From contig JALSHE010000055.1 in the NCBI GenBank assembly GCA_026982415.1, forward strand, positions 1 through 64,000: DNA of 64,000 bases, given 5' to 3'. The position numbers and the translations under genes are program-made. Below the pieces are notes generated by a model that was not told the origin of the DNA, searched no databases, and saw only the letters and a list, made by a program, of their open reading frames with translations. This DNA is from Robiginitomaculum sp. (GTDB lineage Bacteria; Pseudomonadota; Alphaproteobacteria; Caulobacterales; Maricaulaceae). Positions 1 through 64,000 of this stretch are shown here, piece by piece (the first letter of the stretch is position 1; the number at the start of each line of letters is the position of its first letter).

Positions 1-283
1 AGCCGACAATGTTCGCGGCCTTCTAAAGGCCAGCCCGCTTTATGATTGGCGGGTGGCGGATATGGATGCTTATCTGGAAACCCATTCTGATATTCCGCTT
101 AATGCACTGCACAAGCAAAACTTCCCATCTATTGGTTGTGCGCCGTGTACCCGTGCGGTCAAGCCCGGTGAAAACGATAGGGCAGGGCGCTGGTGGTGGG
201 AAGACGGGCAACAAGAATGCGGCCTGCATGTGGGTGCCGACGGGCGCTTGGTGCGCACAAAACCAACGAAAGAAGTATTATGA
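1..283 (+). CDS. cysH: Adenylylsulfate (APS-type) reductase, C-terminal part
   Basis: This is the 3' end of an assimilatory APS/PAPS reductase; the start lies outside the window and the frame begins at base 2. The product reduces activated sulfate to sulfite with thioredoxin electrons. The visible C-terminus holds SIGCAPCT, then [12 protein letters not shown], then QECGLH. The ECGLH cysteine is the catalytic one of the whole family; the extra CxPC pair is typical of the [4Fe-4S] APS reductases (Pseudomonas/plant type) and is absent from E. coli-type PAPS reductases. It overlaps cysD by 4 bases, so the two are translationally coupled. Identity is firm; the APS preference is inferred, because the partner CC pair lies outside the window. 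Confidence 0.93.
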
Positions 284-1182
284 ACACTCTCTCACACTTG
301 GATGTATTAGAAGCCGAAGCCATCCACATTATGCGCGAAGTTGTGGCCGAAGTAGAAAACCCGGTGATGATGTATTCGGTGGGCAAGGACAGTGCGGTTA
401 TGTTGCACTTGGCGCTCAAAGCATTTGCGCCGGGCAAGCTGCCATTTCCGCTTTTACATGTGGATACGGGTTTTAAATTTCGCGAGATGATTGCCTTTCG
501 TGACCAGATGCAAAAAGACTACGGCTTTGAACTTATCGTCCACCAAAACCAAGATGGTCTGGATGCGGGTATCAACCCATTTGATCATGGTTCGGATGTT
601 CACACCAATATCATGAAGACCGAAGGCCTGAAACAAGCACTCGATGCTGGCGGGTTTGATGCGGCCTTTGGCGGGGCGAGGCGCGATGAAGAAGTTACAC
701 GCGCCAAGGAACGGGTGTTTTCGTTTCGGACAAAGACCCATGGCTGGGATCCAAAAAACCAGCGGCCAGAACTCTGGAGCCTGTATAATGCACATAAAAA
801 TGCCGGGGAGAGTATCCGCGTATTCCCCATGTCCAACTGGACGGAATTTGATGTGTGGCAATATATCTATGAGCAAAACATTCCTATCGTGCCGCTCTAT
901 CTAGCGGCTAAACGCCCGGTGGTTGAGCGAGATGGTGTGTTGATTATGGTCGATGATGATCGTTTGCCTTTGCTGGACGGCGAGGTGCCTATGCAGAAAA
1001 TGGTACGCTTTCGCACATTGGGCTGTTACCCGCTCACGGGTGCGGTGGAAAGTATGGCGGCGACTTTGCCAGAGATTATTCAAGAAACTTTGGTCGCCCG
1101 GGTATCGGAACGCTCAGGTCGGATGATTGACCACGACCAAGCCGCCAGTATGGAAAAGAAAAAACGCGAGGGGTATTTCTAA
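280..1182 (+). CDS. cysD: Sulfate adenylyltransferase subunit 2
   Basis: Small catalytic subunit of ATP sulfurylase, which makes APS from ATP and sulfate with CysN in the cytoplasm. The 300-residue length matches the family (E. coli about 302). The PP-loop motif [14 protein letters not shown] appears near residue 30, followed by the family blocks GGARRDEE and the C-terminal [13 protein letters not shown] chose the ATG at 280, which overlaps the cysH stop; an upstream in-frame start would lie inside cysH. The stop overlaps the cysN start by one base. Part of a cysH-cysD-cysNC operon. Confidence 0.96.
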
Positions 1183-3113
1183 TGTCCCAAGATATGACAG
1201 ATGGGCAAAAAGCTTCCCAAAAGGCAATTGGCGAAGTTAAAAATTATATAGACGCTCAGCGCCAGAAAACTCTGTTGCGGTTCATCACTTGTGGCAGTGT
1301 CGACGACGGTAAATCTACCCTGATCGGGCGGCTACTTTTTGAGAGTAAACTTTTGTTCGACGACCAGCTGGAGAACCTGAAAAACGTCTCCAAAAAGCTC
1401 GGCACTCAGGGCGACGATATTGATTTTGCCTTACTCGTAGACGGCCTTGCCGCAGAGCGCGAGCAGGGGATTACCATTGATGTTGCTTATAGGTTTTTCA
1501 ATACGGAACAGCGCAAATTCATCGTCATCGACACACCAGGGCACGAACAATACACCCGCAATATGGCCACGGGCGCGTCACAAGCTGACCTCGCAGTCCT
1601 CATGGTTGATGCCCGCCAAGGCCTGACAACCCAGACAAAACGCCATGCCTATATCGTCCAGTCTTTGGGCGTTAAACACATCGTTGTCGCCATCAATAAA
1701 ATGGATTTGGTCGAATACGGCCAAGACAGATTTGACGAATTGGTCAAAGATTTCCGCGCGTTCAGCCAGAAAATTGACATGGAGGCTTTCACCTCTATCC
1801 CCATGTCAGCCCTGAAAGGCGATAATGTCTTGGAGGCCTCCGCGCACATGGATTGGTACTCAGGCCCGACTTTGATGCAGCATTTGAACACGGTATCCGT
1901 AACCGACAAAGTTGCAGGAAAACCGTTCCGTATGCCCGTGCAATGGGTCAACCGGCCTGATCTGGATTTTCGCGGCTTTGCAGGGCGGGTGGTTTCTGGA
2001 TCATTGAAAGTCGGAGATAAAATCACTTCCATGCCGTCTGGCAAAACGTCCAAGTTAGCGCGTATCTACACGGTGGACGGTGATTTGGACGAAGTGCTGG
2101 CCGGGCAATCCGTAACTTTGTGCCTAGAGGACGAAATCGACGCTAGTCGCGGTGATATTCTGTGCGCAGGGGACGCAAATTTGCCGCAGCAAAGTGATAA
2201 TTTCCATGTGAAAATCCTGTGGATGTCCGAGCAAAAGCTTAGGGTCGGGCGGACATTCCGTATGAAAATTGGTGCCCATACGGTCAATGCCTCGGTCACT
2301 CAAACCAAACATGTCATCGACGTCAACACCTTGCAGCATATCAGCGCAGAGACTCTGGAGCTGAACGAAATTGGCGAATGTATTGTGCGAACCGAACGCG
2401 CGATTTGCTTTGAGCCTTACGCAGATAACCGCGAAATGGGCGGGTTCATTTTGATCGATAAAATCACCAATGCCACCATGGCTATGGGGTTGATTACAGA
2501 TGCGCACAGCGGTGCAGACCTCGACCAACGCACTGAGGAGCTGACTATAGGCCGGGCAGATCGAGCGGACCAAAAACGCCAAGTGCCATTAACAATATGG
2601 TTCACAGGTCTTAAACGCTCCGGTAAAACCTATATCGCCAATGCGCTTGAGCGTAAATTGTTCGCGCGCGGTTGCCACAGTTTTATTCTCGATCCGGGCA
2701 ATGTTTTACCGGGCATGAGTGAAGACCTGGACTTTGAAAGTTCGGATCAAATCGAAAACGTCCGCCGGGTCGCCCATATGTCGAAATTGATGAATGATGC
2801 GGGGCTAATTGTCATGACCTGTTTCACTTCGCCGCTTAGTTTCGAGCGCCGCATGGCACGGCGTATTATTGGTACGGAAAATTTTCTTGAGATCCACATG
2901 GATACACCCATAGAAATTTCTCTTGCCCAAGATAGCCAAGGTTATTTCGAGAAGGCTAGACGCGGAGAGATTAAGAATGTTGCCGGTATTGATATGCGGT
3001 TCGAACCACCCAAAGCCGCGAACCTAACATTCAGCCTGCGTAAACATTCCCCCGAAGATGCTGCGGATATAATTTTAGCCAAGCTTACCGAAATGGGCGT
3101 GTTGGGCGGGTAG
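1182..3113 (+). CDS. cysNC: CysN-CysC fusion: ATP sulfurylase GTPase subunit with a degenerate APS kinase domain
   Basis: 643 residues. The N-terminal two thirds is the CysN GTPase: P-loop GSVDDGKST at residues 38-46, DTPGHEQYTRNM, and NKMDL, followed by beta-barrel domains. From about residue 467 it continues as an APS-kinase-like domain beginning IWFTGLKRSGKT, whose Walker A still fits GxxxxGKT. The kinase half is altered where active enzymes are nearly invariant: the DGDNVRHGL motif reads DPGNVLPGM (about residues 504-512), FISPxR reads FTSPLS, and the RDPKGLY motif reads QDSQGYF. The CysN half is expected to work with CysD; the kinase half may be inactive or changed in function. Last gene of the cys operon. 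Confidence 0.93.
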   Translation: MSQDMTDGQKASQKAIGEVKNYIDAQRQKTLLRFITCGSVDDGKSTLIGRLLFESKLLFDDQLENLKNVSKKLGTQGDDIDFALLVDGLAAEREQGITIDVAYRFFNTEQRKFIVIDTPGHEQYTRNMATGASQADLAVLMVDARQGLTTQTKRHAYIVQSLGVKHIVVAINKMDLVEYGQDRFDELVKDFRAFSQKIDMEAFTSIPMSALKGDNVLEASAHMDWYSGPTLMQHLNTVSVTDKVAGKPFRMPVQWVNRPDLDFRGFAGRVVSGSLKVGDKITSMPSGKTSKLARIYTVDGDLDEVLAGQSVTLCLEDEIDASRGDILCAGDANLPQQSDNFHVKILWMSEQKLRVGRTFRMKIGAHTVNASVTQTKHVIDVNTLQHISAETLELNEIGECIVRTERAICFEPYADNREMGGFILIDKITNATMAMGLITDAHSGADLDQRTEELTIGRADRADQKRQVPLTIWFTGLKRSGKTYIANALERKLFARGCHSFILDPGNVLPGMSEDLDFESSDQIENVRRVAHMSKLMNDAGLIVMTCFTSPLSFERRMARRIIGTENFLEIHMDTPIEISLAQDSQGYFEKARRGEIKNVAGIDMRFEPPKAANLTFSLRKHSPEDAADIILAKLTEMGVLGG

Positions 3114-3183
3114 AACACGCCAGCATTGGCCTTGTTTTTTCGCGTAAAACCCGCTATCAGCTTTACGCAACAACGGATATATC

Positions 3184-3825
3184 ATGACACAAAAACGAAT
3201 TGCTATAATTGGCTGTGGTGCGCAAGCCAAATATGCCAGCGAGATATTCCATCTCTCGCCTAACCACACCGTCACCCATGTGTTGTCGCCGGAAAACATA
3301 ACCGAACTTGATTGGTTGCCCCATTATTCAGGTGAACATGTAATCGGATATGCTCTGGTTGAAGGTTTAATCGCAAACTACGAAATTGACGGTGCAATCG
3401 TTTGCATTGCTAACAAACAAGAAAAAGCGGAGATATTTGCCACATATGTAGACGGCAAAATCGAAACCGTCTCTGCAATCCACCCCAAAGCGGTTATCGC
3501 TAGCTCTGCCACACTCGGCGCAGGCGTTATCATCAATGCGGGCGCAGTTATTCAACCCTTGGCCACCATAGGGCGTGGCGCTATGATTCATGCCAATGTC
3601 ATCGTTGAACATGATTGTAAAATCGGAGCGTGGACCAATCTGGCGCCGGGTTGCCAACTTGCAGGCTGGGTGCAGGTCGGAGATGCGGCGACCATCTTTA
3701 CGGGTGCCAGTGTCGTGCCAACTATAAAAATAGGTAAAAGAGCTATTGTCGGGGCGGGCGCAGCTGTTATACAAGACGTTGAAGATGATGCGGTAGTGGT
3801 CGGAGTTCCCGCCAAGCCATATTAA
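3184..3825 (+). CDS. NeuD/PglD-family sugar O- or N-acyltransferase
   Basis: 213-residue acyltransferase of the sialic-acid NeuD / PglD type. The N-terminus is a small Rossmann-like domain (RIAIIGCGAQAKYASEI, with a modified glycine loop). From about residue 95 it becomes a left-handed beta helix of hexapeptide repeats (ATLGAGVIINAGAVI, GRGAMIHANVIVEHDCKIG, and so on) and ends VVGVPAKPY. The family transfers acetyl from acetyl-CoA onto amino or hydroxyl groups of nucleotide or lipid-linked sugars. It starts 70 bases after the cys operon and opens the surface-glycan patch; the next glycosyltransferase follows after 14 bases, suggesting one transcript. The exact substrate cannot be read from sequence. 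Confidence 0.85.
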   Translation: MTQKRIAIIGCGAQAKYASEIFHLSPNHTVTHVLSPENITELDWLPHYSGEHVIGYALVEGLIANYEIDGAIVCIANKQEKAEIFATYVDGKIETVSAIHPKAVIASSATLGAGVIINAGAVIQPLATIGRGAMIHANVIVEHDCKIGAWTNLAPGCQLAGWVQVGDAATIFTGASVVPTIKIGKRAIVGAGAAVIQDVEDDAVVVGVPAKPY

Positions 3826-3839
3826 GAATAGGGGTAAAT

Positions 3840-4991
3840 ATGGGCTTGCTTGCTGATATATATGTTCTGGCAAACTTGAAAATGCAAACAGCCAAAGTCA
3901 AGAAAAAGGACGACAGAGCCTTGCGATTTCTGCAAAAAGTGATGTTGAAGTCAGATAGCCTGCAAAAGCTGGCTTTTAAAAAAGCTCAACAGAAATTGAG
4001 CGAACGGTTTTTCAGGTATACTTTTTTTGATAATCGCAAGAAAAGGTTTATGAAGTCTGTAGCAAGGCGAACTAGAACTGAACAGGTAGAAATAGTTTTG
4101 GCGCATGATCTTAAGGCTGTGAAAGTTGCTCGCAAATTTGCGAAGCGCAATAATGCTGTATTTTTCTTTGACCTGGTGGAATCAACTTTTTCAAATTTAG
4201 CTGGCCTGCAGCCGACTTTTTTTTATAAGAAGAACGCTAAACAGGCTGAACGTATCGCTGCCCAGGCAGACTACATCTTATCGGGAGATCCATATTTGTC
4301 ATCAGAGTTCGTTAAGCGACAGCGAACAAAAATGCCCGTTTTAGTCTTAAATGGTCAGGACGAGGTGGTGGAATCTAGGCGTGTCATTTCTATAAGAGAG
4401 CGTATAGCCGATAATACTAATAGGCCTATTGTTTTATATATCGGTGTGGTTTCTAAACTTCGGGGTATCGAGCAAATTATTGATGCTTTTTCTCTTATTA
4501 ATACTGACGCTTTGTTAGTTATTATGGGGCCAGGTGGGGATGTCTACAGGGAGGAAGTTTTAGCTCAAATTCGATTGCTAGGCCTTGAAAATAGGGCTTT
4601 CGTCCTGGAAGGAGTGCCGGAACGTGATATGGTTCCTGTTAGTGCTACGGCTACTATAGGTATTTCACCAATTCTGTCAGGAACTGGAAATGCGGGTTTA
4701 GTCTATAACAACAAAATGTTTCAGTATTTGGCTGCGCACTTACCTATACTTACAACGAATTGTCCAGGGCCAGGTGGTTTCGTCAAGGAGCATGAGATTG
4801 GGTATGTTTATGAGGAAGAGAATGCAACAGACTTGGCAAAAAAAATAGATCGCGCCTTATCCAAAGATGAGGAGTTTAATTTAAAAATCCAAAACAATCT
4901 GCCGATTGTTGCCAGAAAATATGCATGGGCAACGCAAGAAAACAACCTTAGGCAACTTATTCGAAGCGCTGAACAACAAATACAAAAATGA
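3840..4991 (+). CDS. Glycosyltransferase, GT4-like
   Basis: 383-residue GT-B-fold glycosyltransferase. The C-terminal half carries a classic family-4 pattern: IVLYIGVVSKLRGIEQIIDAF at the start of the nucleotide-sugar domain, then VFLEG-like FVLEGVPERDM, then a sugar-nucleotide loop with NNKMFQYLAAHLPILTTN, where EX7E-type enzymes have the donor-binding acidic residues. The N-terminal 60 residues are very lysine-rich. Expected to add a sugar in lipopolysaccharide, capsule or exopolysaccharide synthesis on the cytoplasmic face of the membrane. Base composition is clearly more AT-rich than the flanking cys and rpoH genes, suggesting recent acquisition. Confidence 0.8.
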   Translation: MGLLADIYVLANLKMQTAKVKKKDDRALRFLQKVMLKSDSLQKLAFKKAQQKLSERFFRYTFFDNRKKRFMKSVARRTRTEQVEIVLAHDLKAVKVARKFAKRNNAVFFFDLVESTFSNLAGLQPTFFYKKNAKQAERIAAQADYILSGDPYLSSEFVKRQRTKMPVLVLNGQDEVVESRRVISIRERIADNTNRPIVLYIGVVSKLRGIEQIIDAFSLINTDALLVIMGPGGDVYREEVLAQIRLLGLENRAFVLEGVPERDMVPVSATATIGISPILSGTGNAGLVYNNKMFQYLAAHLPILTTNCPGPGGFVKEHEIGYVYEEENATDLAKKIDRALSKDEEFNLKIQNNLPIVARKYAWATQENNLRQLIRSAEQQIQK

Positions 4992-5001
4992 CGGTTTAAA
5001 A

Positions 5002-6432
5002 ATGGTTTCCAATACACCCAAAACTTCAGATATGCGAGCCGTTCGTAAAAGCTTGCCCAGACGTATTGTAAATAAGTCTGCACGTATCATACGTTTGTTT
5101 TTTGGTGTCGTTAATGTTCCCAGTACCGCAAAACTTTTGGAAGATTTTTCCAGGATCACGTATCAAATTGACGGTAAAAACAAAAAATGTTTCACACAAG
5201 TTAATAATATTAATAACCTCACAAATGGAAATAGTGGGTTAGTTCCCGAAGTTTTTAACAAAAGAATGAACTCTTATCTAACAACTATGGAAAGAGCATT
5301 GGTCGCTCAAAAAAAACAAATAACCTCTCTTGAGAGAGCGAAAAACGCGTTGATCCAATCAGAAGTTTTGTCAGGGCTAGAAGCCGTCCAATCCGATGCC
5401 AGTTCCGGGCAAATTCTCCATAAAAAAATGGGGACAAGACACAATCTCAAGCAAACTCTGGATTTAGTTGATAATTGCCATAGTGGAGCCTCTATTTTAA
5501 TTTTAAATGTTACTTCTAATCAAGGTATTCTTCTGGCCAGCGCTCTTGAAAGGTTCGAAGGTTGCCTTGTTGATTGTCTGGTATTAAAGCCGGAACTTGG
5601 CCAATGTGGTATTACCCTTCCGTTCCCAGAAAACCCTAGGCAATTATACATGTTCATTGATTGGGCTTATGACAAATACGAAATTGTACATACTGTCGGG
5701 TTTTCTAGTGAGGCAAAATTCCTTTTGCTCTATGATGTTTTAACAGAAAAGTTTGGGAACAGGCATCTCATACATTGCCTGAATCCTGACGAGCACATTG
5801 CTTATTTGCACTATATGGCTGATAGGAAAGCCCAAAAAAAACCGTCAGGCGCGGATGAAAAAATAGATCACAAATTATTGTTAAGCTGTATAAACCATGC
5901 CGATAATACACCGTATGATGAAGACCTAATTCCTCTAATTCCCAATAGCATGCCTGTTGGTAAACTGGGTTCTTTTGCCGTAAATAATGTATTAAAAGTG
6001 CTTATAATAGCGGAAACTGAATTATGTATGAAAATTGGAAAAGCACTTGCTCATGAAGAGATGGAAAACTTTAAACTGATTGTATTGAACAATTTTTTAG
6101 TAGACGGGTATATGGCAGATTTTGATACAAATATTAATTGCTTGATAGATAAGGCGGATATTGTTCTAGATTACTCTCAATCCCATGAATATGGCAATCA
6201 TGGTTTAAACGCCATGCTTGCAGGTAAAATTGTTATTTGTTCTGGTGAAGATACGGGAGATCCAATAATAAAATCCAGTGTTGAATATCTGGTGAATGTG
6301 GTGCGCAGTATGTTGGGGGAACCGCAAAGCCTGGAGAGGTTAAGGTTTGATATTTTGGAATATGCCATAGCCCGACATAATCCCGAGACAACGGTAAAAA
6401 AATTGCGGCTTATATATAATTCTATCGATTAG
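5002..6432 (+). CDS. Uncharacterised protein with coiled coil and GT-B-like C-terminal domain
   Basis: 476 residues; I do not recognise a named family. The start was taken at the ATG of MVSNTPKTSD, 10 bases after the previous stop, because an upstream in-frame ATG would sit far inside the preceding gene. The N-terminal 130 residues are basic and contain a predicted helix-rich stretch (MERALVAQKKQITSLERAK). The C-terminal 250 residues alternate hydrophobic strands and helices like a glycosyltransferase-B fold (KVLIIAETELC, ADIVLDYSQSHEYGNHGLNAMLAGKIV), the latter resembling the donor-binding segment of GT4 enzymes without clear catalytic acids. A divergent or structural glycosyltransferase is the best guess. 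Confidence 0.5.
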   Translation: MVSNTPKTSDMRAVRKSLPRRIVNKSARIIRLFFGVVNVPSTAKLLEDFSRITYQIDGKNKKCFTQVNNINNLTNGNSGLVPEVFNKRMNSYLTTMERALVAQKKQITSLERAKNALIQSEVLSGLEAVQSDASSGQILHKKMGTRHNLKQTLDLVDNCHSGASILILNVTSNQGILLASALERFEGCLVDCLVLKPELGQCGITLPFPENPRQLYMFIDWAYDKYEIVHTVGFSSEAKFLLLYDVLTEKFGNRHLIHCLNPDEHIAYLHYMADRKAQKKPSGADEKIDHKLLLSCINHADNTPYDEDLIPLIPNSMPVGKLGSFAVNNVLKVLIIAETELCMKIGKALAHEEMENFKLIVLNNFLVDGYMADFDTNINCLIDKADIVLDYSQSHEYGNHGLNAMLAGKIVICSGEDTGDPIIKSSVEYLVNVVRSMLGEPQSLERLRFDILEYAIARHNPETTVKKLRLIYNSID

Positions 6433-6486
6433 CGACATGGGAAAAGGTGCCGTTTGGTGGATATAATGATATTTTTTTCTTGCATT

Positions 6487-6534
6487 ATAAGGGATAGGGT
6501 GTATTTCTAAATAAGGGATAAGGTGTACTGCTAA
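6487..6534. repeat. 24-bp imperfect tandem duplication
   Basis: Two adjacent 24-base units (6487-6510 and 6511-6534) begin ATAAGGGATA and differ at three positions. They lie in the gap before the coiled-coil miniprotein. They could be a duplicated regulatory site or simple slippage; no motif was recognised. Confidence 0.7.
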
Positions 6535-6557
6535 AGAACGCAAAATAAGAGAATATT

Positions 6558-6743
6558 ATGGTTAATAATGTTAAGAAGCAATCATTAGAAAGTCTTCGTA
6601 AGCAGTTGGAAGAGACAGAAGTTCGTGCGCAGCTTGCTGAATCTCGCATGCGAATATTGAATGCAAATTTTCAGGCAGAGCGCGCCCGTTTACTTTCTGA
6701 AGCCATTAGCAATAAAAATATTATGGACTTTGTCAGGATGTAG
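6558..6743 (+). CDS. Small coiled-coil protein, 61 aa
   Basis: 61-residue, highly charged, helix-forming peptide. Residues 8-50 (for example SLRKQLEETEVRAQLAESR) show a heptad-like spacing of leucine/alanine, so a short coiled coil is likely. A weak purine-rich ribosome site (AAGAGAA) precedes the ATG. There is no signal peptide. It sits between the GT-B-like protein and a truncated glycosyltransferase; it may be a remnant of the coiled-coil head of a larger glycan-assembly protein, or a genuine miniprotein. Function unknown. Confidence 0.4.
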   Translation: MVNNVKKQSLESLRKQLEETEVRAQLAESRMRILNANFQAERARLLSEAISNKNIMDFVRM

Positions 6744-6769
6744 ATTGCTCGTGTAGCAGGTCGAGCTAG

Positions 6770-7054
6770 ATGAAGAAAAAAGCCTCCATTGTTAGCTTCA
6801 AGTTAGTTGAGCATCATCCTAGGATAAACCGAATTGCTAATGCCTTTGTAAAGGAAGGCTATGATGTTGTTGTCTATGGTTTGGGGCGGCAAGAGGGCGA
6901 ATTCACCAATGAGAATGGGGTGAAGTTTGTTCTGTTCAAGAACGATTTTGTTATGTCAGAATTTTTGAAGTCTAGTTACATGGTTTTACCAAAATTAATA
7001 AAATTGGCAGCTGGTTTGTTCATTTTGACTTACTGTAAAATCCGAAAAATTTGA
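6770..7054 (+). pseudogene. Glycosyltransferase N-terminal fragment
   Basis: A 94-codon frame that reads like the first Rossmann domain of a GT4 glycosyltransferase: KASIVSFKLVEHHPRINRIANAFVKEGYDVVVYG is the usual acceptor-domain opening (hits on HxxxxRI..A..L...GH.V.V). It stops at 7054 just where the next gene begins, with no donor-binding domain, and no continuation is visible in other frames. The simplest reading is a glycosyltransferase truncated by the recombination that brought in the ABC-like gene. Whether the stub is still translated is unknown. Confidence 0.5.
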
Positions 7055-7059
7055 TTTAT

Positions 7060-8838
7060 ATGGGCTTTCGCGTTCAAATATCGCGCTTTCGTGAATTTTT
7101 GAGCGTGGCCGTTTTTATCTTCCGTAATGGTTTTAAAGCTAGTCCCGCAGGGGCGCTTCTGAGTGTATTCTTCGATAGTCTATCTTTTATATTTCTGGTT
7201 GGCGCGGCGTTGTCGTTGATTACATTTCAGCCTAATGCGCATACGCAGATACCTGATTTCCTCAAGGCTTACGTAAATCAGGACAATATATTTCTGCTGG
7301 GATGTACGGGATTGATACTATCACTCTTTTTGAACGCAATATTTAAGTTCTTGTCGAGCATTGTAGTCAATAAGTCTTTACCTGCAATAGAGAGCTATTT
7401 TTATAAAATCACTGCAGAAAAGATAGCACAATCAAAATTAAATGACCTAGTCAAACTTCACATAAATTATGACGATTTTTTATTGCGCGAACTAAATATC
7501 AATTCACGCTTTGCAATGATGGTTTATCGTGGCCTGATTTCAGTCACATTTCCAATGATATCATTAATAATACTCTTCCCATTACTTTTGTTATCAAGCT
7601 TAGTTGCAACGCTTATGTTAATTGGAGTTTTCATAGCGGTTTTACCCGTTTATTATCTGATTAACAAGCGCAGCAATCGCGTTACATTGGACATTGATAC
7701 AACGAATTTGCTGGTTAGTAATTCTAGGCGCCAATCATCGCGAAAAATCATTGACCCAAATTTTGACGTGGCTGATCTTAAAGCCGCTATGTCAAATGCA
7801 TTGCAGGATGGGAACCGGGATGTCCGTAAGTACTTTCACTTATACGGGGAGAGGTTTACATTGGCGCAGGGGACGTCTTTGACCAACTCTTTGGTGCTTA
7901 TTTTAGCCATTGCAATATTAGGCGTTATGACCTTTTGGGATACCGGGTCCTTGAAGTTAGATGTTGCGAAGTTTGTCACTATACTGATTGTGCTCAGGCA
8001 AGTTCATACTGTGATTGGACGTGGGTTCATAGCTGTAAACATCATGAGTCGTTTCTATTTTAAATTATTGAAACTAAGTAAAATTTATAAACTGGCTTCC
8101 GAGGACACCGCCAATGCCCCTGCAGGGAAACTTCTACCAAGCAAGGGCTTTAAGTTTACCAATTTGAGCACTAAAGAGCCTGTTGTTGTGGACTTTTTTG
8201 ATAATCGGGCAGTTCTATTCTATGATAGATTCGAGTTAACAAGGTTCACAATTGTTAGGACTTATCCACCCAATAATCTCTCTTTGCAGATTGAATTATC
8301 CCGTAAAAAAGTCTGTGTGATTAAGGAGCTAATATCGGGCTTCACCTTTACAGCTGATGATAGTCACGCGTGCAAAAAACAGGTAAACAAATATATAGAT
8401 GTCATTGCGTTATTGGTGTCACAAAATGACATATACCGGCAGTGGGACAGCCAGCAGGATGACCTCGCCAGCGCATTTGTAAAGTCGGTCATGGGGGTTC
8501 AAAGGTACGTGTTGCCACGACACATCAAAATCATAGAAAAAGTTATTGGCCTTGTACAAGCAATTAAAAATACTACGTCAGAGATAGTATTATTGGACGC
8601 TCGTGTTTTCCTTCAATTTGGGGGGGAGAAACATGATGTGGTTTTGGAGATGTTAGAGGCTGAAATTGACAAGGTTGTAATTATCAAGTTGAACAACGCG
8701 AACTATGATTTTGCTCAAGACAGGTTCGTTGTCGTAGGCGGCATAGGTGAGGCTGAAGGCATAATAAGGTATGGTGAGTTGCCCAGTTTAATTGTAGGGG
8801 ATAAGCAACCTGTAGAGGATGATGAATACGAATTTTAG
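7060..8838 (+). CDS. ABC-exporter-like membrane protein with degenerate nucleotide-binding domain
   Basis: 592 residues. Residues 1-340 hold about six hydrophobic segments arranged as in type I ABC exporters, with the long pair around 165-210 (ISLIILFPLLLLSSLVATLM). The remaining 250 residues align in order with an ATPase domain but lack its chemistry: no GxxGxGK Walker A is present near residues 360-390, no LSGGQ signature is seen, the Walker B is EIVLLDA (about 508-514) with Ala where the catalytic Glu should be, and the H-loop His is missing from VVIIKLNN. It still ends with a D-loop-to-tail pattern DRFVVVGGIGEAEG. An ATG at 7060 was preferred to a TTG at 7051. A non-transporting scaffold, or one partner of a heterodimer, is possible. 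Confidence 0.65.
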   Translation: MGFRVQISRFREFLSVAVFIFRNGFKASPAGALLSVFFDSLSFIFLVGAALSLITFQPNAHTQIPDFLKAYVNQDNIFLLGCTGLILSLFLNAIFKFLSSIVVNKSLPAIESYFYKITAEKIAQSKLNDLVKLHINYDDFLLRELNINSRFAMMVYRGLISVTFPMISLIILFPLLLLSSLVATLMLIGVFIAVLPVYYLINKRSNRVTLDIDTTNLLVSNSRRQSSRKIIDPNFDVADLKAAMSNALQDGNRDVRKYFHLYGERFTLAQGTSLTNSLVLILAIAILGVMTFWDTGSLKLDVAKFVTILIVLRQVHTVIGRGFIAVNIMSRFYFKLLKLSKIYKLASEDTANAPAGKLLPSKGFKFTNLSTKEPVVVDFFDNRAVLFYDRFELTRFTIVRTYPPNNLSLQIELSRKKVCVIKELISGFTFTADDSHACKKQVNKYIDVIALLVSQNDIYRQWDSQQDDLASAFVKSVMGVQRYVLPRHIKIIEKVIGLVQAIKNTTSEIVLLDARVFLQFGGEKHDVVLEMLEAEIDKVVIIKLNNANYDFAQDRFVVVGGIGEAEGIIRYGELPSLIVGDKQPVEDDEYEF

Positions 8839-8901
8839 AGCATGATACCCGGAGGCCACTTTGGGGATCAATTGTCGGTTCGGGATTTTTGGTTAAATTG
8901 A

Positions 8902-9876
8902 TTATCCGACTTCAATAAGTCCGGTATTTTGCGCTGCGTTCAGCATAGCTTCTTGCAATTTCTCAAATGCCCGCACTTCGATTTGACGGATGCGTTCGCG
9001 GGAAACCTCGTAAACTGCAGCAAGTTCTTCCAAAGTTTTAGGCTTTTCGGACAAGCGGCGTTCTTGTAAGATATGCTGCTCGCGTTCATTCAGGTTTTTC
9101 ATGGCATCTTTGAGTAATTCCATGCGGGCATCATGTTCTTGAGAATCGGCAACCACGGTTTCCTGGCTGACATAATTGTCGTCCTCTAGCCAGTCTTGCC
9201 ACTGCCCGCCGCCGTCTTCACCGCCAATTTTCACATTGAGAGACGCATCTCCGCCGCCGCCCATACGCCGGTTCATAGATATAACTTCTTCTTCCTTGAC
9301 GTTCAGATTGGTCGCAATTTTCTTGACTTGGTCCGGATGCATATCACCGTCTTCAATGGCTTTCATCTCGCCTTTCATACGGCGTAGATTAAAAAATAAT
9401 TTTTTCTGGGCGGCTGTTGTGCCCATCTTGACCAAAGACCAAGAGCGCAGCACATATTCCTGAATAGCCGCACGGATCCACCACATGGCGTAGGTAGACA
9501 AACGAAACCCTTTGTCCGGGTCGAACTTTTTGACCGCCTGCATCAGGCCGACATTACCCTCTGATATAACTTCACCAATGGGCAGGCCGTAGCCCCGATA
9601 GCCCATGGCGATTTTTGCCACGAGGCGCAGGTGGGATGTCACCATTCTTTCGGCTGCGGCACTGTCTTGATGGGAGACCCAGCGTTTGGCCAACATAAAT
9701 TCTTCGTCGCGCTCCAGCATAGGGAATTTGCGGATTTCGGTTAAATAGCTCGACAAACCTTGCTCCGGCGAAAGCGCGACGGACAAACTCATATTGCCGG
9801 TAGATTTGCCCGCTTTCAGTGTTGTCTTTGCTGTTTTTTTTATAGCGGTTTTCTTATGCGTAGTGTCTTTAGTCAA
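8902..9876 (-). CDS. rpoH: RNA polymerase heat-shock sigma factor (sigma-32)
   Basis: Group-3 sigma-70 protein directing RNA polymerase to heat-shock promoters. Region 2 shows VISEGNVGLMQAVKKFDP and RLSTYAMWWIRAAIQEYVLRS; the RpoH box appears as AAQKKLFFNLRRMKG; region 4 ends with VSRERIRQIEVRAFEKLQ. I place the start at a TTG (9876-9874) because a perfect GGAGG (9884-9888) lies 7 bases upstream; this gives 324 residues. The usual family start would be the ATG at 9792 (MSLSVALSPEQG), so this reading adds about 28 Lys/Thr-rich residues. The gene is monocistronic. Confidence 0.95.
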   Translation of the reverse strand: MTKDTTHKKTAIKKTAKTTLKAGKSTGNMSLSVALSPEQGLSSYLTEIRKFPMLERDEEFMLAKRWVSHQDSAAAERMVTSHLRLVAKIAMGYRGYGLPIGEVISEGNVGLMQAVKKFDPDKGFRLSTYAMWWIRAAIQEYVLRSWSLVKMGTTAAQKKLFFNLRRMKGEMKAIEDGDMHPDQVKKIATNLNVKEEEVISMNRRMGGGGDASLNVKIGGEDGGGQWQDWLEDDNYVSQETVVADSQEHDARMELLKDAMKNLNEREQHILQERRLSEKPKTLEELAAVYEVSRERIRQIEVRAFEKLQEAMLNAAQNTGLIEVG

Positions 9877-9957
9877 AATCTTTCCTCCCAATACCCAAGA
9901 AGCGGGCTTGAATGTATATATAGGGGTAATCATAGGCGATTAAAAGAGAGGCTGGAT

Positions 9958-9990
9958 GAATTTTTAGTGAGGTTGCGAAACCTCAAATTC
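9958..9990. terminator. Hairpin with GCGA loop upstream of rpoH
   Basis: An inner stem GAGGTT/AACCTC (9969-9984) closes a GCGA tetraloop as read on the plus strand, and an outer stem GAATTT/AAATTC (9958-9963 with 9985-9990) brackets it. It lies just after the stop of the minus-strand ECF sigma gene and before rpoH, so it may separate the two transcripts. No strong U-tract follows, so a classical intrinsic terminator is uncertain. Confidence 0.35.
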
Positions 9991-10014
9991 ACCAATTAAA
10001 TCTTGGCTATGGTG

Positions 10015-11253
10015 CTATAATTTCATACTGGCCATTTTTACAGCCAAATATTCTTGCTCAACTTTCGAGCCGCTTAACGCAATTGCTGTCCCGTAAGATT
10101 TTTTTGCTTTGCTATATTGCCCGTCCCGCCTAAGCATATCTGCGCGGGCGGCGTGGTAAGGTTGATATTTATCCAAATTACCTCCTTGAGTAACCAACTC
10201 CAAAGATGCCAGTCCAGCGGCAGGGCCTTGGGCAAAGGACAAGGCAACACTGGCATTGAGAAGTACAATAGGTGTTGGTTCATAAGCATAGAGCCGCTCA
10301 TAAAGCACGGTGATTTCCTGCCAATCCGTATCGATAAAACTCGCCGCCTGACAATGTACCGCACTTATGGCCGCCTGGATTTGGTAAACATCCGGGCGGC
10401 CTTTGGTCAGAGTTTTCAACAACAGGTTTTGCCCCTCACTAATTTTTCCCTTGTCCCATAAGTTCCGGTTTTGCTCTTCCAAAGAAATATATATATCCGG
10501 GCTGGCGAGCCGGGCAGGGCGGCGGGCATGGGTCAGCAACATCAAGGCCAAAAGCCCAGCGGCTTCGGCCTCGCCTGGTAATAACTTGACCAAAATACGC
10601 CCCAAACGAATGGCTTCGGTGCATAAATCAACGTCTTTATCCTGGTCCAAGGATGAATAACCCGCGTTGAAAATTAGATAAACTACGCCAAGTACCGATT
10701 TCCAACGTTCCGTCCATAGAACCGTATCTGGCACGACAAATGGAATCCCAGCTTTTTTAATCTTGTTTTTGGCACGCACAATCCGCTGTGCCATAGTGGT
10801 TTCGGAGACCAAAAATGCTGCTGCAATTTGCGGTGTCGATAGGCCGCACACCGTTTTTAAGGTCAGCGCCGTATGGGCAAGGGTGGGCAAAGCTGGATGA
10901 CAACAGGCAAAGATCAACCCAAGTCGTTCGTCCGGCAGGTTTTGCTCCGCATCAATTTCCCCATTAATATCAATTTCCCCATTAATAATGTCGTCATCCG
11001 TCATGATGTTCAAATGGGTTTGATAAGCTAATGCCCCGGATTTTTCCCGCCGTGTCGTGCGCCGCCGGTAGCGGTCAATGGCTTTGCGTTTGGCGGTTTG
11101 ATAGAGCCAACCTTTAGGATCATGCGGCACTCCCTTTTTTGGCCAGCTTATCAGCGCCGCAGCCAATGCGTCTTGCAACACATCTTCTGCCAGATCAATA
11201 TCGCGAAATTGCGCACTCAGAGCCGCAATTAAGCGGCCCTGATGATTGCCCAT
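10015..11253 (-). CDS. ECF sigma factor of the ECF42 type (SigJ-like, DUF6596 C-terminal domain)
   Basis: About 412 residues, far longer than a minimal ECF sigma factor. The N-terminus has sigma region 2 (DIDLAEDVLQDALAAAL and GWLYQTAKRKAIDRYRR) and region 4 (LKTVCGLSTPQIAAAFLVSETTMAQRI). The remaining half is a helical TPR-like extension (NAGYSS, EAAGLLALMLLTHARRPAR, ending near SKVEQEYLAVKMA), as in the ECF42 group. That group is genetically linked to a YCII/DGPF protein, which is the gene just upstream here. The only ATG is at 11253; a TTG at 11397 would overlap the partner gene by 100 bases, and region 2 suggests some residues before 11253 may belong, so the start is unsure. It contains a perfect in-frame 18-base duplication at 10951-10986 (INGEID repeated). 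Confidence 0.85.
   Translation of the reverse strand: MGNHQGRLIAALSAQFRDIDLAEDVLQDALAAALISWPKKGVPHDPKGWLYQTAKRKAIDRYRRRTTRREKSGALAYQTHLNIMTDDDIINGEIDINGEIDAEQNLPDERLGLIFACCHPALPTLAHTALTLKTVCGLSTPQIAAAFLVSETTMAQRIVRAKNKIKKAGIPFVVPDTVLWTERWKSVLGVVYLIFNAGYSSLDQDKDVDLCTEAIRLGRILVKLLPGEAEAAGLLALMLLTHARRPARLASPDIYISLEEQNRNLWDKGKISEGQNLLLKTLTKGRPDVYQIQAAISAVHCQAASFIDTDWQEITVLYERLYAYEPTPIVLLNASVALSFAQGPAAGLASLELVTQGGNLDKYQPYHAARADMLRRDGQYSKAKKSYGTAIALSGSKVEQEYLAVKMASMKL
10951..10986. repeat. Perfect 18-bp tandem duplication inside the ECF sigma gene
   Basis: Two identical 18-base units (10951-10968, 10969-10986) starting ATCAATTTCC encode a repeated six-residue acidic linker between sigma regions 2 and 4. 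The reading frame is preserved. Confidence 0.85.
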
Positions 11254-11297
11254 AACGCGCTCTAGGCTAGCACGTACTTCGTCTGTCGGTATTGCCG

Positions 11298-11651
11298 TTA
11301 TTGCTCGTAATCCATCACGGGCCGGATTTCTACTGAACCATATGTTGCCGACGGTATTTTGGCGGCATAAGCAATTGCCTGATCGAGATTGTCGCAATCG
11401 ATTAGATAAAACCCGCCCATGGTTTCTTTGGTTTCAGCGAACGGCCCGTCGCGGGCTATGGTCTTGCCGCCGCGCACCGTAACCGTCGAAGCCGTCTCGG
11501 CATCTTGCAAACCCTCTCCTGCAATCCAAACACCGTCATTGGTTAATTCTTGATAGAGGTCATCATAGCCTTGCATAAACGCGCCAAACTCTGGTGCCCC
11601 CGGTGCAGGGGCAGCATCTTCCGCCCCGTAAATCAGTAACATATATTTCAT
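11298..11651 (-). CDS. YCII/DGPF-domain protein, partner of the ECF42 sigma factor
   Basis: 117-residue single-domain protein. It begins MKYMLLIYG and contains DGPFAETKETMGGFYLID, the DGPF signature of YCII-related proteins found next to ECF42 sigma factors in many bacteria. The fold is a ferredoxin-like dimer; the molecular role is not established, but the linkage implies a signal-sensing or effector function for the sigma factor downstream. Same strand and probable operon with the sigma gene. A run of low-complexity Ala/Pro (AEDAAPAPGAPE) follows the first strand. Confidence 0.88.
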   Translation of the reverse strand: MKYMLLIYGAEDAAPAPGAPEFGAFMQGYDDLYQELTNDGVWIAGEGLQDAETASTVTVRGGKTIARDGPFAETKETMGGFYLIDCDNLDQAIAYAAKIPSATYGSVEIRPVMDYEQ

Positions 11652-11728
11652 TGGTTTATCCTTTCTCTAAGTGCCAATATAGTAGAGACGTATGGGAAAT
11701 AGCAAATCGACATTTAATTTGCATTATC

Positions 11729-11804
11729 TAGGGAGCCTCTGAATAAATCGGGTTGAATTTTCAGCCGTGGCAAAACAGCTCATGAGTTATTCAGAGGCTC
11801 CCTA
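11729..11804. mobile_element. MITE-like 76-bp element with perfect terminal inverted repeats
   Basis: Eighteen-base perfect inverted repeats, TAGGGAGCCTCTGAATAA at 11729-11746 and its complement at 11787-11804, bound a 40-base core. The outermost TA on each side could be a target duplication. There is no coding capacity, so it would be moved in trans by an insertion-sequence transposase. No second copy was noticed in the window. It could alternatively fold as a very stable RNA hairpin serving as a terminator after the YCII-side transcripts. Confidence 0.6.
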
Positions 11805-11930
11805 AGATATATCAGCTTCACTAAGCTCAGCGCGCTCTTCTGCCGCTTTTCTTATTTTCTTCTCAGCAACAATGAGAATACGCAGTTGAAATAATAGAGT
11901 TTGGTATTTAACATTATTTAAATCCTTCAA
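11802..11930 (-). pseudogene. Small reading-frame remnant abutting the MITE
   Basis: A 42-codon minus-strand frame (TTG start at 11930) that looks like real protein: it contains VKYQTLLFQLRILIVAEKK and RKAAEERAELSEADIS, a basic-acidic helix. Its TAG stop coincides with the edge of the MITE-like element, but excising the element would leave a TAG too. It overlaps the upstream remnant by 17 bases in a different frame. No family recognised; it may be a tiny gene or a decayed phage or mobile gene. Confidence 0.35.
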
Positions 11931-12117
11931 TAATTTCTTTGTAATATGTATTTTGCCGCAATTGCCAGTCAGGTGTTCCTGGATAATCTGGTTTGCAAGA
12001 TTTCAACCACGCCGATTGTTCCTGCTTCAGCTGTAATTGCTCACGCGCTAATTTGGCACGTTTTAACTTTTCATTTGTGTTGGCGTATTTATCTTGGCGG
12101 GGGCAATACCCCCATTT
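11914..12117 (-). pseudogene. Reading-frame remnant, lysine/glutamine-rich
   Basis: A minus-strand frame open from a stop inside the strong hairpin near 12118 down to 11914. It reads RQDKYANTNEKLKRAKLARE and then QSAWLKSCKPDYPGTPDWQL, whose composition looks coding rather than random, but no ATG or ribosome site is visible at its head. The 5' end seems to have been lost where the hairpin lies. Function unknown. The overlapping plus-strand frame here has no protein-like composition. Confidence 0.35.
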
Positions 12118-12135
12118 TTAGTGGGGGTATTGCCC
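12101..12135. repeat. Strong perfect hairpin, 14-bp stem
   Basis: GGGCAATACCCCCA (12101-12114) and its exact complement (12122-12135) flank a 7-base T-rich loop. The core CCCCCATTTTT...TGGGGG is shared with a hairpin at 47882-47906, suggesting a dispersed repeat. It lies about 90 bases before thiE. Confidence 0.75.
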
Positions 12136-12227
12136 TAGGTAGTGGTATTCGGTGTGTGTGTAAGGTGAATTCATTTGAATCTTATGAAGACCTTGCCACG
12201 GGCTTATGAAACACATATTAGCCTGCT

Positions 12228-12905
12228 ATGAGTAAAAAAAATCCACAAGCATATCCGTGTCAGATATATTTGATAACCCCTTCGAAGATCGACGACCTTG
12301 GTGCATTCGTTGTCTTGCTAGAGCAGGTCTTGGCGGCGGCACAAGTGGGTTGTTTGCAGTTGCGCCTCAAAGATACACCTCGCACAAGAATAGTAGAAGT
12401 GGCCACAGCGCTACACCCAATCACCCAAGCCCATGATACGGCTTTGATCATTAATGATGATCCATCTATAGCTGCCGAAACGGGCGCCGACGGGGTGCAT
12501 TTGGGGCAAGCTGATCTGCGCAAAGTAGATATTAAATCTGCGCAACAAATGCTCAAGCCGGGTGCAATTATTGGTGTGACCTGTCATAATTCGAAAGATT
12601 TAGCGTTCAAGGCAGGTTCAGGTGGCGCCCATTATATTGCCTTTGGATCGTTCTTTGAAAGTACGACAAAACCGGATGCACCTCCGGCAAATTTGGAGCT
12701 TCTGACATGGTGGCACGAAACAATGGAAATACCGAGCGTGGCCATAGGCGGCATCATGGTGGAGAATGCCGAGGCGGTGATCGCGGCGGGCGCGGATTTT
12801 ATCGCGCTATCTTCGGGCGTTTGGAACTATCAAAAAGGCCCGGTACAGGCCGTAAAATTGTTGTCGGATTTATGTGCGCGCTTTACGCGGCCACAGCAAA
12901 TTTAG
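12228..12905 (+). CDS. thiE: Thiamine phosphate synthase
   Basis: 225-residue TIM-barrel enzyme joining HMP pyrophosphate and thiazole phosphate to thiamine phosphate. Family landmarks are all visible: LQLRLKD near residue 40, LIINDDPSIAAETGADGVHLGQ, IGVTCHNSKD, and the C-terminal AIGGI phosphate-binding turn. Start ATG at 12228 has no strong ribosome site. No TPP riboswitch was recognised upstream. The Sel1 gene begins inside its last 34 bases. Confidence 0.93.
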   Translation: MSKKNPQAYPCQIYLITPSKIDDLGAFVVLLEQVLAAAQVGCLQLRLKDTPRTRIVEVATALHPITQAHDTALIINDDPSIAAETGADGVHLGQADLRKVDIKSAQQMLKPGAIIGVTCHNSKDLAFKAGSGGAHYIAFGSFFESTTKPDAPPANLELLTWWHETMEIPSVAIGGIMVENAEAVIAAGADFIALSSGVWNYQKGPVQAVKLLSDLCARFTRPQQI

Positions 12906-13897
12906 GCGGTATCTCGGCGGCTTCTGAAAATCCTGTAAGTGGCTACGAAAGTGCGGTTTTGGCATTTGAAAGTGGGGATTATGCCAATGCTCTGATCTAC
13001 GGGAAATTAGCCGGGAGCGGCGGCGACGCAGATGCGCAAGTCTTGGTCGGGTATATATTAATGAACGGTCTTGGTGTTGGTGCCAATAAAAACGGTGCGG
13101 TCAATTGGTATTTAAAAGCCGCCGCAAATGGCAATACAGATGCTATGGTGGCGCTCGGCGAACTGGCACTTGGCGCCCACGGTGGCTTGTCTGCTTCGGA
13201 CGCGGTTAGTTGGCTGACACGCGCCGCCAACAAAGGCCGCAGCGATGCTATGCGGGCGCTGGCAGATATTTATCTGCAAGGTAAAGGCACAGCACCTGAC
13301 AGAAGCAAAGCCCATAACTGGCTGGTCAAGGCATCCAATTACGGTGATGCTAAAGCCGAGCGAAAATTGGGTGATTTTTATTTTGAAACTAGACCGACCG
13401 AAGCTATAATCTGGTACGAAAAAGCCGCCGCAAATGGCGACGCCGAGGCCGCATATTTTGCCGCGATTATGTATGCGGAAAACTACGAGATAAAGCCGGA
13501 TGCGGGGAAAGCCGCCAAATTGTTGCAACAGGCCGCTAATGCTGGCCTACCTGCCGCCCAAGCCGATTTTGGTTTGGTGGTTTATCAAGGCAACGGCATT
13601 GAACGTTCCGAAAAAGATGCGGCAAATTGGTTTAAAAAATCTGCCGAAAACGGTGATCCTGAAGGCCGGTTCTTATATGCGTTCACCTTGGCCAAAGGCG
13701 AGGGTGTGCCGCAATCCTATGAGGACGCCTATTACTGGTTGCTCCGTGCCGAAGAAGCGGGCGCGACAACAAGTATTGCAGAATACGACCAATCCCGCGC
13801 AGAGTTAAAAAAACGCTTGGAAGCCAATATAGACCCAGCAGTTTTATCGAAAGCCAAAGTACGCGCATCAAAAGCACGGGCGCTTTCAGGGCGGTAA
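12872..13897 (+). CDS. Sel1-repeat (TPR-like) exported protein
   Basis: 341 residues of tandem Sel1-like repeats of about 36 residues, each with the pattern A...LG..Y..G.G...D...A..W..KAA..G (for example GYILMNGLGVGANKNGAVNWY). About seven units are visible between residues 40 and 310. The N-terminus MCALYAATANLGGISAASE is hydrophobic and may be a short signal or anchor, pointing to a periplasmic location. Sel1 proteins act as scaffolds in envelope stress and cell-cycle regulation. The ATG at 12872 overlaps the thiE 3' end, implying co-transcription; this start is the best available, not certain. Confidence 0.82.
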   Translation: MCALYAATANLGGISAASENPVSGYESAVLAFESGDYANALIYGKLAGSGGDADAQVLVGYILMNGLGVGANKNGAVNWYLKAAANGNTDAMVALGELALGAHGGLSASDAVSWLTRAANKGRSDAMRALADIYLQGKGTAPDRSKAHNWLVKASNYGDAKAERKLGDFYFETRPTEAIIWYEKAAANGDAEAAYFAAIMYAENYEIKPDAGKAAKLLQQAANAGLPAAQADFGLVVYQGNGIERSEKDAANWFKKSAENGDPEGRFLYAFTLAKGEGVPQSYEDAYYWLLRAEEAGATTSIAEYDQSRAELKKRLEANIDPAVLSKAKVRASKARALSGR

Positions 13898-13929
13898 TGT
13901 TCTAAGAGAAATGCTAGGCACCTGATAGT

Positions 13930-15057
13930 CTATTTTAACCAAGGCGGCGGCGGGGTATCGAGCGCCAGTAGATTGTTGAAAATACGTGTGCGAATAGGTG
14001 GAATTTTCAACAATAAGGGTAATACAGTGCCGCGAAGCAAACGCGCCAGCATAGTTTCGTTAGTTATTTGATCCGTTAAAGCAAAGGTCTCGCGTATGGT
14101 TTTCTGCGCTACAGGTAATCTGAAATTTGAATATTCCGCCGCCTTTTTTTCTGATATTAGCCACGCTAACCATGCCGCATCTTCAATACCGAGATTCATA
14201 CCCCGCCCCCCGGCTGGCGAGTGAATATGTGCCGCATCACCAGCAAGATAGACGCTGTGTTTTTGAAACGTTTCTACAACCCGATACGAAATCTGAAAAG
14301 TTGATTGCCAATGTATAGTTCTGATATTTTCTTGATCCGGGATGAGCTTAATGACGTTTGAGCCAGAGCTAAAATATCTCACCAAGTTCTTGTTTATTGG
14401 AATTGCAACAATCACCCCATTGCCCGTTAAAAAATTAGGCCGGCCCGTATGGGGGTCTATTTCGTTGATATACTCCACATCAGCTAGGCTCCATTGTTCA
14501 TCGCCTGTACGGCCAGAAAAATCAATGCCGGCAGATTTGCGGACAATTGAATGGGCACCGTCACAGCCGATAATATAGTCGTAGGCTTGGTCTTCGGTTT
14601 CCCCATTTGCACTTCGGATATGAGCTATAGATGTGTCAGCATCCATTTCGAGCTTTATCAATGTGGTGTTCCACTGCGGAACCACACCATGCTGCGCCAA
14701 CCAAGCCAAAAACACTCGTTCTGTCGTACCTTGTGGGATAGAGAGAATAGCAGAATCTTTGCGCGGGTGTTTACTGAGATCCAGCACGGCAAATTGCCGC
14801 CCGTCTCTCGTCATTTTGATCTTGGTGATCAAATTACCTTTTGCGCGTAGTGTGTCCGCAATGCCGCTCGGCGTTAAAATATCCAAAGTTCGCAGATGGA
14901 CGCCGAGCGCCCGGCTTTCATTTTCAGGTGTCAGGCCAGAACCTTGGTCAATGATGCGAAACGGAATATTGCGCCGTGTAAGTTCAACTGCCAAACTCAA
15001 CCCAACTGGCCCGGAACCAACAATCAGTATTTTGTGTTTTGCCGTCAATATTTTCAT
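13930..15057 (-). CDS. FAD-dependent aromatic-type monooxygenase
   Basis: 375 residues of the p-hydroxybenzoate-hydroxylase fold. It has the FAD dinucleotide motif ILIVGSGPVGLSLAVELTRR near residue 10, the DG motif IIGCDGAHSIVRK near 165, and the GD motif VYLAGDAAHIHSPAGGRGMNLG near 270. It lacks the C-terminal thioredoxin-like domain of the phenol hydroxylases, so it is the short form. Its start overlaps the response-regulator stop by four bases (ATGA), so it is translationally coupled to that gene. Substrate unknown. Confidence 0.88.
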   Translation of the reverse strand: MKILTAKHKILIVGSGPVGLSLAVELTRRNIPFRIIDQGSGLTPENESRALGVHLRTLDILTPSGIADTLRAKGNLITKIKMTRDGRQFAVLDLSKHPRKDSAILSIPQGTTERVFLAWLAQHGVVPQWNTTLIKLEMDADTSIAHIRSANGETEDQAYDYIIGCDGAHSIVRKSAGIDFSGRTGDEQWSLADVEYINEIDPHTGRPNFLTGNGVIVAIPINKNLVRYFSSGSNVIKLIPDQENIRTIHWQSTFQISYRVVETFQKHSVYLAGDAAHIHSPAGGRGMNLGIEDAAWLAWLISEKKAAEYSNFRLPVAQKTIRETFALTDQITNETMLARLLRGTVLPLLLKIPPIRTRIFNNLLALDTPPPPWLK

Positions 15058-15743
15058 CCCAATTGCAAACGATAGCCGCCGGGTTCGGTGAGCAATAGGG
15101 TTGCATTGCCTTTTTCTGGCTCTATTTTTTGGCGTAGGCGGTAGACATGGGTTTCCAGGGTGTGGGTGGTGACGCCGGAATTGTAGCCCCAGACTTCGTG
15201 TAGTAGTTCCTCGCGAGCTACAGGTTTGCCGCCGGCGCGGTAGAGATATTTCAGGATGTTGGTTTCTTTTTCGGTCAGGCGGATTTCGCGCATCCCATCT
15301 TTTTCCATTCTCTTGAAGGCGGGTTTGAACGCATAAGGTCCGATTTGGAACACTGCATCCTCGCTTTGTTCGAACGAACGAAGATGCGCCCTTAGTCGTG
15401 CCAGCAGCACGGCGAAACGAAACGGCTTGGTGACATAATCATTGGCACCAGAGTTAAGCCCCAAAATCTCGTTCATATCGCCGTCGTTCCCGGTCAGCAT
15501 GACGATTGGGGCGGCAACACCAGCCTTGCGCATTAGTTGGCAAGCCTCGGTGCCGAGCATGTCGGGGAGGTCGACGTCCAGAAGGATGAGATCAAAATCC
15601 TTTTCCTTTGTCGCAGTAATCGCAGCTTTTGCTGTGGCGACATCGTCGATTTCAAATTCATCATACAAATTAAATTGCTCAACCAACTCGACCCGAAGAT
15701 CATCGTCATCGTCAACCAGTAATATTCTTTTCTTAACGCTCAT
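15054..15743 (-). CDS. OmpR/PhoB-family response regulator
   Basis: 229 residues. The receiver domain runs from MSVKKRILLVDDDDDLR (acidic pocket) through DLILLDVDLPDM (phospho-acceptor Asp near residue 55) to YVTKPF (conserved Lys). The C-terminal winged helix (about 135-228) reads LTEKETNILKYLYRAGGKPVAREELLHEVW and ETHVYRLRQKIE. No histidine kinase gene is adjacent, so the partner is elsewhere. It heads a two-gene unit with the monooxygenase and is divergent from the L,D-transpeptidase gene. Confidence 0.93.
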   Translation of the reverse strand: MSVKKRILLVDDDDDLRVELVEQFNLYDEFEIDDVATAKAAITATKEKDFDLILLDVDLPDMLGTEACQLMRKAGVAAPIVMLTGNDGDMNEILGLNSGANDYVTKPFRFAVLLARLRAHLRSFEQSEDAVFQIGPYAFKPAFKRMEKDGMREIRLTEKETNILKYLYRAGGKPVAREELLHEVWGYNSGVTTHTLETHVYRLRQKIEPEKGNATLLLTEPGGYRLQLG

Positions 15744-15860
15744 GATCTGTGCTTCCTCATACGGCGGGTTTTATAGGCTTGATTTTATAGCGAATCTAAT
15801 GCCATTTAACTGTCACACTATCACAAAATTGTGGGTGGGTGTGAACAACGGGATTAAAAA

Positions 15861-16367
15861 GTGAAAATAATTGTCGATACTAGTAAGCGAATATTACGGA
15901 TAGGCGGGCAGGAATATACCTGCGCAATTGGTAAGAACGGCGTTGTGCCTGAATGTGATGGCCGCGAAGGCGATGGCAAAACGCCGCTCGGCAGCTACCA
16001 GATCCGCTACGGCATGTACCGTGCTAATAAAATTGCTTTGCCGACCACCAAATTGCTGTTCTGGCCAATCCGCCGATTTGATGGCTGGTGTGATGCGCCC
16101 GACGACCCGGCCTATAATCGCCCCGTCCGTCTACCCTATCTGACCAGCACTGAAACGTTATGGCGTGACAGTGGTGTCTACGACATCATCCTAGTTCTTG
16201 GGCATAACGACAACCCGCCTAAACAAGGTATGGGCAGTGCGGTGTTTTTGCATGTGGCAAGAGAAGGTTACGCGCCGACTGAGGGATGTGTGGCGGTATC
16301 GCAGGATGATATGTTGGCTTTGATACCGAAACTATCACCTGGTATTTACGTTGAAATATTGGCTTAA
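15861..16367 (+). CDS. L,D-transpeptidase-family (YkuD domain) protein
   Basis: 168 residues forming essentially only the catalytic domain. The active-site region reads HVAREGYAPTEGCVAVS, the HX(n)-[ST]xGC pattern with the catalytic Cys, and the upstream block GREGDGKTPLGSYQIRYGMY is typical of the family. No signal peptide is seen and the start is GTG, so export is unclear; the subgroup with no signal is common in alphaproteobacteria. Expected to act on peptidoglycan peptide crosslinks. Its stop overlaps the convergent yggS stop by four bases. Confidence 0.85.
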   Translation: MKIIVDTSKRILRIGGQEYTCAIGKNGVVPECDGREGDGKTPLGSYQIRYGMYRANKIALPTTKLLFWPIRRFDGWCDAPDDPAYNRPVRLPYLTSTETLWRDSGVYDIILVLGHNDNPPKQGMGSAVFLHVAREGYAPTEGCVAVSQDDMLALIPKLSPGIYVEILA

Positions 16368-17050
16368 CCCCGGGCACCAAATAACGCACTGCCAACCCTT
16401 ATATGGGTTGCACCGAATTCTATTGCTGTCTCAAAATCGTTGCTCATGCCCATGCTTAGATTTTCCATGCCGTTGCGGGCGGCGAGTTTGGCGAGCAGGG
16501 CGAAGTGGGGGCCGGGGGCTTGACCGCTGATGAGTGTACCTGCGGGAGGGATGCACATGAGGCCGCTTGGGTGTAGGTCGTAGATTTGGCGTAGGGTTTT
16601 AATGAAGACGTCCAGTTCGCCCGGTATGATGCCGGATTTTTGCGGTTCTTCACCCGTGTTGACTTGCACGAATAATTCTGGTGTGCGTCCGGTTTTGTTT
16701 ATGGCTTTGACCAGCGCTTTGGCCAGCTTCTCGCGGTCCAGGGTTTCTATGACGTCGAACAATTCGCAGGCGGCCACGGCTTTGTTTGTTTGTAATGGGC
16801 CTATCATACGCAGTTGGATATTGGCGCGGGCGTCGGCAAAACGGTCTTGCCATCTGGCTTGGGCTTCCTGGACTTTGTTTTCGCCAAAGACGTTTTGACC
16901 TGTTGCCAGCATGTCCGCGATGCGGCTATCCGGTTGCTGCTTGGACACGGCGGTTAGGCAAATATCGGTGGGCGTGCGTGATGCCCGCTTGGCGGCGGCG
17001 TCTATCCGGTCTAGGGTGGCGCTGTGTAAATCTTTTATATGAGTATTCAT
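16364..17050 (-). CDS. YggS/PROSC-family pyridoxal phosphate homeostasis protein
   Basis: 228-residue single-domain PLP-binding TIM barrel. The PLP lysine lies in CLTAVSKQQPDSRI near residue 35; FGENKVQEAQAR, MIGPLQTNK, QVNTGEEPQKSG and MGMSNDFETAIEFGATHIRVGSALFG are the diagnostic blocks. It balances PLP and affects amino-acid metabolism. Its ATG overlaps by two bases the ATG of the divergent ThiE/TenI-like gene. Confidence 0.95.
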   Translation of the reverse strand: MNTHIKDLHSATLDRIDAAAKRASRTPTDICLTAVSKQQPDSRIADMLATGQNVFGENKVQEAQARWQDRFADARANIQLRMIGPLQTNKAVAACELFDVIETLDREKLAKALVKAINKTGRTPELFVQVNTGEEPQKSGIIPGELDVFIKTLRQIYDLHPSGLMCIPPAGTLISGQAPGPHFALLAKLAARNGMENLSMGMSNDFETAIEFGATHIRVGSALFGARG

Positions 17051-17684
17051 GGCTTGGACATATACTGGAAATGACAGGCTCGCAAGGGCAGCGACGCGGC
17101 TTTATGGTCGGCGTGTCCGTCCATGCAGGATTGCGCCCTTGGTGTTTATGAGTGATCCTGAGCGCACGCCAGATGTGTTGCGGATCGCGCGAAAATTACC
17201 CTTGGGTGCGACCCTGATTTACCGTCATTTCGGGGCAGGGGATAGGGTCGTGATTGCCGGAGAGTTGCGGCAAATTTCGTTTGCCCGAAATCTGCAATTC
17301 CTTATCGGACAAGATGCGGGTTTGGCCGCGAAAATTGGTGCGGACGGGCTGCATTTACCGGAGCGTGAATTGGGGCAAGGGGTGGTTTTACGGGCGCGTT
17401 ATCCGGCTTGGTTGTTAACGGGGGCGGCACATTCGAGGGGAGGCGTGAAGCGTTGCGCCGAGAACGGATTAGATGCGGCGATCTTATCTCCGGTCTTTAC
17501 CAGTGCGAGCAAGAGCGCATCCCAGCCTATTGGCACGGAAATGTTGGCGGACATAGCCAAAGCCATAAAAATTCCTATTATCGCGCTGGGCGGTATTTCA
17601 GGGGCTACGGCGCCTGAATTATACACAAGTGGTGCTACGGGCATTGCGGGTGTTTCGATGTTTGTGAGCGCACATGACACGTAA
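17049..17684 (+). CDS. ThiE/TenI-like TIM-barrel protein
   Basis: 211-residue relative of thiamine phosphate synthase. The C-terminal phosphate site is recognisable (IIALGGISGATAPELYTSGATGIAGVSMF), as is KIGADGLHLPERE in the middle, but the RLKD and NDD residues that bind substrate in ThiE are not conserved (ATLIYRHFG, FLIGQDAG). A true thiE occurs at 12228, so this is more likely a TenI-like or altered enzyme. The start at 17049 was kept because the extension RLYGRRVRPCRIAPLVFMSD resembles the usual opening of this alphaproteobacterial subgroup. It overlaps rimI by 11 bases. Confidence 0.75.
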   Translation: MAWTYTGNDRLARAATRLYGRRVRPCRIAPLVFMSDPERTPDVLRIARKLPLGATLIYRHFGAGDRVVIAGELRQISFARNLQFLIGQDAGLAAKIGADGLHLPERELGQGVVLRARYPAWLLTGAAHSRGGVKRCAENGLDAAILSPVFTSASKSASQPIGTEMLADIAKAIKIPIIALGGISGATAPELYTSGATGIAGVSMFVSAHDT

Positions 17685-18114
17685 ATATCTAGCCCAATTG
17701 ACGGAGATACACGCGAGCGCCTTTTCGCCCGGCTGGCCGGTGGAAGATTTTGCCGCGCATATGGACTTGGCCAGTGATGATATTATCGACATCATTGAGG
17801 GCGGGGAAGTGCGCGGCTTCGCTATTGTACGCACAGCCATAGACCAGGCGGAGATTTTGACGCTTATTGTTGCTCCTGCCCACAAGCGTCGGGGCTTGGG
17901 AGGTGAACTCTTGCACAGGGCTGAAGCGCGTGCGCTGGAGCGGGGTGCAGGTATTATGTTCTTGGAGGTAGCCGCAGATAATCCGGCGGCAATTTCCCTA
18001 TATAAAAATGCAGGCTATTATCAATGCGGCACGCGTCCACGCTATTACCGCCGCAAGGTCAACGGGATAGTTGGGCGGGTTGACGCAATTTTATTTAAAA
18101 AGCATTTAGCTTGA
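17674..18114 (+). CDS. rimI: GNAT acetyltransferase, ribosomal-protein S18 alanine acetyltransferase-like
   Basis: 146-residue GNAT enzyme. The acetyl-CoA motif A is LTLIVAPAHKRRGLGGELL (about residues 70-88) and the following helix/strand FLEVAADNPAAISLYKNAGY is the RimI-type tail. The family acetylates the N-terminus of ribosomal protein S18, though side-activity on other proteins is possible. It precedes fur by 34 bases, an order seen in related alphaproteobacteria; no tsaB gene is present here. Confidence 0.85.
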   Translation: MTRKYLAQLTEIHASAFSPGWPVEDFAAHMDLASDDIIDIIEGGEVRGFAIVRTAIDQAEILTLIVAPAHKRRGLGGELLHRAEARALERGAGIMFLEVAADNPAAISLYKNAGYYQCGTRPRYYRRKVNGIVGRVDAILFKKHLA

Positions 18115-18148
18115 TATTATTGCACTTAACACTTAGAGTGATTCCAAT

Positions 18149-18577
18149 ATGGCAAACGAAACCACAAAAAACCCGATAGAAATTTTATGTGTCGAGAAAG
18201 GTCTGCGCATGACTGGACAACGCAGGGTGATTGCCCGTGTTTTGTCCGAAGCCGATGACCACCCCGACGCCGAAGCCGTCTACCGCCGGGTATCGCGGAA
18301 AGACAAGAAAATATCGTTGGCCACAGTCTACCGGACTTTGCGGTTGTTCTCCGAGACAGGCATAATCGAATCCCATGATTTTCGAGATGGCCGCGCCCGT
18401 TACGAGGCCGCAGATAACGATCACCACGATCATTTAATCGATCTGTCCACGGGTGATGTCATAGAATTTGTCGACGAGGAAATTGAGCGCCTACAAGAGC
18501 GCATCGCCGAAAAGCTAGGTTATGAATTGATAGACCATAGATTGGAACTATACGGACGACCTTTGAAGAAGAAATAA
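18149..18577 (+). CDS. fur: Fur-family metal-responsive repressor
   Basis: 142 residues. The winged helix holds MTGQRRVIARVLSEADDHPDAEAVYRRVS and the DNA-recognition helix SLATVYRTLRLFSETGII; the metal-binding region is NDHHDHLIDLSTGDVIEF. The cysteine pair that binds structural zinc in E. coli Fur is missing, as in alphaproteobacterial Fur/Mur proteins. It can be an iron (Fur) or manganese (Mur) sensor; the sequence does not decide. Confidence 0.93.
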   Translation: MANETTKNPIEILCVEKGLRMTGQRRVIARVLSEADDHPDAEAVYRRVSRKDKKISLATVYRTLRLFSETGIIESHDFRDGRARYEAADNDHHDHLIDLSTGDVIEFVDEEIERLQERIAEKLGYELIDHRLELYGRPLKKK

Positions 18578-18639
18578 TAAGCACAAAATATTTTCGGTGC
18601 TGTTATAGTCAGTACGAATCAATCAAGTGGTGGATTATC

Positions 18640-19626
18640 ATGGCTATTAGGTTTTCTTCGGAATTTGCGAAGAACATTACGGACAATACGATACGTGCGG
18701 CGGTACTGGAAACCGTGACCGCATTGGCTGGGGCGTGCAACCAAATCTCGCATATATGTGCGCGTGGGCCGCTAGAGCAGGGGCTTGGGGCAGAAACAGG
18801 CGGCGCCAATACGGACGGAGACGCGCAAAAGGCTTTGGATGTCCGCAGCGACGAAATTATCACGGCGGCGCTGGAAACTGCGCCCGTGGCCTATTATGCC
18901 TCCGAAGAGCAAGATGATATTGTCACTCTGGATGCGGACAAGCCCCTCGCAGTTGCATCGGATCCGCTAGACGGGTCGTCTAATATTGACACCAATGTAT
19001 CTATCGGGACTATTTTTTCTATTTTTGAGACTAACGACAATGCGGTTAGCAGTTTCCTGCGGCGTGGTTCGGAACAAATCTGTGGCGGTTTTTTTGTCTA
19101 CGGCCCACAAACCACCTTGGTGATTACGGCGGGGGCGGGGACGGATACTTATGTGCTTGACCCGGGCAGCGGAGATTTCGAACTGGCACTTGCGGCTATG
19201 AAAATAATGCCTGCGTCCACAGAATATGCTATCAATGCTTCCAATCATCGCCATTGGGATGCGCCCATACGCGCCTATATTGAGGATTGTTTGCTCGGTG
19301 TAGCCGGGCCTTTGGCGGCAAAGTATAATATGCGCTGGGTTGGCTCATTAGTGGCAGATGCGAACCGGATTCTATCCCGGGGTGGCATGTTTATGTATCC
19401 GGGCGATGACCGGGACGGATATGGCGACGGGCGCTTGCGCCTTTTATATGAGGCTAGCCCGGTGGCATTTGTCATAGAGCAAGCGGGCGGTACGGCAACG
19501 GACGGAACCCGCCGCATTCTCGATATTCCATTAGGGACATTGCACCAGCGTGTACCGTTGGTATTTGGCTCCAAGAAGCCAGTACAGACACTTGGCGACT
19601 ACTATAAAAAACAGGATATATTATGA
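18640..19626 (+). CDS. fbp: Class 1 fructose-1,6-bisphosphatase
   Basis: 328 residues; hydrolyses fructose 1,6-bisphosphate to fructose 6-phosphate, a control step of gluconeogenesis. The metal and phosphate motif [18 protein letters not shown] lies near residue 105 and the active-site block [14 protein letters not shown] near 230. Its stop overlaps the transketolase start by four bases, so fbp-tkt-fba is one unit feeding gluconeogenesis and the pentose phosphate path. No phosphoribulokinase or RuBisCO gene is adjacent, so this is not evidence for CO2 fixation. Confidence 0.96.
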
Positions 19627-21593
19627 GCGCAACTCACGACGAAATGGCTAATGCTATTCGCTTCTTAGCGATGGATGCAATCCAAGCCGCTAATTCTGGA
19701 CACCCTGGTGCGCCTATGGGGCTAGCCGATGCGGCGACGGTTCTTTATACTCGGCACCTCAAAATAGACCCAAGCAATCCAACATGGCCAGACCGGGATA
19801 GATTTGTACTATCCGCAGGTCATGCATCTATGCTGCAATATGCTCTGCATTATCTGGTCGGGTTTAAAGACATGACTATAGAGCAGATTAAAAATTTCCG
19901 CCAATATGGGGCAATAACAGCCGGGCACCCTGAATACGGTCATGTGGACGGGGTCGAAACCACCACAGGGCCGCTGGGGCAAGGGATTGCTACGGCGGTC
20001 GGCATGGCGCTGGCGGAACGGATGCAAAATGCGCGCTATGGCGATGATTTGGTTGGTCACTATACCTATGTAATGGTGGGCGATGGCTGTCTGATGGAGG
20101 GCATTAGCCATGAGGCCATAGACTATGCAGGCAATGCCAAACTCCGGCGTCTGGTTGTCTTGTGGGACGATAATTCTATCACTATTGACGGGGCGACTGA
20201 TTTGTCGACTAGCACGGACCAATTGGCGCGTTTCGAAGCGTCTGGCTGGCATGTGCAGGCGGTGGACGGACATGATGCGGACGCTATTGACGAAGCCATA
20301 ACCAATGCCAAGAAATCCAGCCGTCCGTCATTTATTGCCCTTAAAACCGTTATCGGCAAAGGCGCACCCAATAAATCCGGAACCCACAAAGTCCACGGCG
20401 CACCTTTGGGCGCCGAGGAAATCGCCGCTACGCGCAAAGCCTTGAATTGGGATGCACCCGCCTTTGAAATTCCAGATGATATATTGTCTGCATGGCGCGA
20501 AGCGGGCGCCCGTAATCATGATGAGCGCAAAGACTGGGAAGTCTGTTTAGCGGCTTCTGGTCGGGCGGAAGAGTTTGAAGGCGTTAATTGTAGTGGTCTA
20601 CCAAGCAAGTTACGCCTTGGTATTAACGAGTTGAAAGCCCAGATTAACAAAGACCAGCCAAAGATTGCCACACGTAAATCCTCGCAAAATGCGCTGGAAG
20701 TGGTCAATGCTATTTGCACCCATACCATTGGTGGTTCTGCTGACCTTACGGGTTCCAATAATACACTCACAGACGGTATGGGCATTATAAGCGCCGATGA
20801 TTTTTCTGGCCGTTATATTTATTACGGTGTGCGCGAACATGCCATGGCGGCCATTATGAACGGCATTGCCCTGCACGGCGGGTTCATTCCTTACGGCGGT
20901 ACGTTCTTTGTGTTTGCTGGCTATATGCTGGGTGCCATGCGCTTGTCGTCCTTGATGGGTCTGCGGGTGATATATGTGCTGACCCATGATAGTATTGGTC
21001 TGGGAGAAGATGGCCCGACCCACCAGCCCGTAGAGACTTTGGCGACTTTGCGGGCGCTCCCGAACCATAATGTTATCAGGCCGTGTGACGCGGTGGAAAC
21101 CGCAGAAGCCTGGGAATGTGCCTTGGCCGAAGACAGTACCCCCACATCGCTAGTCCTAACCCGCCAAGGTTTGCCCGTATTGCGTACTGAACGTAATGAT
21201 GAAAACCTCGTTGGTATGGGCGCGTATGTACTCAGGGATACTGACGGCGCCCGCGATATTACTTTGCTCGCCACAGGCTCCGAAGTTCACCTCGCCGTAG
21301 AAGCGGCGGAAGCGCTCGCCAAGGACGGTATAAAAGCCGCCGTGGTTTCCATGCCGTGTTGGGAATTGTTCGAACGCCAAGAGGAAAGCTATAAAGCCGA
21401 AGTCTTGGGCAGCGCTCCGCGCTTGGCCATAGAGGCGGCTGTAGGTTTTGGCTGGGAACGCTATACAAATAATACAAATAACTTTATAGGGATGAGCGGA
21501 TTCGGGGCTTCGGCACCTGCGCCCGCATTATTTGAACATTTCGGCATCACCGCACAAGCACTGGAAACCAAAGTGCGCGGTATTTTAAGATAA
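19623..21593 (+). CDS. tkt: Transketolase
   Basis: 656 residues, full family length. Thiamine-diphosphate enzyme moving two-carbon units between sugar phosphates. It has [21 protein letters not shown] at the start, the ThDP/metal motif [14 protein letters not shown] near residue 155, ready [17 protein letters not shown], and the transketolase signature region [14 protein letters not shown] near 460. Coupled to fbp by an ATGA overlap. Confidence 0.97.
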
Positions 21594-21603
21594 AGGGCAC
21601 TTC

Positions 21604-22668
21604 ATGGCACGGATTACTTTACGACAACTTCTCGACCACGCGGCTGAATATAGCTACGGCGTTCCGGCGTTTAACATCAATAATATGGAACAAGTACTGG
21701 CGATTATGGAGGCGGCCAAGGCTACAGACGCTCCGGTAATCTTACAAGCATCGCGCGGTGCGCGGGCTTATGCGGGCGATATAATGTTGGTTAAAATGGT
21801 CGAAGCGGCGGAGGAAATGTATCCCAATATTCCAATCTGCCTGCACCAAGACCACGGCAATAATGGCGCGACTTGTTTCTCTGCCCTACAGGCCGGATTC
21901 ACGTCGGTGATGATGGACGGCTCATTAGAATCCGACGGGAAAACACCTGCAAGTTATGACTATAACGAAAATATCACCAAATATGTCACCGACGTTGCCC
22001 ATGATGTAGGTGCGTCTGTAGAGGGCGAACTTGGCTGTCTGGGGTCCTTGGAAACCGGTATGGGCGAAGCCGAAGACGGCCACGGATTTGAGGGCGCTTT
22101 GTCTATGGACATGCTGCTGACCGACCCGGACGAGGCGGCGGATTTCGTCAAGGCCACCCAGTGCGATGCATTAGCCATAGCAATGGGCACGTCCCACGGT
22201 GCTTATAAATTCTCCAAAAAACCTACGGGAGATATTTTGGCTATGGACCGGGTTGAAGCCATCCACAAACGCATTCCAAACACCCATTTGGTCATGCACG
22301 GCTCAAGCTCTGTGCCCCAAGAATTACAAGACCTGTTCAATAAATACGGCGGCGGTATGAAGCAAACCTACGGCGTCCCTATCGAAGAGATTACCAAAGG
22401 CATCAAATTCGGTGTGCGCAAGGTCAATATCGATACGGACTGCCGTATCGCCATGACCGGGCAATGGCGCAAAATTGCTTGTGAACAACCAGAACAATTC
22501 GACCCCCGCAAATTCCTGGCTCCAAGCATTGCTGCCATGAAAGACCTGTGCATAGACAGATATGAACGCTTCGGCACCGCCGGCAATGCGAGTAAAATCA
22601 AAGAGATTCCCATGGCGGACATGGCGAAAAGATATGCGGACGGGAGTTTGGCTGCGGTTATTAGTTAA
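21604..22668 (+). CDS. fba: Class II fructose-bisphosphate aldolase
   Basis: 354 residues, zinc-dependent aldolase of the CbbA/Fba type. Zinc and substrate-binding blocks are visible: [19 protein letters not shown] near residue 78, MDGSLE, SHGAYKF near 198, HGSSSVP near 232 and [13 protein letters not shown] near 278. It follows tkt by 10 bases and completes the fbp-tkt-fba unit. No terminator was recognised in the 66 bases before selO ends. Confidence 0.97.
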
Positions 22669-22734
22669 GGCGCAATAACGCCCAAACATTCCGCACATAC
22701 CAACGCAAACCGCTCTAGAAGGCGTTCGCTTTTC

Positions 22735-24174
22735 TCAAGTCTCGCAATAAGTTTGCTGGGGGATACCCTTTTGTTGGTTAGGCTTTACTAAGTTTGCATA
22801 GGCTTCATGTTCGTCGAACGGTTTTTTTATAGCATCTAGCAATTGCTTGATTTTAGAGAGTTCACCGTTTTCTGCTGCTTCTAGGGCCGTCTCCACTTGT
22901 GCGAAGCGGGGGATGTAAATTGGATTGTTGACCGCCATGATTTCCGGGTTCGGGCTTTGTTTTGAGAATGTGTTTAGCCATTGTTTGGCTCGCGCGGGAT
23001 CCGTGAATAATGCTAAAAACGTGCTGTTATCACTTGTTTGAACGCTGTCCGTCAGGCGTCTGTAGAACAGGGTGAAATCTGTTTGAGTGGTTGTGAGCAG
23101 GGATAGTGTGGCTTGTAAGAATGCGCCCGCGTTTTCTGCGTCGGTTCCAAGCCCCAGTTTTGCCAGCATCAATTCGTTAAATGCTCCAGAGAAACTTGTG
23201 GAGAATTTTGCCAACTCTGTCTCGGCTATAGCGACGGCTTTATCTTCGTCGGTGTGTAGGAGTGGCAACAAGCTTTCCGCAAAGCGGGTCAAATTCCAAT
23301 AGGCCATTTCCGGCTGTTTATTCCATGCATATCTGCCGCGTCTATCTATGGAACTGAACACTTGATTAGCGCGGAATGCCTCCATGAATGCGCACGGGCC
23401 GAAGTCTATGGTTTCACCGGATATGGCCATATTGTCCGTATTCATAACGCCGTGAATAAAGCCGAAACTCATCCATTTCGCCACGAGTTTAGCTTGCCTA
23501 TCTATGACTTGGGTGAGCAATTGCGCATAGGGATTTGCGCCGTTTATTTGTGAGTAGAGCCGTTCAAGCGTATAATCGGCAAGAGCTTTCAGCGTGCTTT
23601 CATCTTGTCTGAGCCGTGCATATTGAAACGTACCAACGCGGATATGGCTTTGCGCTGTTCTTACCACAATTGCGCCGGGATGCATTTTCTGCCGCTCTAC
23701 AGTTTCGCCTGTGGTAATAGCAGCGAGAGAACGGGTCGTCGGGATACCTAGTGCCGCCAAACTCTCCGAGAAAACATATTCTTTGAGGACGGCGCGCAAA
23801 GCCGCTTTGCCGTCGCCGCCGCGTGAATAGGGTGTGCGGCCACTGCCTTTGAGATGTATGTCGTGCCGGATGCCGTCACCATCTAAAATCTCACCGATTA
23901 GTGCTGCACGACCATCACCAAGTTGCGGGGAAAACCCGCCAAATTGATGCCCGGAATAGGCCATAGCAATGGGTGTTATATCGCCGGGCTGTTGCCCTGT
24001 GAGAAAATTCAGTCCATCCTCTGAGCGCAACCAATCCTGATCAAGGCTCAATTCTGCGGCTAATCCGTTGTTCAAAAAAACCATCTTCGGATCAGGTGCA
24101 GGTTCCGGCTGATAGAGTGTATACAAGCCGTCTGGCAGGTTGGCGTATGTCAGGTCAAATAATGGTTGGGGCAT
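22735..24174 (-). CDS. selO: SelO-type protein adenylyltransferase (YdiU family)
   Basis: 479 residues of the pseudokinase-fold family that transfers AMP to Ser/Thr/Tyr of proteins in oxidative stress. Diagnostic blocks are YSGHQFGGFSPQLGDGRAAL near residue 75, HLKGSGRTPYSRGGDGKAAL, and GFIHGVMNTDNMAISGETID (HG.MNTDN, the catalytic Asn and Asp). The C-terminus ends TYCET, keeping the conserved penultimate-region Cys that is selenocysteine in eukaryotic SelO. Divergent from the beta-helix lipoprotein gene. Confidence 0.95.
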   Translation of the reverse strand: MPQPLFDLTYANLPDGLYTLYQPEPAPDPKMVFLNNGLAAELSLDQDWLRSEDGLNFLTGQQPGDITPIAMAYSGHQFGGFSPQLGDGRAALIGEILDGDGIRHDIHLKGSGRTPYSRGGDGKAALRAVLKEYVFSESLAALGIPTTRSLAAITTGETVERQKMHPGAIVVRTAQSHIRVGTFQYARLRQDESTLKALADYTLERLYSQINGANPYAQLLTQVIDRQAKLVAKWMSFGFIHGVMNTDNMAISGETIDFGPCAFMEAFRANQVFSSIDRRGRYAWNKQPEMAYWNLTRFAESLLPLLHTDEDKAVAIAETELAKFSTSFSGAFNELMLAKLGLGTDAENAGAFLQATLSLLTTTQTDFTLFYRRLTDSVQTSDNSTFLALFTDPARAKQWLNTFSKQSPNPEIMAVNNPIYIPRFAQVETALEAAENGELSKIKQLLDAIKKPFDEHEAYANLVKPNQQKGIPQQTYCET

Positions 24175-24283
24175 AACGTCTCTTTGGGTATTTGGGTTGT
24201 GGATTAGGGTAGCGGGTCAGTCATCCCTTGCCCATAGCACAAAACCCACATAGACTATCCCTAAATATAAAGGGGAAGTGATT

Positions 24284-25537
24284 ATGATGAAGCGAATTTT
24301 ATTGGCAGGTGGTGCCCTCGCTCTTTTGGCATCATGCGGCGGGAATGATGCGTCCGAAATGCAAGAAACAACGGTTCAAATTATAGAAATTGCCCAAGGT
24401 GAAGGCTTTGCAGCGCGGCTGCAAACAGCATTAATTACGGTGGACGCAGATACGACCATTGTCATGCCTGCTGGCACCTATACATTTACGGACGGGCTTT
24501 CATTGGATGTGAAAGGTGTGACTTTACGCGGCGCAGGTGAAGACAAAACATTCCTCGATTTCTCCGGGCAGAAAGGCGCAGGTGAGGGGCTGTTGGTTAC
24601 GTCGGCAGATGTGACACTTAGAGATTTTACCATTCGCGATACGGCAGGCGACGGCATTAAATCCAAGGGTGCCGACAATATCACCTACCGCGACCTCACG
24701 GTAGAATGGACGGGCGAACCAGACGCGAGCAATGGCGCTTACGGCGTTTATCCGGTTGAAAGCAGCAATGTGCTTGTCGATGGCGTGACCGTGCGCGGCG
24801 CGTCTGATGCAGGGATATATGTGGGCCAATCCAGCCAAATTATCGTGCGTAATTCCTTGGCCGAGTATAATGTGGCGGGTATCGAGATCGAAAATTCGAC
24901 CTTTGCTGATGTGTATAAAAACACGGCGCGGCACAATGCGGGTGGTGTGCTGATTTTTGATTTGCCAAACCTGCCGATTATGGGTGGGCATTCTACGCGG
25001 GTTTTTGACAATGATATTTACGATAACAACACCAAAAACTTTGCACCGCCAGGAAATATTGTCGCCACAGTTCCGTCTGGTACGGGCGTCATCGTTATGG
25101 CCAATGAAAACATTCATATATATGGCAACCGATTTGCCAATAACCGCACGGTGCAAATTGTCATCGGGGCTTACCCAAATGAGTTTAATGACGCCAAATA
25201 TAATCCTTTGCCGCGCAATATTGTGGTGCGTGACAATAGCTATATCGGCGGTGGTAATGACCCTCAAGGGATGATGACAATGCTGGCGGCGGCTATGGGC
25301 GGTAAATTACCGCCAGTTGTTTGGGACGGGGTAACGTCTTGGGGCGGCGGGGAGGCCGTAGATGTCAATCTTAGCGTTACCGAAGCCAAAGGCATTGGCT
25401 TTGTCTCCCTTGGCCTAGGAAGTTATCCGCTGGATCCGGCAAAATTCCGCCCCGGCATGATGCGCCCTAAAAGCACGGCCAAAGCGGAGCCAGAGCCGAT
25501 AAAGCTAGCTCATGATTTCTTGACTAAGGATCAATAA
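24284..25537 (+). CDS. Parallel beta-helix repeat lipoprotein (TIGR03805-like)
   Basis: 417 residues. The N-terminus MMKRILLAGGALALLASCGG is a lipoprotein signal with lipobox LASC. The body is a right-handed parallel beta-helix with repeated motifs such as GVTLRGAGEDKTFLDFSGQ, VLVDGVTVRGASDAGIYVGQSS and YKNTARHNAGGVLIFD. I chose the ATG at 24284 because a purine-rich AGGGGAAG site precedes it by a few bases; a GTG at 24278 lies inside that site. The next gene starts immediately after its stop, and the two are paired across many proteobacteria; a polysaccharide- or substrate-binding role is likely but unproven. Confidence 0.85.
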   Translation: MMKRILLAGGALALLASCGGNDASEMQETTVQIIEIAQGEGFAARLQTALITVDADTTIVMPAGTYTFTDGLSLDVKGVTLRGAGEDKTFLDFSGQKGAGEGLLVTSADVTLRDFTIRDTAGDGIKSKGADNITYRDLTVEWTGEPDASNGAYGVYPVESSNVLVDGVTVRGASDAGIYVGQSSQIIVRNSLAEYNVAGIEIENSTFADVYKNTARHNAGGVLIFDLPNLPIMGGHSTRVFDNDIYDNNTKNFAPPGNIVATVPSGTGVIVMANENIHIYGNRFANNRTVQIVIGAYPNEFNDAKYNPLPRNIVVRDNSYIGGGNDPQGMMTMLAAAMGGKLPPVVWDGVTSWGGGEAVDVNLSVTEAKGIGFVSLGLGSYPLDPAKFRPGMMRPKSTAKAEPEPIKLAHDFLTKDQ

Positions 25538-26566
25538 ATGGTACGCCGGATTTTCATGCTTGCTACGATATTGGTGGTTGTGGCTTGTAGCAAATCCGGC
25601 CCTAATATGCAGGTCATTCTCGCCGAGAAGCCAGCGCCTAGTTTGGCTGATTACGGCTTGTTCAAAGATGCTGGAGCCAATACGCCGTTAAAACAAGTTC
25701 TGCCCTATGATCTCGTCAACCCGTTGTTCACAGATCATGCAGAAAAAACTCGCTTCATTTACGTGCCCAAAGGTCAAACTGCCAAATACAGTGCGACCGA
25801 CACCCTGGGCTTTCCGGTGGGGACGGTGCTTGTAAAAACCTTTGCTTATGCCCCCGACATGCGTGCGCCCGACAAGGGGGCTTATAAAGTCGAAACCAGA
25901 TTGTTGATACACAAACAAAATGGCTGGGTCGCTGCGCCCTATGTCTGGAACGCCGCGCAGACCGAGGCAAATTATGCCCCCATAGGTGCGCGCATGCAGA
26001 TACAAACAATAGCGCCGGACGGGGAGAAGTTGGATTTCACATACGCCGTTCCCAATGCAAATCAATGTAAAACCTGTCACCAATCCGGCCATGATATTTT
26101 ACCAATAGGCCCCAAAGCCCGGAATTTAAACCATGAGGGACAGCTTGCAGCTTGGCTTGAAAAAGGATTGATAGATAAATTACCGGCGGAAATTGCGACA
26201 GTGACTGTCCCGCCAGCATTTGATACATCTTTTGGGCTTAATGCCCGCGCCCGTGCCTATCTGGACATAAATTGCGCCCATTGCCACAAACCGGATGGCT
26301 CGGCGTCCAATTCGGGACTGATGCTGGAATGGGGCGAAACCGATCCAACCCGCATAGGTATCGGCAAACGACCAACGGCGGCTGGCCGGGGTTCGGGCGG
26401 TTTTTTAACCGTGATTGTACCCGGCGATCCTGACAATTCGATCATGACTTTTCGGATGAACTCGACAAAAGCAGGCATAGCTATGCCAGAACTTGGCCGT
26501 ACCCTAGAACACAAACAAGGCGTGGCGCTAATACGCGAATGGATCGCAGATTTCCCGGTTGAGTGA
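25538..26566 (+). CDS. Diheme c-type cytochrome lipoprotein (SO2930/TIGR03806-like)
   Basis: 342 residues with a lipoprotein signal (MVRRIFMLATILVVVACSK; lipobox VVAC). Two heme c sites are present: CKTCHQ near residue 180 and CAHCHK near residue 245. The N-terminal region (YDLVNPLFTDHAEKTRFIYVP) matches the family in which a diheme cytochrome follows a beta-helix protein, as in Shewanella SO2930. It probably acts in periplasmic electron transfer coupled to the beta-helix partner. Its ATG abuts the partner's stop codon. Confidence 0.88.
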   Translation: MVRRIFMLATILVVVACSKSGPNMQVILAEKPAPSLADYGLFKDAGANTPLKQVLPYDLVNPLFTDHAEKTRFIYVPKGQTAKYSATDTLGFPVGTVLVKTFAYAPDMRAPDKGAYKVETRLLIHKQNGWVAAPYVWNAAQTEANYAPIGARMQIQTIAPDGEKLDFTYAVPNANQCKTCHQSGHDILPIGPKARNLNHEGQLAAWLEKGLIDKLPAEIATVTVPPAFDTSFGLNARARAYLDINCAHCHKPDGSASNSGLMLEWGETDPTRIGIGKRPTAAGRGSGGFLTVIVPGDPDNSIMTFRMNSTKAGIAMPELGRTLEHKQGVALIREWIADFPVE

Positions 26567-26844
26567 TAAGTGACGGTTACCGCAAATCCGTGGATCCGGT
26601 GTAAACCTTATGAACCTGAAGTTCAGGTGGGCGCCGCATAACTAGACCACGGTCTAGACAGTGGTAGCTCCCTAAGGTTAATTTAAGGTCCCTAGGTTAC
26701 GTGTCTCTCACAAAACCCGCAGCAACCGTCTGTGCTAATGTGAGGGCTTAGATGGGAGAATGCAAGGAGGAAAGTAACAGAGTTTGCTTCATAAAACCGC
26801 AAAAGGGGCAATAAATCAGCGTTCATCTCATGCAAACTTGACAG
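26567..26844. other. 278-bp intergenic region between convergent genes, with two palindromes
   Basis: No coding frame is convincing. Two near-perfect palindromes stand out: ACCTGAAGTTCAGGT (26612-26626) and CTAGACCACGGTCTAG (26643-26658), about 17 bases apart. A further arm pair CTCACA/TGTGAG and a repeated CCCTA-GGTTA pattern suggest a foldable RNA or decayed mobile DNA. Neither end looks like a classical terminator. No tRNA, tmRNA, RNase P or SRP RNA signature was found. Confidence 0.5.
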
Positions 26845-28281
26845 CTACCAAGACCAATCTTGGCGTATCTTAAACTTTAGCGTAGTTTCGCCCTCTGCGG
26901 GGACTTTTACCGTCCATACATAAGAATACGCGTCGGGGGCTGTGCTTTTGTGGCTTTCTGACAGGATTTTATAGTCTGTGTTCCAGCCCCAAAGTTGTTG
27001 GCGGATGACGACCTCAATAGGTTCGTCTTTGGCATTGGTGATTTCATATTCCATTTCGTGGTCAGAGACATATCTGCTTATTTTATCCGCTTTGACATGG
27101 GTCGGTTTAATGTTGACATCAAAGGCTTCGCCGATTTTCAAGGCCAGTTCAGAACCGCCCGGAATATGGGTGATCATTTCTTCGCCGATAAATTGTGACC
27201 GGCCACGTTTATCATTGGCATAAACCCGGATAATGCCTTTGGGTAGAGCTTCGCCCAAACCCGCCGCGCGGGAATTGGAAAACACAATGCGGACATCGGC
27301 GGCTTGCGGGTCTTTCAGGGTTTGGAACCCACGTGACTGATATTCAAACACTTTCTTGGCGTCTACTTTATCAGCGTTCAAAAAGCCAACCTGTTTGGTC
27401 TGGTTAGACGCAATCGTCGTGTGACCGGGTAGGGGGTAGAGATAATTATCGCCGATGCGCTCATAGGGATTGCTCTCGGTGCCGCCCTTGCGGACATTAT
27501 TATTGCGGTTCCGGTTATTATATTGGTTGCGATTGTTGTAATAATTGTAGTTGTTAAACTGTTGTAGGTGCAGGTTACGGGTAAATTGATTGCCCACATG
27601 CCCAGCAACGAGGGAGACTTTGGTGTCCTTGAATGTGGTCTCGGTCTGGTTGGTCAGTGTGGCCCAGCCTTGGATGTTCATTTTCTCTTTGTCCTCATCG
27701 AACAGCATCACATAATCCGCGCGCCAGCCCAGCCCGTCCGAGAGATAGTTCAGCGTGGCTTTGCGTTTGCCGCCGCGTTCCGAATGGACGATAGTCGAGA
27801 GGGTCGGATTAGCCCGCAGGTTTTCTGGTACGCCGTCAAATATCACCCGGGTCGGCAGATTGTCATCGCGCAAAACCTCGATACGTTTGCCGATTTGCAC
27901 GACCACACCATTATTGACGGCAAGGACTTTGGCTTTCTCGCGGGTCTCTACGCCTGTTCCGGGATTGGTGCGAATAATGGTAACGGTCGTACCGACAGCC
28001 TTTTGCATCAACTTTTGTGGGGTCAGGAGATCATAATCAAAGTTCTGCTCAACGATCTCGATGCCGTCTGCGGTGAATGTCGCAGAGGGTGCGTTGATTT
28101 TGGACGATACACCCGGTAATATCACCGTGCCCAGCCCGCGCTCGAAGGTAATATCGCGAACGTCCTCAATCAGCGCCCGATTATCTCCGTATATGGTCAT
28201 GGATAACTCAGAATCCTGTGCCAAAGCGGATTGTCCGCCCAAACTTGCCAAAACCGTGAAGATAAGAAGATATTTACGCAT
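26845..28281 (-). CDS. DUF4139 exported protein with Asn/Tyr/Arg-rich insert
   Basis: 478 residues. It starts MRKYLLIFTVLASLGGQSALAQ, a clear signal peptide with ALA cleavage, so the protein is exported. The start at 28281 is set by GGAGG 6 bases upstream. The body is mostly beta-sandwich (DUF4139, with an N-terminal DUF4140-like region): LNYLSDGLGWRADYVMLFDE is the typical central block, and VEVVIRQQLWGWNTDYKIL the C-terminal one. Around residues 235-265 an insert of almost only Asn, Tyr, Arg and Gln (NNYNYYNNRNQYNNRNRNNN) interrupts the domain. Mechanism unknown; family members sit in envelopes or on surfaces. Confidence 0.85.
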   Translation of the reverse strand: MRKYLLIFTVLASLGGQSALAQDSELSMTIYGDNRALIEDVRDITFERGLGTVILPGVSSKINAPSATFTADGIEIVEQNFDYDLLTPQKLMQKAVGTTVTIIRTNPGTGVETREKAKVLAVNNGVVVQIGKRIEVLRDDNLPTRVIFDGVPENLRANPTLSTIVHSERGGKRKATLNYLSDGLGWRADYVMLFDEDKEKMNIQGWATLTNQTETTFKDTKVSLVAGHVGNQFTRNLHLQQFNNYNYYNNRNQYNNRNRNNNVRKGGTESNPYERIGDNYLYPLPGHTTIASNQTKQVGFLNADKVDAKKVFEYQSRGFQTLKDPQAADVRIVFSNSRAAGLGEALPKGIIRVYANDKRGRSQFIGEEMITHIPGGSELALKIGEAFDVNIKPTHVKADKISRYVSDHEMEYEITNAKDEPIEVVIRQQLWGWNTDYKILSESHKSTAPDAYSYVWTVKVPAEGETTLKFKIRQDWSW

Positions 28282-28467
28282 AGGGAGCCTCCAAATTGCC
28301 AATCTCGTACACTTTATGGGCGTATTGTAGCAGAAGTATGGCCACTTAGCTATGGGCGATTTTATCTGCTATAACGTGCAATCAGCCGCGTAAATCCACT
28401 TGCACCTTTATTTGCTTTCCCCTATACACCGCCCACTTAAATCAAAGCAAAGCGCGAAGAGATGTTT

Positions 28468-28497
28468 GTCGTCTGCCATGTACGGTTATGAGACGAC
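28468..28497 (+). promoter_or_regulatory. Leader hairpin upstream of rplY
   Basis: GTCGTCT (28468-28474) pairs exactly with AGACGAC (28491-28497) across a 16-base loop, about 50 bases before the rplY start. Ribosomal-protein mRNAs often carry such autoregulatory leaders. A candidate -10 (TATAAC near 28371) lies further upstream. Confidence 0.35.
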
Positions 28498-28545
28498 GAT
28501 TTTCGTGAGGTGCCAAGATGGTGAAAAAGCAAAAGGAATGACATC

Positions 28546-29205
28546 ATGTCAAAGACAACAGTTTTAGAAGTAGAAGTTCGCGAACGCACAGGCAGAGGCG
28601 GCGCTCGTGCTGCACGCCGTGCCAAATTGGTGCCGGGCGTTATTTACGGTGGCGGCGAAGATGCAGTTGCCATTAGCCTGAAAGAAAATCAGGTTTTTAG
28701 TGCGCTGAACAAAGGTAATTTGATCGGTTCTATGTTGAAAATCTCCCATAAAGGTGAAGAGCAACGCGTCATTACCAAAGATGTTCAATTTCATCCTGTC
28801 AAAGATATGCCTATGCATATTGATTTCTTCCGCGTGACAGCAAAAACTATTATCGAGATGGAAGTCAGCATTAATATCGTCGGCGACGAAGAATGCCCTG
28901 GCTTGACCAAGGGCGGTAATTTGAATGTTGTGCGCCATACAATCGAAGTGAAATGTCCGGCAGATGGTATCCCGGATAGTCTTGACGTTGATATTTCCGA
29001 AATGGAAATCGGCGACAGCTTGCACGAGTCCGAAATCACATTCCCGAAAGGCGTGAAGCCAGCCATTACCGACCGCGACCCAACAGTTGTCACGATTGCT
29101 ATGGCGCGTGTCGAGAAAGTGGTTGAGGAAGATGAAGTCGAGGGTGTTGAAGGCGAAGCAGTCGAAGGCGAAGCAGCCGAAGGCGAGACAGAAGGCGAGG
29201 GTTAA
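28546..29205 (+). CDS. rplY: 50S ribosomal protein L25 / general stress protein Ctc
   Basis: 219 residues, the long Ctc form: an N-terminal 5S-rRNA-binding domain (VLEVEVRERTGRGGARAARR, VPGVIYGGG) followed by a beta domain from about residue 95 (FFRVTAKTIIEMEVSINIVGDEE). The last 25 residues are an acidic Glu/Gly/Ala tail (EGEAVEGEAAEGETEGEG). Precedes pth by 79 bases, the usual alphaproteobacterial order rplY-pth-ychF. Confidence 0.97.
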   Translation: MSKTTVLEVEVRERTGRGGARAARRAKLVPGVIYGGGEDAVAISLKENQVFSALNKGNLIGSMLKISHKGEEQRVITKDVQFHPVKDMPMHIDFFRVTAKTIIEMEVSINIVGDEECPGLTKGGNLNVVRHTIEVKCPADGIPDSLDVDISEMEIGDSLHESEITFPKGVKPAITDRDPTVVTIAMARVEKVVEEDEVEGVEGEAVEGEAAEGETEGEG

Positions 29206-29284
29206 ACACCTCTTGTCATTTGGGTCCTTACTCTCTTTCTTTTTCCGTAACGGGAAAAACAGAACTGAAAAAAGGGAGGCACCT

Positions 29285-29890
29285 ATGCTTCTCATTGTAG
29301 GGCTGGGTAATCCCGGCGCAAAATACGCGAACAACCGCCATAATATTGGATTTATGGCGGTTGATGCGATTGCCGATGCCCACGGGTTTTCTGCACCTAA
29401 ATCTAAATTTAGCGGACAAGTGCGCGAAGGGTTTATTGAGACCGAAAACGGGCGCGTCAAAGCGCTTGTGCTTAAACCCATGACCTTCATGAATGAAAGT
29501 GGTCGCTCGGTCGGGGCGGCGGCGCAATTCTATAAAATCCCCAAAGATAAAATCGTGGTGTTCCACGACGAGCTTGATTTGGACGCGGGTAAGTTCCGCA
29601 TGAAACTCGGTGGTGGTATCGCGGGACATAACGGTTTACGTTCTATCAAAGCCCAGGTGGGGGGCGAATTTCGCCGCGCCCGTATGGGCATTGGCCATCC
29701 GGGGCGAAAGGAACAAGTGCATAGCCATGTGCTTTCAGATTTTGCCAAGTCAGACCGCGATTGGGTGGACACATTGCTAGATGCCTGTGCGCGGGCATCG
29801 GATTTACTAGCGGAAGGCGAAAACGAAAAATTTCAAACCAAGGTCAACCATTTGGCGCCTGCGCCAACATCTAAACCAAGAAGAAATTAA
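29285..29890 (+). CDS. pth: Peptidyl-tRNA hydrolase
   Basis: 201 residues, full length for the family. Releases peptides from stalled peptidyl-tRNA. Landmarks: LLIVGLGNPGAKYANNRHNIGFM (catalytic His in RHN), PMTFMNESGRSV, FHDELDLDAGKFRMKLGGG with the catalytic Asp, and GHNGLRSI. The ATG at 29285 follows GGGAGG by a few bases; longer upstream frames merely run through the end of rplY in another frame. Confidence 0.96.
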   Translation: MLLIVGLGNPGAKYANNRHNIGFMAVDAIADAHGFSAPKSKFSGQVREGFIETENGRVKALVLKPMTFMNESGRSVGAAAQFYKIPKDKIVVFHDELDLDAGKFRMKLGGGIAGHNGLRSIKAQVGGEFRRARMGIGHPGRKEQVHSHVLSDFAKSDRDWVDTLLDACARASDLLAEGENEKFQTKVNHLAPAPTSKPRRN

Positions 29891-29912
29891 AAAAGAAAAA
29901 TTAGGAAATACA

Positions 29913-31010
29913 ATGGGATTTAAATGCGCGATTGTTGGTCTGCCCAATGTGGGGAAATCAACCTTGTTTAATGCCTTAACGCAAACCGCATCTGCGGCAG
30001 CGGAAAACTACCCATTTTGCACCATCGAGCCTAATGTCGGCGAGGTTCCCGTGCCCGAAGATCGGCTGCCGATAATTGCGGCCATAGGGGAGTCCAAAGA
30101 ACAAATCCCGGCGCGGATGAATTTTGTGGATATTGCCGGCCTCGTGCGCGGCGCGTCCAAGGGCGAGGGGCTGGGCAATCAGTTCTTATCCAATATCCGT
30201 GAAACTGACGCCATAGCCTATGTGCTACGTTGTTTTGATGATGATGATGTCACCCATGTTGAGGGTAAAATTGATCCACTAGCTGATCTGGATGTTGTGC
30301 AAACAGAATTGATGTTGGCCGATATGGAGAGCTTAGAGAAGCGCGCACCAGCCTTGCAGAAAAAAGCCAAGAACGGCGACAAAGAGGCAATCCTAACTCT
30401 CAAAATGATCGACTTGGCCATGGCCGAGTTGAACGAAGGTCGTCCGGCGCGCTGTGCGGAGATTGATAAAGACGACCGCCAAGCTTGGCGCATGATGCAA
30501 CTCTTGACCTCTAAACCGGTCCTCTATGTAGCCAATGTGGACGAAGACAGCGCCGCGACCGGCAATGATTATTCCGCGACCGTTTTCGCCCATGCCGAAG
30601 CCGAAGGCGCACAGGCCGTCGTAATCTCCGCGCAAATCGAAAGTGAAATAGCCCTGCTAGACGACGAAGAACGGGTGGATTATTTAGAAGCCCTCGACCT
30701 CAAAGAACCCGGCCTGAACCGTCTCATTCAAACCGGATATAAACTCCTCGGCCTAGAAACCTATTTCACCGTCGGCCCCAAAGAAGCCCGCGCTTGGACA
30801 TTCCACGAAGGCTGGAGCGCACCCAGATGCGCCGGTGTCATCCACACAGATTTCGAACGCGGCTTCATCCGCGCTGAAACTACCGCCTACGAAGATTTCG
30901 TAGAACACGGCGGCGAACAAGGTGCCAAAGAAGCCGGAAAAACCCGCCAAGAAGGCAAAACATACATAGTCCAAGACGGCGACATCATGCACTTTAAGTT
31001 TAATGTATAG
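29913..31010 (+). CDS. ychF: YchF/OLA1-family ATPase
   Basis: 365 residues of the Obg-like P-loop ATPases. P-loop GLPNVGKSTLFNALT near residue 8, DIAGLVRGASKGEGLGNQFL as switch II, and the C-terminal TGS-like end FYTVGPKEARAWTF and MHFKFNV. The family binds ATP rather than GTP and associates with ribosomes, sensing oxidative stress. Its GANTC status was not checked. Ends the rplY-pth-ychF group. Confidence 0.96.
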   Translation: MGFKCAIVGLPNVGKSTLFNALTQTASAAAENYPFCTIEPNVGEVPVPEDRLPIIAAIGESKEQIPARMNFVDIAGLVRGASKGEGLGNQFLSNIRETDAIAYVLRCFDDDDVTHVEGKIDPLADLDVVQTELMLADMESLEKRAPALQKKAKNGDKEAILTLKMIDLAMAELNEGRPARCAEIDKDDRQAWRMMQLLTSKPVLYVANVDEDSAATGNDYSATVFAHAEAEGAQAVVISAQIESEIALLDDEERVDYLEALDLKEPGLNRLIQTGYKLLGLETYFTVGPKEARAWTFHEGWSAPRCAGVIHTDFERGFIRAETTAYEDFVEHGGEQGAKEAGKTRQEGKTYIVQDGDIMHFKFNV

Positions 31011-31024
31011 GGAGTGAGCAAAGC

Positions 31025-31306
31025 GTGGCTAACCTCATCGACTGCAAAGACCTTCGGTTAACAGATTTACCTGAGGTTGATGATGACAAAGCCGTTTGGG
31101 CATTTGCCTCGTCCTTTAACGGTTATATGCATTACGGCTCATTTGAAGCTACTGCAAGCGCAGCGAAAAAATCAAAAAGAGAAGCGCTTACAGAAATTAG
31201 AAACGAGTTGTTCATGTATATGCGAGCAACCAACCACCAAGGTTCAGGCCCAGAACTTCCGCTATATGCGGAGTTAAGGCCACTATTGGTAGCTCTTTTA
31301 AAGTAG
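31025..31306 (+). CDS. Small uncharacterised protein, 93 aa
   Basis: 93 residues from a GTG start 14 bases after ychF, with GGGAG nearby as a possible ribosome site. The sequence is plausible as a soluble helix-strand protein (DKAVWAFASSFNGYMHYGSF, KREALTEIRNELFMYMRA). No signal peptide, no membrane segment, no recognised domain. It is probably co-transcribed with ychF. The alternative, that it is a chance frame, is less likely because the composition looks coding. Confidence 0.55.
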   Translation: MANLIDCKDLRLTDLPEVDDDKAVWAFASSFNGYMHYGSFEATASAAKKSKREALTEIRNELFMYMRATNHQGSGPELPLYAELRPLLVALLK

Positions 31307-31404
31307 CATAAATGGAGCCAATCTAAAGCCTCAAAACCACTCACCTCTGTGTATACAAGGGTCTATCTATGACCTACTGAGCGCAAGTTAAGTCCCTGCG
31401 ATGG

Positions 31405-31448
31405 ATACCTGCCGCACCCCAAAGGCACTTCCAAGAGGGCGCAGGTAT
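31405..31448. repeat. Inverted repeat downstream of the small ORF
   Basis: ATACCTGC (31405-31412) and GCAGGTAT (31441-31448) form an 8-bp stem with a 28-base loop in the 168-base gap between convergent genes. It could end transcription from either side, but there is no U-tract. Nothing else was recognised in this gap. Confidence 0.35.
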
Positions 31449-31474
31449 GAGCGGGTTTCGGTGGGGTGTTGCGT

Positions 31475-32482
31475 TTACCCAACTCCATAAAACTTAGCCG
31501 CGACATCGGGGTGTGCTCGTAGTCTTGTTTTCAATATATTCTCCCCGACGACGTTGAATACTGGGTCATTGGGGTCTGTGTTTTGGGAATTGCGCGCTTG
31601 GCCTGCGAGTTCTGGGGGCAGGGGAATGGGCGCGAATTTGGCTTCTAGTTTCGGGTTGAAGAAATAGGCAATCGAATGGCGCTCAGTGCCGCGCGGTGGG
31701 CTGATAACGCGGTGGGGTGTAGCGCGCAGATAACCGCCCGTCGCTACTTGCAGCATTTCACCTAAATTCATCACCAAGGCGTCCTCCCCCGCAACAGAAA
31801 TTGGTGCGGCATCAATGATTTTACCGTCAATATCCACCTGCAAGCCGCCGACTTTGTCTTGCATGATAAAGGATAAAAACCCCGTATCGTGATGCCAGCC
31901 GACGCCTTGGGAAGACCCGCCCGTTTCGGGGACACGGTAGCGGATGAGCTTTAGACGTGCATCGCCTTTGGGATGAAAACTGCTGTCAAAATAATCTGCG
32001 CCCAATCCCAAACCCACGGCCAAAGCGCGGATAATCAGCATGCCGATTTCGTACATACCGTCCATCCAGTCCTCAGTCGCAGGACGCAAGCTTGGTACGG
32101 CTTTAGGCCATTGGTTCGGGCCGCGTAAATTGCGCCAAGCCGGGTCGCCGTCCTTTAATATGGGAGCGGGTCTCTCGTCCCCGAAATCCAATTGATCGCG
32201 CCAGTCTTGTTCCCCGCCCGTCAATTCATTGCCCAAAACCGTATAGCCCCGAAAATGCCGTGAATTTATCAAGTTAAGTTTTTTGCGTTCCTCTAATGGT
32301 AAATTGAAAAATGCTTGCATAGCCTCTGCAATCTTCAAATGCCGCACCGACATGCCGTGCCCGACAATATAACAAAAACCCTGATTATGGCAAATATCCC
32401 GCAGCCGTACGGCAGCATGACGAGCAGCTTTGCCCGTAGGGTTTTGCTGTAAACCAGAAATGTCAAGTACGGGTAGGGACAT
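31475..32482 (-). CDS. 2-oxoglutarate/Fe(II) oxygenase of the isopenicillin-N-synthase family
   Basis: 335 residues with the non-heme iron triad visible: WHHDTGFLSF (HxD) near residue 210 and HRVISPPRGTERHSIAYFF (His plus the RxS 2-oxoglutarate anchor) near residue 270. The N-terminal DIOX_N region (VLDISGL, GFCYIVGHGM) is present. The start ATG at 32482 follows the stop of the upstream protease gene by four bases, so they are probably co-transcribed. Substrate unknown. Confidence 0.9.
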   Translation of the reverse strand: MSLPVLDISGLQQNPTGKAARHAAVRLRDICHNQGFCYIVGHGMSVRHLKIAEAMQAFFNLPLEERKKLNLINSRHFRGYTVLGNELTGGEQDWRDQLDFGDERPAPILKDGDPAWRNLRGPNQWPKAVPSLRPATEDWMDGMYEIGMLIIRALAVGLGLGADYFDSSFHPKGDARLKLIRYRVPETGGSSQGVGWHHDTGFLSFIMQDKVGGLQVDIDGKIIDAAPISVAGEDALVMNLGEMLQVATGGYLRATPHRVISPPRGTERHSIAYFFNPKLEAKFAPIPLPPELAGQARNSQNTDPNDPVFNVVGENILKTRLRAHPDVAAKFYGVG

Positions 32483-32486
32483 GCTG

Positions 32487-33329
32487 TTACTTGTTGTCAG
32501 AAATTTGCATGCTTGCGAGCAATTTAGAAAACTGATCCATAAATTCTGCATCAATCCCGCGCATATAGCCTCGGTAATGTAGGGGCGTATGTATTGTTGG
32601 GTAGCCGTAGACCATAGAATTCCCGATATGTAAGCCAATGAGTAACGGCTCATGGCCTTGCAATACGGATATAGGTGCGCCGGATTGGCCAGCTATGGCC
32701 CGGCATGTATGGGCGAGAAAACCTATGAAATTATCGTGTTTTAGCCCAGCATCTCGGCGCGGTTCTATTGTACAGTGTTGACCGTTTACGGGGATGCCCC
32801 GTGCGGTTGCGAACAAGACTGCCGGCTTTTTCTCAGCGAGAGTGGCGATTGCTTTTTGCGACAGTTTATCGCTAACAGAATACCGCACTAAATGTTTGTT
32901 TTTAACTCGCGGTAAAATAAGAACCGCCCAATCTGAAGGCGCGCCGGGTTTAAAATTTGGGGCGAGTTTCATGCCTTTGATGGGCAATGGTTTGCCGCCG
33001 GGGTAACTGACAAAACAATTTTTCAGAAATTTGCCGTCCGCGCCGACCAAGCCGTGTCCAGTGGTGATGGCTATATCAAAGCTTGGTTGTGTTCCGTCGA
33101 TATTTAGATTGTTTAACACTGTTGCAAAAGAAGTTTTGTAGGCCTGCTCGGTTAATTTACAGCGCAAATACAAAGCATTGATAGCGTTGCTACCCGCCGC
33201 AGTTTTTGGTTTGAAACTACTCGCCTGCGTAGTCGTGCGCAAAGTGGTTGTGCTGGCGGCGAGCGCATTCGTTGGCGCACACACAAACATGAGAGCAGCA
33301 AGTTTTGCAAAGAAAATAATTTGTTTCAT
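32487..33329 (-). CDS. Exported trypsin-like serine protease domain protein
   Basis: 280 residues. MKQIIFFAKLAALMFVCAPTNALA is a signal peptide. The mature part has a chymotrypsin-like layout: the His motif ITTGHGLV near residue 95, the Asp in SDWAVLIL near 140, and the Ser motif AIAGQSGAPISVLQG near 225. Cysteines near 70, 110, 185 and 215 may form disulfides. It stands at the head of the oxygenase unit. Active-site residues are recognised by pattern only. Confidence 0.75.
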   Translation of the reverse strand: MKQIIFFAKLAALMFVCAPTNALAASTTTLRTTTQASSFKPKTAAGSNAINALYLRCKLTEQAYKTSFATVLNNLNIDGTQPSFDIAITTGHGLVGADGKFLKNCFVSYPGGKPLPIKGMKLAPNFKPGAPSDWAVLILPRVKNKHLVRYSVSDKLSQKAIATLAEKKPAVLFATARGIPVNGQHCTIEPRRDAGLKHDNFIGFLAHTCRAIAGQSGAPISVLQGHEPLLIGLHIGNSMVYGYPTIHTPLHYRGYMRGIDAEFMDQFSKLLASMQISDNK

Positions 33330-33373
33330 ATAAGACAAATACACTAAATTATGGGCATGTGCAAATTTCATTG

Positions 33374-34186
33374 TTACTTTGGGATTATTACTGTTGCACC
33401 CATAGCTATTTTCCCGCCTACACGCGGCACAGCATTCCAGCCAAACAGTACACCCGGATTGTTGGGGGCTGTGGATGGGTTTAGGTGTTTGAGGGCGGTG
33501 AGGGCGGTTTTCGGGTTTTTCGCGCCAGTTTTTTGATCGATGCTGGTCATGATACAGCGAGCGCACGGTTTTACGAGGTCTAGGATTACGCCACCGATTT
33601 GTAAGGATTTCCACGTGTTTTCTGCCCACGGGGTATCGCAATCTATGCCGATATTGGGGCGGAACCTGTCCATGCCCAGAGCCGCGCCGCCAGTATTGGT
33701 AATATAATTGTTCAGCGCGGTAAGGGACGCCGTATTGGTGATCAAAACCGGGTAGCCATCGGCGAAGCTGACCGGGCTGGGCGCAGTTGTCCATTTGGGG
33801 CTGGCAAGGCGCTCGGCGGTTTTGTCCATGAAGACAAGGGAGACGGCACGCCCGAGCCAGTCCGAAAGGGCGGCGTTAATTTCGCCTTGGATATTGGTCG
33901 CATCAACTGTGCTTTTCCAAACCGTGACTAGCTGGCGAGAGGGGGACGGGGTAGGGATTTTGAGCCAATTCTGCCCCGGCCAAGATAGGGCAATGCCTTC
34001 GTCTATTTGCCTTGTGCAGAGCTGTGCCAGTTTCGGAAATTCCCTCTGGGTGATAAACCCACCGTCCCTATCCACCAGCATAAATCGGCGGTCACCAGCT
34101 AGGCCGCGCGGTTTGACCTGCGCAGTTTCAAGCGCAATACCGCGCGCACTTTTGACGGGGTAGATATGCAGCGAATGTACGCGCAC
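33374..34186 (-). CDS. MOSC-domain molybdenum-sulfurase-like protein
   Basis: 270 residues of the YcbX/mARC type: an N-terminal MOSC_N beta barrel (RVHSLHIYPVKSARG), then the MOSC domain with MDRFRPNIGID and the conserved cysteine block LVKPCARCIMTSIDQKTG. Such proteins bind the molybdenum cofactor and reduce N-hydroxylated bases. The chosen start is a GTG at 34186 that overlaps the stop of the upstream GST gene (TAGTG), giving translational coupling and the natural N-terminus. Confidence 0.88.
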   Translation of the reverse strand: MRVHSLHIYPVKSARGIALETAQVKPRGLAGDRRFMLVDRDGGFITQREFPKLAQLCTRQIDEGIALSWPGQNWLKIPTPSPSRQLVTVWKSTVDATNIQGEINAALSDWLGRAVSLVFMDKTAERLASPKWTTAPSPVSFADGYPVLITNTASLTALNNYITNTGGAALGMDRFRPNIGIDCDTPWAENTWKSLQIGGVILDLVKPCARCIMTSIDQKTGAKNPKTALTALKHLNPSTAPNNPGVLFGWNAVPRVGGKIAMGATVIIPK

Positions 34187-34842
34187 TAACCCCGCCCACC
34201 ATAAACCATATCCGTATCCGGGAGTTTCCAGACCTCGACCATGGCGTCGGTTTCCCAATCGAGATAATCGGCATCGGCCATAAGTTCACTAATATAGGTG
34301 TCGGTTTTGTTGGAGCGGGGGATGTCGTAGCTAACAAAACGTGTGGCATAGGGGGTGGCAAAGGCGTCTGCGATTGACCAGCCATCGAACAAGAAATGCC
34401 CATCATGTTCGCCGAGTAAGCTTGCGAAAATACCGTCCATTTTGGCCGCAGCCTCTACACATGACTTGGGCATTTCGGTGCGGGTACGGCGGCGGAGGTT
34501 CATGGGCGCATGTTCGCGAAATTCCCCAAAATCTGTCTGCATTTGCTTGCACAAAGCCCGGGCGCGCTGTTTGTCCTTGGGGTCTTTCGGCCAGAGATTG
34601 GGCACGGCTTGCGCCAGCCAGTCGCTGATTGCCAGACTGTCGGGCAGCATATCATCCCCGATTTGCAAGACGGGGACGGTGCCAGCGTCCGACAACGCCA
34701 AAAGCTTGTCCTTAAACCCCGGCACATCAAGCTGGATCAGGTTTTCCGTGAACGGCAATTGGCTTTTGCGCAATACAAGCCAAGGCCGCATCGACCATGA
34801 GGAATAATTTTTATTGCCGATATGGAGTGTGAGTTTATTCAT
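34186..34842 (-). CDS. Glutathione S-transferase family protein
   Basis: 218 residues with an N-terminal thioredoxin-like domain (KLTLHIGNKNYSSWSMRPWLVLR, a GST N-domain opening) and a helical C-terminal domain. GTVPVLQIGDDMLPDSLAISDWLA is the typical glutathione-binding cis-Pro block. Detoxification is the general role, with substrate unknown. Its start overlaps the upstream hydrolase stop by four bases and its end overlaps the MOSC gene, making a tightly packed three-gene unit. Confidence 0.9.
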   Translation of the reverse strand: MNKLTLHIGNKNYSSWSMRPWLVLRKSQLPFTENLIQLDVPGFKDKLLALSDAGTVPVLQIGDDMLPDSLAISDWLAQAVPNLWPKDPKDKQRARALCKQMQTDFGEFREHAPMNLRRRTRTEMPKSCVEAAAKMDGIFASLLGEHDGHFLFDGWSIADAFATPYATRFVSYDIPRSNKTDTYISELMADADYLDWETDAMVEVWKLPDTDMVYGGRG

Positions 34843-36155
34843 GGTGAATTGCCGTAAATAGCCCGCGCCATGCGTTGTCGGATATTTGTATTATTGCGGC
34901 TAAATACCTGCATATGCATGATGAAAGTCAAATCGTTCTTATCGTCAATAAAGAACGCCGTGCCGGCCATGCCGCCCCAGTAAAACGTGCCTTTGGGCAC
35001 GGCATAATCGCCCGTGCCTTGAGGTGTGGTTTTCACGGCGAAATTCAGCCCGAAGCTAACCCCCGCACCAAGGTGCCCCTTTGGCATAGCGCCGAGCTGG
35101 TCTTTGGACATCATATCTAGTGTGGCGGGCTTGATCAATGTGCCGTCATTGCGTTGCAGCATAAGCGCGAATTTGGCGTAATCGTCAATAGTGGAGACCA
35201 GCCCGCTGCCGCCGCTTTCAAAAGTCATGTCCGTAAGAAACGGCCTGTCCACATCCATACCGAGCGGCAGTCCGGAGCTGCCGTCTTGCAAGGGTGACAA
35301 TCCAGATTTGCTGTGCCGATAGACGGGTCCGAATTTGCCCCGGTCGGATGTTTTAACCGTAAAGCCAGTGTGGGTCATGCCCAGTGGTTTGAAGATGTTA
35401 TTCTTTAGAAAGTTCCCCAGTGTTTGCCCGGAAAACAACTCGACCAGCCGCCCCTGCACATCGGTGGAGACACTGTAATTAAATTGGGTGCCAGGTTGAT
35501 ACAGCAAAGGCATAGCGGCCAGTTTCTTGGAAAATGCGTCCAGATTGCGGTCAAAGGACAAGACGCCAGTTTCGTTATACAGGGTATCAATGGGGGTTGG
35601 GGCAAAGCCGTAAGCCAGCCCAGATGTATGACGCATAAGGTCGCGGATAGTTATAGTGTGTCTGGCGGTTTCCAACTTCAGAGTGCCGTCCGGGTTCTCT
35701 CCGGCATAGACTTTCATATTGGCATATTCCGGCAGGTATTTGCTTAGCGGGTCGTCCAGTTTAAACTTGCCCTGTTCATAAAGCATCATCATAGCCACGC
35801 CGACAACCGGCTTGGTCATGGAATAATAACGCCCGACATCGGAACGCTTTAGCGGTATCTTGGCGTCTATGTCCGAATGCCCCGCCGCACCGTAATAGGT
35901 CTCTGTTTCGCCTTCATAAATCAAAACGGAAAGACCGGGAACAATATTCTCGCTCACCAGTTCAGCCAAAACACGGTCAACCCGCTCCGTGCGCAGGGAC
36001 TGCGTAGTAATAGCGAATGGCGGCGGAATTTGGGTTTTTACATGCGCGCTATTACCTGTTTGTCGCGGCGCACTATCGGGCATAGAGCTACAAGCTTGCA
36101 AGACCAAGGCCACCATGCCCAATACACAGATTTTCCAAATTTCACTTATTCGCAT
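34839..36155 (-). CDS. Serine beta-lactamase-fold hydrolase lipoprotein
   Basis: 438 residues. MRISEIWKICVLGMVALVLQACSS is a lipoprotein signal with lipobox LQAC. The class C-like active site shows YYSMTKPVVGVAMM (SxxK near residue 112), and a second block FNYSVSTDVQG where the Tyr of YxN would be; the third motif is not clear. Family members are esterases, D-aminopeptidases or beta-lactamases; clinical resistance cannot be inferred. First gene of the hydrolase-GST-MOSC unit. Confidence 0.85.
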   Translation of the reverse strand: MRISEIWKICVLGMVALVLQACSSMPDSAPRQTGNSAHVKTQIPPPFAITTQSLRTERVDRVLAELVSENIVPGLSVLIYEGETETYYGAAGHSDIDAKIPLKRSDVGRYYSMTKPVVGVAMMMLYEQGKFKLDDPLSKYLPEYANMKVYAGENPDGTLKLETARHTITIRDLMRHTSGLAYGFAPTPIDTLYNETGVLSFDRNLDAFSKKLAAMPLLYQPGTQFNYSVSTDVQGRLVELFSGQTLGNFLKNNIFKPLGMTHTGFTVKTSDRGKFGPVYRHSKSGLSPLQDGSSGLPLGMDVDRPFLTDMTFESGGSGLVSTIDDYAKFALMLQRNDGTLIKPATLDMMSKDQLGAMPKGHLGAGVSFGLNFAVKTTPQGTGDYAVPKGTFYWGGMAGTAFFIDDKNDLTFIMHMQVFSRNNTNIRQRMARAIYGNSP

Positions 36156-36226
36156 ATCCCAAACTCCCGGTTTATTTCGTTATGATAGAATGCTCCCCCC
36201 AAAAGAAAAGGGATAGTGACAAAAAC

Positions 36227-37351
36227 TTAAAATGTTTCACCGCGTAAATCTTTACGGCCTAACACATCAGCGCCTAAGGAGCCAATATACAGCCAGCCAT
36301 CGCCTGGTTCGGTTCCGCCCGTTGTCAGCGGATATTCGCCCGACGGGTCTTGGTATTGTGCCAGCACTTTGCCGTTCATATCGATGGCGAATACAAAGCC
36401 GTAATTGACGGCTTTCGGGCGCATGGAAGCGGGCAGGCGCTGTACCAATTTGCGCATAAATGGTTTGGCGGACAAATTGTCCAAAGCTTCGGATCGCGGA
36501 CTGGTAAGGCCAATCCAGTAGCGCCCGTCTTGGCCTTTATTGAGATTATCAGGAAAGCCCGGCAGATTATCTATTACCGTATCAGTAGCACCCGCCTTAA
36601 CACCCGTGAGCCAATGCCGTTTGATAGAATATGTCCCGGTTTCGGCAAACAAAATGCAGGCATCGTCCGGGCACATAGCCACACCATTGGGGAAACTTAG
36701 ATTGTCCACCACGGTTTTGGTGGTTTTATCGGCGGGATTATAGACGAGTATGCGCCCGGTCTTGCCGTGTTCCATTAATTCCAAAAGTGAACCAGCCAAA
36801 GTGGAGCCTGCCGCTTCGGCACCGAATTTTGTCGACGCATCCGAGAAATATATTTTGCCGTCCGCCGCGATGTCTAGCTCGTCTGCATACAGAATTGGGC
36901 TACCCTCATCAGTTTTATCTGTCAGGACGCTAACAACACCATTGTCGTCAATACTGAGCAAACCTTTATGGGCATCCGCGACAATCAAATTACCACCCAA
37001 TATGCCGGGGCGCGCGAATTGCAGGCCAAGCGCCACGCCGCCCGTATTGGCAATTATCTCGTGTGTACCCGCCACGGGGTCGATGCGGATAATGTCGCCG
37101 CTTTGGGTGGATGTATAGATGTACATAATACCACCCTCGACACGGGCAGCTACATCTTCAGGGCCATGCTGGTCGCCAATGGCGAGAGTGTCCAAATTCG
37201 CCAATTTCATATTCGGCGCAAACTGCCCCACATAGCCGGCATTTTTAGGTGCGTTCCATGCAACCGGGTTTATGGGTACTGGCCACAAGGTCAGATAGGC
37301 GAGGCCAAGTACTATAACAAATAAGGTCGCGAAGAATATTTTTTTGAGCAT
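36227..37351 (-). CDS. SMP-30/strictosidine-synthase-like beta-propeller protein
   Basis: 374 residues with a hydrophobic N-terminal anchor MLKKIFFATLFVIVLGLAYLTLWPVP, so membrane-tethered or exported. The rest is a six-bladed propeller resembling strictosidine synthase/gluconolactonase (GVALGLQFARPGILGGNLIVAD, DLSFPNGVAMCPDDACILFAE, FPDNLNKGQDGRYWIGL). The ATG at 37351 was preferred over an earlier ATG at 37381 that would extend into the maiA 3' end. Likely hydrolyses lactones or esters; substrate unknown. Confidence 0.82.
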   Translation of the reverse strand: MLKKIFFATLFVIVLGLAYLTLWPVPINPVAWNAPKNAGYVGQFAPNMKLANLDTLAIGDQHGPEDVAARVEGGIMYIYTSTQSGDIIRIDPVAGTHEIIANTGGVALGLQFARPGILGGNLIVADAHKGLLSIDDNGVVSVLTDKTDEGSPILYADELDIAADGKIYFSDASTKFGAEAAGSTLAGSLLELMEHGKTGRILVYNPADKTTKTVVDNLSFPNGVAMCPDDACILFAETGTYSIKRHWLTGVKAGATDTVIDNLPGFPDNLNKGQDGRYWIGLTSPRSEALDNLSAKPFMRKLVQRLPASMRPKAVNYGFVFAIDMNGKVLAQYQDPSGEYPLTTGGTEPGDGWLYIGSLGADVLGRKDLRGETF

Positions 37352-37364
37352 AACGGCTGTGTCC

Positions 37365-38021
37365 TTACTGGTTTGGTGCATCAGGTTGTTGGAGAGGTTC
37401 GGCGTCCTTAAACGCTTTCATTTGCCCACATTGATGATAGATTTCCAATATGGTCGGATAAGCGTCCATGTCCATATCAAATCTCTCATTATTGAACATT
37501 TGCGCGTATAGACAAATATCAGCCATAGTCGGGCTGTCGCCGTGGCAAAACTTTCCGGTCTCAGGCTCGCCCGCAAGCCGGGTTTCCAATGCCGCCATGC
37601 CTGCGTGCGCCCACTCCTGGAACCAGGCTTTTTTGGCCGCACCATCTGCACCAAATTCGGTCTCCAAATATTGCAATATGCGTAGATTATTGATTGGGTG
37701 AATGTCCACGGCAATGATTTGGGAGAGCGCCCGTACCCGCGCCCGGCCTAATGCATCCCTTGGCAATAATGGCGGTTCAGAATGTTCCTCGTCGAGATAT
37801 TCAAGGATAGCCATGGATTGGGTCAGAACTGCCGCATCCTTAATCTCCAAAGCTGGCACCAAGCCTTGGGGGTTGAGCTTGAGATAGGCCGCAGATTTGT
37901 GGTCTTTATCAAGCAAGGCATAGGACACGTATTCATAATCCAGCCCTTTTAAATTCAGCGCTACCCGCACCCGCAAAGACGTGGTCGAGCGAAAATAATT
38001 GTGCAGAACATACTCAGGCAT
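37365..38021 (-). CDS. maiA: Zeta-class GST: maleylacetoacetate (or maleylpyruvate) isomerase
   Basis: 218 residues. The N-terminus YVLHNYFRSTTSLRVRVALNLKG carries the zeta-class SxR motif that binds glutathione, with LNPQGLVPALEI as the cis-Pro block. It isomerises cis ring-cleavage products using glutathione in tyrosine or gentisate breakdown. The start ATG at 38021 overlaps the 3' end of the FAH-family gene by eight bases, and the pair is a familiar module, supporting the assignment; which pathway is used cannot be read. Confidence 0.9.
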   Translation of the reverse strand: MPEYVLHNYFRSTTSLRVRVALNLKGLDYEYVSYALLDKDHKSAAYLKLNPQGLVPALEIKDAAVLTQSMAILEYLDEEHSEPPLLPRDALGRARVRALSQIIAVDIHPINNLRILQYLETEFGADGAAKKAWFQEWAHAGMAALETRLAGEPETGKFCHGDSPTMADICLYAQMFNNERFDMDMDAYPTILEIYHQCGQMKAFKDAEPLQQPDAPNQ

Positions 38022-38703
38022 AGGTAACTTTAATCTCTGGTAAGCCGTCAATAGTGCCGACGAGAGTCTCGCCCGCCACCACAGGCCCCACACCTTCGGG
38101 CGTGCCCGTATAGATCAAATCTCCTGCCGCCAAAGGCACGGTTTTATTGAGGTGTGCAATGATTTCCTCCACCGACCAGATCATTTTGTCGAGGGTCGAG
38201 CTTTGTCTGACCACGCCCCCATTCGTCAGCTTAATTGCGGCGCCGGAAATATCCGGCACGTCGCTTGCCTTCATAATGGCAGAACACGGCGCACTATCCT
38301 CAAAATTCTTGGCCATGTCCCAAGGCTTCCCGCCTTTCTTGGCTGTGGCTTGCATGTCGCGCCGGGTCATATCTAGGCCGACGCCATAGCCAAAAACCTC
38401 GGTCTTGCCATCTATATTCCCGGCAATAGCCACAACCAATTCCACCTCAAAATGCAGGTTTTCGGTCAAAGACGGATAGGAGATAGTCGCCCCCGACTGC
38501 ACAATAGTCTCGCGAGATTTGGTAAAAAATATCGGCGTAGAACGGTTCGGATCCCCGCCCATCTCGGTCACATGATCCGCATAATTGCGCCCAACACAAT
38601 AAATCCGCCGAACCGGAAAGCGCTCATCACTTCCCGTAACATTACCCACAACGGGCAAGCTGATAATCGGCGAAGGCAAAATACAATAATTTTTCATAAC
38701 CAT
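38014..38703 (-). CDS. Fumarylacetoacetate hydrolase-family protein (probable fumarylpyruvate hydrolase)
   Basis: 229 residues, the short FAH form. Metal-binding acidic residues sit in NLHFEVELVVAIAG near residue 85; VGRNYADHVTEMGG and YGVGLDMTRRDMQ are the conserved opening blocks, and IYTGTPEGVGPV the C-terminal one. With the adjacent zeta-GST it forms an isomerase/hydrolase pair of ring-cleavage pathways. The length favours fumarylpyruvate over fumarylacetoacetate as substrate. A second ATG (38697) is an equal start. Confidence 0.9.
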   Translation of the reverse strand: MVMKNYCILPSPIISLPVVGNVTGSDERFPVRRIYCVGRNYADHVTEMGGDPNRSTPIFFTKSRETIVQSGATISYPSLTENLHFEVELVVAIAGNIDGKTEVFGYGVGLDMTRRDMQATAKKGGKPWDMAKNFEDSAPCSAIMKASDVPDISGAAIKLTNGGVVRQSSTLDKMIWSVEEIIAHLNKTVPLAAGDLIYTGTPEGVGPVVAGETLVGTIDGLPEIKVTYA

Positions 38704-38829
38704 AGCCTAAACCCCAAGCCAAAAATGCGCAACACAGTTATTTTTAGAGCCTTCCCTGATAAATTATATCCATTTGACTGGTTTTACCAGCCCGTTGGCT
38801 AGGCAGGTTTCACATAATTACCCCCAATT

Positions 38830-38845
38830 TGGCACATAAATTGCA
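38830..38845 (+). promoter_or_regulatory. Sigma-54 (RpoN) promoter of the FG-GAP/RTX gene
   Basis: TTGGCACATAAATTGCA contains the -24 GG (38831-38832) and -12 GC (38843-38844) dinucleotides at the required spacing, matching YTGGCAC-N5-TTGCW at every conserved position. Transcription would begin near 38856, 28 bases before the ATG. Confidence 0.7.
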
Positions 38846-38883
38846 TTTAACTCCGTATTGAACCACTCTGCGAGGAATTACAT

Positions 38884-41523
38884 ATGGCGTTGTTTACAAA
38901 GCAATACATTGGCTTACAAACTGGCCTTGAAGACATTTTGGATACCGCCCTATCTTGGGGTTTTGGTTTGGAGGGTGCAGGGCTGAACACCTTAAAGCCT
39001 GTTGTGAATACCGCGCAATCGATCATTATAATACAAGCTCCGTCCGCCCGTTTTGATCTTGGCTCTCTTGGTAATGGCAACGGATTTTCCATTACCGGCT
39101 TTGGCGCGACTGGCAATGGCGCATTTAACGCCAACGGAGACGCCGTCTCAAATGCGGGTGATATAAACGGCGACGGCATAGATGATTTTATTATCGGCGC
39201 CAGAGGTGCCGACACCAATGGCAATACGGATTCCGGTCAAGTCTATGTCGTATTTGGGTCAGATATAGGGTCTGGTACAGATATAAGCCTAGGCGACTTG
39301 GACGGCACTAACGGCTTTGTGATTAACGGGTTGGCCGCTGGTGATAGGCTGGGTACATCTGTATCGGGGCTTGGTGATGTGAACGGGGACGGGGTCGTCG
39401 ATTTTATAATCGGTGCGCCGGGCGCATTCTCAAACTCGGGCGATAGTTACGTTATCTTCGGGAGTGCGGACGGCTATACTGGTAATCTTGACCTCAACAG
39501 TCTTGACGGCACAAACGGGTTTATCTTGTACGGCACCAATGCAAATGACCAAACCGGGATTTCGGTTTCAGGCGCGGGGGATATTAACGCAGACGGGTTT
39601 GATGATATTCTCGTTGGCGCTAATGGTGTCGATGCAATAGGCCAAGATTCGGGCGAAGCTTATGTGGTATTTGGCTCAAGCGCCGCATATTACCCAAATC
39701 TGTTTTTGGATGCTTTGGACGGTAGTAACGGGTTTATTATCTCTGGTCTGGCAAGCGATACGCAAACCGGGTATTCGGTATCTGCCGCTGGTGATGTTAA
39801 CGGCGACGGCATTGACGATATTTTGGTTGGAGCGCCAGGACAACAATCTGACACGGCAGTGCCGGGCAGCACTGCTGGGGAAATTTATGTCGTCTTTGGT
39901 ACGACCGACGGCTTTGCAAACAATTTTGATTTGGCCAGCCTTGACGGCACCAACGGATTTGTCATTAATGGCCTGCCTGATAATGGATCCGGCGATAATA
40001 TTGACGGCAGTGGCTCTTCTGTATCGAACGCCGGGGATATAAACGGCGACGGTATTGATGACATTCTCATTGGTGCGCCGCGTACCGTGCTAGACGACGT
40101 TCGGGCGCCCGGCCAAGCCTATATCGTTTACGGGACGACGTCTGGATATGGCGGTAGTTTTGACCTTGCTGATCTGGACGGTAGTAACGGTTTTGTGATA
40201 AGCGCCCCGCAATTCTCCACTGCCGGATTTTCTGTATCAGGCGCAGGCGATATAAATGGTGATGGTTATGCCGATTTTATTGTTGGCGCTCCGCGCGGGT
40301 TCTCGGAAGTGGGATCAAGGGCAGGCCAAAGTTATGTGATCTACGGCTCAGATTCCGGATTTGACGGCAATCTTGATTTAGGCGCTTTGAACGGCACACA
40401 AGGGTTCGTCGTTAGCGGCATAAATGCTAGCGACGAGAACGGCACCGCCGTCTCAGGTGCAGGCGATGTTAACGGCGACGGATTTTCTGACATATTGGTA
40501 AGTTCTCCGGGCGTTGACGTAGGCGGACTTTCACAGATAGGTCAAAGCTACATCATTTACGGCTCGGCGGAATTTGGCCGCTTTGTAGCAACCCTGACCA
40601 ATGGTGATGATAGCTATTTTGCCGCGAGCGGTAACGAAGTGGTTTACGGTGGTGACGGTGATGACATCATAGACGGTCTAGGCGGCAGTGATTATTTTTA
40701 CGGCGAGGACGGCAATGATGATATGTTTGCCGGCGGCGGCAATGATATGCTGGACGGCGGTCAGGGGGACGATCTTCTGAACGGCGGCGACGGGGATGAT
40801 GTTCTTTACGGCGGTGCGGGTGTTGATATTTTAATTGGCGCAGAGGGAAACGATGAACTTTACGGCGGCGACGGCGAGGATTATATTACGGGCGGTGCGG
40901 GCGTTGATTATATTTACGGGGGCGACGGCAAAGACTATATTATAGGCGGTGCGGGTGATGATCATCTTTACGGCGGCGCCGGCGAGGATATTTTCGTCAT
41001 TATGGACGGTGCTGGGAATGATATTATCTTTGATTTTGAAATCGGCGTTGATTACATAGAGTTTGGCGATGATGCCTATAATCTTGCCCAGCTTAACTTT
41101 ATCCAGTCCGGTGATGATGTTTTGATCAAATCTGCCAACGGCATAACCACACTTGTGGGCATTAATATCGCTGATATTAGTATGTATGATTTTATTTTCC
41201 GAGCTTCAAGCGCAGACCCGACCGGAGATAAAAAAGGCGCGCCCGTCTCGGAACCTGACATATTAGAGGTTCCCGAAGCAAATATTTCTGCGCAGGAAAC
41301 CGCTATTTTGGCTGGTCTAGAAGCTATGAATTTAACTGAGTATCCGGTAGAAGACCTGTTAGATTTATTTGACAGCGTTGACGGCCCTTATAGTGTTGGT
41401 GACTGGTCGACAAATGACCTTGCGTTCCAGCAGGATGCCATAGACGCGAGTTTTGATGTACATCATGGAGATTACAGCTATGAATTTACTGTACAGGATT
41501 ACATGTTTGCAGAGCTTCTTTAG
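38884..41523 (+). CDS. FG-GAP beta-propeller and RTX calcium-binding secreted protein
   Basis: 879 residues. Residues 60-570 contain about eight integrin-alpha-like FG-GAP units, each with a calcium loop of the form GDINGDGIDDFIIGA followed by VVFG or VIYG and LDGTNGFVI. Residues 585-710 hold RTX nonapeptides (GGDGDD, LYGGAGVD, YGGDGEDYITG), the type I secretion calcium-binding repeats. There is no N-terminal signal peptide, as expected for type I secretion through a C-terminal signal; the acidic C-terminus (VQDYMFAELL) fits. A large surface adhesin or matrix protein is likely. No secretion genes are adjacent. Behind a sigma-54 promoter. Confidence 0.9.
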   Translation: MALFTKQYIGLQTGLEDILDTALSWGFGLEGAGLNTLKPVVNTAQSIIIIQAPSARFDLGSLGNGNGFSITGFGATGNGAFNANGDAVSNAGDINGDGIDDFIIGARGADTNGNTDSGQVYVVFGSDIGSGTDISLGDLDGTNGFVINGLAAGDRLGTSVSGLGDVNGDGVVDFIIGAPGAFSNSGDSYVIFGSADGYTGNLDLNSLDGTNGFILYGTNANDQTGISVSGAGDINADGFDDILVGANGVDAIGQDSGEAYVVFGSSAAYYPNLFLDALDGSNGFIISGLASDTQTGYSVSAAGDVNGDGIDDILVGAPGQQSDTAVPGSTAGEIYVVFGTTDGFANNFDLASLDGTNGFVINGLPDNGSGDNIDGSGSSVSNAGDINGDGIDDILIGAPRTVLDDVRAPGQAYIVYGTTSGYGGSFDLADLDGSNGFVISAPQFSTAGFSVSGAGDINGDGYADFIVGAPRGFSEVGSRAGQSYVIYGSDSGFDGNLDLGALNGTQGFVVSGINASDENGTAVSGAGDVNGDGFSDILVSSPGVDVGGLSQIGQSYIIYGSAEFGRFVATLTNGDDSYFAASGNEVVYGGDGDDIIDGLGGSDYFYGEDGNDDMFAGGGNDMLDGGQGDDLLNGGDGDDVLYGGAGVDILIGAEGNDELYGGDGEDYITGGAGVDYIYGGDGKDYIIGGAGDDHLYGGAGEDIFVIMDGAGNDIIFDFEIGVDYIEFGDDAYNLAQLNFIQSGDDVLIKSANGITTLVGINIADISMYDFIFRASSADPTGDKKGAPVSEPDILEVPEANISAQETAILAGLEAMNLTEYPVEDLLDLFDSVDGPYSVGDWSTNDLAFQQDAIDASFDVHHGDYSYEFTVQDYMFAELL

Positions 41524-41755
41524 AGGTTTTGGTGTTTACCTCTTAAATCCGGGAATGCCGTCGCCGGAATTTCCCGCCACACCGCCCGGCATATTCATAG
41601 GCGAGTGTCTCGACTGTGCGCGTACCAAGTCCGACCCAATCAAACAAACCATTGCACTTCCCACGTGATCGACACCTTCATAAATGGGTGAGGATAAATG
41701 CGTTATTTTAATTTGACTCTCTGCGAATCCCCATTACAGATAATCTCACATACTT

Positions 41756-41945
41756 CCCTGTGGGAGAGAGTGCGAATATCGCGCCGCCGAAGGAGCAACC
41801 GTCCCGGAAACTCTCAGGCACCATGGACCGTCGGGAAATTCTACACGCTGGAAAGCGGGCCTCATGCCTGCACCGAAGGAGTAAGCGAATTTTTTTCGTG
41901 AATCTCTCAGGTCGATTTTCTGACGACAGCGGGGACACAAAACTG
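41756..41945 (+). promoter_or_regulatory. Tandem glycine riboswitch upstream of gcvT
   Basis: Two aptamers are visible. The first has GGGAGAGAGTGCG..., then GCCGCCGAAGGAGCAA (41783-41798) and AACTCTCAGGCA (41809-41820); the second has GCACCGAAGGAGTAAG (41870-41885) and AATCTCTCAGGTCG (41901-41914). The paired CCGAAGGAG / CTCTCAGG cores and the short linker are the hallmark of tandem glycine riboswitches, which turn gcv operons on when glycine is high. A weak -35 TTGACT (41713) lies upstream. Confidence 0.93.
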
Positions 41946-42014
41946 CAATCATGTGATTGTGACCAGTATTTTTGGGCCAGTATTTCTGGGAAAGTGTCTT
42001 TGGGAGAATGTCAG

Positions 42015-43151
42015 ATGGATAATAGCGAAACAAAACGAACAAAACTCTACGATTTCCATGTGGCAAATGGTGCGAAAATGGTGCCGTTCGCGGGCTATGA
42101 TATGCCTGTACAATATCCGCTCGGCGTGATGAAAGAACATCTGCATTGCCGCGCCAATGCTGGGCTTTTTGATGTTTCCCATATGGGGCAGGCGTTTATT
42201 ATCGCGGATGATGGTGCGTTCGAGACGGCGGCGAAGTTTTTGGAAACTCTAGTGCCGTGTGATGTGAAATCCTTGGAACCTGGCCAGCAACGCTATACAC
42301 AATTCCTGAACGCAGACGGCGGCATTCTCGACGACCTAATGGTCAGCCGTCTTGGTTTGGATACGCATCAGAACTGGATTTATATTGTGGTCAATGCGGG
42401 CTGTAAGGAGCAAGATTTTGCCCATATCGAGAAGCATCTCCCGGACGGTCTCCAGTTGAAAGTTCTGGACGATATGTCGCTCATCGCTCTGCAAGGGCCA
42501 AAGGCGGTGGACGTGGTTTCAAAATATTTACCCGCAGCTAAAACCATGCCGTTTATGTCGTCATTGGACGCGCCTCTGGACGGTATGTGGTGTCATATTT
42601 CCCGCTCTGGTTATACGGGCGAAGACGGCTACGAGATTGCCGTCAAGCACACGGATGTGGTGAATATGTGCGAACTGTTTTTGTCCCACGACGAAGTAGA
42701 ACTTATCGGGTTGGGGGCGCGGGATAGTTTACGGCTCGAAGCCGGGCTTTGTCTTTACGGGCATGATATTGATACAACAACGTCACCCATTGACGCCGGG
42801 CTTATCTGGTCAATCCAGAAACACCGCCGGCAAGAGGGCGGGTTTTTAGGTGCTGCGCGCGTGCAGAAAGACATAGCCGAGCGCCCACCGCGTCGTCGCG
42901 TCGGTATCCTGCCTGAAGGGCGCGCCCCCGCCCGCGAAGGCACGATTATTCAAAACGCCAAAGGTCAAGATATTGGCGTTATCACATCCGGCGGCTTCGG
43001 CCCTAGTGTCGGCGGCCCAGTGGCTATGGGCTATGTGAAGCGCAGATATGCTAAAATCGGGACAGATATAAACCTGCTTATTCGCGGCAAAGCCAAGCCT
43101 GCCAAAGTGGTGAAATTGCCCTTTGTGCCCAATAATTTTTATAGGGGGTGA
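42015..43151 (+). CDS. gcvT: Glycine cleavage T protein (aminomethyltransferase)
   Basis: 378 residues. Transfers the methylene group from the H-protein arm to tetrahydrofolate. The opening TKLYDFHVANGAKMVPFAGYDMPVQY and FDVSHMGQ are the family signature, and YTGEDGYEI and GLGARDSLRLEAGLCLYGHDI are the folate-binding blocks. The ATG at 42015, 70 bases past the riboswitch, gives the natural N-terminus. First gene of the interrupted gcv operon. Confidence 0.96.
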   Translation: MDNSETKRTKLYDFHVANGAKMVPFAGYDMPVQYPLGVMKEHLHCRANAGLFDVSHMGQAFIIADDGAFETAAKFLETLVPCDVKSLEPGQQRYTQFLNADGGILDDLMVSRLGLDTHQNWIYIVVNAGCKEQDFAHIEKHLPDGLQLKVLDDMSLIALQGPKAVDVVSKYLPAAKTMPFMSSLDAPLDGMWCHISRSGYTGEDGYEIAVKHTDVVNMCELFLSHDEVELIGLGARDSLRLEAGLCLYGHDIDTTTSPIDAGLIWSIQKHRRQEGGFLGAARVQKDIAERPPRRRVGILPEGRAPAREGTIIQNAKGQDIGVITSGGFGPSVGGPVAMGYVKRRYAKIGTDINLLIRGKAKPAKVVKLPFVPNNFYRG

Positions 43152-43184
43152 TGGTTGTGATTTTCATGTACCCAACAAATTTCC

Positions 43185-43323
43185 TACCCCCTCACCTTGT
43201 TCCTCTCCCCATGGGAGAGGAGACGTTGGCTTGTCTATCATCACATCTAAATATACATGACGGAAGCCCGCCAACCTTAGCCTCTCCTTTAGGGAGAGGC
43301 GCGCGACAGCGTGGTGAGGGGTA
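43185..43323. repeat. Palindromic intergenic repeat between gcvT and gcvH
   Basis: Outer inverted arms TACCCCCTCACC (43185-43196) and GGTGAGGGGTA (43313-43323) bracket two internal hairpins, CCTCTCCC/GGGAGAGG (43202-43220) and GCCTCTCC/GGAGAGGC (43280-43300). The composition and cruciform layout resemble REP/MITE-like repeats common in proteobacteria. It lies inside the operon without disrupting genes. Confidence 0.75.
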
Positions 43324-43366
43324 AAACGCCATAAGCATTCTACAATATTTATTAAAGGAGAACACC

Positions 43367-43729
43367 ATGAAATATACCGAAGATCATGAATGGATAAAAC
43401 TTGACGGAGATGTGGCTACCGTTGGCATTAGTACCCACGCGGCGGGGCAACTCGGCGATGTTGTTTATGTTGAACTACCGGACGTGGACGCAGAATTTGA
43501 CAAGGGCGACGATGCTGCCGTAGTCGAAAGCGTCAAAGCGGCCAGCGAAATTTACGCACCCATCAGCGGCACAATAACCGAGGTCAATGAAGCCCTAGAA
43601 GACGCCCCCGAAACCGTCAACGCAGCGCCGGAAACGGATGGCTGGTTTTTCAAAATGAAAATTAGCGATGCGAGCGAACTAGACGGCATGATGGACGCGG
43701 ATGCGTATAAGAAATTTATTGAGGACTAA
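43367..43729 (+). CDS. gcvH: Glycine cleavage H protein
   Basis: 120-residue lipoyl carrier that shuttles the aminomethyl group between P and T proteins. The lipoylated lysine is in AVVESVKAASEIYAPISG near residue 58, followed by NEALEDAPETVNAAPETDGW. Start ATG at 43367 after AGGAGAAC, a good ribosome site. Shares the operon with gcvT and gcvPA/PB. Confidence 0.97.
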   Translation: MKYTEDHEWIKLDGDVATVGISTHAAGQLGDVVYVELPDVDAEFDKGDDAAVVESVKAASEIYAPISGTITEVNEALEDAPETVNAAPETDGWFFKMKISDASELDGMMDADAYKKFIED

Positions 43730-43748
43730 TTCTGAAGTTGTGTAGCTA

Positions 43749-43837
43749 TTGTAGGGTGGATTAGCTTCTTGGCGTAATCCACCATTGGCGAGCACCTCAA
43801 GGTGGATTACGGCTAAAATGCCTAATCCACCCTACAA
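43749..43837. repeat. Palindromic repeat, copy 1 of a covarying pair
   Basis: Sixteen-base perfect outer arms (43749-43764: TTGTAGGGTGGATTAG; complement at 43822-43837) enclose an 11-base inner palindrome (CGTAATCCACC, 43773-43783; complement at 43801-43811). It fills the gap between gcvH and gcvPA. A sister copy with compensating substitutions lies at 61440-61529. Confidence 0.85.
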
Positions 43838-43862
43838 AATTCTCAAGACAAATGGATAAAAC

Positions 43863-45215
43863 ATGAGATACTTACCCCTAAATAATAATGACCGCAAAGC
43901 CATGTTGGATGTGGTTGGCGTTGCGTCTATTGATGATTTGTTTGTTGATGTGCCGGAGGCGGCGCGGCTCGACGGGCTGATTGATGTGCCGACCCATTTG
44001 ACCGAAGCTGAGGTTGAGAACCGTCTGACAGCTATGGCTGGAATGAACCATGCGGCAGGTGACGGGCCGTTTTTCATGGGTGCGGGGGCTTATCGTCACC
44101 ATATTCCGGCCACGGTTGACCACCTTATCCAGCGTTCTGAGTTCCTCACGGCCTATACACCTTATCAGCCGGAAATATCCCAAGGCACATTGCAGGTCTT
44201 GTTCGAATTTCAAACCCAAGTGGCGCAACTGACCGGCATGGAAGTGGCCAATGCCTCCATGTATGATGGCTCCACCGCTTGCGCCGAAGCCGCGCTTATG
44301 GCGTGCCGGGTGGTGCGCAAACGTAGCAAGGTGAAAATCGCCAGCGGCCTGCACCCGCACTATACCGCCACCACAGAGAACCAGTGCCGCTTGCAAGGCA
44401 TAACCCTTGATATAGCCGACTGCGCGCCGGGCAAAGACGTGGAAGTTTTAGACGGGTTGGACAAAGATGTTGCCGCTATCATCGTGCAATCCCCCAATGT
44501 GTTCGGCGAGATAATTGATCTGGAGCCATATGCCGAAGCCGCCCATGGGGTCGGGGCTTTGCTGATTGCGGTGTTCACCGAACCCGTCGCATTTGGTGCC
44601 ATCAAAAGCCCCGGCGAAATGGGGGCGGATATTGTGGTCGGCGAGGGGCAATCCATTGGGGTTGGTCTGAACTTTGGCGGGCCATATGTGGGTTTATTTG
44701 CCTGTAAGCAAAAACTGGTGCGGCAAATGCCGGGGAGGGTGTGCGGCGAAACTGTGGACGCGAACGGCGAGCGCGGCTATGTGCTGACCCTCTCGACCCG
44801 CGAACAACATATTAGACGCGAAAAAGCCACGTCTAATATCTGTACCAATTCAGGACTGTGTACGGTGGCGTTTTCTATCCACATGACGCTGCTGGGCGAA
44901 GCGGGACTTAGAAAACTCGCCCTGTTAAACCACGAAAAGGCTTGTATTTTGGCCGATAAACTCACCGCCATAGACGGGGTAGAATTGGTCACGGACACAT
45001 TCTTTAACGAGTTCACCTTGCGCCTGCCAAAAAGTGCCAGTGATGTGGTCGGCGACATGGTCGAGCGGGGCGTCCTAGGCGGTCTCCATGCGTCAAGGCT
45101 CATGGACGGCCAAGATGACTTGCTCATAGTCTGCGCCACAGAAATCAATTCGGACGCGGATATGGATGCGTTCGAATCGGCACTGAGAGGGGCTCTAAGA
45201 GGGGGGAAATCATGA
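43863..45215 (+). CDS. gcvPA: Glycine dehydrogenase (decarboxylating) subunit 1
   Basis: 450 residues, the N-terminal half of the P protein, which in this lineage is split in two. It starts [19 protein letters not shown] and carries [13 protein letters not shown]-like [37 protein letters not shown] and [14 protein letters not shown], all standard P-protein blocks. With GcvPB it forms the PLP-dependent decarboxylase that releases CO2 from glycine. Coupled to gcvPB by an ATGA overlap. Confidence 0.96.
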
Positions 45216-46771
45216 GTATGAATACACAAGGGCGCCAGACTTCACCAAATAAGACTTCACCCGCCAAAACCGTAATAGCGGAACACAAAACTATATCCGG
45301 AAATCGCGGCTTGGCGCAGGCTGAAAAATTGATTTTTGAGATTGGGACGCCTCGCCGAACAGGTGTAGATTTTCCCAAACTAAAAGGAGTGAAGCCGCGC
45401 TTGGGAGGTATGGAAAGGACGGACGAAATTGGTCTGCCCGGCTTGTCAGAGCCGGAAACCATGCGCCACTATGTGCGCTTATCGCAAAAAAACTACGCCA
45501 TTGATATGGGTGTATATCCGCTGGGGTCGTGTACCATGAAACACAATCCGCGCTTGAACGAGAAAATGGCGCGACTGCCCGGTTTTGCCGATGTGCATCC
45601 CTTGCAACCGCGCGGTACGGTGCAAGGTGCGCTGGAACTTATGGGTGAGTTATCCGACTGGCTTTGCAAATTAACCGGTATGCCTACGGTTGCTCTGTCG
45701 CCCAAGGCGGGCGCCCACGGCGAGCTGTGCGGCATGATGGCCATTCGCGCCGCCCATGATGCCAAGGGCGCGGATCATAAACGCCGCGTCCTTGTCCCCG
45801 AAAGCGCCCACGGCACCAATCCGGCCACCGCCGTCCAGTGCGGTTTTACCATAGATTCTATTCCGGCCAATGATAAGGGGCGGGTGGATATGGCCGCGCT
45901 CAAGGCCAAACTTGGGGATGATGTCGCGGGCATTATGTTGACCAATCCCAATACGTGCGGTTTGTTTGAAAGCGACATTATCGAGATCGCAGAATTGATC
46001 CATGGAGTGGGGGGGTATTTTTATTGCGATGGTGCCAATTTTACGGCTTTGGTTGGGCGGGTGCGTCCGGGGGATCTGGGCATTGATGCTATGCATTTGA
46101 ACCTACACAAGACATTTTCCACCCCCCACGGCGGCGGCGGCCCTGGTTCGGGCCCGACGGTTCTCTCAGATGCTTTGGCACCGTTCGCGCCTGTGCCTTA
46201 TGTTATCAAAGAGCAAGATAAATGGAAATTGGTTGAAGATGTAGATGGCAGTGAAAGCTTTGGCCGTATGACCGCATTCCACGGCCAAATGGGTATGTTC
46301 GTGCGTGCGCTGAGTTATATGCTGAGCCACGGCGCAGACGGCCTCAAACAAGCCACCGAAGACGCAGTTCTGAACGCCAATTATGTGCAGGCAAGTTTGA
46401 GCCATGACATGTCGCCCGCATTCGGGGGTATCTGCATGCACGAAGCTTTGTTCAATGATGATTTCTTGAAGGGTACAGGCGTAGAAACCCTCGACTTTGC
46501 CAAAGCCATGATAGACGAAGGCTATCACCCCATGACCATGTATTTTCCGCTTGTAGTAAAAGGTGCCATGCTAATCGAGCCAACCGAGAGCGAGAGCAAA
46601 GCCGAACTAGACAGGTTTATCGACGTGATGTGCGGCCTAGCAAGACGGGCACAAGCGGGAGAAACAGACTGCTTCAAAGCGGCCCCAATCTACGCACCAC
46701 TGCGCCGCCTGGACGAAACACGCGCCGCAAGGAAACCCGTTTTACGCTGGCGGAAACAACCGTCTGCGTAG
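45212..46771 (+). CDS. gcvPB: Glycine dehydrogenase (decarboxylating) subunit 2
   Basis: 519 residues, the C-terminal half of the P protein with the PLP lysine in [22 protein letters not shown]. Other landmarks are [19 protein letters not shown] and [17 protein letters not shown]. Its last 30 bases overlap the convergent acyltransferase gene, so the two share DNA at their 3' ends. Completes the glycine cleavage system; the L protein (dihydrolipoamide dehydrogenase) is not in the window. Confidence 0.97.
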
Positions 46772-47809
46772 GGTTTTTGCGACCGATAACATGGGTTTTT
46801 CGGCTAGCTTATAGGTGATAGCTGCGACCATTATACTGGCTATTGTCATGATAGCGAGCGCGGGGATATTGTCCCAGAAACTGTCTTGGGCGAATGTGTG
46901 CCAGATTCGCCCAAACAGGGTCAGGGTCAAGATGTGGGTCAGGTAAAGCGCATACGACCAGTCGCCAAGCATCTGCGACCATTTGGGCAGATTGCTTTTG
47001 AGGCCCGCTAAGCCGTAAACGGTTAAGGTGGCGGGCAGAGCGAAATGTATAGCCCGTCCCATATGGCTTTCTATCATGCTGTGACCTGCGGAGATGAGTA
47101 GGTAAAGCGAAACTACCCATAGAACCAATCCGGTCATCATAGCGGCTAGGGCGAATTTTGCATTCCATTTATGAAAGATCCAGCCTGCAAATGCGCCCGC
47201 CAAAAATTCATAGGTGAGGGGGCTGAACAGCAAAGCGATGACTGGGTTATGGGTATTGACGCCTGTATATTGACCGAGGCCGATAAGCCCTGCCCAAAGG
47301 AACAAGAACGGCAAGAGCCATTTTGGTTTCAGCAATAATGCCAACGCAAAGACCAGATAAAACCCGACCTCGTGGATAAGCGTCCAGCCTACTGCTAATA
47401 ATGGGTCGCGGGTGTCGGGATATAGGAGAAATGATTTTAGGATATTCGGATCAGTCTTGAAGCTGGAAAACACCATATCGGGACGTATCAGCCAGACCAT
47501 AAGTAAAGCCGCGCTAACCAACCAGTATAATGGATAAACCCTAGAGATACGGGCGAATAAAAACTCTAATGCTGGCTTGCTGCCTCTGCGCATTTTCATC
47601 GCCACATGCACCATGATAAAGCCTGAAATAACAAAGAATAAATCTACGCCCACTTGTCCATAATTCGCCCAAGAACCCAGGAATTGGTCGGGCGAATATT
47701 TGCGTTCAATCACCATCAAATGCGAGAACACCACCAGCAAAGCCGCAATGCCGCGCAAGGACTGTATGTTGGCGAGGCGGTTAGCAGGTGCAGGTGTTTC
47801 AAAACTCAT
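46742..47809 (-). CDS. Acyltransferase family 3 (OafA-like) membrane protein
   Basis: 355 residues with about ten hydrophobic segments. The family opening RLANIQSLRGIAALLVVFSHL contains the conserved Arg-His acylation residues, followed by QVGVDLFFVISGFIMVHV. Members O-acetylate surface polysaccharides or peptidoglycan, using a cytoplasmic acyl donor. It stands alone, convergent with gcvPB, so no operon partner helps assign the target. Confidence 0.9.
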   Translation of the reverse strand: MSFETPAPANRLANIQSLRGIAALLVVFSHLMVIERKYSPDQFLGSWANYGQVGVDLFFVISGFIMVHVAMKMRRGSKPALEFLFARISRVYPLYWLVSAALLMVWLIRPDMVFSSFKTDPNILKSFLLYPDTRDPLLAVGWTLIHEVGFYLVFALALLLKPKWLLPFLFLWAGLIGLGQYTGVNTHNPVIALLFSPLTYEFLAGAFAGWIFHKWNAKFALAAMMTGLVLWVVSLYLLISAGHSMIESHMGRAIHFALPATLTVYGLAGLKSNLPKWSQMLGDWSYALYLTHILTLTLFGRIWHTFAQDSFWDNIPALAIMTIASIMVAAITYKLAEKPMLSVAKTLRRRLFPPA

Positions 47810-48101
47810 ATTGGCTCACAGTGGGTTTGGATTGTTTATGCAGGCTAGTACGGGAATAATCTAGGGGAGATGTAGTTTTTCCTTCCCCCATTTTTTATGG
47901 GGGAAGTGGGCGCCTCTTGGCGGTCGATGGGGGCGCGCACTCTTGTGCGCTTCTAAGCTTCAGTTTTGCTCTTACTATTGTTGAGACGCAAGAGCGTCTG
48001 CCCCCATCCCCCTCTAAGAAGAGGGTACTTCCCCCATGAAGAATGGAGAAAGGAAAAAAGTGTGTTTTTAAGGGGGCAAATTGAGCGCGTCCGCTGACAC
48101 T
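47810..48101. repeat. 292-bp hairpin-rich intergenic region after atpF
   Basis: No gene. The stretch contains a 10-bp perfect hairpin CTTCCCCCAT/ATGGGGGAAG (47882-47906) whose core matches the one at 12101-12135, a GCGCAC/GTGCGC arm pair (47935 region), GACGC/GCGTC arms near 47990, and further GGGGGA/TCCCCC runs. It looks like a composite palindromic repeat and may also end the minus-strand atp transcript. Confidence 0.6.
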
Positions 48102-48602
48102 CTAATTCAAAACCTTGCCCATTTCGGCGATGCCGTTTTTGACCAATGTATTGTGATCTGTGCTGGCAAGTTCAGAGCGTAAAATTTGCTCTGCGGCTTT
48201 CGTAGCCAAATCAACCGCACGAGCTTTGACATCGGCCATTGCTTGGGCTTCCGCATTTTTAATCTTGGCTTCGGCTAGTTCAGCGCGGCGCTCTAGGCGC
48301 TCTACCAAATCTTTACGGGCACTTGCCGCCATGGTTTCAGCATCTTGTCTTGCTTGTTTGACAATCGCCTCGGCTTGTTCTTTGGCTTCGGCTTGCTTGC
48401 GCTGAAACGATGCGAGCAAAGTTTGCGCTTCTTCGCGCAAATTACGGGCTTCATCCAATTCTTTTCGGATAGCATCAGCACGGTCGTCCAGTGCTTTGGC
48501 CATGGTTTTGTGAATGCCTTTGTACAAAATCCCGGCAATAAACACGAGCAGAGCTAAAAACACCCAGATGGTGGGGTAGCCAAAATCAAAGTTCCAAGCC
48601 AT
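48102..48602 (-). CDS. atpF: F0F1 ATP synthase subunit b
   Basis: 166 residues: one N-terminal membrane helix (TIWVFLALLVFIAGILYKGI, about 10-30) and a long charged helix that forms the peripheral stalk. The usual F0 b length is about 160. Last gene of the minus-strand atp cluster, after b', c and a. The F1 genes are not in the window, as expected for alphaproteobacteria where F0 and F1 lie apart. Confidence 0.93.
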   Translation of the reverse strand: MAWNFDFGYPTIWVFLALLVFIAGILYKGIHKTMAKALDDRADAIRKELDEARNLREEAQTLLASFQRKQAEAKEQAEAIVKQARQDAETMAASARKDLVERLERRAELAEAKIKNAEAQAMADVKARAVDLATKAAEQILRSELASTDHNTLVKNGIAEMGKVLN

Positions 48603-48611
48603 ATCTTGCTC

Positions 48612-49151
48612 CTAACCTAACGCTTTAATCGCTTTACGCACTGCGGTAATGGTTACTTTTTTGGTAAATAAATGCTGTGTTAGGGCTTGTGCCGTTTCCG
48701 CAGCAATTTCATCAACATTAGCCATAGCCGCCTCGCGGGTAGCTTGAATTTTCGCTTCGGCTTGTGCCGTCTGCTTGGCGGTTTGTTCGTCGGCCATCAG
48801 TAATTCCGCCTCCAGTTCAGCGTTGACGCTGGCACGGGTGGTTTCGGCTACATTATGTGCCTTAGCACGGGCATCACTGAGAGATTGCTCATAGGCTTTC
48901 CCGGCTTGCTCTGCTTCGCGCTGCATCCGGGCCGCACTGTCGAGGTCATCGGCAATGCGGTTGGAGCGTTCTTCCAATATCCCGCCAAGACGCGGCAAAA
49001 GTACTTTGGATAACAAAAATAGCAAAATACCAAAGCTTAGAAACAGCCAGAAAAGCTGGGACGGGAAGGTGGAAAAATCCAACGGGGAAAACACTTTGAC
49101 TTTCCCCGCCCCGCCGTCTCCAGCGGCCATTATGATACTTAAACTGTTCAT
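48612..49151 (-). CDS. atpF': F0F1 ATP synthase subunit b'
   Basis: 179 residues, the b' partner of the b subunit found in photosynthetic and many alphaproteobacterial enzymes. One membrane helix near residues 30-55 (QLFWLFLSFGILLFLLSKVLL) is followed by a long charged coiled coil. The presence of both b and b' supports an alphaproteobacterial origin. It is separated from atpF by 9 bases. Confidence 0.9.
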   Translation of the reverse strand: MNSLSIIMAAGDGGAGKVKVFSPLDFSTFPSQLFWLFLSFGILLFLLSKVLLPRLGGILEERSNRIADDLDSAARMQREAEQAGKAYEQSLSDARAKAHNVAETTRASVNAELEAELLMADEQTAKQTAQAEAKIQATREAAMANVDEIAAETAQALTQHLFTKKVTITAVRKAIKALG

Positions 49152-49176
49152 AGTGCTTTACCTTTGGGTATTGGCT

Positions 49177-49404
49177 TTAACCGCCAAACAAAAGCAAGAA
49201 AGCAATCAAAAGCGAGAAAATGCCGATAGCTTCTGTCACGGCAAACCCGAAAATCAAAGTGCCGAACTGGCCTTTGGCGGCTGACGGGTTGCGAATAGCG
49301 GCGCTAAGATAGCTACCGAAAATTTGGCCAAGGCCGATACCGGCACCGATCATGCCAAAACAGGCTAGGCCTGCACCGATTAGTCTTGCTGCATCTGCTT
49401 CCAT
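49177..49404 (-). CDS. atpE: F0F1 ATP synthase subunit c
   Basis: 75-residue hairpin of two membrane helices: LIGAGLACFGMIGAGIGLG and FGTLIFGFAVTEAIGIFSLL. The proton-binding carboxylate is the Glu in FAVTEAIGIF near residue 58. Polar loop AAIRNPSAAKGQ between the helices is standard for the c ring. Confidence 0.96.
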   Translation of the reverse strand: MEADAARLIGAGLACFGMIGAGIGLGQIFGSYLSAAIRNPSAAKGQFGTLIFGFAVTEAIGIFSLLIAFLLLFGG

Positions 49405-49500
49405 GATAAAATCTCCTAATTTGGTTTATAGCAGTTAGAGTTAAAGTATTGTCGTTCTTTGTAAAGTTGTCGTTGTTAAAGTTAGTGCCCAAAATATCCC

Positions 49501-50274
49501 TTAATGTCCAGGGTTTAAGGCGTCGTTTAGATATACGCTGGTGAGAATAGCAAATACATAAGCTTGCAAGAAAGCCACCAAAATTTCAAGTGGGGTTAGG
49601 GCAATGGTCATAATCGCCGGAGCGATTGCACCGATTTTGAATATACCAGAAAGCCCGACCGCCATAGCAATGCCAAAGCTGGCAAATAGTTTAAGCATGA
49701 TGTGCCCCGCCAGCATATTGGCCCAAAGCCGGATTGAATGGGATAGGGGACGGGAAATAAACGAAATGATCTCTAGGGGTGTCACCAGCAAAACTTTAAG
49801 GATTAAAGGCACGCCGGACGGGTTGAAGAGCTTTAAAAAACCAAAGCCGTTTTTCCAAAACCCAACGATTAAAACCGTCACCATCACCATCATAGCTAGG
49901 GCAAATGTCACGATAATATGAGAAGTTGTTGTGAAAAAGAATGGGATTAACCCGAAAATATTTGCAAATAGGATAAACATAAATATGGCATAGACGAACG
50001 GGAAAAATTGAAGCCCGTCGCGTCCGGCTGTGGAGCGCACCATATTGGCGACAAATTCATAGGAAATTTCTGCCAATGATTGAAAACGTCCGGGTATCAG
50101 TGATTTTTTCGTAGTCGATAAGAATAAAAACAGACAAATAGCCGCCACCGCAACCACCATCATAAATGATGAATTGGTGAAACTGATGTCGTATTTACCG
50201 ACCTGAATATCCACCATTTTGTGAATATCGAACTGCCTGACCGGATCAAACTGTTTTCCCGCTTCTGCTGCCAT
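49501..50274 (-). CDS. atpB: F0F1 ATP synthase subunit a
   Basis: 257 residues with about five membrane segments. The essential proton-channel arginine is in HSIRLWANMLAGHIMLKLFASF (SRPLSHSIRLWANM), and PLEILVAFLQAYVFAILTSVYL is the C-terminal helix pair. Order a-c-b'-b in one operon, as in related alphaproteobacteria. Confidence 0.96.
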   Translation of the reverse strand: MAAEAGKQFDPVRQFDIHKMVDIQVGKYDISFTNSSFMMVVAVAAICLFLFLSTTKKSLIPGRFQSLAEISYEFVANMVRSTAGRDGLQFFPFVYAIFMFILFANIFGLIPFFFTTTSHIIVTFALAMMVMVTVLIVGFWKNGFGFLKLFNPSGVPLILKVLLVTPLEIISFISRPLSHSIRLWANMLAGHIMLKLFASFGIAMAVGLSGIFKIGAIAPAIMTIALTPLEILVAFLQAYVFAILTSVYLNDALNPGH

Positions 50275-50321
50275 TTCTGGTCTTTCAATTCCTGTGCGGA
50301 AATTCCGCGTTATTGTTACAG

Positions 50322-50714
50322 TTAGCTTTCGCCGTCCTGCGCTTCATCTTCTTCAGCAAAGTTTTTGCCGTCAATGTCTTTGCCGCCCAAGTCGTTGCCG
50401 TCCAAGTCTTCTTCGCCGTAACTTTGCGCCATTTGCACGATACTACGTGTGCCGGCGGCAAAGCCTAGTATTATGCCCACCATCAAGCCCCAAGGCTTGG
50501 TGTTGACTAAATGGTCGAACCCATATCCAAAAGCGCCGCCAACTATAACGGCACCCGTAAACACGCTGGCATAATTTAAACCAACAGCCCATCCAGTCGT
50601 GTCTTGTTCAATGTCTGGTTCTTGTGCATTTTTAGCGGATTTTAATTTATCCCCTAATTCTTGCAGTTTTTCCAAACGGTCTTGATCTGATAAAGACATT
50701 TTCCCTTTAGGCAT
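50322..50714 (-). CDS. atpI: AtpI-type ATP synthase assembly protein
   Basis: 130 residues with two membrane helices (NYASVFTGAVIVGGAFGYGF and PWGLMVGIILGFAAGTRSIV) in its second half and charged ends. The family helps assemble the c ring or transport divalent ions. First gene of the F0 operon, 47 bases before atpB. Confidence 0.85.
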   Translation of the reverse strand: MPKGKMSLSDQDRLEKLQELGDKLKSAKNAQEPDIEQDTTGWAVGLNYASVFTGAVIVGGAFGYGFDHLVNTKPWGLMVGIILGFAAGTRSIVQMAQSYGEEDLDGNDLGGKDIDGKNFAEEDEAQDGES

Positions 50715-50755
50715 AGCTTCGACTCACGTTAGATGGTCTCCCATCAAACGCGGGC

Positions 50756-50784
50756 AACTTACGCGGGGTTGTTTTCAGTGTCAA
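50756..50784 (-). promoter_or_regulatory. Candidate promoter of the F0 operon
   Basis: Read on the minus strand, TTGACA (50784-50779) is separated by exactly 17 bases from TAAGTT (50761-50756), with the atpI start about 42 bases further on. The -35 is perfect; the -10 is weak. Confidence 0.5.
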
Positions 50785-50805
50785 CAAAGCCTTGCGGCGT
50801 TAACG

Positions 50806-50856
50806 TGTTGAATAATAAGGATAAATAATATTTTATTAAAAAAACTTTATTCAACA
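50806..50856. terminator. AT-rich hairpin between smc and atpI
   Basis: TGTTGAATAA (50806-50815) pairs with TTATTCAACA (50847-50856), with an A/T-rich loop containing a run of seven A/T bases. Placed 35 bases after the smc stop, it may end the smc transcript just before the atp promoter. Confidence 0.45.
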
Positions 50857-50890
50857 AACGGTTCTTATGCCGGGAAGGCTAAATAGGCTG

Positions 50891-53800
50891 CTAGGCCGTA
50901 AGTTTCTCGGCGACTTTCAGGTCGATAGAGACCAGTTGCGAGACGCCTTGCTCGGCCATTGTTACACCGAAAAGTCTGTCCATACGTGCCATTGTCACCG
51001 GGTTATGGGTGATGGCGATGAATTTTGTCTCGGTGGATTTACACATTTCGTCCAATAGGTCGCAATAGCGCTCGACATTGGCGTCATCTAGTGGCGCATC
51101 AACCTCGTCTAGTACACAAATAGGTGCCGGGTTGGACAGGAACACGGCGAATATAAGCGCCGTTGCGGTCAAGGCTTGCTCGCCGCCAGACATCAAAGAC
51201 ATATTGCCGAGACGTTTGCCGGGGGGGCTGACCATAATTTCAAGTCCGGCTTCTAACGGGTCGTCATTTTCGCTGAGGGTCAAATTGGCGTGACCGCCGC
51301 CGAATAGAGTTGTGAACAAGCGGCCAAAATGTCCGTTGACCGTATCAAAGGCTGTCAAAAGCCGCTCGCGGCCTTCGGAGTTCAGGCTTTCTATGCCTTC
51401 GCGGAGTTTGGCAATAGCAGCAACCAAGTCTTGGCGTTCATCGTTCATGGCGGTTAGGCGTTCTTCTTGCTCTGCGGCTTCTTCGTCGGCGCGTAAATTG
51501 ACGCCGCCCAGTTTTTCACGCTCACCGGATAGGCGCTCCAATTTGCGCTCAATACTAGGCTCGTCCATTTTACTGTCCGGGCTTAAATCTTCCAACTGAC
51601 CTTTCAGATCAGACGGTGCGCAGGACAGGTTTTCTTGGATGCGTGCCTGAATTTCTTCCTTGCGTTCACCTGCTGCAATATGGCGGGCTTCGGCGGCGGC
51701 GCGGGTTTCGCGGGCGAGGCCAAGCTCGCGTTCACTCGCCCGTAACTTGCCGTCAACTTCGCGCAAATTGGTTTCGATCTCTGCCAGAGCATCACTGGCA
51801 CCGCTACGGCGGGTTTCGGCTTCGCTAAGCTCTGTGAGTAAAATCTGTTGTTTTTTGGTAAATTCGTCTGGGCTATCTTGCGCCGCAGATAATGCAAGCG
51901 CGGTTTCGGCTTCGCGGCCTTGTAGGCTCGCTGTGCGTTCTTTGGCGTGGGCGCCACGAGCCTGCCAGTCTTTCAGGTCTTGCTCTACGGCGTTTAGTCT
52001 GGCTGCGCGGGCTTGGGTTTCATTTTTCAGACTACGGTAATGGGCGCTGGCTTCGTCGGCAGTTTCGCGGGCTTTGCTCAGGTCTTCGCGTAAAACGGCC
52101 AATTGGTTTTCAAAATTGCTATCAGCTTCGGTGGCAGCCCAAACCGTCTTGGCGTTGGCCAATGCGACCCGGGTTTCAGAAAGTTCAGATTTACGCCGGG
52201 TCAGCCTGTCTTCGAGAGTGGATTTTTGTTCGGCCTTACGGGCTTGGTCGGTTTCGAACGCGTTTAAGCTAGCGCGGGCGGCGCGGTCATCTGCTTCCAA
52301 TTTTGGCAGGGCTTGGCGTGCAGCGCGCGCACTTTCTTCGGCTTGTTGGCGGGTATCGCGTGCCATTTGCCATGCAGCTTCGGCTTGGCCTACGGTCTTG
52401 CCGAGCGCGTCTAAACTGTCTTCAATTTCCAGCAAACGGTTTTTGTTCTCCAGTTTAACTGCGGCGGTAGATTTTACTTCGGACGACGAAACAAATCCGT
52501 CCCAGCGCCAAACATCACCTTGCAAGCTGACCAGACGTTGTCCGGGTAATAAATTCTTGGATTGCGCCAAGCCGTCCGCGGCATCTACAACACCAATTTG
52601 ACTTAAACGCGCCGCTAATAATTCAGGCGCATCTACACATTCAGCCAGCGGTTTAATCCCTGCGGGCAGTGTAGCATCAGGCGCATCCGCGCCTTGCCAG
52701 CAAAGGGGTAAGCCCGGCTCTAGCCCAGCGTCCAAGTCTTCACCAAGTGCAGCCGCTAGGGCGGTTTCGTAGCCTTTTTTGGCCGTGACAGACTCTAATG
52801 CGGGCGTCCAATTTTGATCGCCTTGGTTCGCATTAACAAGGCCGGACAGGGCTTTGTGTTCGGCTTCGGCTTGGGAAAATGCTCTGCGGGCTTCACTGAG
52901 TTTTTCGTGGTGTTCCCGCTCAGCACTGGTGGCTTCGTCGCGGGCGTTAAGGCATATTTGCTCATGTTCTTTGGCGGCCATAAGGACGGATGCGGCACTG
53001 TCGAGGGCTGCCGCAAATAGATTGTCACTTGCCGCAGTTTTGTTGGCGTTTTCCAGTTCCTTAAGAGCGGTAATCGCCGTGCTTATGTCTTGTTCCAAAC
53101 GTATTTTGTTGCCGCTTAGGCGGTCATATTCACGTTGGGCGCTGGCGTGTTCCGCTGCTTGCGCCGCTGCTTTACGGGTTAATTCGGATACTTGGTTTTC
53201 CAGTGTACTACGGGCTTCAATCGCTGCTTCCGCCGTTTTTGTCGCCGTTTCCAGTGCTTTACTGGTGTCTTTAACCGCTTGCAGTTCGGCCAGTTCTGCG
53301 CCCAGCCGCGTTGTCGCATTGCCTGCATCAATGACAATGTTTTCTTCGCGCTCAATGTCGCCTTTTAGGAATGCGAGACGCGATTCCAATTTGCTAATTT
53401 CGGACTTGGCGGCCTGGGCATCGTTTTCTAATGCTTCTTTGGCGGCGTTAAGACGCCCGCATATGGCCGCCGCGATGATTTGTTCTTCGCGGTGCGGCTC
53501 TAGCTTGGCGGTGATTTCAGTGACTTCGGTGGTCAAGAGAGTGACGGCAGATGTTAGCTCGGCGACTTGGGTCTCGCTATCCTTAAATGCCTGTTCATTA
53601 GCTTCCAGCGTTGACAAAGCTTGCTCCCAGCGCTTGAGCCATAATAGTGTGCGGTATTCGCGGATTTCTCCGGCCAAGCGTTTAAAGCGTGCGGCTTGGC
53701 GCGATTGGCGGCGCAGGCTTAAAAGCTGGCTTTCGATTTGGCTAAGAACATCTTCCAACCTGTCGAGATTGGTTTCGGCGGCGCGCAAGCGTAATTCGGC

Positions 53801-54346
53801 TTCGTGGCGTCTTGTGTGCAAGCCGGATATACCCGCCGCTTCTTCCAGAATTTTACGCCGGTTTTCCGGCTTGGCCGAGATAAGCTCGTTAATTTGGCCT
53901 TGGCGTACCAGAGCCGGAGAGTTAGCCCCCGTAGACGCATCTGCGAACAATAGCTGCACGTCTTTGGCGCGCACGGTTTGTCCGTTGACGGTATATTTAG
54001 AGCCAGAACCTTTGGTGATAAGGCGGGTGACTTCCAGAACTTCATTGTCGTTGAACATAGACGGGGCAATGCGCGCCGAATTATCTATCTCTAGGGTGAC
54101 ACTGGCTTGGTTGCGACCTGGGCGGTTTTTGGTGCCGGAGAAAATAACATCGTCCATAGCCTTACCGCGCATGGCCTTGGCGGAGTTGGCTCCCATAACC
54201 CAGCGGATGGCTTCGAGAAGGTTGGATTTGCCACAGCCGTTCGGGCCGACAACCCCTGTGAGGCCCGGTTCAATCTCAAAAACGGTGGGTTCGACAAAGG
54301 ATTTGAACCCGACCAGTTTTATGTGATTAAAACGCAATGACCCCAT
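50891..54346 (-). CDS. smc: Chromosome segregation protein SMC
   Basis: 1151 residues. Head-coil-hinge-coil-head layout: Walker A GVVGPNGCGKSNLLEAIRWVMG near residue 33, long coiled coils to about 1000 with a hinge near 520-650 (Ala/Gly-rich VTAKKGYETALAAALGE...), and the C-terminal head with signature LMSGGEQALTATALIF and Walker B CVLDEVDAPLDDANVERYC. It condenses and segregates chromosomes with ScpA/ScpB, whose genes are elsewhere. Follows the dsbA-like genes on the same strand. Confidence 0.97.
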   Translation of the reverse strand: MGSLRFNHIKLVGFKSFVEPTVFEIEPGLTGVVGPNGCGKSNLLEAIRWVMGANSAKAMRGKAMDDVIFSGTKNRPGRNQASVTLEIDNSARIAPSMFNDNEVLEVTRLITKGSGSKYTVNGQTVRAKDVQLLFADASTGANSPALVRQGQINELISAKPENRRKILEEAAGISGLHTRRHEAELRLRAAETNLDRLEDVLSQIESQLLSLRRQSRQAARFKRLAGEIREYRTLLWLKRWEQALSTLEANEQAFKDSETQVAELTSAVTLLTTEVTEITAKLEPHREEQIIAAAICGRLNAAKEALENDAQAAKSEISKLESRLAFLKGDIEREENIVIDAGNATTRLGAELAELQAVKDTSKALETATKTAEAAIEARSTLENQVSELTRKAAAQAAEHASAQREYDRLSGNKIRLEQDISTAITALKELENANKTAASDNLFAAALDSAASVLMAAKEHEQICLNARDEATSAEREHHEKLSEARRAFSQAEAEHKALSGLVNANQGDQNWTPALESVTAKKGYETALAAALGEDLDAGLEPGLPLCWQGADAPDATLPAGIKPLAECVDAPELLAARLSQIGVVDAADGLAQSKNLLPGQRLVSLQGDVWRWDGFVSSSEVKSTAAVKLENKNRLLEIEDSLDALGKTVGQAEAAWQMARDTRQQAEESARAARQALPKLEADDRAARASLNAFETDQARKAEQKSTLEDRLTRRKSELSETRVALANAKTVWAATEADSNFENQLAVLREDLSKARETADEASAHYRSLKNETQARAARLNAVEQDLKDWQARGAHAKERTASLQGREAETALALSAAQDSPDEFTKKQQILLTELSEAETRRSGASDALAEIETNLREVDGKLRASERELGLARETRAAAEARHIAAGERKEEIQARIQENLSCAPSDLKGQLEDLSPDSKMDEPSIERKLERLSGEREKLGGVNLRADEEAAEQEERLTAMNDERQDLVAAIAKLREGIESLNSEGRERLLTAFDTVNGHFGRLFTTLFGGGHANLTLSENDDPLEAGLEIMVSPPGKRLGNMSLMSGGEQALTATALIFAVFLSNPAPICVLDEVDAPLDDANVERYCDLLDEMCKSTETKFIAITHNPVTMARMDRLFGVTMAEQGVSQLVSIDLKVAEKLTA

Positions 54347-54364
54347 ATAGTCTCCTAATACCCT

Positions 54365-55063
54365 CTAATTCTCAGTTTTTTCAGATGTTTTATCTGTCGG
54401 AACAGGTTCACCCAAGATTGGCGCGAAGGTTTTATCAAAGTCTTCAATAGTAAAAATTTGTTCTTTTTTACCATTCACAAAGAATGTCGGTGTGCCGTTC
54501 ACGCCCGCATTTACGCCGCCGTCGAGGACAGATTGCAAGCGTTCGGTTTGTTCTTGGTTAGACATGCAGGCATCAAAATCGGCTTCGGTCATGCCCGCAG
54601 ATTTTGCCAAGGCAACATATTCAGCTTTGACATTTCTACCAGCGCTCAATATTTGGTTTTGGCGTTTCATCTGTACACTAATCATACCAAAAAACTTATC
54701 GGGCCCCGCGCAATTGGCTAGCAAATGACCTACATTGGCAAGGGAAACATTACCAGTGGGAAACTCGCGGTAAATAAAACGAACTTTGCCAGTATCGACA
54801 TATTTTTCCTGAAATTCAGGCCAGACGGTCGTGTGCCAATTGGCGCAAGCGCCACAGGTTACAGAAGCATATTCGACAACTGTGATGGGCGCATCTACGG
54901 AACCAAGGGCGTGGTCTGTGGAAACTTCATAGGATGTTCGCTTTCCGTCTGTGTTTTGAGACGTGCTCGTCGCTTTATCAGAACAGGCACTTAACACCAG
55001 TGCGGCGGCACTGGCGAGCATTGTTGTTTTTGCAAACATAGCGAATCGGTTAGTCATGGTCAT
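54365..55063 (-). CDS. DsbA-like thioredoxin-fold lipoprotein (CGAC)
   Basis: 232 residues. MLASAAALVLSACSD gives a lipobox (LSAC), so a periplasm-facing lipoprotein. The catalytic motif CGAC lies near residue 70 (ASVTCGACANW), with HxxxWPEF and ANCAGPDKFFGMI typical of DsbA-like inserts and a cis-Pro near VNGTPTFFVNG. It probably oxidises or isomerises exported proteins. Adjacent to a second DsbA-like protein and to smc, a conserved alphaproteobacterial neighbourhood. Confidence 0.9.
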   Translation of the reverse strand: MTMTNRFAMFAKTTMLASAAALVLSACSDKATSTSQNTDGKRTSYEVSTDHALGSVDAPITVVEYASVTCGACANWHTTVWPEFQEKYVDTGKVRFIYREFPTGNVSLANVGHLLANCAGPDKFFGMISVQMKRQNQILSAGRNVKAEYVALAKSAGMTEADFDACMSNQEQTERLQSVLDGGVNAGVNGTPTFFVNGKKEQIFTIEDFDKTFAPILGEPVPTDKTSEKTEN

Positions 55064-55141
55064 GGGTTACTCTCTCAATTTACACCTTAATGGCAAGGAA
55101 TTATAAAGGTTTTGTTAATAAACGGCTGTGGATAAATGGGA

Positions 55142-55888
55142 TTACGGCTTGAGCATGGGGGAATAGCCAAGCAACATTAGGTTATTTAGATGTTTGGATA
55201 GTGGCAAATAATCGCCGCTACCCTTAAAAACTTCGCCATTAATAATGAAGTTAGGGACGGAGGCTATATTGCCAGCTTTCGCCAAAGCCATTGATTTATT
55301 GATACGGTCATAGCCAGCTTCGCTGGAAATACAGGTGTTCATTGCCTCTTCGGTTTCAAGGCCAGCTTTTTTAGCAATGGCAAGATAGGTTTCTTTACCG
55401 GTTCCTGCCTTCAAGGATGCAAAGATATTATCTTGTTCTTGCATTTGGTGTTCGATCATTTCGAAATATTGATCCGCCGACCCGCAATTTGCAATTTGGA
55501 AGCCGATAACCGCTATATTAACCGGGTCTGTAGGGAACTCCCGAAAGACCACGCGTAATTTGTTTTTGTTCACATAGTTGGTTTTAATGTCAGGCCAGAC
55601 CGATTTGAACCAACTCGCGCAATGGGGGCAGGTGACGGATGCGTAAATTATCATGGTGACGGGTGCCGCCGCTGATCCTAATACATGGTCGCCTTGTATT
55701 TCCGTATAAGTGCCTGCGAGTTTTGGCATGAGCGTGGATTGTTCTGAGGTTTCAGGCGGAGTAGCATGATCGTGATCATGATCAGGTGTAGATTGTGCTG
55801 CAGCGGTTATTGTCAAGCCCGTACTTATTAAAGAAAACAAGACGATATATAGAGTTCTGAATAAAGACATAAATTTTGTTCCGGTCAT
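55142..55888 (-). CDS. DsbA-like thioredoxin-fold exported protein (CPHC)
   Basis: 248 residues with a signal peptide (LYIVLFSLISTGLTITAAAQ) and active site CPHC near residue 88 (YASVTCPHCASWF); the cis-Pro region is SVPNFIINGEVF. A His/Asp-rich stretch (STPDHDHDHATPPE, about 30-45) may bind metal. An ATG at 55888 overlaps the DUF721 stop by one base; a second ATG at 55870 is a better signal-peptide start. Sister of the adjacent CGAC protein. Confidence 0.88.
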   Translation of the reverse strand: MTGTKFMSLFRTLYIVLFSLISTGLTITAAAQSTPDHDHDHATPPETSEQSTLMPKLAGTYTEIQGDHVLGSAAAPVTMIIYASVTCPHCASWFKSVWPDIKTNYVNKNKLRVVFREFPTDPVNIAVIGFQIANCGSADQYFEMIEHQMQEQDNIFASLKAGTGKETYLAIAKKAGLETEEAMNTCISSEAGYDRINKSMALAKAGNIASVPNFIINGEVFKGSGDYLPLSKHLNNLMLLGYSPMLKP

Positions 55889-56442
55889 TATTTATTTGAT
55901 TTCGTGCGTGACTTTAGCCGAGCGCCCAATTTATCTAATGCGGCTTGTAGACTAACTTCACCCTCTAGCTCAAGCTTTTCATGCATCTGTGGCTTGGGCA
56001 CTTGCTGTTGAGGCTTTTGGGGCTGAGGTGAGGCTTTTTGATTTTTTATGCGACCTTGCTTGACGAGGATTTTCGCAATGGCACCCGCACCCAAAAACTG
56101 ATTAACTCTGGCGAGGATGTTGGCACTATCGGCTTGCAGCATGGCGGCGGCAGGGCCTTTGGCTTCTATGTGCAAGGTTTTTGCGCCGGTGCTTCCCCGT
56201 ATAGCTGTGGGTTTGGACAGTTGCGCCCACCTATCTCCGATCACTTCCGCCCAATGGTTACGGAGTGAACTAACGCCGGGGCCAAATTTTCTCGACAGAG
56301 GTCGCAATACTTTATTGGTCGCGCGACCAGCTTTGGGTGCATGGCGGTATTGTGGGCGGCCACGGTGTTTTTGCAGATAGGCAAGCGTATTGCCGCGCAA
56401 TGTGCGTGCTTTAAGACTATCTTGATTGCGTAAGTCGTTCAT
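55888..56442 (-). CDS. DUF721 (DciA-like) protein
   Basis: 184 residues. The central block LRNHWAEVIGDRWAQLSKP and the downstream IEAKGPAAAMLQADSANILARVNQFLG define the DUF721/DciA family, which includes the replicative-helicase operator DciA. A proline/glutamine-rich linker (KASPQPQKPQQQVPKPQ) precedes a short C-terminal helix. In alphaproteobacteria this gene commonly sits beside mutY and dsbA-like genes, as here. Confidence 0.85.
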   Translation of the reverse strand: MNDLRNQDSLKARTLRGNTLAYLQKHRGRPQYRHAPKAGRATNKVLRPLSRKFGPGVSSLRNHWAEVIGDRWAQLSKPTAIRGSTGAKTLHIEAKGPAAAMLQADSANILARVNQFLGAGAIAKILVKQGRIKNQKASPQPQKPQQQVPKPQMHEKLELEGEVSLQAALDKLGARLKSRTKSNK

Positions 56443-56488
56443 ATATACACAATCGCCAATAAATAGGGAAACGTCCAGTCATATTACT

Positions 56489-57553
56489 ATGAAATCTTCG
56501 CAAGAAATACAGATTATGCGCAAATCCCTGCTGAAATGGTATGCGCAAGAGGGGCGGACTTTGCCGTGGCGTATCAGACCCGAAGACCGGGCGGCGGGGC
56601 TGGCTGCTGATCCTTATGAAATTTGGCTATCAGAAATTATGTGCCAGCAGACCACGACCACAGCGGCCAGCGCTTATTGGCACAAATTTCTACGGGCTTG
56701 GCCAGCAGTTCAAGATTTAGCCGCCGCACCGCGAGATGACATTCTCACTGCGTGGGCAGGGCTTGGCTATTATGCCCGCGCCCGTAATTTGCACAAATGT
56801 GCCGGGGTGGTTTGCGCGGATTACGGCGGCGTGTTTCCTGATAATGAGACCGGGCTATTAAAGCTACCCGGCATTGGCCCCTATTCCGCCGCCGCGATTG
56901 CCAGTATATGCTATCAAGAGGCGACCAATGTGGTGGACGGCAATGTGGAGCGAGTTATATCGCGCATATTTTGTGTAGAAACCATGATGCCCAAGGCCAA
57001 GGCGGAAATTCGGGTGTTGGCGGCTGGCTTGGCAGACCCGAAACACCCTGGCGATTACGCCCAAGCCCTGATGGATTTGGGTGCGCATATTTGTAAGCCG
57101 AAAAATCCGAAATGCACCCTATGCCCATGGCAGTCTGAATGTGCGGCACATAAATTTGGCACTATGACTGACTATCCCAGACGCAAAGCCAAAACTGCGC
57201 GGCCTGTGCGCTACGGCGCGGTGTTTTTTATTGAAGAAGCTGGCCATATATGGCTAAGGCAAAGACCGGATAATGGCTTGCTGGGTGGTATGGCAGAATT
57301 GCCGGGAACGGATTGGACAGGGGAGAAACCAAATGTTGATATTTGGCTAGCACAGGCGCCTATCAAAAGCAATTGGCAGCAAGTTGAAGGTGTGGTGAAA
57401 CATGTTTTCACACATTTCACCCTGTATCTCACTGTTTTCAAAGGGCAAGTTGGGCCGGAAAAATTTGAAATCCGCGCCGCCATGAATAGGTTTGATAAAT
57501 ACGCGCTACCAAGCTTGATGCGCAAGGCTATTGCATTGGCTAGGCAACAATAG
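56489..57553 (+). CDS. mutY: A/G-specific adenine glycosylase
   Basis: 354 residues. DNA-repair enzyme removing adenine mispaired with 8-oxoguanine. The catalytic region is PYEIWLSEIMCQQTT, where most relatives read LQQT; the helix-hairpin-helix is LPGIGPYSAAAIAS, and the iron-sulfur cluster cysteines are in CKPKNPKCTLCPWQSEC. The C-terminal NUDIX-like domain is present. Start ATG at 56489, about 46 bases from the divergent DUF721 gene; a longer upstream frame is not needed. Confidence 0.95.
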   Translation: MKSSQEIQIMRKSLLKWYAQEGRTLPWRIRPEDRAAGLAADPYEIWLSEIMCQQTTTTAASAYWHKFLRAWPAVQDLAAAPRDDILTAWAGLGYYARARNLHKCAGVVCADYGGVFPDNETGLLKLPGIGPYSAAAIASICYQEATNVVDGNVERVISRIFCVETMMPKAKAEIRVLAAGLADPKHPGDYAQALMDLGAHICKPKNPKCTLCPWQSECAAHKFGTMTDYPRRKAKTARPVRYGAVFFIEEAGHIWLRQRPDNGLLGGMAELPGTDWTGEKPNVDIWLAQAPIKSNWQQVEGVVKHVFTHFTLYLTVFKGQVGPEKFEIRAAMNRFDKYALPSLMRKAIALARQQ

Positions 57554-58643
57554 CCCTGTCGGTAACCCTGCGCCAATCTGTGCCGTCCGAAAATGCCAGC
57601 ACTGCGCCGCCCATTTCGTCTGATACATATATTACAGAGCCAGCACCATTGTCGGGTGCCGACGGGAGTGTCGCGACTGTGTAGGTTTTTGGGCGTATTG
57701 GGCCATCAACATCAAGCTTTGTGGTTGGTACGGCTATGCCAATGCCAACACGGTTCTGACCTGCGTCGACAAAGAGCAGATTGTCTAGTGAACCGTGGAC
57801 GATAAAGTCGTGGGAAGAGACATTTTGTATGTTGAACTCATAGGGAGCCGTCGCAAATATTTTGACCTGTTCTGCGCCGCCCCTATATAATGTCCAAGCC
57901 CCACCAAAATTGGAGCTGTCTATGCGGGTGCTGAGTTTTGTCGGCTCATCGCGTTCAAATAACTCAAGGCGGTTCAACGACTGCGTATATTTAAACCCTA
58001 CGCCTAATGTCAAATCACCATTATCTTTGTCAATGGTCATGGCATCCGTCCAATTACTGCCGTTGCCGCTAACCTTGAAATGAAAATCATCATCCCCCGT
58101 AAGGCCGATTTCCGCACGGCCAGACCAATTGCTCTGGTAAAGGATGGAGCTGGTATCAACGGTGGCGTTTTTATTGAGCTTTAATTGATGCCCATTGCCT
58201 GCGTGAGTCAACAGTGTCGCAGGGCTGGATACGGATAGGCGGTTCGTCACATCGGCGGTGGTGTTGATACCAATTTGTGACAAGTTTTGGTAATCAGGCA
58301 CAGGTACCGCATTTTGCCAGGCTGCGCCGTCCCAAATTTGCAAACTGCTCTCATCCTCAATCCATGCCTGCCAGCCGGACTGGGGCGCATAAAATGCCCA
58401 TGTGCCGTCTTGATAAGCGGCAATTTGGCCGTCCTGGGTTTCCCAAGCGCTTGTGGCTGCGGCGGCCACGAAATAGCGCTCGCCTTCCACGGGCGTTGCG
58501 GGCGGGGTGGTTTGCGACGTGCTGAGCAAACTGAGCTGCACGATGGCATCCAGTGCGCGCAAGGCTTCGTTATGGGTGACGTGTTTCTGCGCTTGGGCGG
58601 GCGCAATATAGGGGAGGTTTAGGTTTTGACTGATAAAAGACAT
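57540..58643 (-). CDS. DUF2793 (phage/GTA tail-like) protein
   Basis: 367 residues. The N-terminus matches DUF2793 of phage and gene-transfer-agent tail regions: LPYIAPAQAQKHVTHNEALRALDAIVQL and EGERYFVAAAATSAW...AFYAPQSGWQAWI. The C-terminal half resembles a repeated beta structure (VGIGIAVPTTKLDVDG, fibre-like). No other phage genes are adjacent, so it may be a domesticated fragment or an isolated tail-type surface gene. Its 3' end overlaps mutY by 14 bases. Confidence 0.82.
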   Translation of the reverse strand: MSFISQNLNLPYIAPAQAQKHVTHNEALRALDAIVQLSLLSTSQTTPPATPVEGERYFVAAAATSAWETQDGQIAAYQDGTWAFYAPQSGWQAWIEDESSLQIWDGAAWQNAVPVPDYQNLSQIGINTTADVTNRLSVSSPATLLTHAGNGHQLKLNKNATVDTSSILYQSNWSGRAEIGLTGDDDFHFKVSGNGSNWTDAMTIDKDNGDLTLGVGFKYTQSLNRLELFERDEPTKLSTRIDSSNFGGAWTLYRGGAEQVKIFATAPYEFNIQNVSSHDFIVHGSLDNLLFVDAGQNRVGIGIAVPTTKLDVDGPIRPKTYTVATLPSAPDNGAGSVIYVSDEMGGAVLAFSDGTDWRRVTDRAIVA

Positions 58644-58767
58644 ATGTTTCTCTGGTTTGGTGTTTCTCGCTGAAGTTAATTAGTTCAGCGAGATTACACC
58701 CGTTCCAGAAGTCAAGGATTAGATTTCTGCCCAAAGAGAAATGGGCAGCAGTCTAGGTAGAAATGGC

Positions 58768-58812
58768 TTGAAGGGTGGCGCTTAGTGGTATAATAGGGGT
58801 GTATTAATACAC
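58768..58812 (+). promoter_or_regulatory. Promoter and operator of the parDE locus
   Basis: A consensus -10 TATAAT (58789-58794) follows a TTGAAG -35 at 58768 (15-base spacing). Immediately downstream is a perfect 14-base palindrome GTGTATTAATACAC (58799-58812), overlapping the expected start site, so it is a likely operator for the ParD antitoxin. Confidence 0.6.
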
Positions 58813-58827
58813 TATATGGAGACCGTT

Positions 58828-59109
58828 ATGGCAATCGTAAAAACAACACTAAGCTTAACCGACCTTGACCGCAGGTGGATGGACGGAAAAATTGCCAGCG
58901 GCGAATATGTCAGCAATAGCGAATATATCCGCAATTTAATCCGCAAGGACAAAGAGAGCCGCATAGAGACCCACATAGAGACTCCGGCAGAAATAGCCTA
59001 TATCCGCGCCAAATTGATCAAAGCCGAACAAAGTGGTTTTACGGCGCTAAACCAATCAGAAATATTGGCTAAATCCAAAGCGGAATTGCGTAAAAATGGC
59101 GAGCTATAA
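58828..59109 (+). CDS. parD: ParD-type antitoxin (ribbon-helix-helix)
   Basis: 93 residues. The N-terminal 50 residues form a ribbon-helix-helix DNA-binding domain (IVKTTLSLTDLDRRWMDGKIASGEYVSNSEYIRNLIR), and the C-terminal part is acidic and would wrap the toxin. Start ATG at 58828 follows GGAG (58818-58821). It overlaps parE by 14 bases. The toxin gene that follows is frameshifted. Confidence 0.88.
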   Translation: MAIVKTTLSLTDLDRRWMDGKIASGEYVSNSEYIRNLIRKDKESRIETHIETPAEIAYIRAKLIKAEQSGFTALNQSEILAKSKAELRKNGEL

Positions 59110-59382
59110 ACTTTCGGATGACGCAGAAGCAGATATAATACGCATTCATCAATGGGGTGTGCGTACCCACGGTGTTGCTAAAGCGGATGAATATTCGCAG
59201 CGTTTTTCGAGTGCTTCGAAACATTAGTCCGCCAACCAGGCCTATATCCGGGGCTAGAACATGTGCGGCATGGCTACAGAAAATGTTTGTGCGGGGTCGA
59301 CACAATCTACTACCGTATCGTTGGTGATAATATCGAAATCATGAATATACTCGGTGGCCAAGACAGGGACGAATGGCTTTAA
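59096..59382 (+). pseudogene. parE: Frameshifted ParE-type toxin
   Basis: The ATG at 59096 gives MASYKLSDDAEADIIRIHQW, a clear ParE opening, then the frame runs into a TAG at 59225. A second frame to the TAA at 59382 gives FETLVRQPGLYPGLEHVRHG followed by NILGGQDRDEWL, the ParE C-terminus. The frames join at the T5 run 59203-59207: one extra T would restore a 95-residue toxin, the normal length. The toxin is probably inactive, barring sequencing error or programmed frameshifting. Confidence 0.85.
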
Positions 59383-59424
59383 GTAGTATGAATTATAGGG
59401 TTTGGATAGAGCAGGGCAAATGGC

Positions 59425-61370
<1,946 letters not shown>

Positions 61371-61439
61371 GTCTATGGATTAACTGGGGATTTTAAGGTT
61401 TTGTTAGGGGAGGTTAACAGGGCGGAAGCCTAAAAAAAT

Positions 61440-61529
61440 TGTAGGGTGCATAGAACCTCTTGGTGAAATGCACCTTTGGCACACACCTCATGGTGCATTT
61501 CGCGCAAGAGACGCTCTATGCACCCTACA
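61440..61529. repeat. Palindromic repeat, copy 2 of a covarying pair
   Basis: Fifteen-base outer arms (TGTAGGGTGCATAGA, 61440-61454; complement 61515-61529) enclose a 10-base inner palindrome (GAAATGCACC at 61465-61474; complement 61492-61501). The layout and the central CACCTCA-GGTG match copy 1 at 43749-43837, but the GGAT of copy 1 is GCAT here in every arm. Confidence 0.85.
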
Positions 61530-61547
61530 GGGTTTTGGCGGCTTGTA

Positions 61548-62186
61548 TTAGCTCAGGGCATCCCGCACAGGCGCGTAGCTCCGTCTATGTATCGGGCTGG
61601 CGCCCAATTCCATCAGTGCTTCCCTATGGGCTTTGGTTGGATACCCCTTATGCCCCGAATGTCCGTAGCCGGGGAAGCGGTGGTCTGCCCCCCGCATCAA
61701 TCTATCGCGCATGGTTTTGGCGATGATAGAGGCGGCGGCAATGGAGAGGCTCTTGGCGTCGCCTTTTACGATGGCTTGCGCGGGGATAGTGAAGTCTGGG
61801 CAACGATTGCCGTCGATTAGGATAGCATCTGGTGGATTGGGCAAATTCGCCACCGCCCTTTGCATAGCGCACATTGTGGCGTGTAAGATATTGATACGGT
61901 CTATTTCCTCTGGCTCGGCCATGCCTATACCGACCGCTGCACAAGCCATTATAATATCAAACAAAGCTTCGCGCTTATTCGCAGACAGTTTTTTACTATC
62001 ATTCAGGCCGTCCGGAATATTGGCCGTATCGAGGATCACAGCGGCGGCTACGACAGGCCCTGCCAGTGGCCCGCGCCCGGCTTCGTCCACACCCGCCACG
62101 CGGTTTACCCCCATTTCGGCTTCATAATACCAATCAGGTGTGGTTTTTTTTGCGTTTTGGCGCGAATCTTGCTTTTTTACGTTCAT
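61548..62186 (-). CDS. rnhB: Ribonuclease HII
   Basis: 212 residues. Cleaves RNA in RNA-DNA hybrids. The catalytic acidic residues are visible: [24 protein letters not shown] (DE), DSKKL, and the LIDGNRC block with its Asp; [17 protein letters not shown] is the substrate-binding region. Same strand as ccrM, with the repeat element between them. Divergent from the small exported protein. Confidence 0.95.
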
Positions 62187-62301
62187 TGTTCAGCTAACTT
62201 ACAGGAAAATGTTGCTATTGGTAGAAAAATACAGTTACTGGCCTTTTTTTGGTCAGGATTATTTGCTAAACGAAAATTAAATAAAACCTAAGGAGATGAA
62301 A

Positions 62302-62709
62302 ATGGGTATTTCTAAGTTCGGAGCAGGCATTGCTTGCACAGTCATGGTGCTTGGATTTGCGGGCGTTGCGCAAGCGGATTTTGTAAAAACGGTCAGCACC
62401 GAGGCACAATGCACGGCTCAAGAGGGCACTGTTATGGATTTGAACGGTGTCAAACATTGCTTGGTACCTGTAATTTCCAAAGAATTTCAAAGCATGGAAT
62501 ATGCGGGCGATTTGCGCGGTGTAACAGCTTGTGATAAAGCCAATACACGCAAAACATCCATTGGTGATTTTTGTTTGATTGCGTTGGAGAAAAAACCAGT
62601 AGCAACCAAGAGTATCACCAATACTTTGACAGGCATGGTTAAAGACGAAGCTGAAAAAGCGGGCAAAAAAGAAGCCAAGAAAAAAATCATGAATACCCTT
62701 GGTAAATAA
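62302..62709 (+). CDS. Small exported protein with four cysteines
   Basis: 135 residues. Signal peptide GAGIACTVMVLGFAGVAQA with an AQA cleavage site, giving a mature protein of about 110 residues with four cysteines in two spaced pairs (TEAQCTAQEGTVMDLNGVKHC and TACDKANTR...DFCLIALE), suggesting disulfides in the periplasm. The C-terminal part is Lys-rich. The start at 62302 is set by AAGGAG six bases upstream; an earlier ATG at 62296 is too close. Followed by a clear terminator. Confidence 0.65.
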   Translation: MGISKFGAGIACTVMVLGFAGVAQADFVKTVSTEAQCTAQEGTVMDLNGVKHCLVPVISKEFQSMEYAGDLRGVTACDKANTRKTSIGDFCLIALEKKPVATKSITNTLTGMVKDEAEKAGKKEAKKKIMNTLGK

Positions 62710-62731
62710 CCGCTCTTAAATTTATAGATTT

Positions 62732-62769
62732 AAAAAAGCCCCGCCGCATAAAAGTGGCGTGGCTTTTTT
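62732..62769 (+). terminator. Intrinsic terminator
   Basis: A-rich stem AAAAAAGCCCC (62732-62742) pairs across an A-rich loop with GGCGTGGCTTTTTT (62756-62769), ending in a six-T run. It closes the small exported gene and is the clearest terminator in the window. Confidence 0.85.
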
Positions 62770-62809
62770 GTGACTTGCGTTCGGCGGTAAAAACGGGGAC
62801 AAATGTCAT

Positions 62810-63496
62810 ATGTTATCCGTTATTATCCCAACACTAAACGCCGAAACCCATTTACCCGCATTATTGGCGCAACTGGGCAAGCAAGTAGACGAAATCGTTA
62901 TTACGGACGGTGGCTCAACGGACGGGACGCTTGCGACTGCTTTGGCGGCGAATGCGCGAATTGCAATGGGGTGCAAGGGCAGAGGCTGGCAATTGGCCAG
63001 AGGTGCGAAATGGGGTGCGAAATGGGTGACGGGGTTCACGAGCGATGATTGGCTATTATTCCTGCACGCTGACACGCGGCTCGGGGATGGCTGGGCGGAA
63101 GAAATCCAGCAACATATCAAATATTTTCCTGACAAGGCCGGATATTTCCGCTTTAAATTAAGTGCAGACGGGTTTTGGCCGCGCTGGACCGAGCTTTGGG
63201 TGCGGTTGAGATGCGCATTTGCGGCGCTCCCTTACGGCGACCAAGGGCTGTTGATACGGCGAGATGTTTACGAAGCGGTGGGCGGCTATCCCGATTGGCT
63301 TTTGTTCGAAGATGTGCAGATCGTCCGCACCCTCGGGCGGCGGCGTTTGCGGGCTTTGTCCGCTGATGCGCTCACCAGCGCAGAACGATACGAAAAACAA
63401 GGCTATGTCCGCAGAGGGCTTGGCAATGTGGCTTTGCTATTTCGGTTCTTAATGGGCGCAAAGCCGGATACACTGAATACGACATATAATAAATGA
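62810..63496 (+). CDS. Family 2 glycosyltransferase, TIGR04283-like
   Basis: 228 residues. GT-A fold with VIIPTLNAETHLPALLAQL at the start, DGGSTDGT as the nucleotide-sugar Asp motif near residue 33, and LFLHADTRLGDGW as the DxD-like metal motif near 85. YGDQGLLIRRDVYEAVGGYPD fits the TIGR04283 subgroup, often paired with a DUF2064 partner as here and sometimes next to arsenosugar or radical-SAM genes. The partner starts within its stop codon (ATGA). Confidence 0.85.
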   Translation: MLSVIIPTLNAETHLPALLAQLGKQVDEIVITDGGSTDGTLATALAANARIAMGCKGRGWQLARGAKWGAKWVTGFTSDDWLLFLHADTRLGDGWAEEIQQHIKYFPDKAGYFRFKLSADGFWPRWTELWVRLRCAFAALPYGDQGLLIRRDVYEAVGGYPDWLLFEDVQIVRTLGRRRLRALSADALTSAERYEKQGYVRRGLGNVALLFRFLMGAKPDTLNTTYNK

Positions 63497-64000
63497 AACC
63501 GACACTTTTTATATTCGCCAAAGCCCCGCGCCTCGGCAAGGTCAAGACACGCCTGGCGGCGGACATTGGCCATGTCCATGCCGTGCGCATATACCGGGCT
63601 ATGACCGCCAAAATCCTGCGCGAAATGCAAGACCCGCGCTGGGACACCGTGCTATATATGACACCGGATAAATATGTGGATGCAAATTTCGGCGGCCTAT
63701 GGCCAAACCATATACCGCGACTAGAACAATGTGCAGGCGACCTCTCGGAACGCACAGCAATGTTGTTCACTGGCAAAGGTTCAGTAATAGCAATAGGCAC
63801 GGACATCCCCGCTATGAAACGCGCAGACATAGCCCAAGGCTTCAAAGCCCTAAAGCACAACGCCGCAGTAATAGGCCCAGCCAAAGACGGCGGCTTCTAC
63901 CTAATCGGCTTAAAAACCCCGGCACCGCCGGGTTTGTTCGACAAGATAAGATGGTCACACCCCGAGACACGAGCCGACATGTGTGCAGCCATAGACGGGA
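63493..64000 (+). CDS. DUF2064/TIGR04282-family protein, truncated by the window end
   Basis: 169 codons are visible and the frame is open at base 64000. It begins MKPTLFIFAKAPRLGKVKTR, the opening of the TIGR04282 glycosyltransferase-like family, and continues with IAIGTDIPAMKRADIAQGFK and GPAKDGGFYLIGLK, matching the same group. It overlaps the previous gene by four bases, so the two are co-translated. Function is inferred from the pair: synthesis of a modified sugar or surface glycan. Confidence 0.85.
   Translation, partial: MKPTLFIFAKAPRLGKVKTRLAADIGHVHAVRIYRAMTAKILREMQDPRWDTVLYMTPDKYVDANFGGLWPNHIPRLEQCAGDLSERTAMLFTGKGSVIAIGTDIPAMKRADIAQGFKALKHNAAVIGPAKDGGFYLIGLKTPAPPGLFDKIRWSHPETRADMCAAIDG

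Follow-up and report, generated by a model that had tools for sequence, protein, structure and literature searches.

The gene occupying positions 7,060 to 8,838 of the window (the whole stretch of DNA analysed, 64,000 nucleotides from G000, a 2.7 Mb alphaproteobacterial draft genome) encodes a 592-aa protein whose membrane half has ABC exporter topology and from which every recognisable ATPase motif is absent, and which, on the pattern of its substitutions, is kept by purifying selection. The model we propose, tentatively and with a little less than even confidence, is that of a protein derived from an ABC exporter, whose ATPase domain would be kept as a fold and used without ATP, and which would probably act as a homodimer, either as a flippase or transporter or as an anchor for glycosyltransferases. 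The features on which this model is built are collected in Table 1.

Table 1. Features of the cysD-to-7060 gene cluster and of the 592-aa protein (positions in the window)
Feature	Position	Strand	Basis
cysD, cluster start	about 271-1182	+	named from sequence by eye; same order in G003 contig C99
cysNC, sulfate-activation enzyme	1182..3113	+	named from sequence by eye; same order in G003 contig C99
Hexapeptide-repeat acyltransferase	3184..3825	+	PF00132, E 1.2e-17
Group 1 glycosyltransferase	3840..4991	+	PF00534, E 1.5e-19
Protein without a known family, at most 508 aa	4906..6432	+	start overlaps glycosyltransferase gene; partial G003 homologue
94-aa glycosyltransferase-like fragment, directly ahead of 7060 gene	6770..7054	+	weak PF13579 match, E 0.18
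ABC-exporter-like membrane protein without ATPase motifs	7060..8838	+	open frame, 592 aa; orthologue; dN/dS
Six-helix membrane domain, residues 1-345, type IV ABC exporter helix spacing	7060..8094	+	hydropathy layout tests; no Pfam match
Soluble C-terminal domain, residues 346-592, where an ATPase domain would be expected	8095..8838	+	motif scan; spacing pattern; no ABC ATPase profile similarity
Walker-B-like strand IVLLDA, residues 509-514	8584..8601	+	read from sequence and orthologue

An intact reading frame without ATPase motifs

The original prediction described an intact frame encoding a protein with neither Walker A nor LSGGQ, a Walker B ending in LLDA instead of LLDE and no H-loop histidine, and all of this is borne out. 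The frame runs uninterrupted from the ATG at 7060 to the stop codon at 8836-8838, a TTG at 7051 being a possible alternative start. Neither a Walker A (G....GK[ST]) nor a signature-like sequence was found by the motif scan of this frame, and the residues where the P-loop would have to fall (363-426) do not include a single glycine. The residue directly following IVLLD (509-513), at the position of the catalytic glutamate, is Ala514, replaced by a serine in the orthologue described below, and Asn545 stands where the H-loop histidine would be, 32 residues from the Walker B aspartate on the spacing of the intact exporter L007. The type IV ABC exporter feature set (Walker A, signature, Walker B glutamate and H-loop histidine) is absent as a whole from the 592-aa protein, as is the D-loop. 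The other frames contain only two bare GK[ST] triplets, both on the minus strand, so that no frameshift hides the motifs; this possibility is ruled out by the six-frame scan and by the orthologue. A literature search for ABC proteins whose ATPase domain is devoid of motifs found no paper, and a broader search returned work on degenerate sites.

Topology of the membrane half

No Pfam match was obtained for the 592-aa protein at E values up to 10, ABC_membrane (PF00664) and ABC_tran (PF00005) included, and the membrane half has no sequence similarity to ABC proteins by any sequence method used. Its likeness to a type I exporter, already pointed out in the original prediction, holds when the hydropathy layout is measured. 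The hydrophobic peaks lie at residues 45, 86, 179, 283 and 311-317, compared with 45, 95, 183-196, 283 and 313 in one of the ABC exporters that this genome encodes, and lysine and arginine abound in the loops expected on the inner side. The median hydropathy correlation of the membrane half to ABC exporters is 0.70, which falls within the range of these exporters among themselves (0.73), whereas 38 non-ABC membrane proteins did not exceed 0.52 and none of 500 loop shuffles matched the layout. The separation rests mainly on this 38-protein set, from which ABC proteins had been removed by profile: in a first, smaller null set, four segments of two proteins (the same-genome ABC exporter L010 and a 582-aa protein) scored equally high, and a 575-aa and a 1158-aa protein reached 0.69 and 0.59, respectively.

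These measurements bear on the idea that the 592-aa protein would not be related to ABC proteins and would belong to a separate six-helix family having acquired its exporter-like layout by convergence. Sequence similarity to any known family was not found, and a single weak PHROG match covers nothing but a helix, as this idea would have it; however, the layout falls beyond what the other tested membrane proteins show and coincides with the presence of an ATPase-sized C-terminal domain, and we consider convergence improbable.

Conservation and selection

A partial orthologue (82% identity) is present in L003 (contig JALSHM010000454.1), from a second genome of Robiginitomaculum (G003), a genus of Maricaulales. 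It covers residues 262-592, the contig ending on the N-terminal side of this part, and displays the same motif losses. Among the 177 bases differing between the two copies, 109 are at third codon positions, and dN/dS is 0.13 over the whole shared stretch and 0.12 (NG86) to 0.17 (YN00) for the C-terminal domain, the NG86 values being 0.13 for the neighbouring glycosyltransferase, 0.07 for an MsbA-like exporter and 0.06 for cysNC. An orthologue with the same losses and a dN/dS of 0.12-0.17 argue that the losses are due neither to sequencing error nor to decay, ordinary decay being ruled out by dN/dS, in support of the earlier view that selection maintains the protein. Orthologues with normal motifs, named in the original prediction as the case that would speak against it, were searched for and none was found. 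Pseudogene decay or faulty assembly would find some echo in the truncated glycosyltransferase-like ORF directly upstream and in the patchy distribution of the cluster, but this reading is refuted by an orthologue found in an independent assembly, with its differences concentrated at third codon positions and its low dN/dS, unless the two copies, functional for a long time, were both inactivated only very recently; we give it almost no credence.

Within the 592-aa protein, the C-terminal domain is less conserved (83%) than the last two helices, TM5-6 (90%), which is the reverse of the MsbA-like active exporter compared between the same two genomes, where conservation is higher in the ATPase domain (92%) than in the membrane domain (84%). 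The lower C-terminal conservation fits a domain that would have been freed from catalysis, not from function.

Origin of the C-terminal half

The C-terminal half may be of ABC origin, a view weakly supported by its length, its position and a spacing pattern. The original prediction had made it a fully degenerate ABC ATPase domain: the motif losses are real, but the profile tests meant to tie the region to ABC ATPases are negative or marginal. No ABC ATPase match was obtained in Pfam, NCBIfam or PDB sequences, profiles of exporters from related genomes scored it at chance level when compared with shuffles, and the search for ABC homology with hhalign and with ungapped blocks was negative or marginal. 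Global profile alignment to ABC ATPases gave a Z of 2.5, and of 0.6 for the orthologue, and the whole-domain hydropathy is not above chance.

The length and position of the C-terminal half match those of the ATPase domain of ABC half-exporters, and it carries a spacing pattern, from Walker B to the last hairpin, which was defined after the sequence had been seen and which is present in 59 of 68 ABC exporters, in none of two sets of 683 and 236 other proteins and in 3 of 5000 shuffles. The AlphaFold2 models have a very low pLDDT (33 for the full protein, 30 for the C-terminal domain) because the relatives are too few, intact ABC exporters having been kept out of the folding alignment since adding them would impose the ABC fold. 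A Foldseek search with these models gave no meaningful match and no ABC protein; in the C-terminal model, with its pLDDT of 30, the order of the elements (strand pairs, helices, strand, helix, strand, hairpin) resembles that of an ATPase domain, a likeness that counts for little at this confidence.

The same results may be read as the joining of an ABC-exporter-type membrane domain to a soluble domain of other descent, which would have replaced the ATPase domain instead of arising by its degradation, the Walker-B-like strand being a coincidence frequent in alpha/beta folds. The negative or marginal outcome of all the C-terminal profile tests and the missing glycine in residues 363-426 favour such a replacement, but the size and position of the domain suit an ATPase domain and the spacing pattern occurs in 0 of the 919 other proteins tested. 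We hold replacement to be doubtful, and prefer a domain of ABC descent that would have kept its fold.

Genomic context and distribution

The 592-aa gene is followed, on the opposite strand, by an rpoH-like sigma factor gene (named by eye). From the glycosyltransferase onward, the G+C content of the cluster falls to 38-42%, compared with 50% in the rest of the window. The protein of no known family has no match in Pfam, NCBIfam or PDB; the N-terminal portion shares 70% identity with its G003 counterpart, the gene being the fastest-evolving of those compared, and the C-terminal portion looks, by eye, like a group 1 glycosyltransferase domain whose motifs are altered. Two tandem 24-nt copies, 88% alike, lie at 6487-6534, in the AT-rich stretch separating this gene from the 94-aa fragment, and the fragment itself resembles the start of a glycosyltransferase and looks like a truncated remnant. 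Elsewhere in the window, two ORFs lying within 5 kb (12228-12905 and 17049-17684) both appear by eye to be thiamine-phosphate-synthase-like.

The 592-aa protein and its cluster were found in two of about 1,000 genomes searched, G000 and G003. No distant relatives were found in the remainder of the family (137 genomes), in the order, class and phylum samples (nearly 400 genomes each), in IMG/VR or in plasmids, and the few weak distant hits that were inspected had arisen by chance, in proteins of no relation such as a cation efflux protein, an MFS permease and further membrane proteins. The glycosyltransferase was used to look for a related cluster containing an intact exporter; no other genome of the order sample possesses it. 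In G003, the genes from cysD through the protein of no known family are in the same order on contig C99, and the orthologue lies on another short contig, with prfA behind it instead of the rpoH-like gene; the prfA of G000 is on a different contig from the 592-aa ORF. In a further genome, G005, the rpoH-like gene adjoins a distant cysD-cysNC pair (66% and 49% identity) without glycan genes, the cysNC of G003 being 90% identical as against 49% for that of G005, and the other cluster genes have no match in the examined regions of G000, G002 and G005. When positions 1-9933 are set beside the G005 locus (L031), different cysD-cysNC modules are seen next to the rpoH-like gene, as if this were an exchange site. 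The cluster is rare and differently placed in the two genomes, which is what a module that had moved horizontally or been rearranged would show, misassembly of these drafts being another possible cause.

A proposed model of ATP-independent action

Each ATP site of an ABC protein is made of the Walker A of one half and the signature of the opposite half (review PMC7756269). Pairing the 592-aa protein with a canonical partner could therefore not rebuild such a site, and action independent of ATP is what remains. The original prediction had suggested one half of a heterodimer, which the sequence makes unlikely: neither Walker A nor signature is offered to a partner, and each of the five ABC exporters recognised in the genome has its own motifs. 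That the protein would be a degenerate half whose partner supplies the ATPase activity draws on how common heterodimers with one degenerate site are among ABC exporters (PMC7756269) and on the room left for a partner upstream by the contig end, which cuts the cluster at cysD. However, known degenerate halves still complement their partner, whereas both composite sites would be incomplete here; no other ABC exporter gene is present on the contig of the 592-aa ORF, and the five exporters, all with Walker A, signature and Walker B glutamate, are on other contigs, none being an evident partner. We see only a slender chance for this arrangement.

The ancestor of the 592-aa protein would have been a half-size type IV (in the older nomenclature, type I) ABC exporter, of which the ATPase domain would have entirely lost ATP binding and hydrolysis and remained as a folded domain. 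SbmA, in which an ABC-type membrane domain is driven by protons (PMC13316013), runs on a proton gradient; this and the lack of any restorable ATP site lead us to prefer a homodimer working without ATP, which would act on a product of the cluster or hold its glycosyltransferases at the membrane. As a flippase or transporter, the homodimer would be passive or driven by an ion gradient and its substrate would be a product of the adjoining sulfate/glycan cluster; as a scaffold, it would be the membrane anchor of the glycosyltransferases. The 592-aa protein would thus probably either function independently of ATP or assist the adjacent enzymes of sugar assembly.

Comparison with known systems

In its general plan, the 592-aa protein is close to the type IV half-exporters MsbA and PglK, with a length near 600 aa, six helices, long intracellular loops at the same places and a C-terminal soluble domain of ATPase size. 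PglK, like the 592-aa protein, has a glycan gene neighbourhood. The differences from MsbA and PglK are the absence of any detectable sequence similarity and the loss of Walker A, signature, catalytic glutamate, D-loop and H-loop. As in TAP1/2, TM287/288, TmrAB and Pdr5 (PMC7756269), the loss of catalytic residues appears to be maintained by selection, but in these transporters the nucleotide-binding motifs can still be recognised and one site works, whereas every motif has gone from the 592-aa protein. With SbmA/BacA (SLiPT), it would share an ABC-exporter-type membrane domain without ATPase activity, as judged here from the sequence. No SbmA_BacA family match was obtained in Pfam or NCBIfam, and SbmA possesses an extra TM0 and has no C-terminal domain replacing the ATPase, while the 592-aa protein keeps a domain of ATPase size.

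In the known degenerate ABC exporters, at least one ATP site still works, and the SbmA-type transporters are devoid of an ATPase domain. A domain selected without any catalytic motif would, if this is its true nature, reveal a role apart from ATP hydrolysis, and the 592-aa protein would then represent an intermediate in the turn from primary pumps to secondary transporters. Could an ABC exporter lineage have given up ATP altogether while its ATPase domain stayed on in a structural or regulatory role? We hold this to be rather improbable; if so, an ATP-independent glycan flippase or scaffold would take its place between the ABC exporters and the secondary transporters of the SbmA type.
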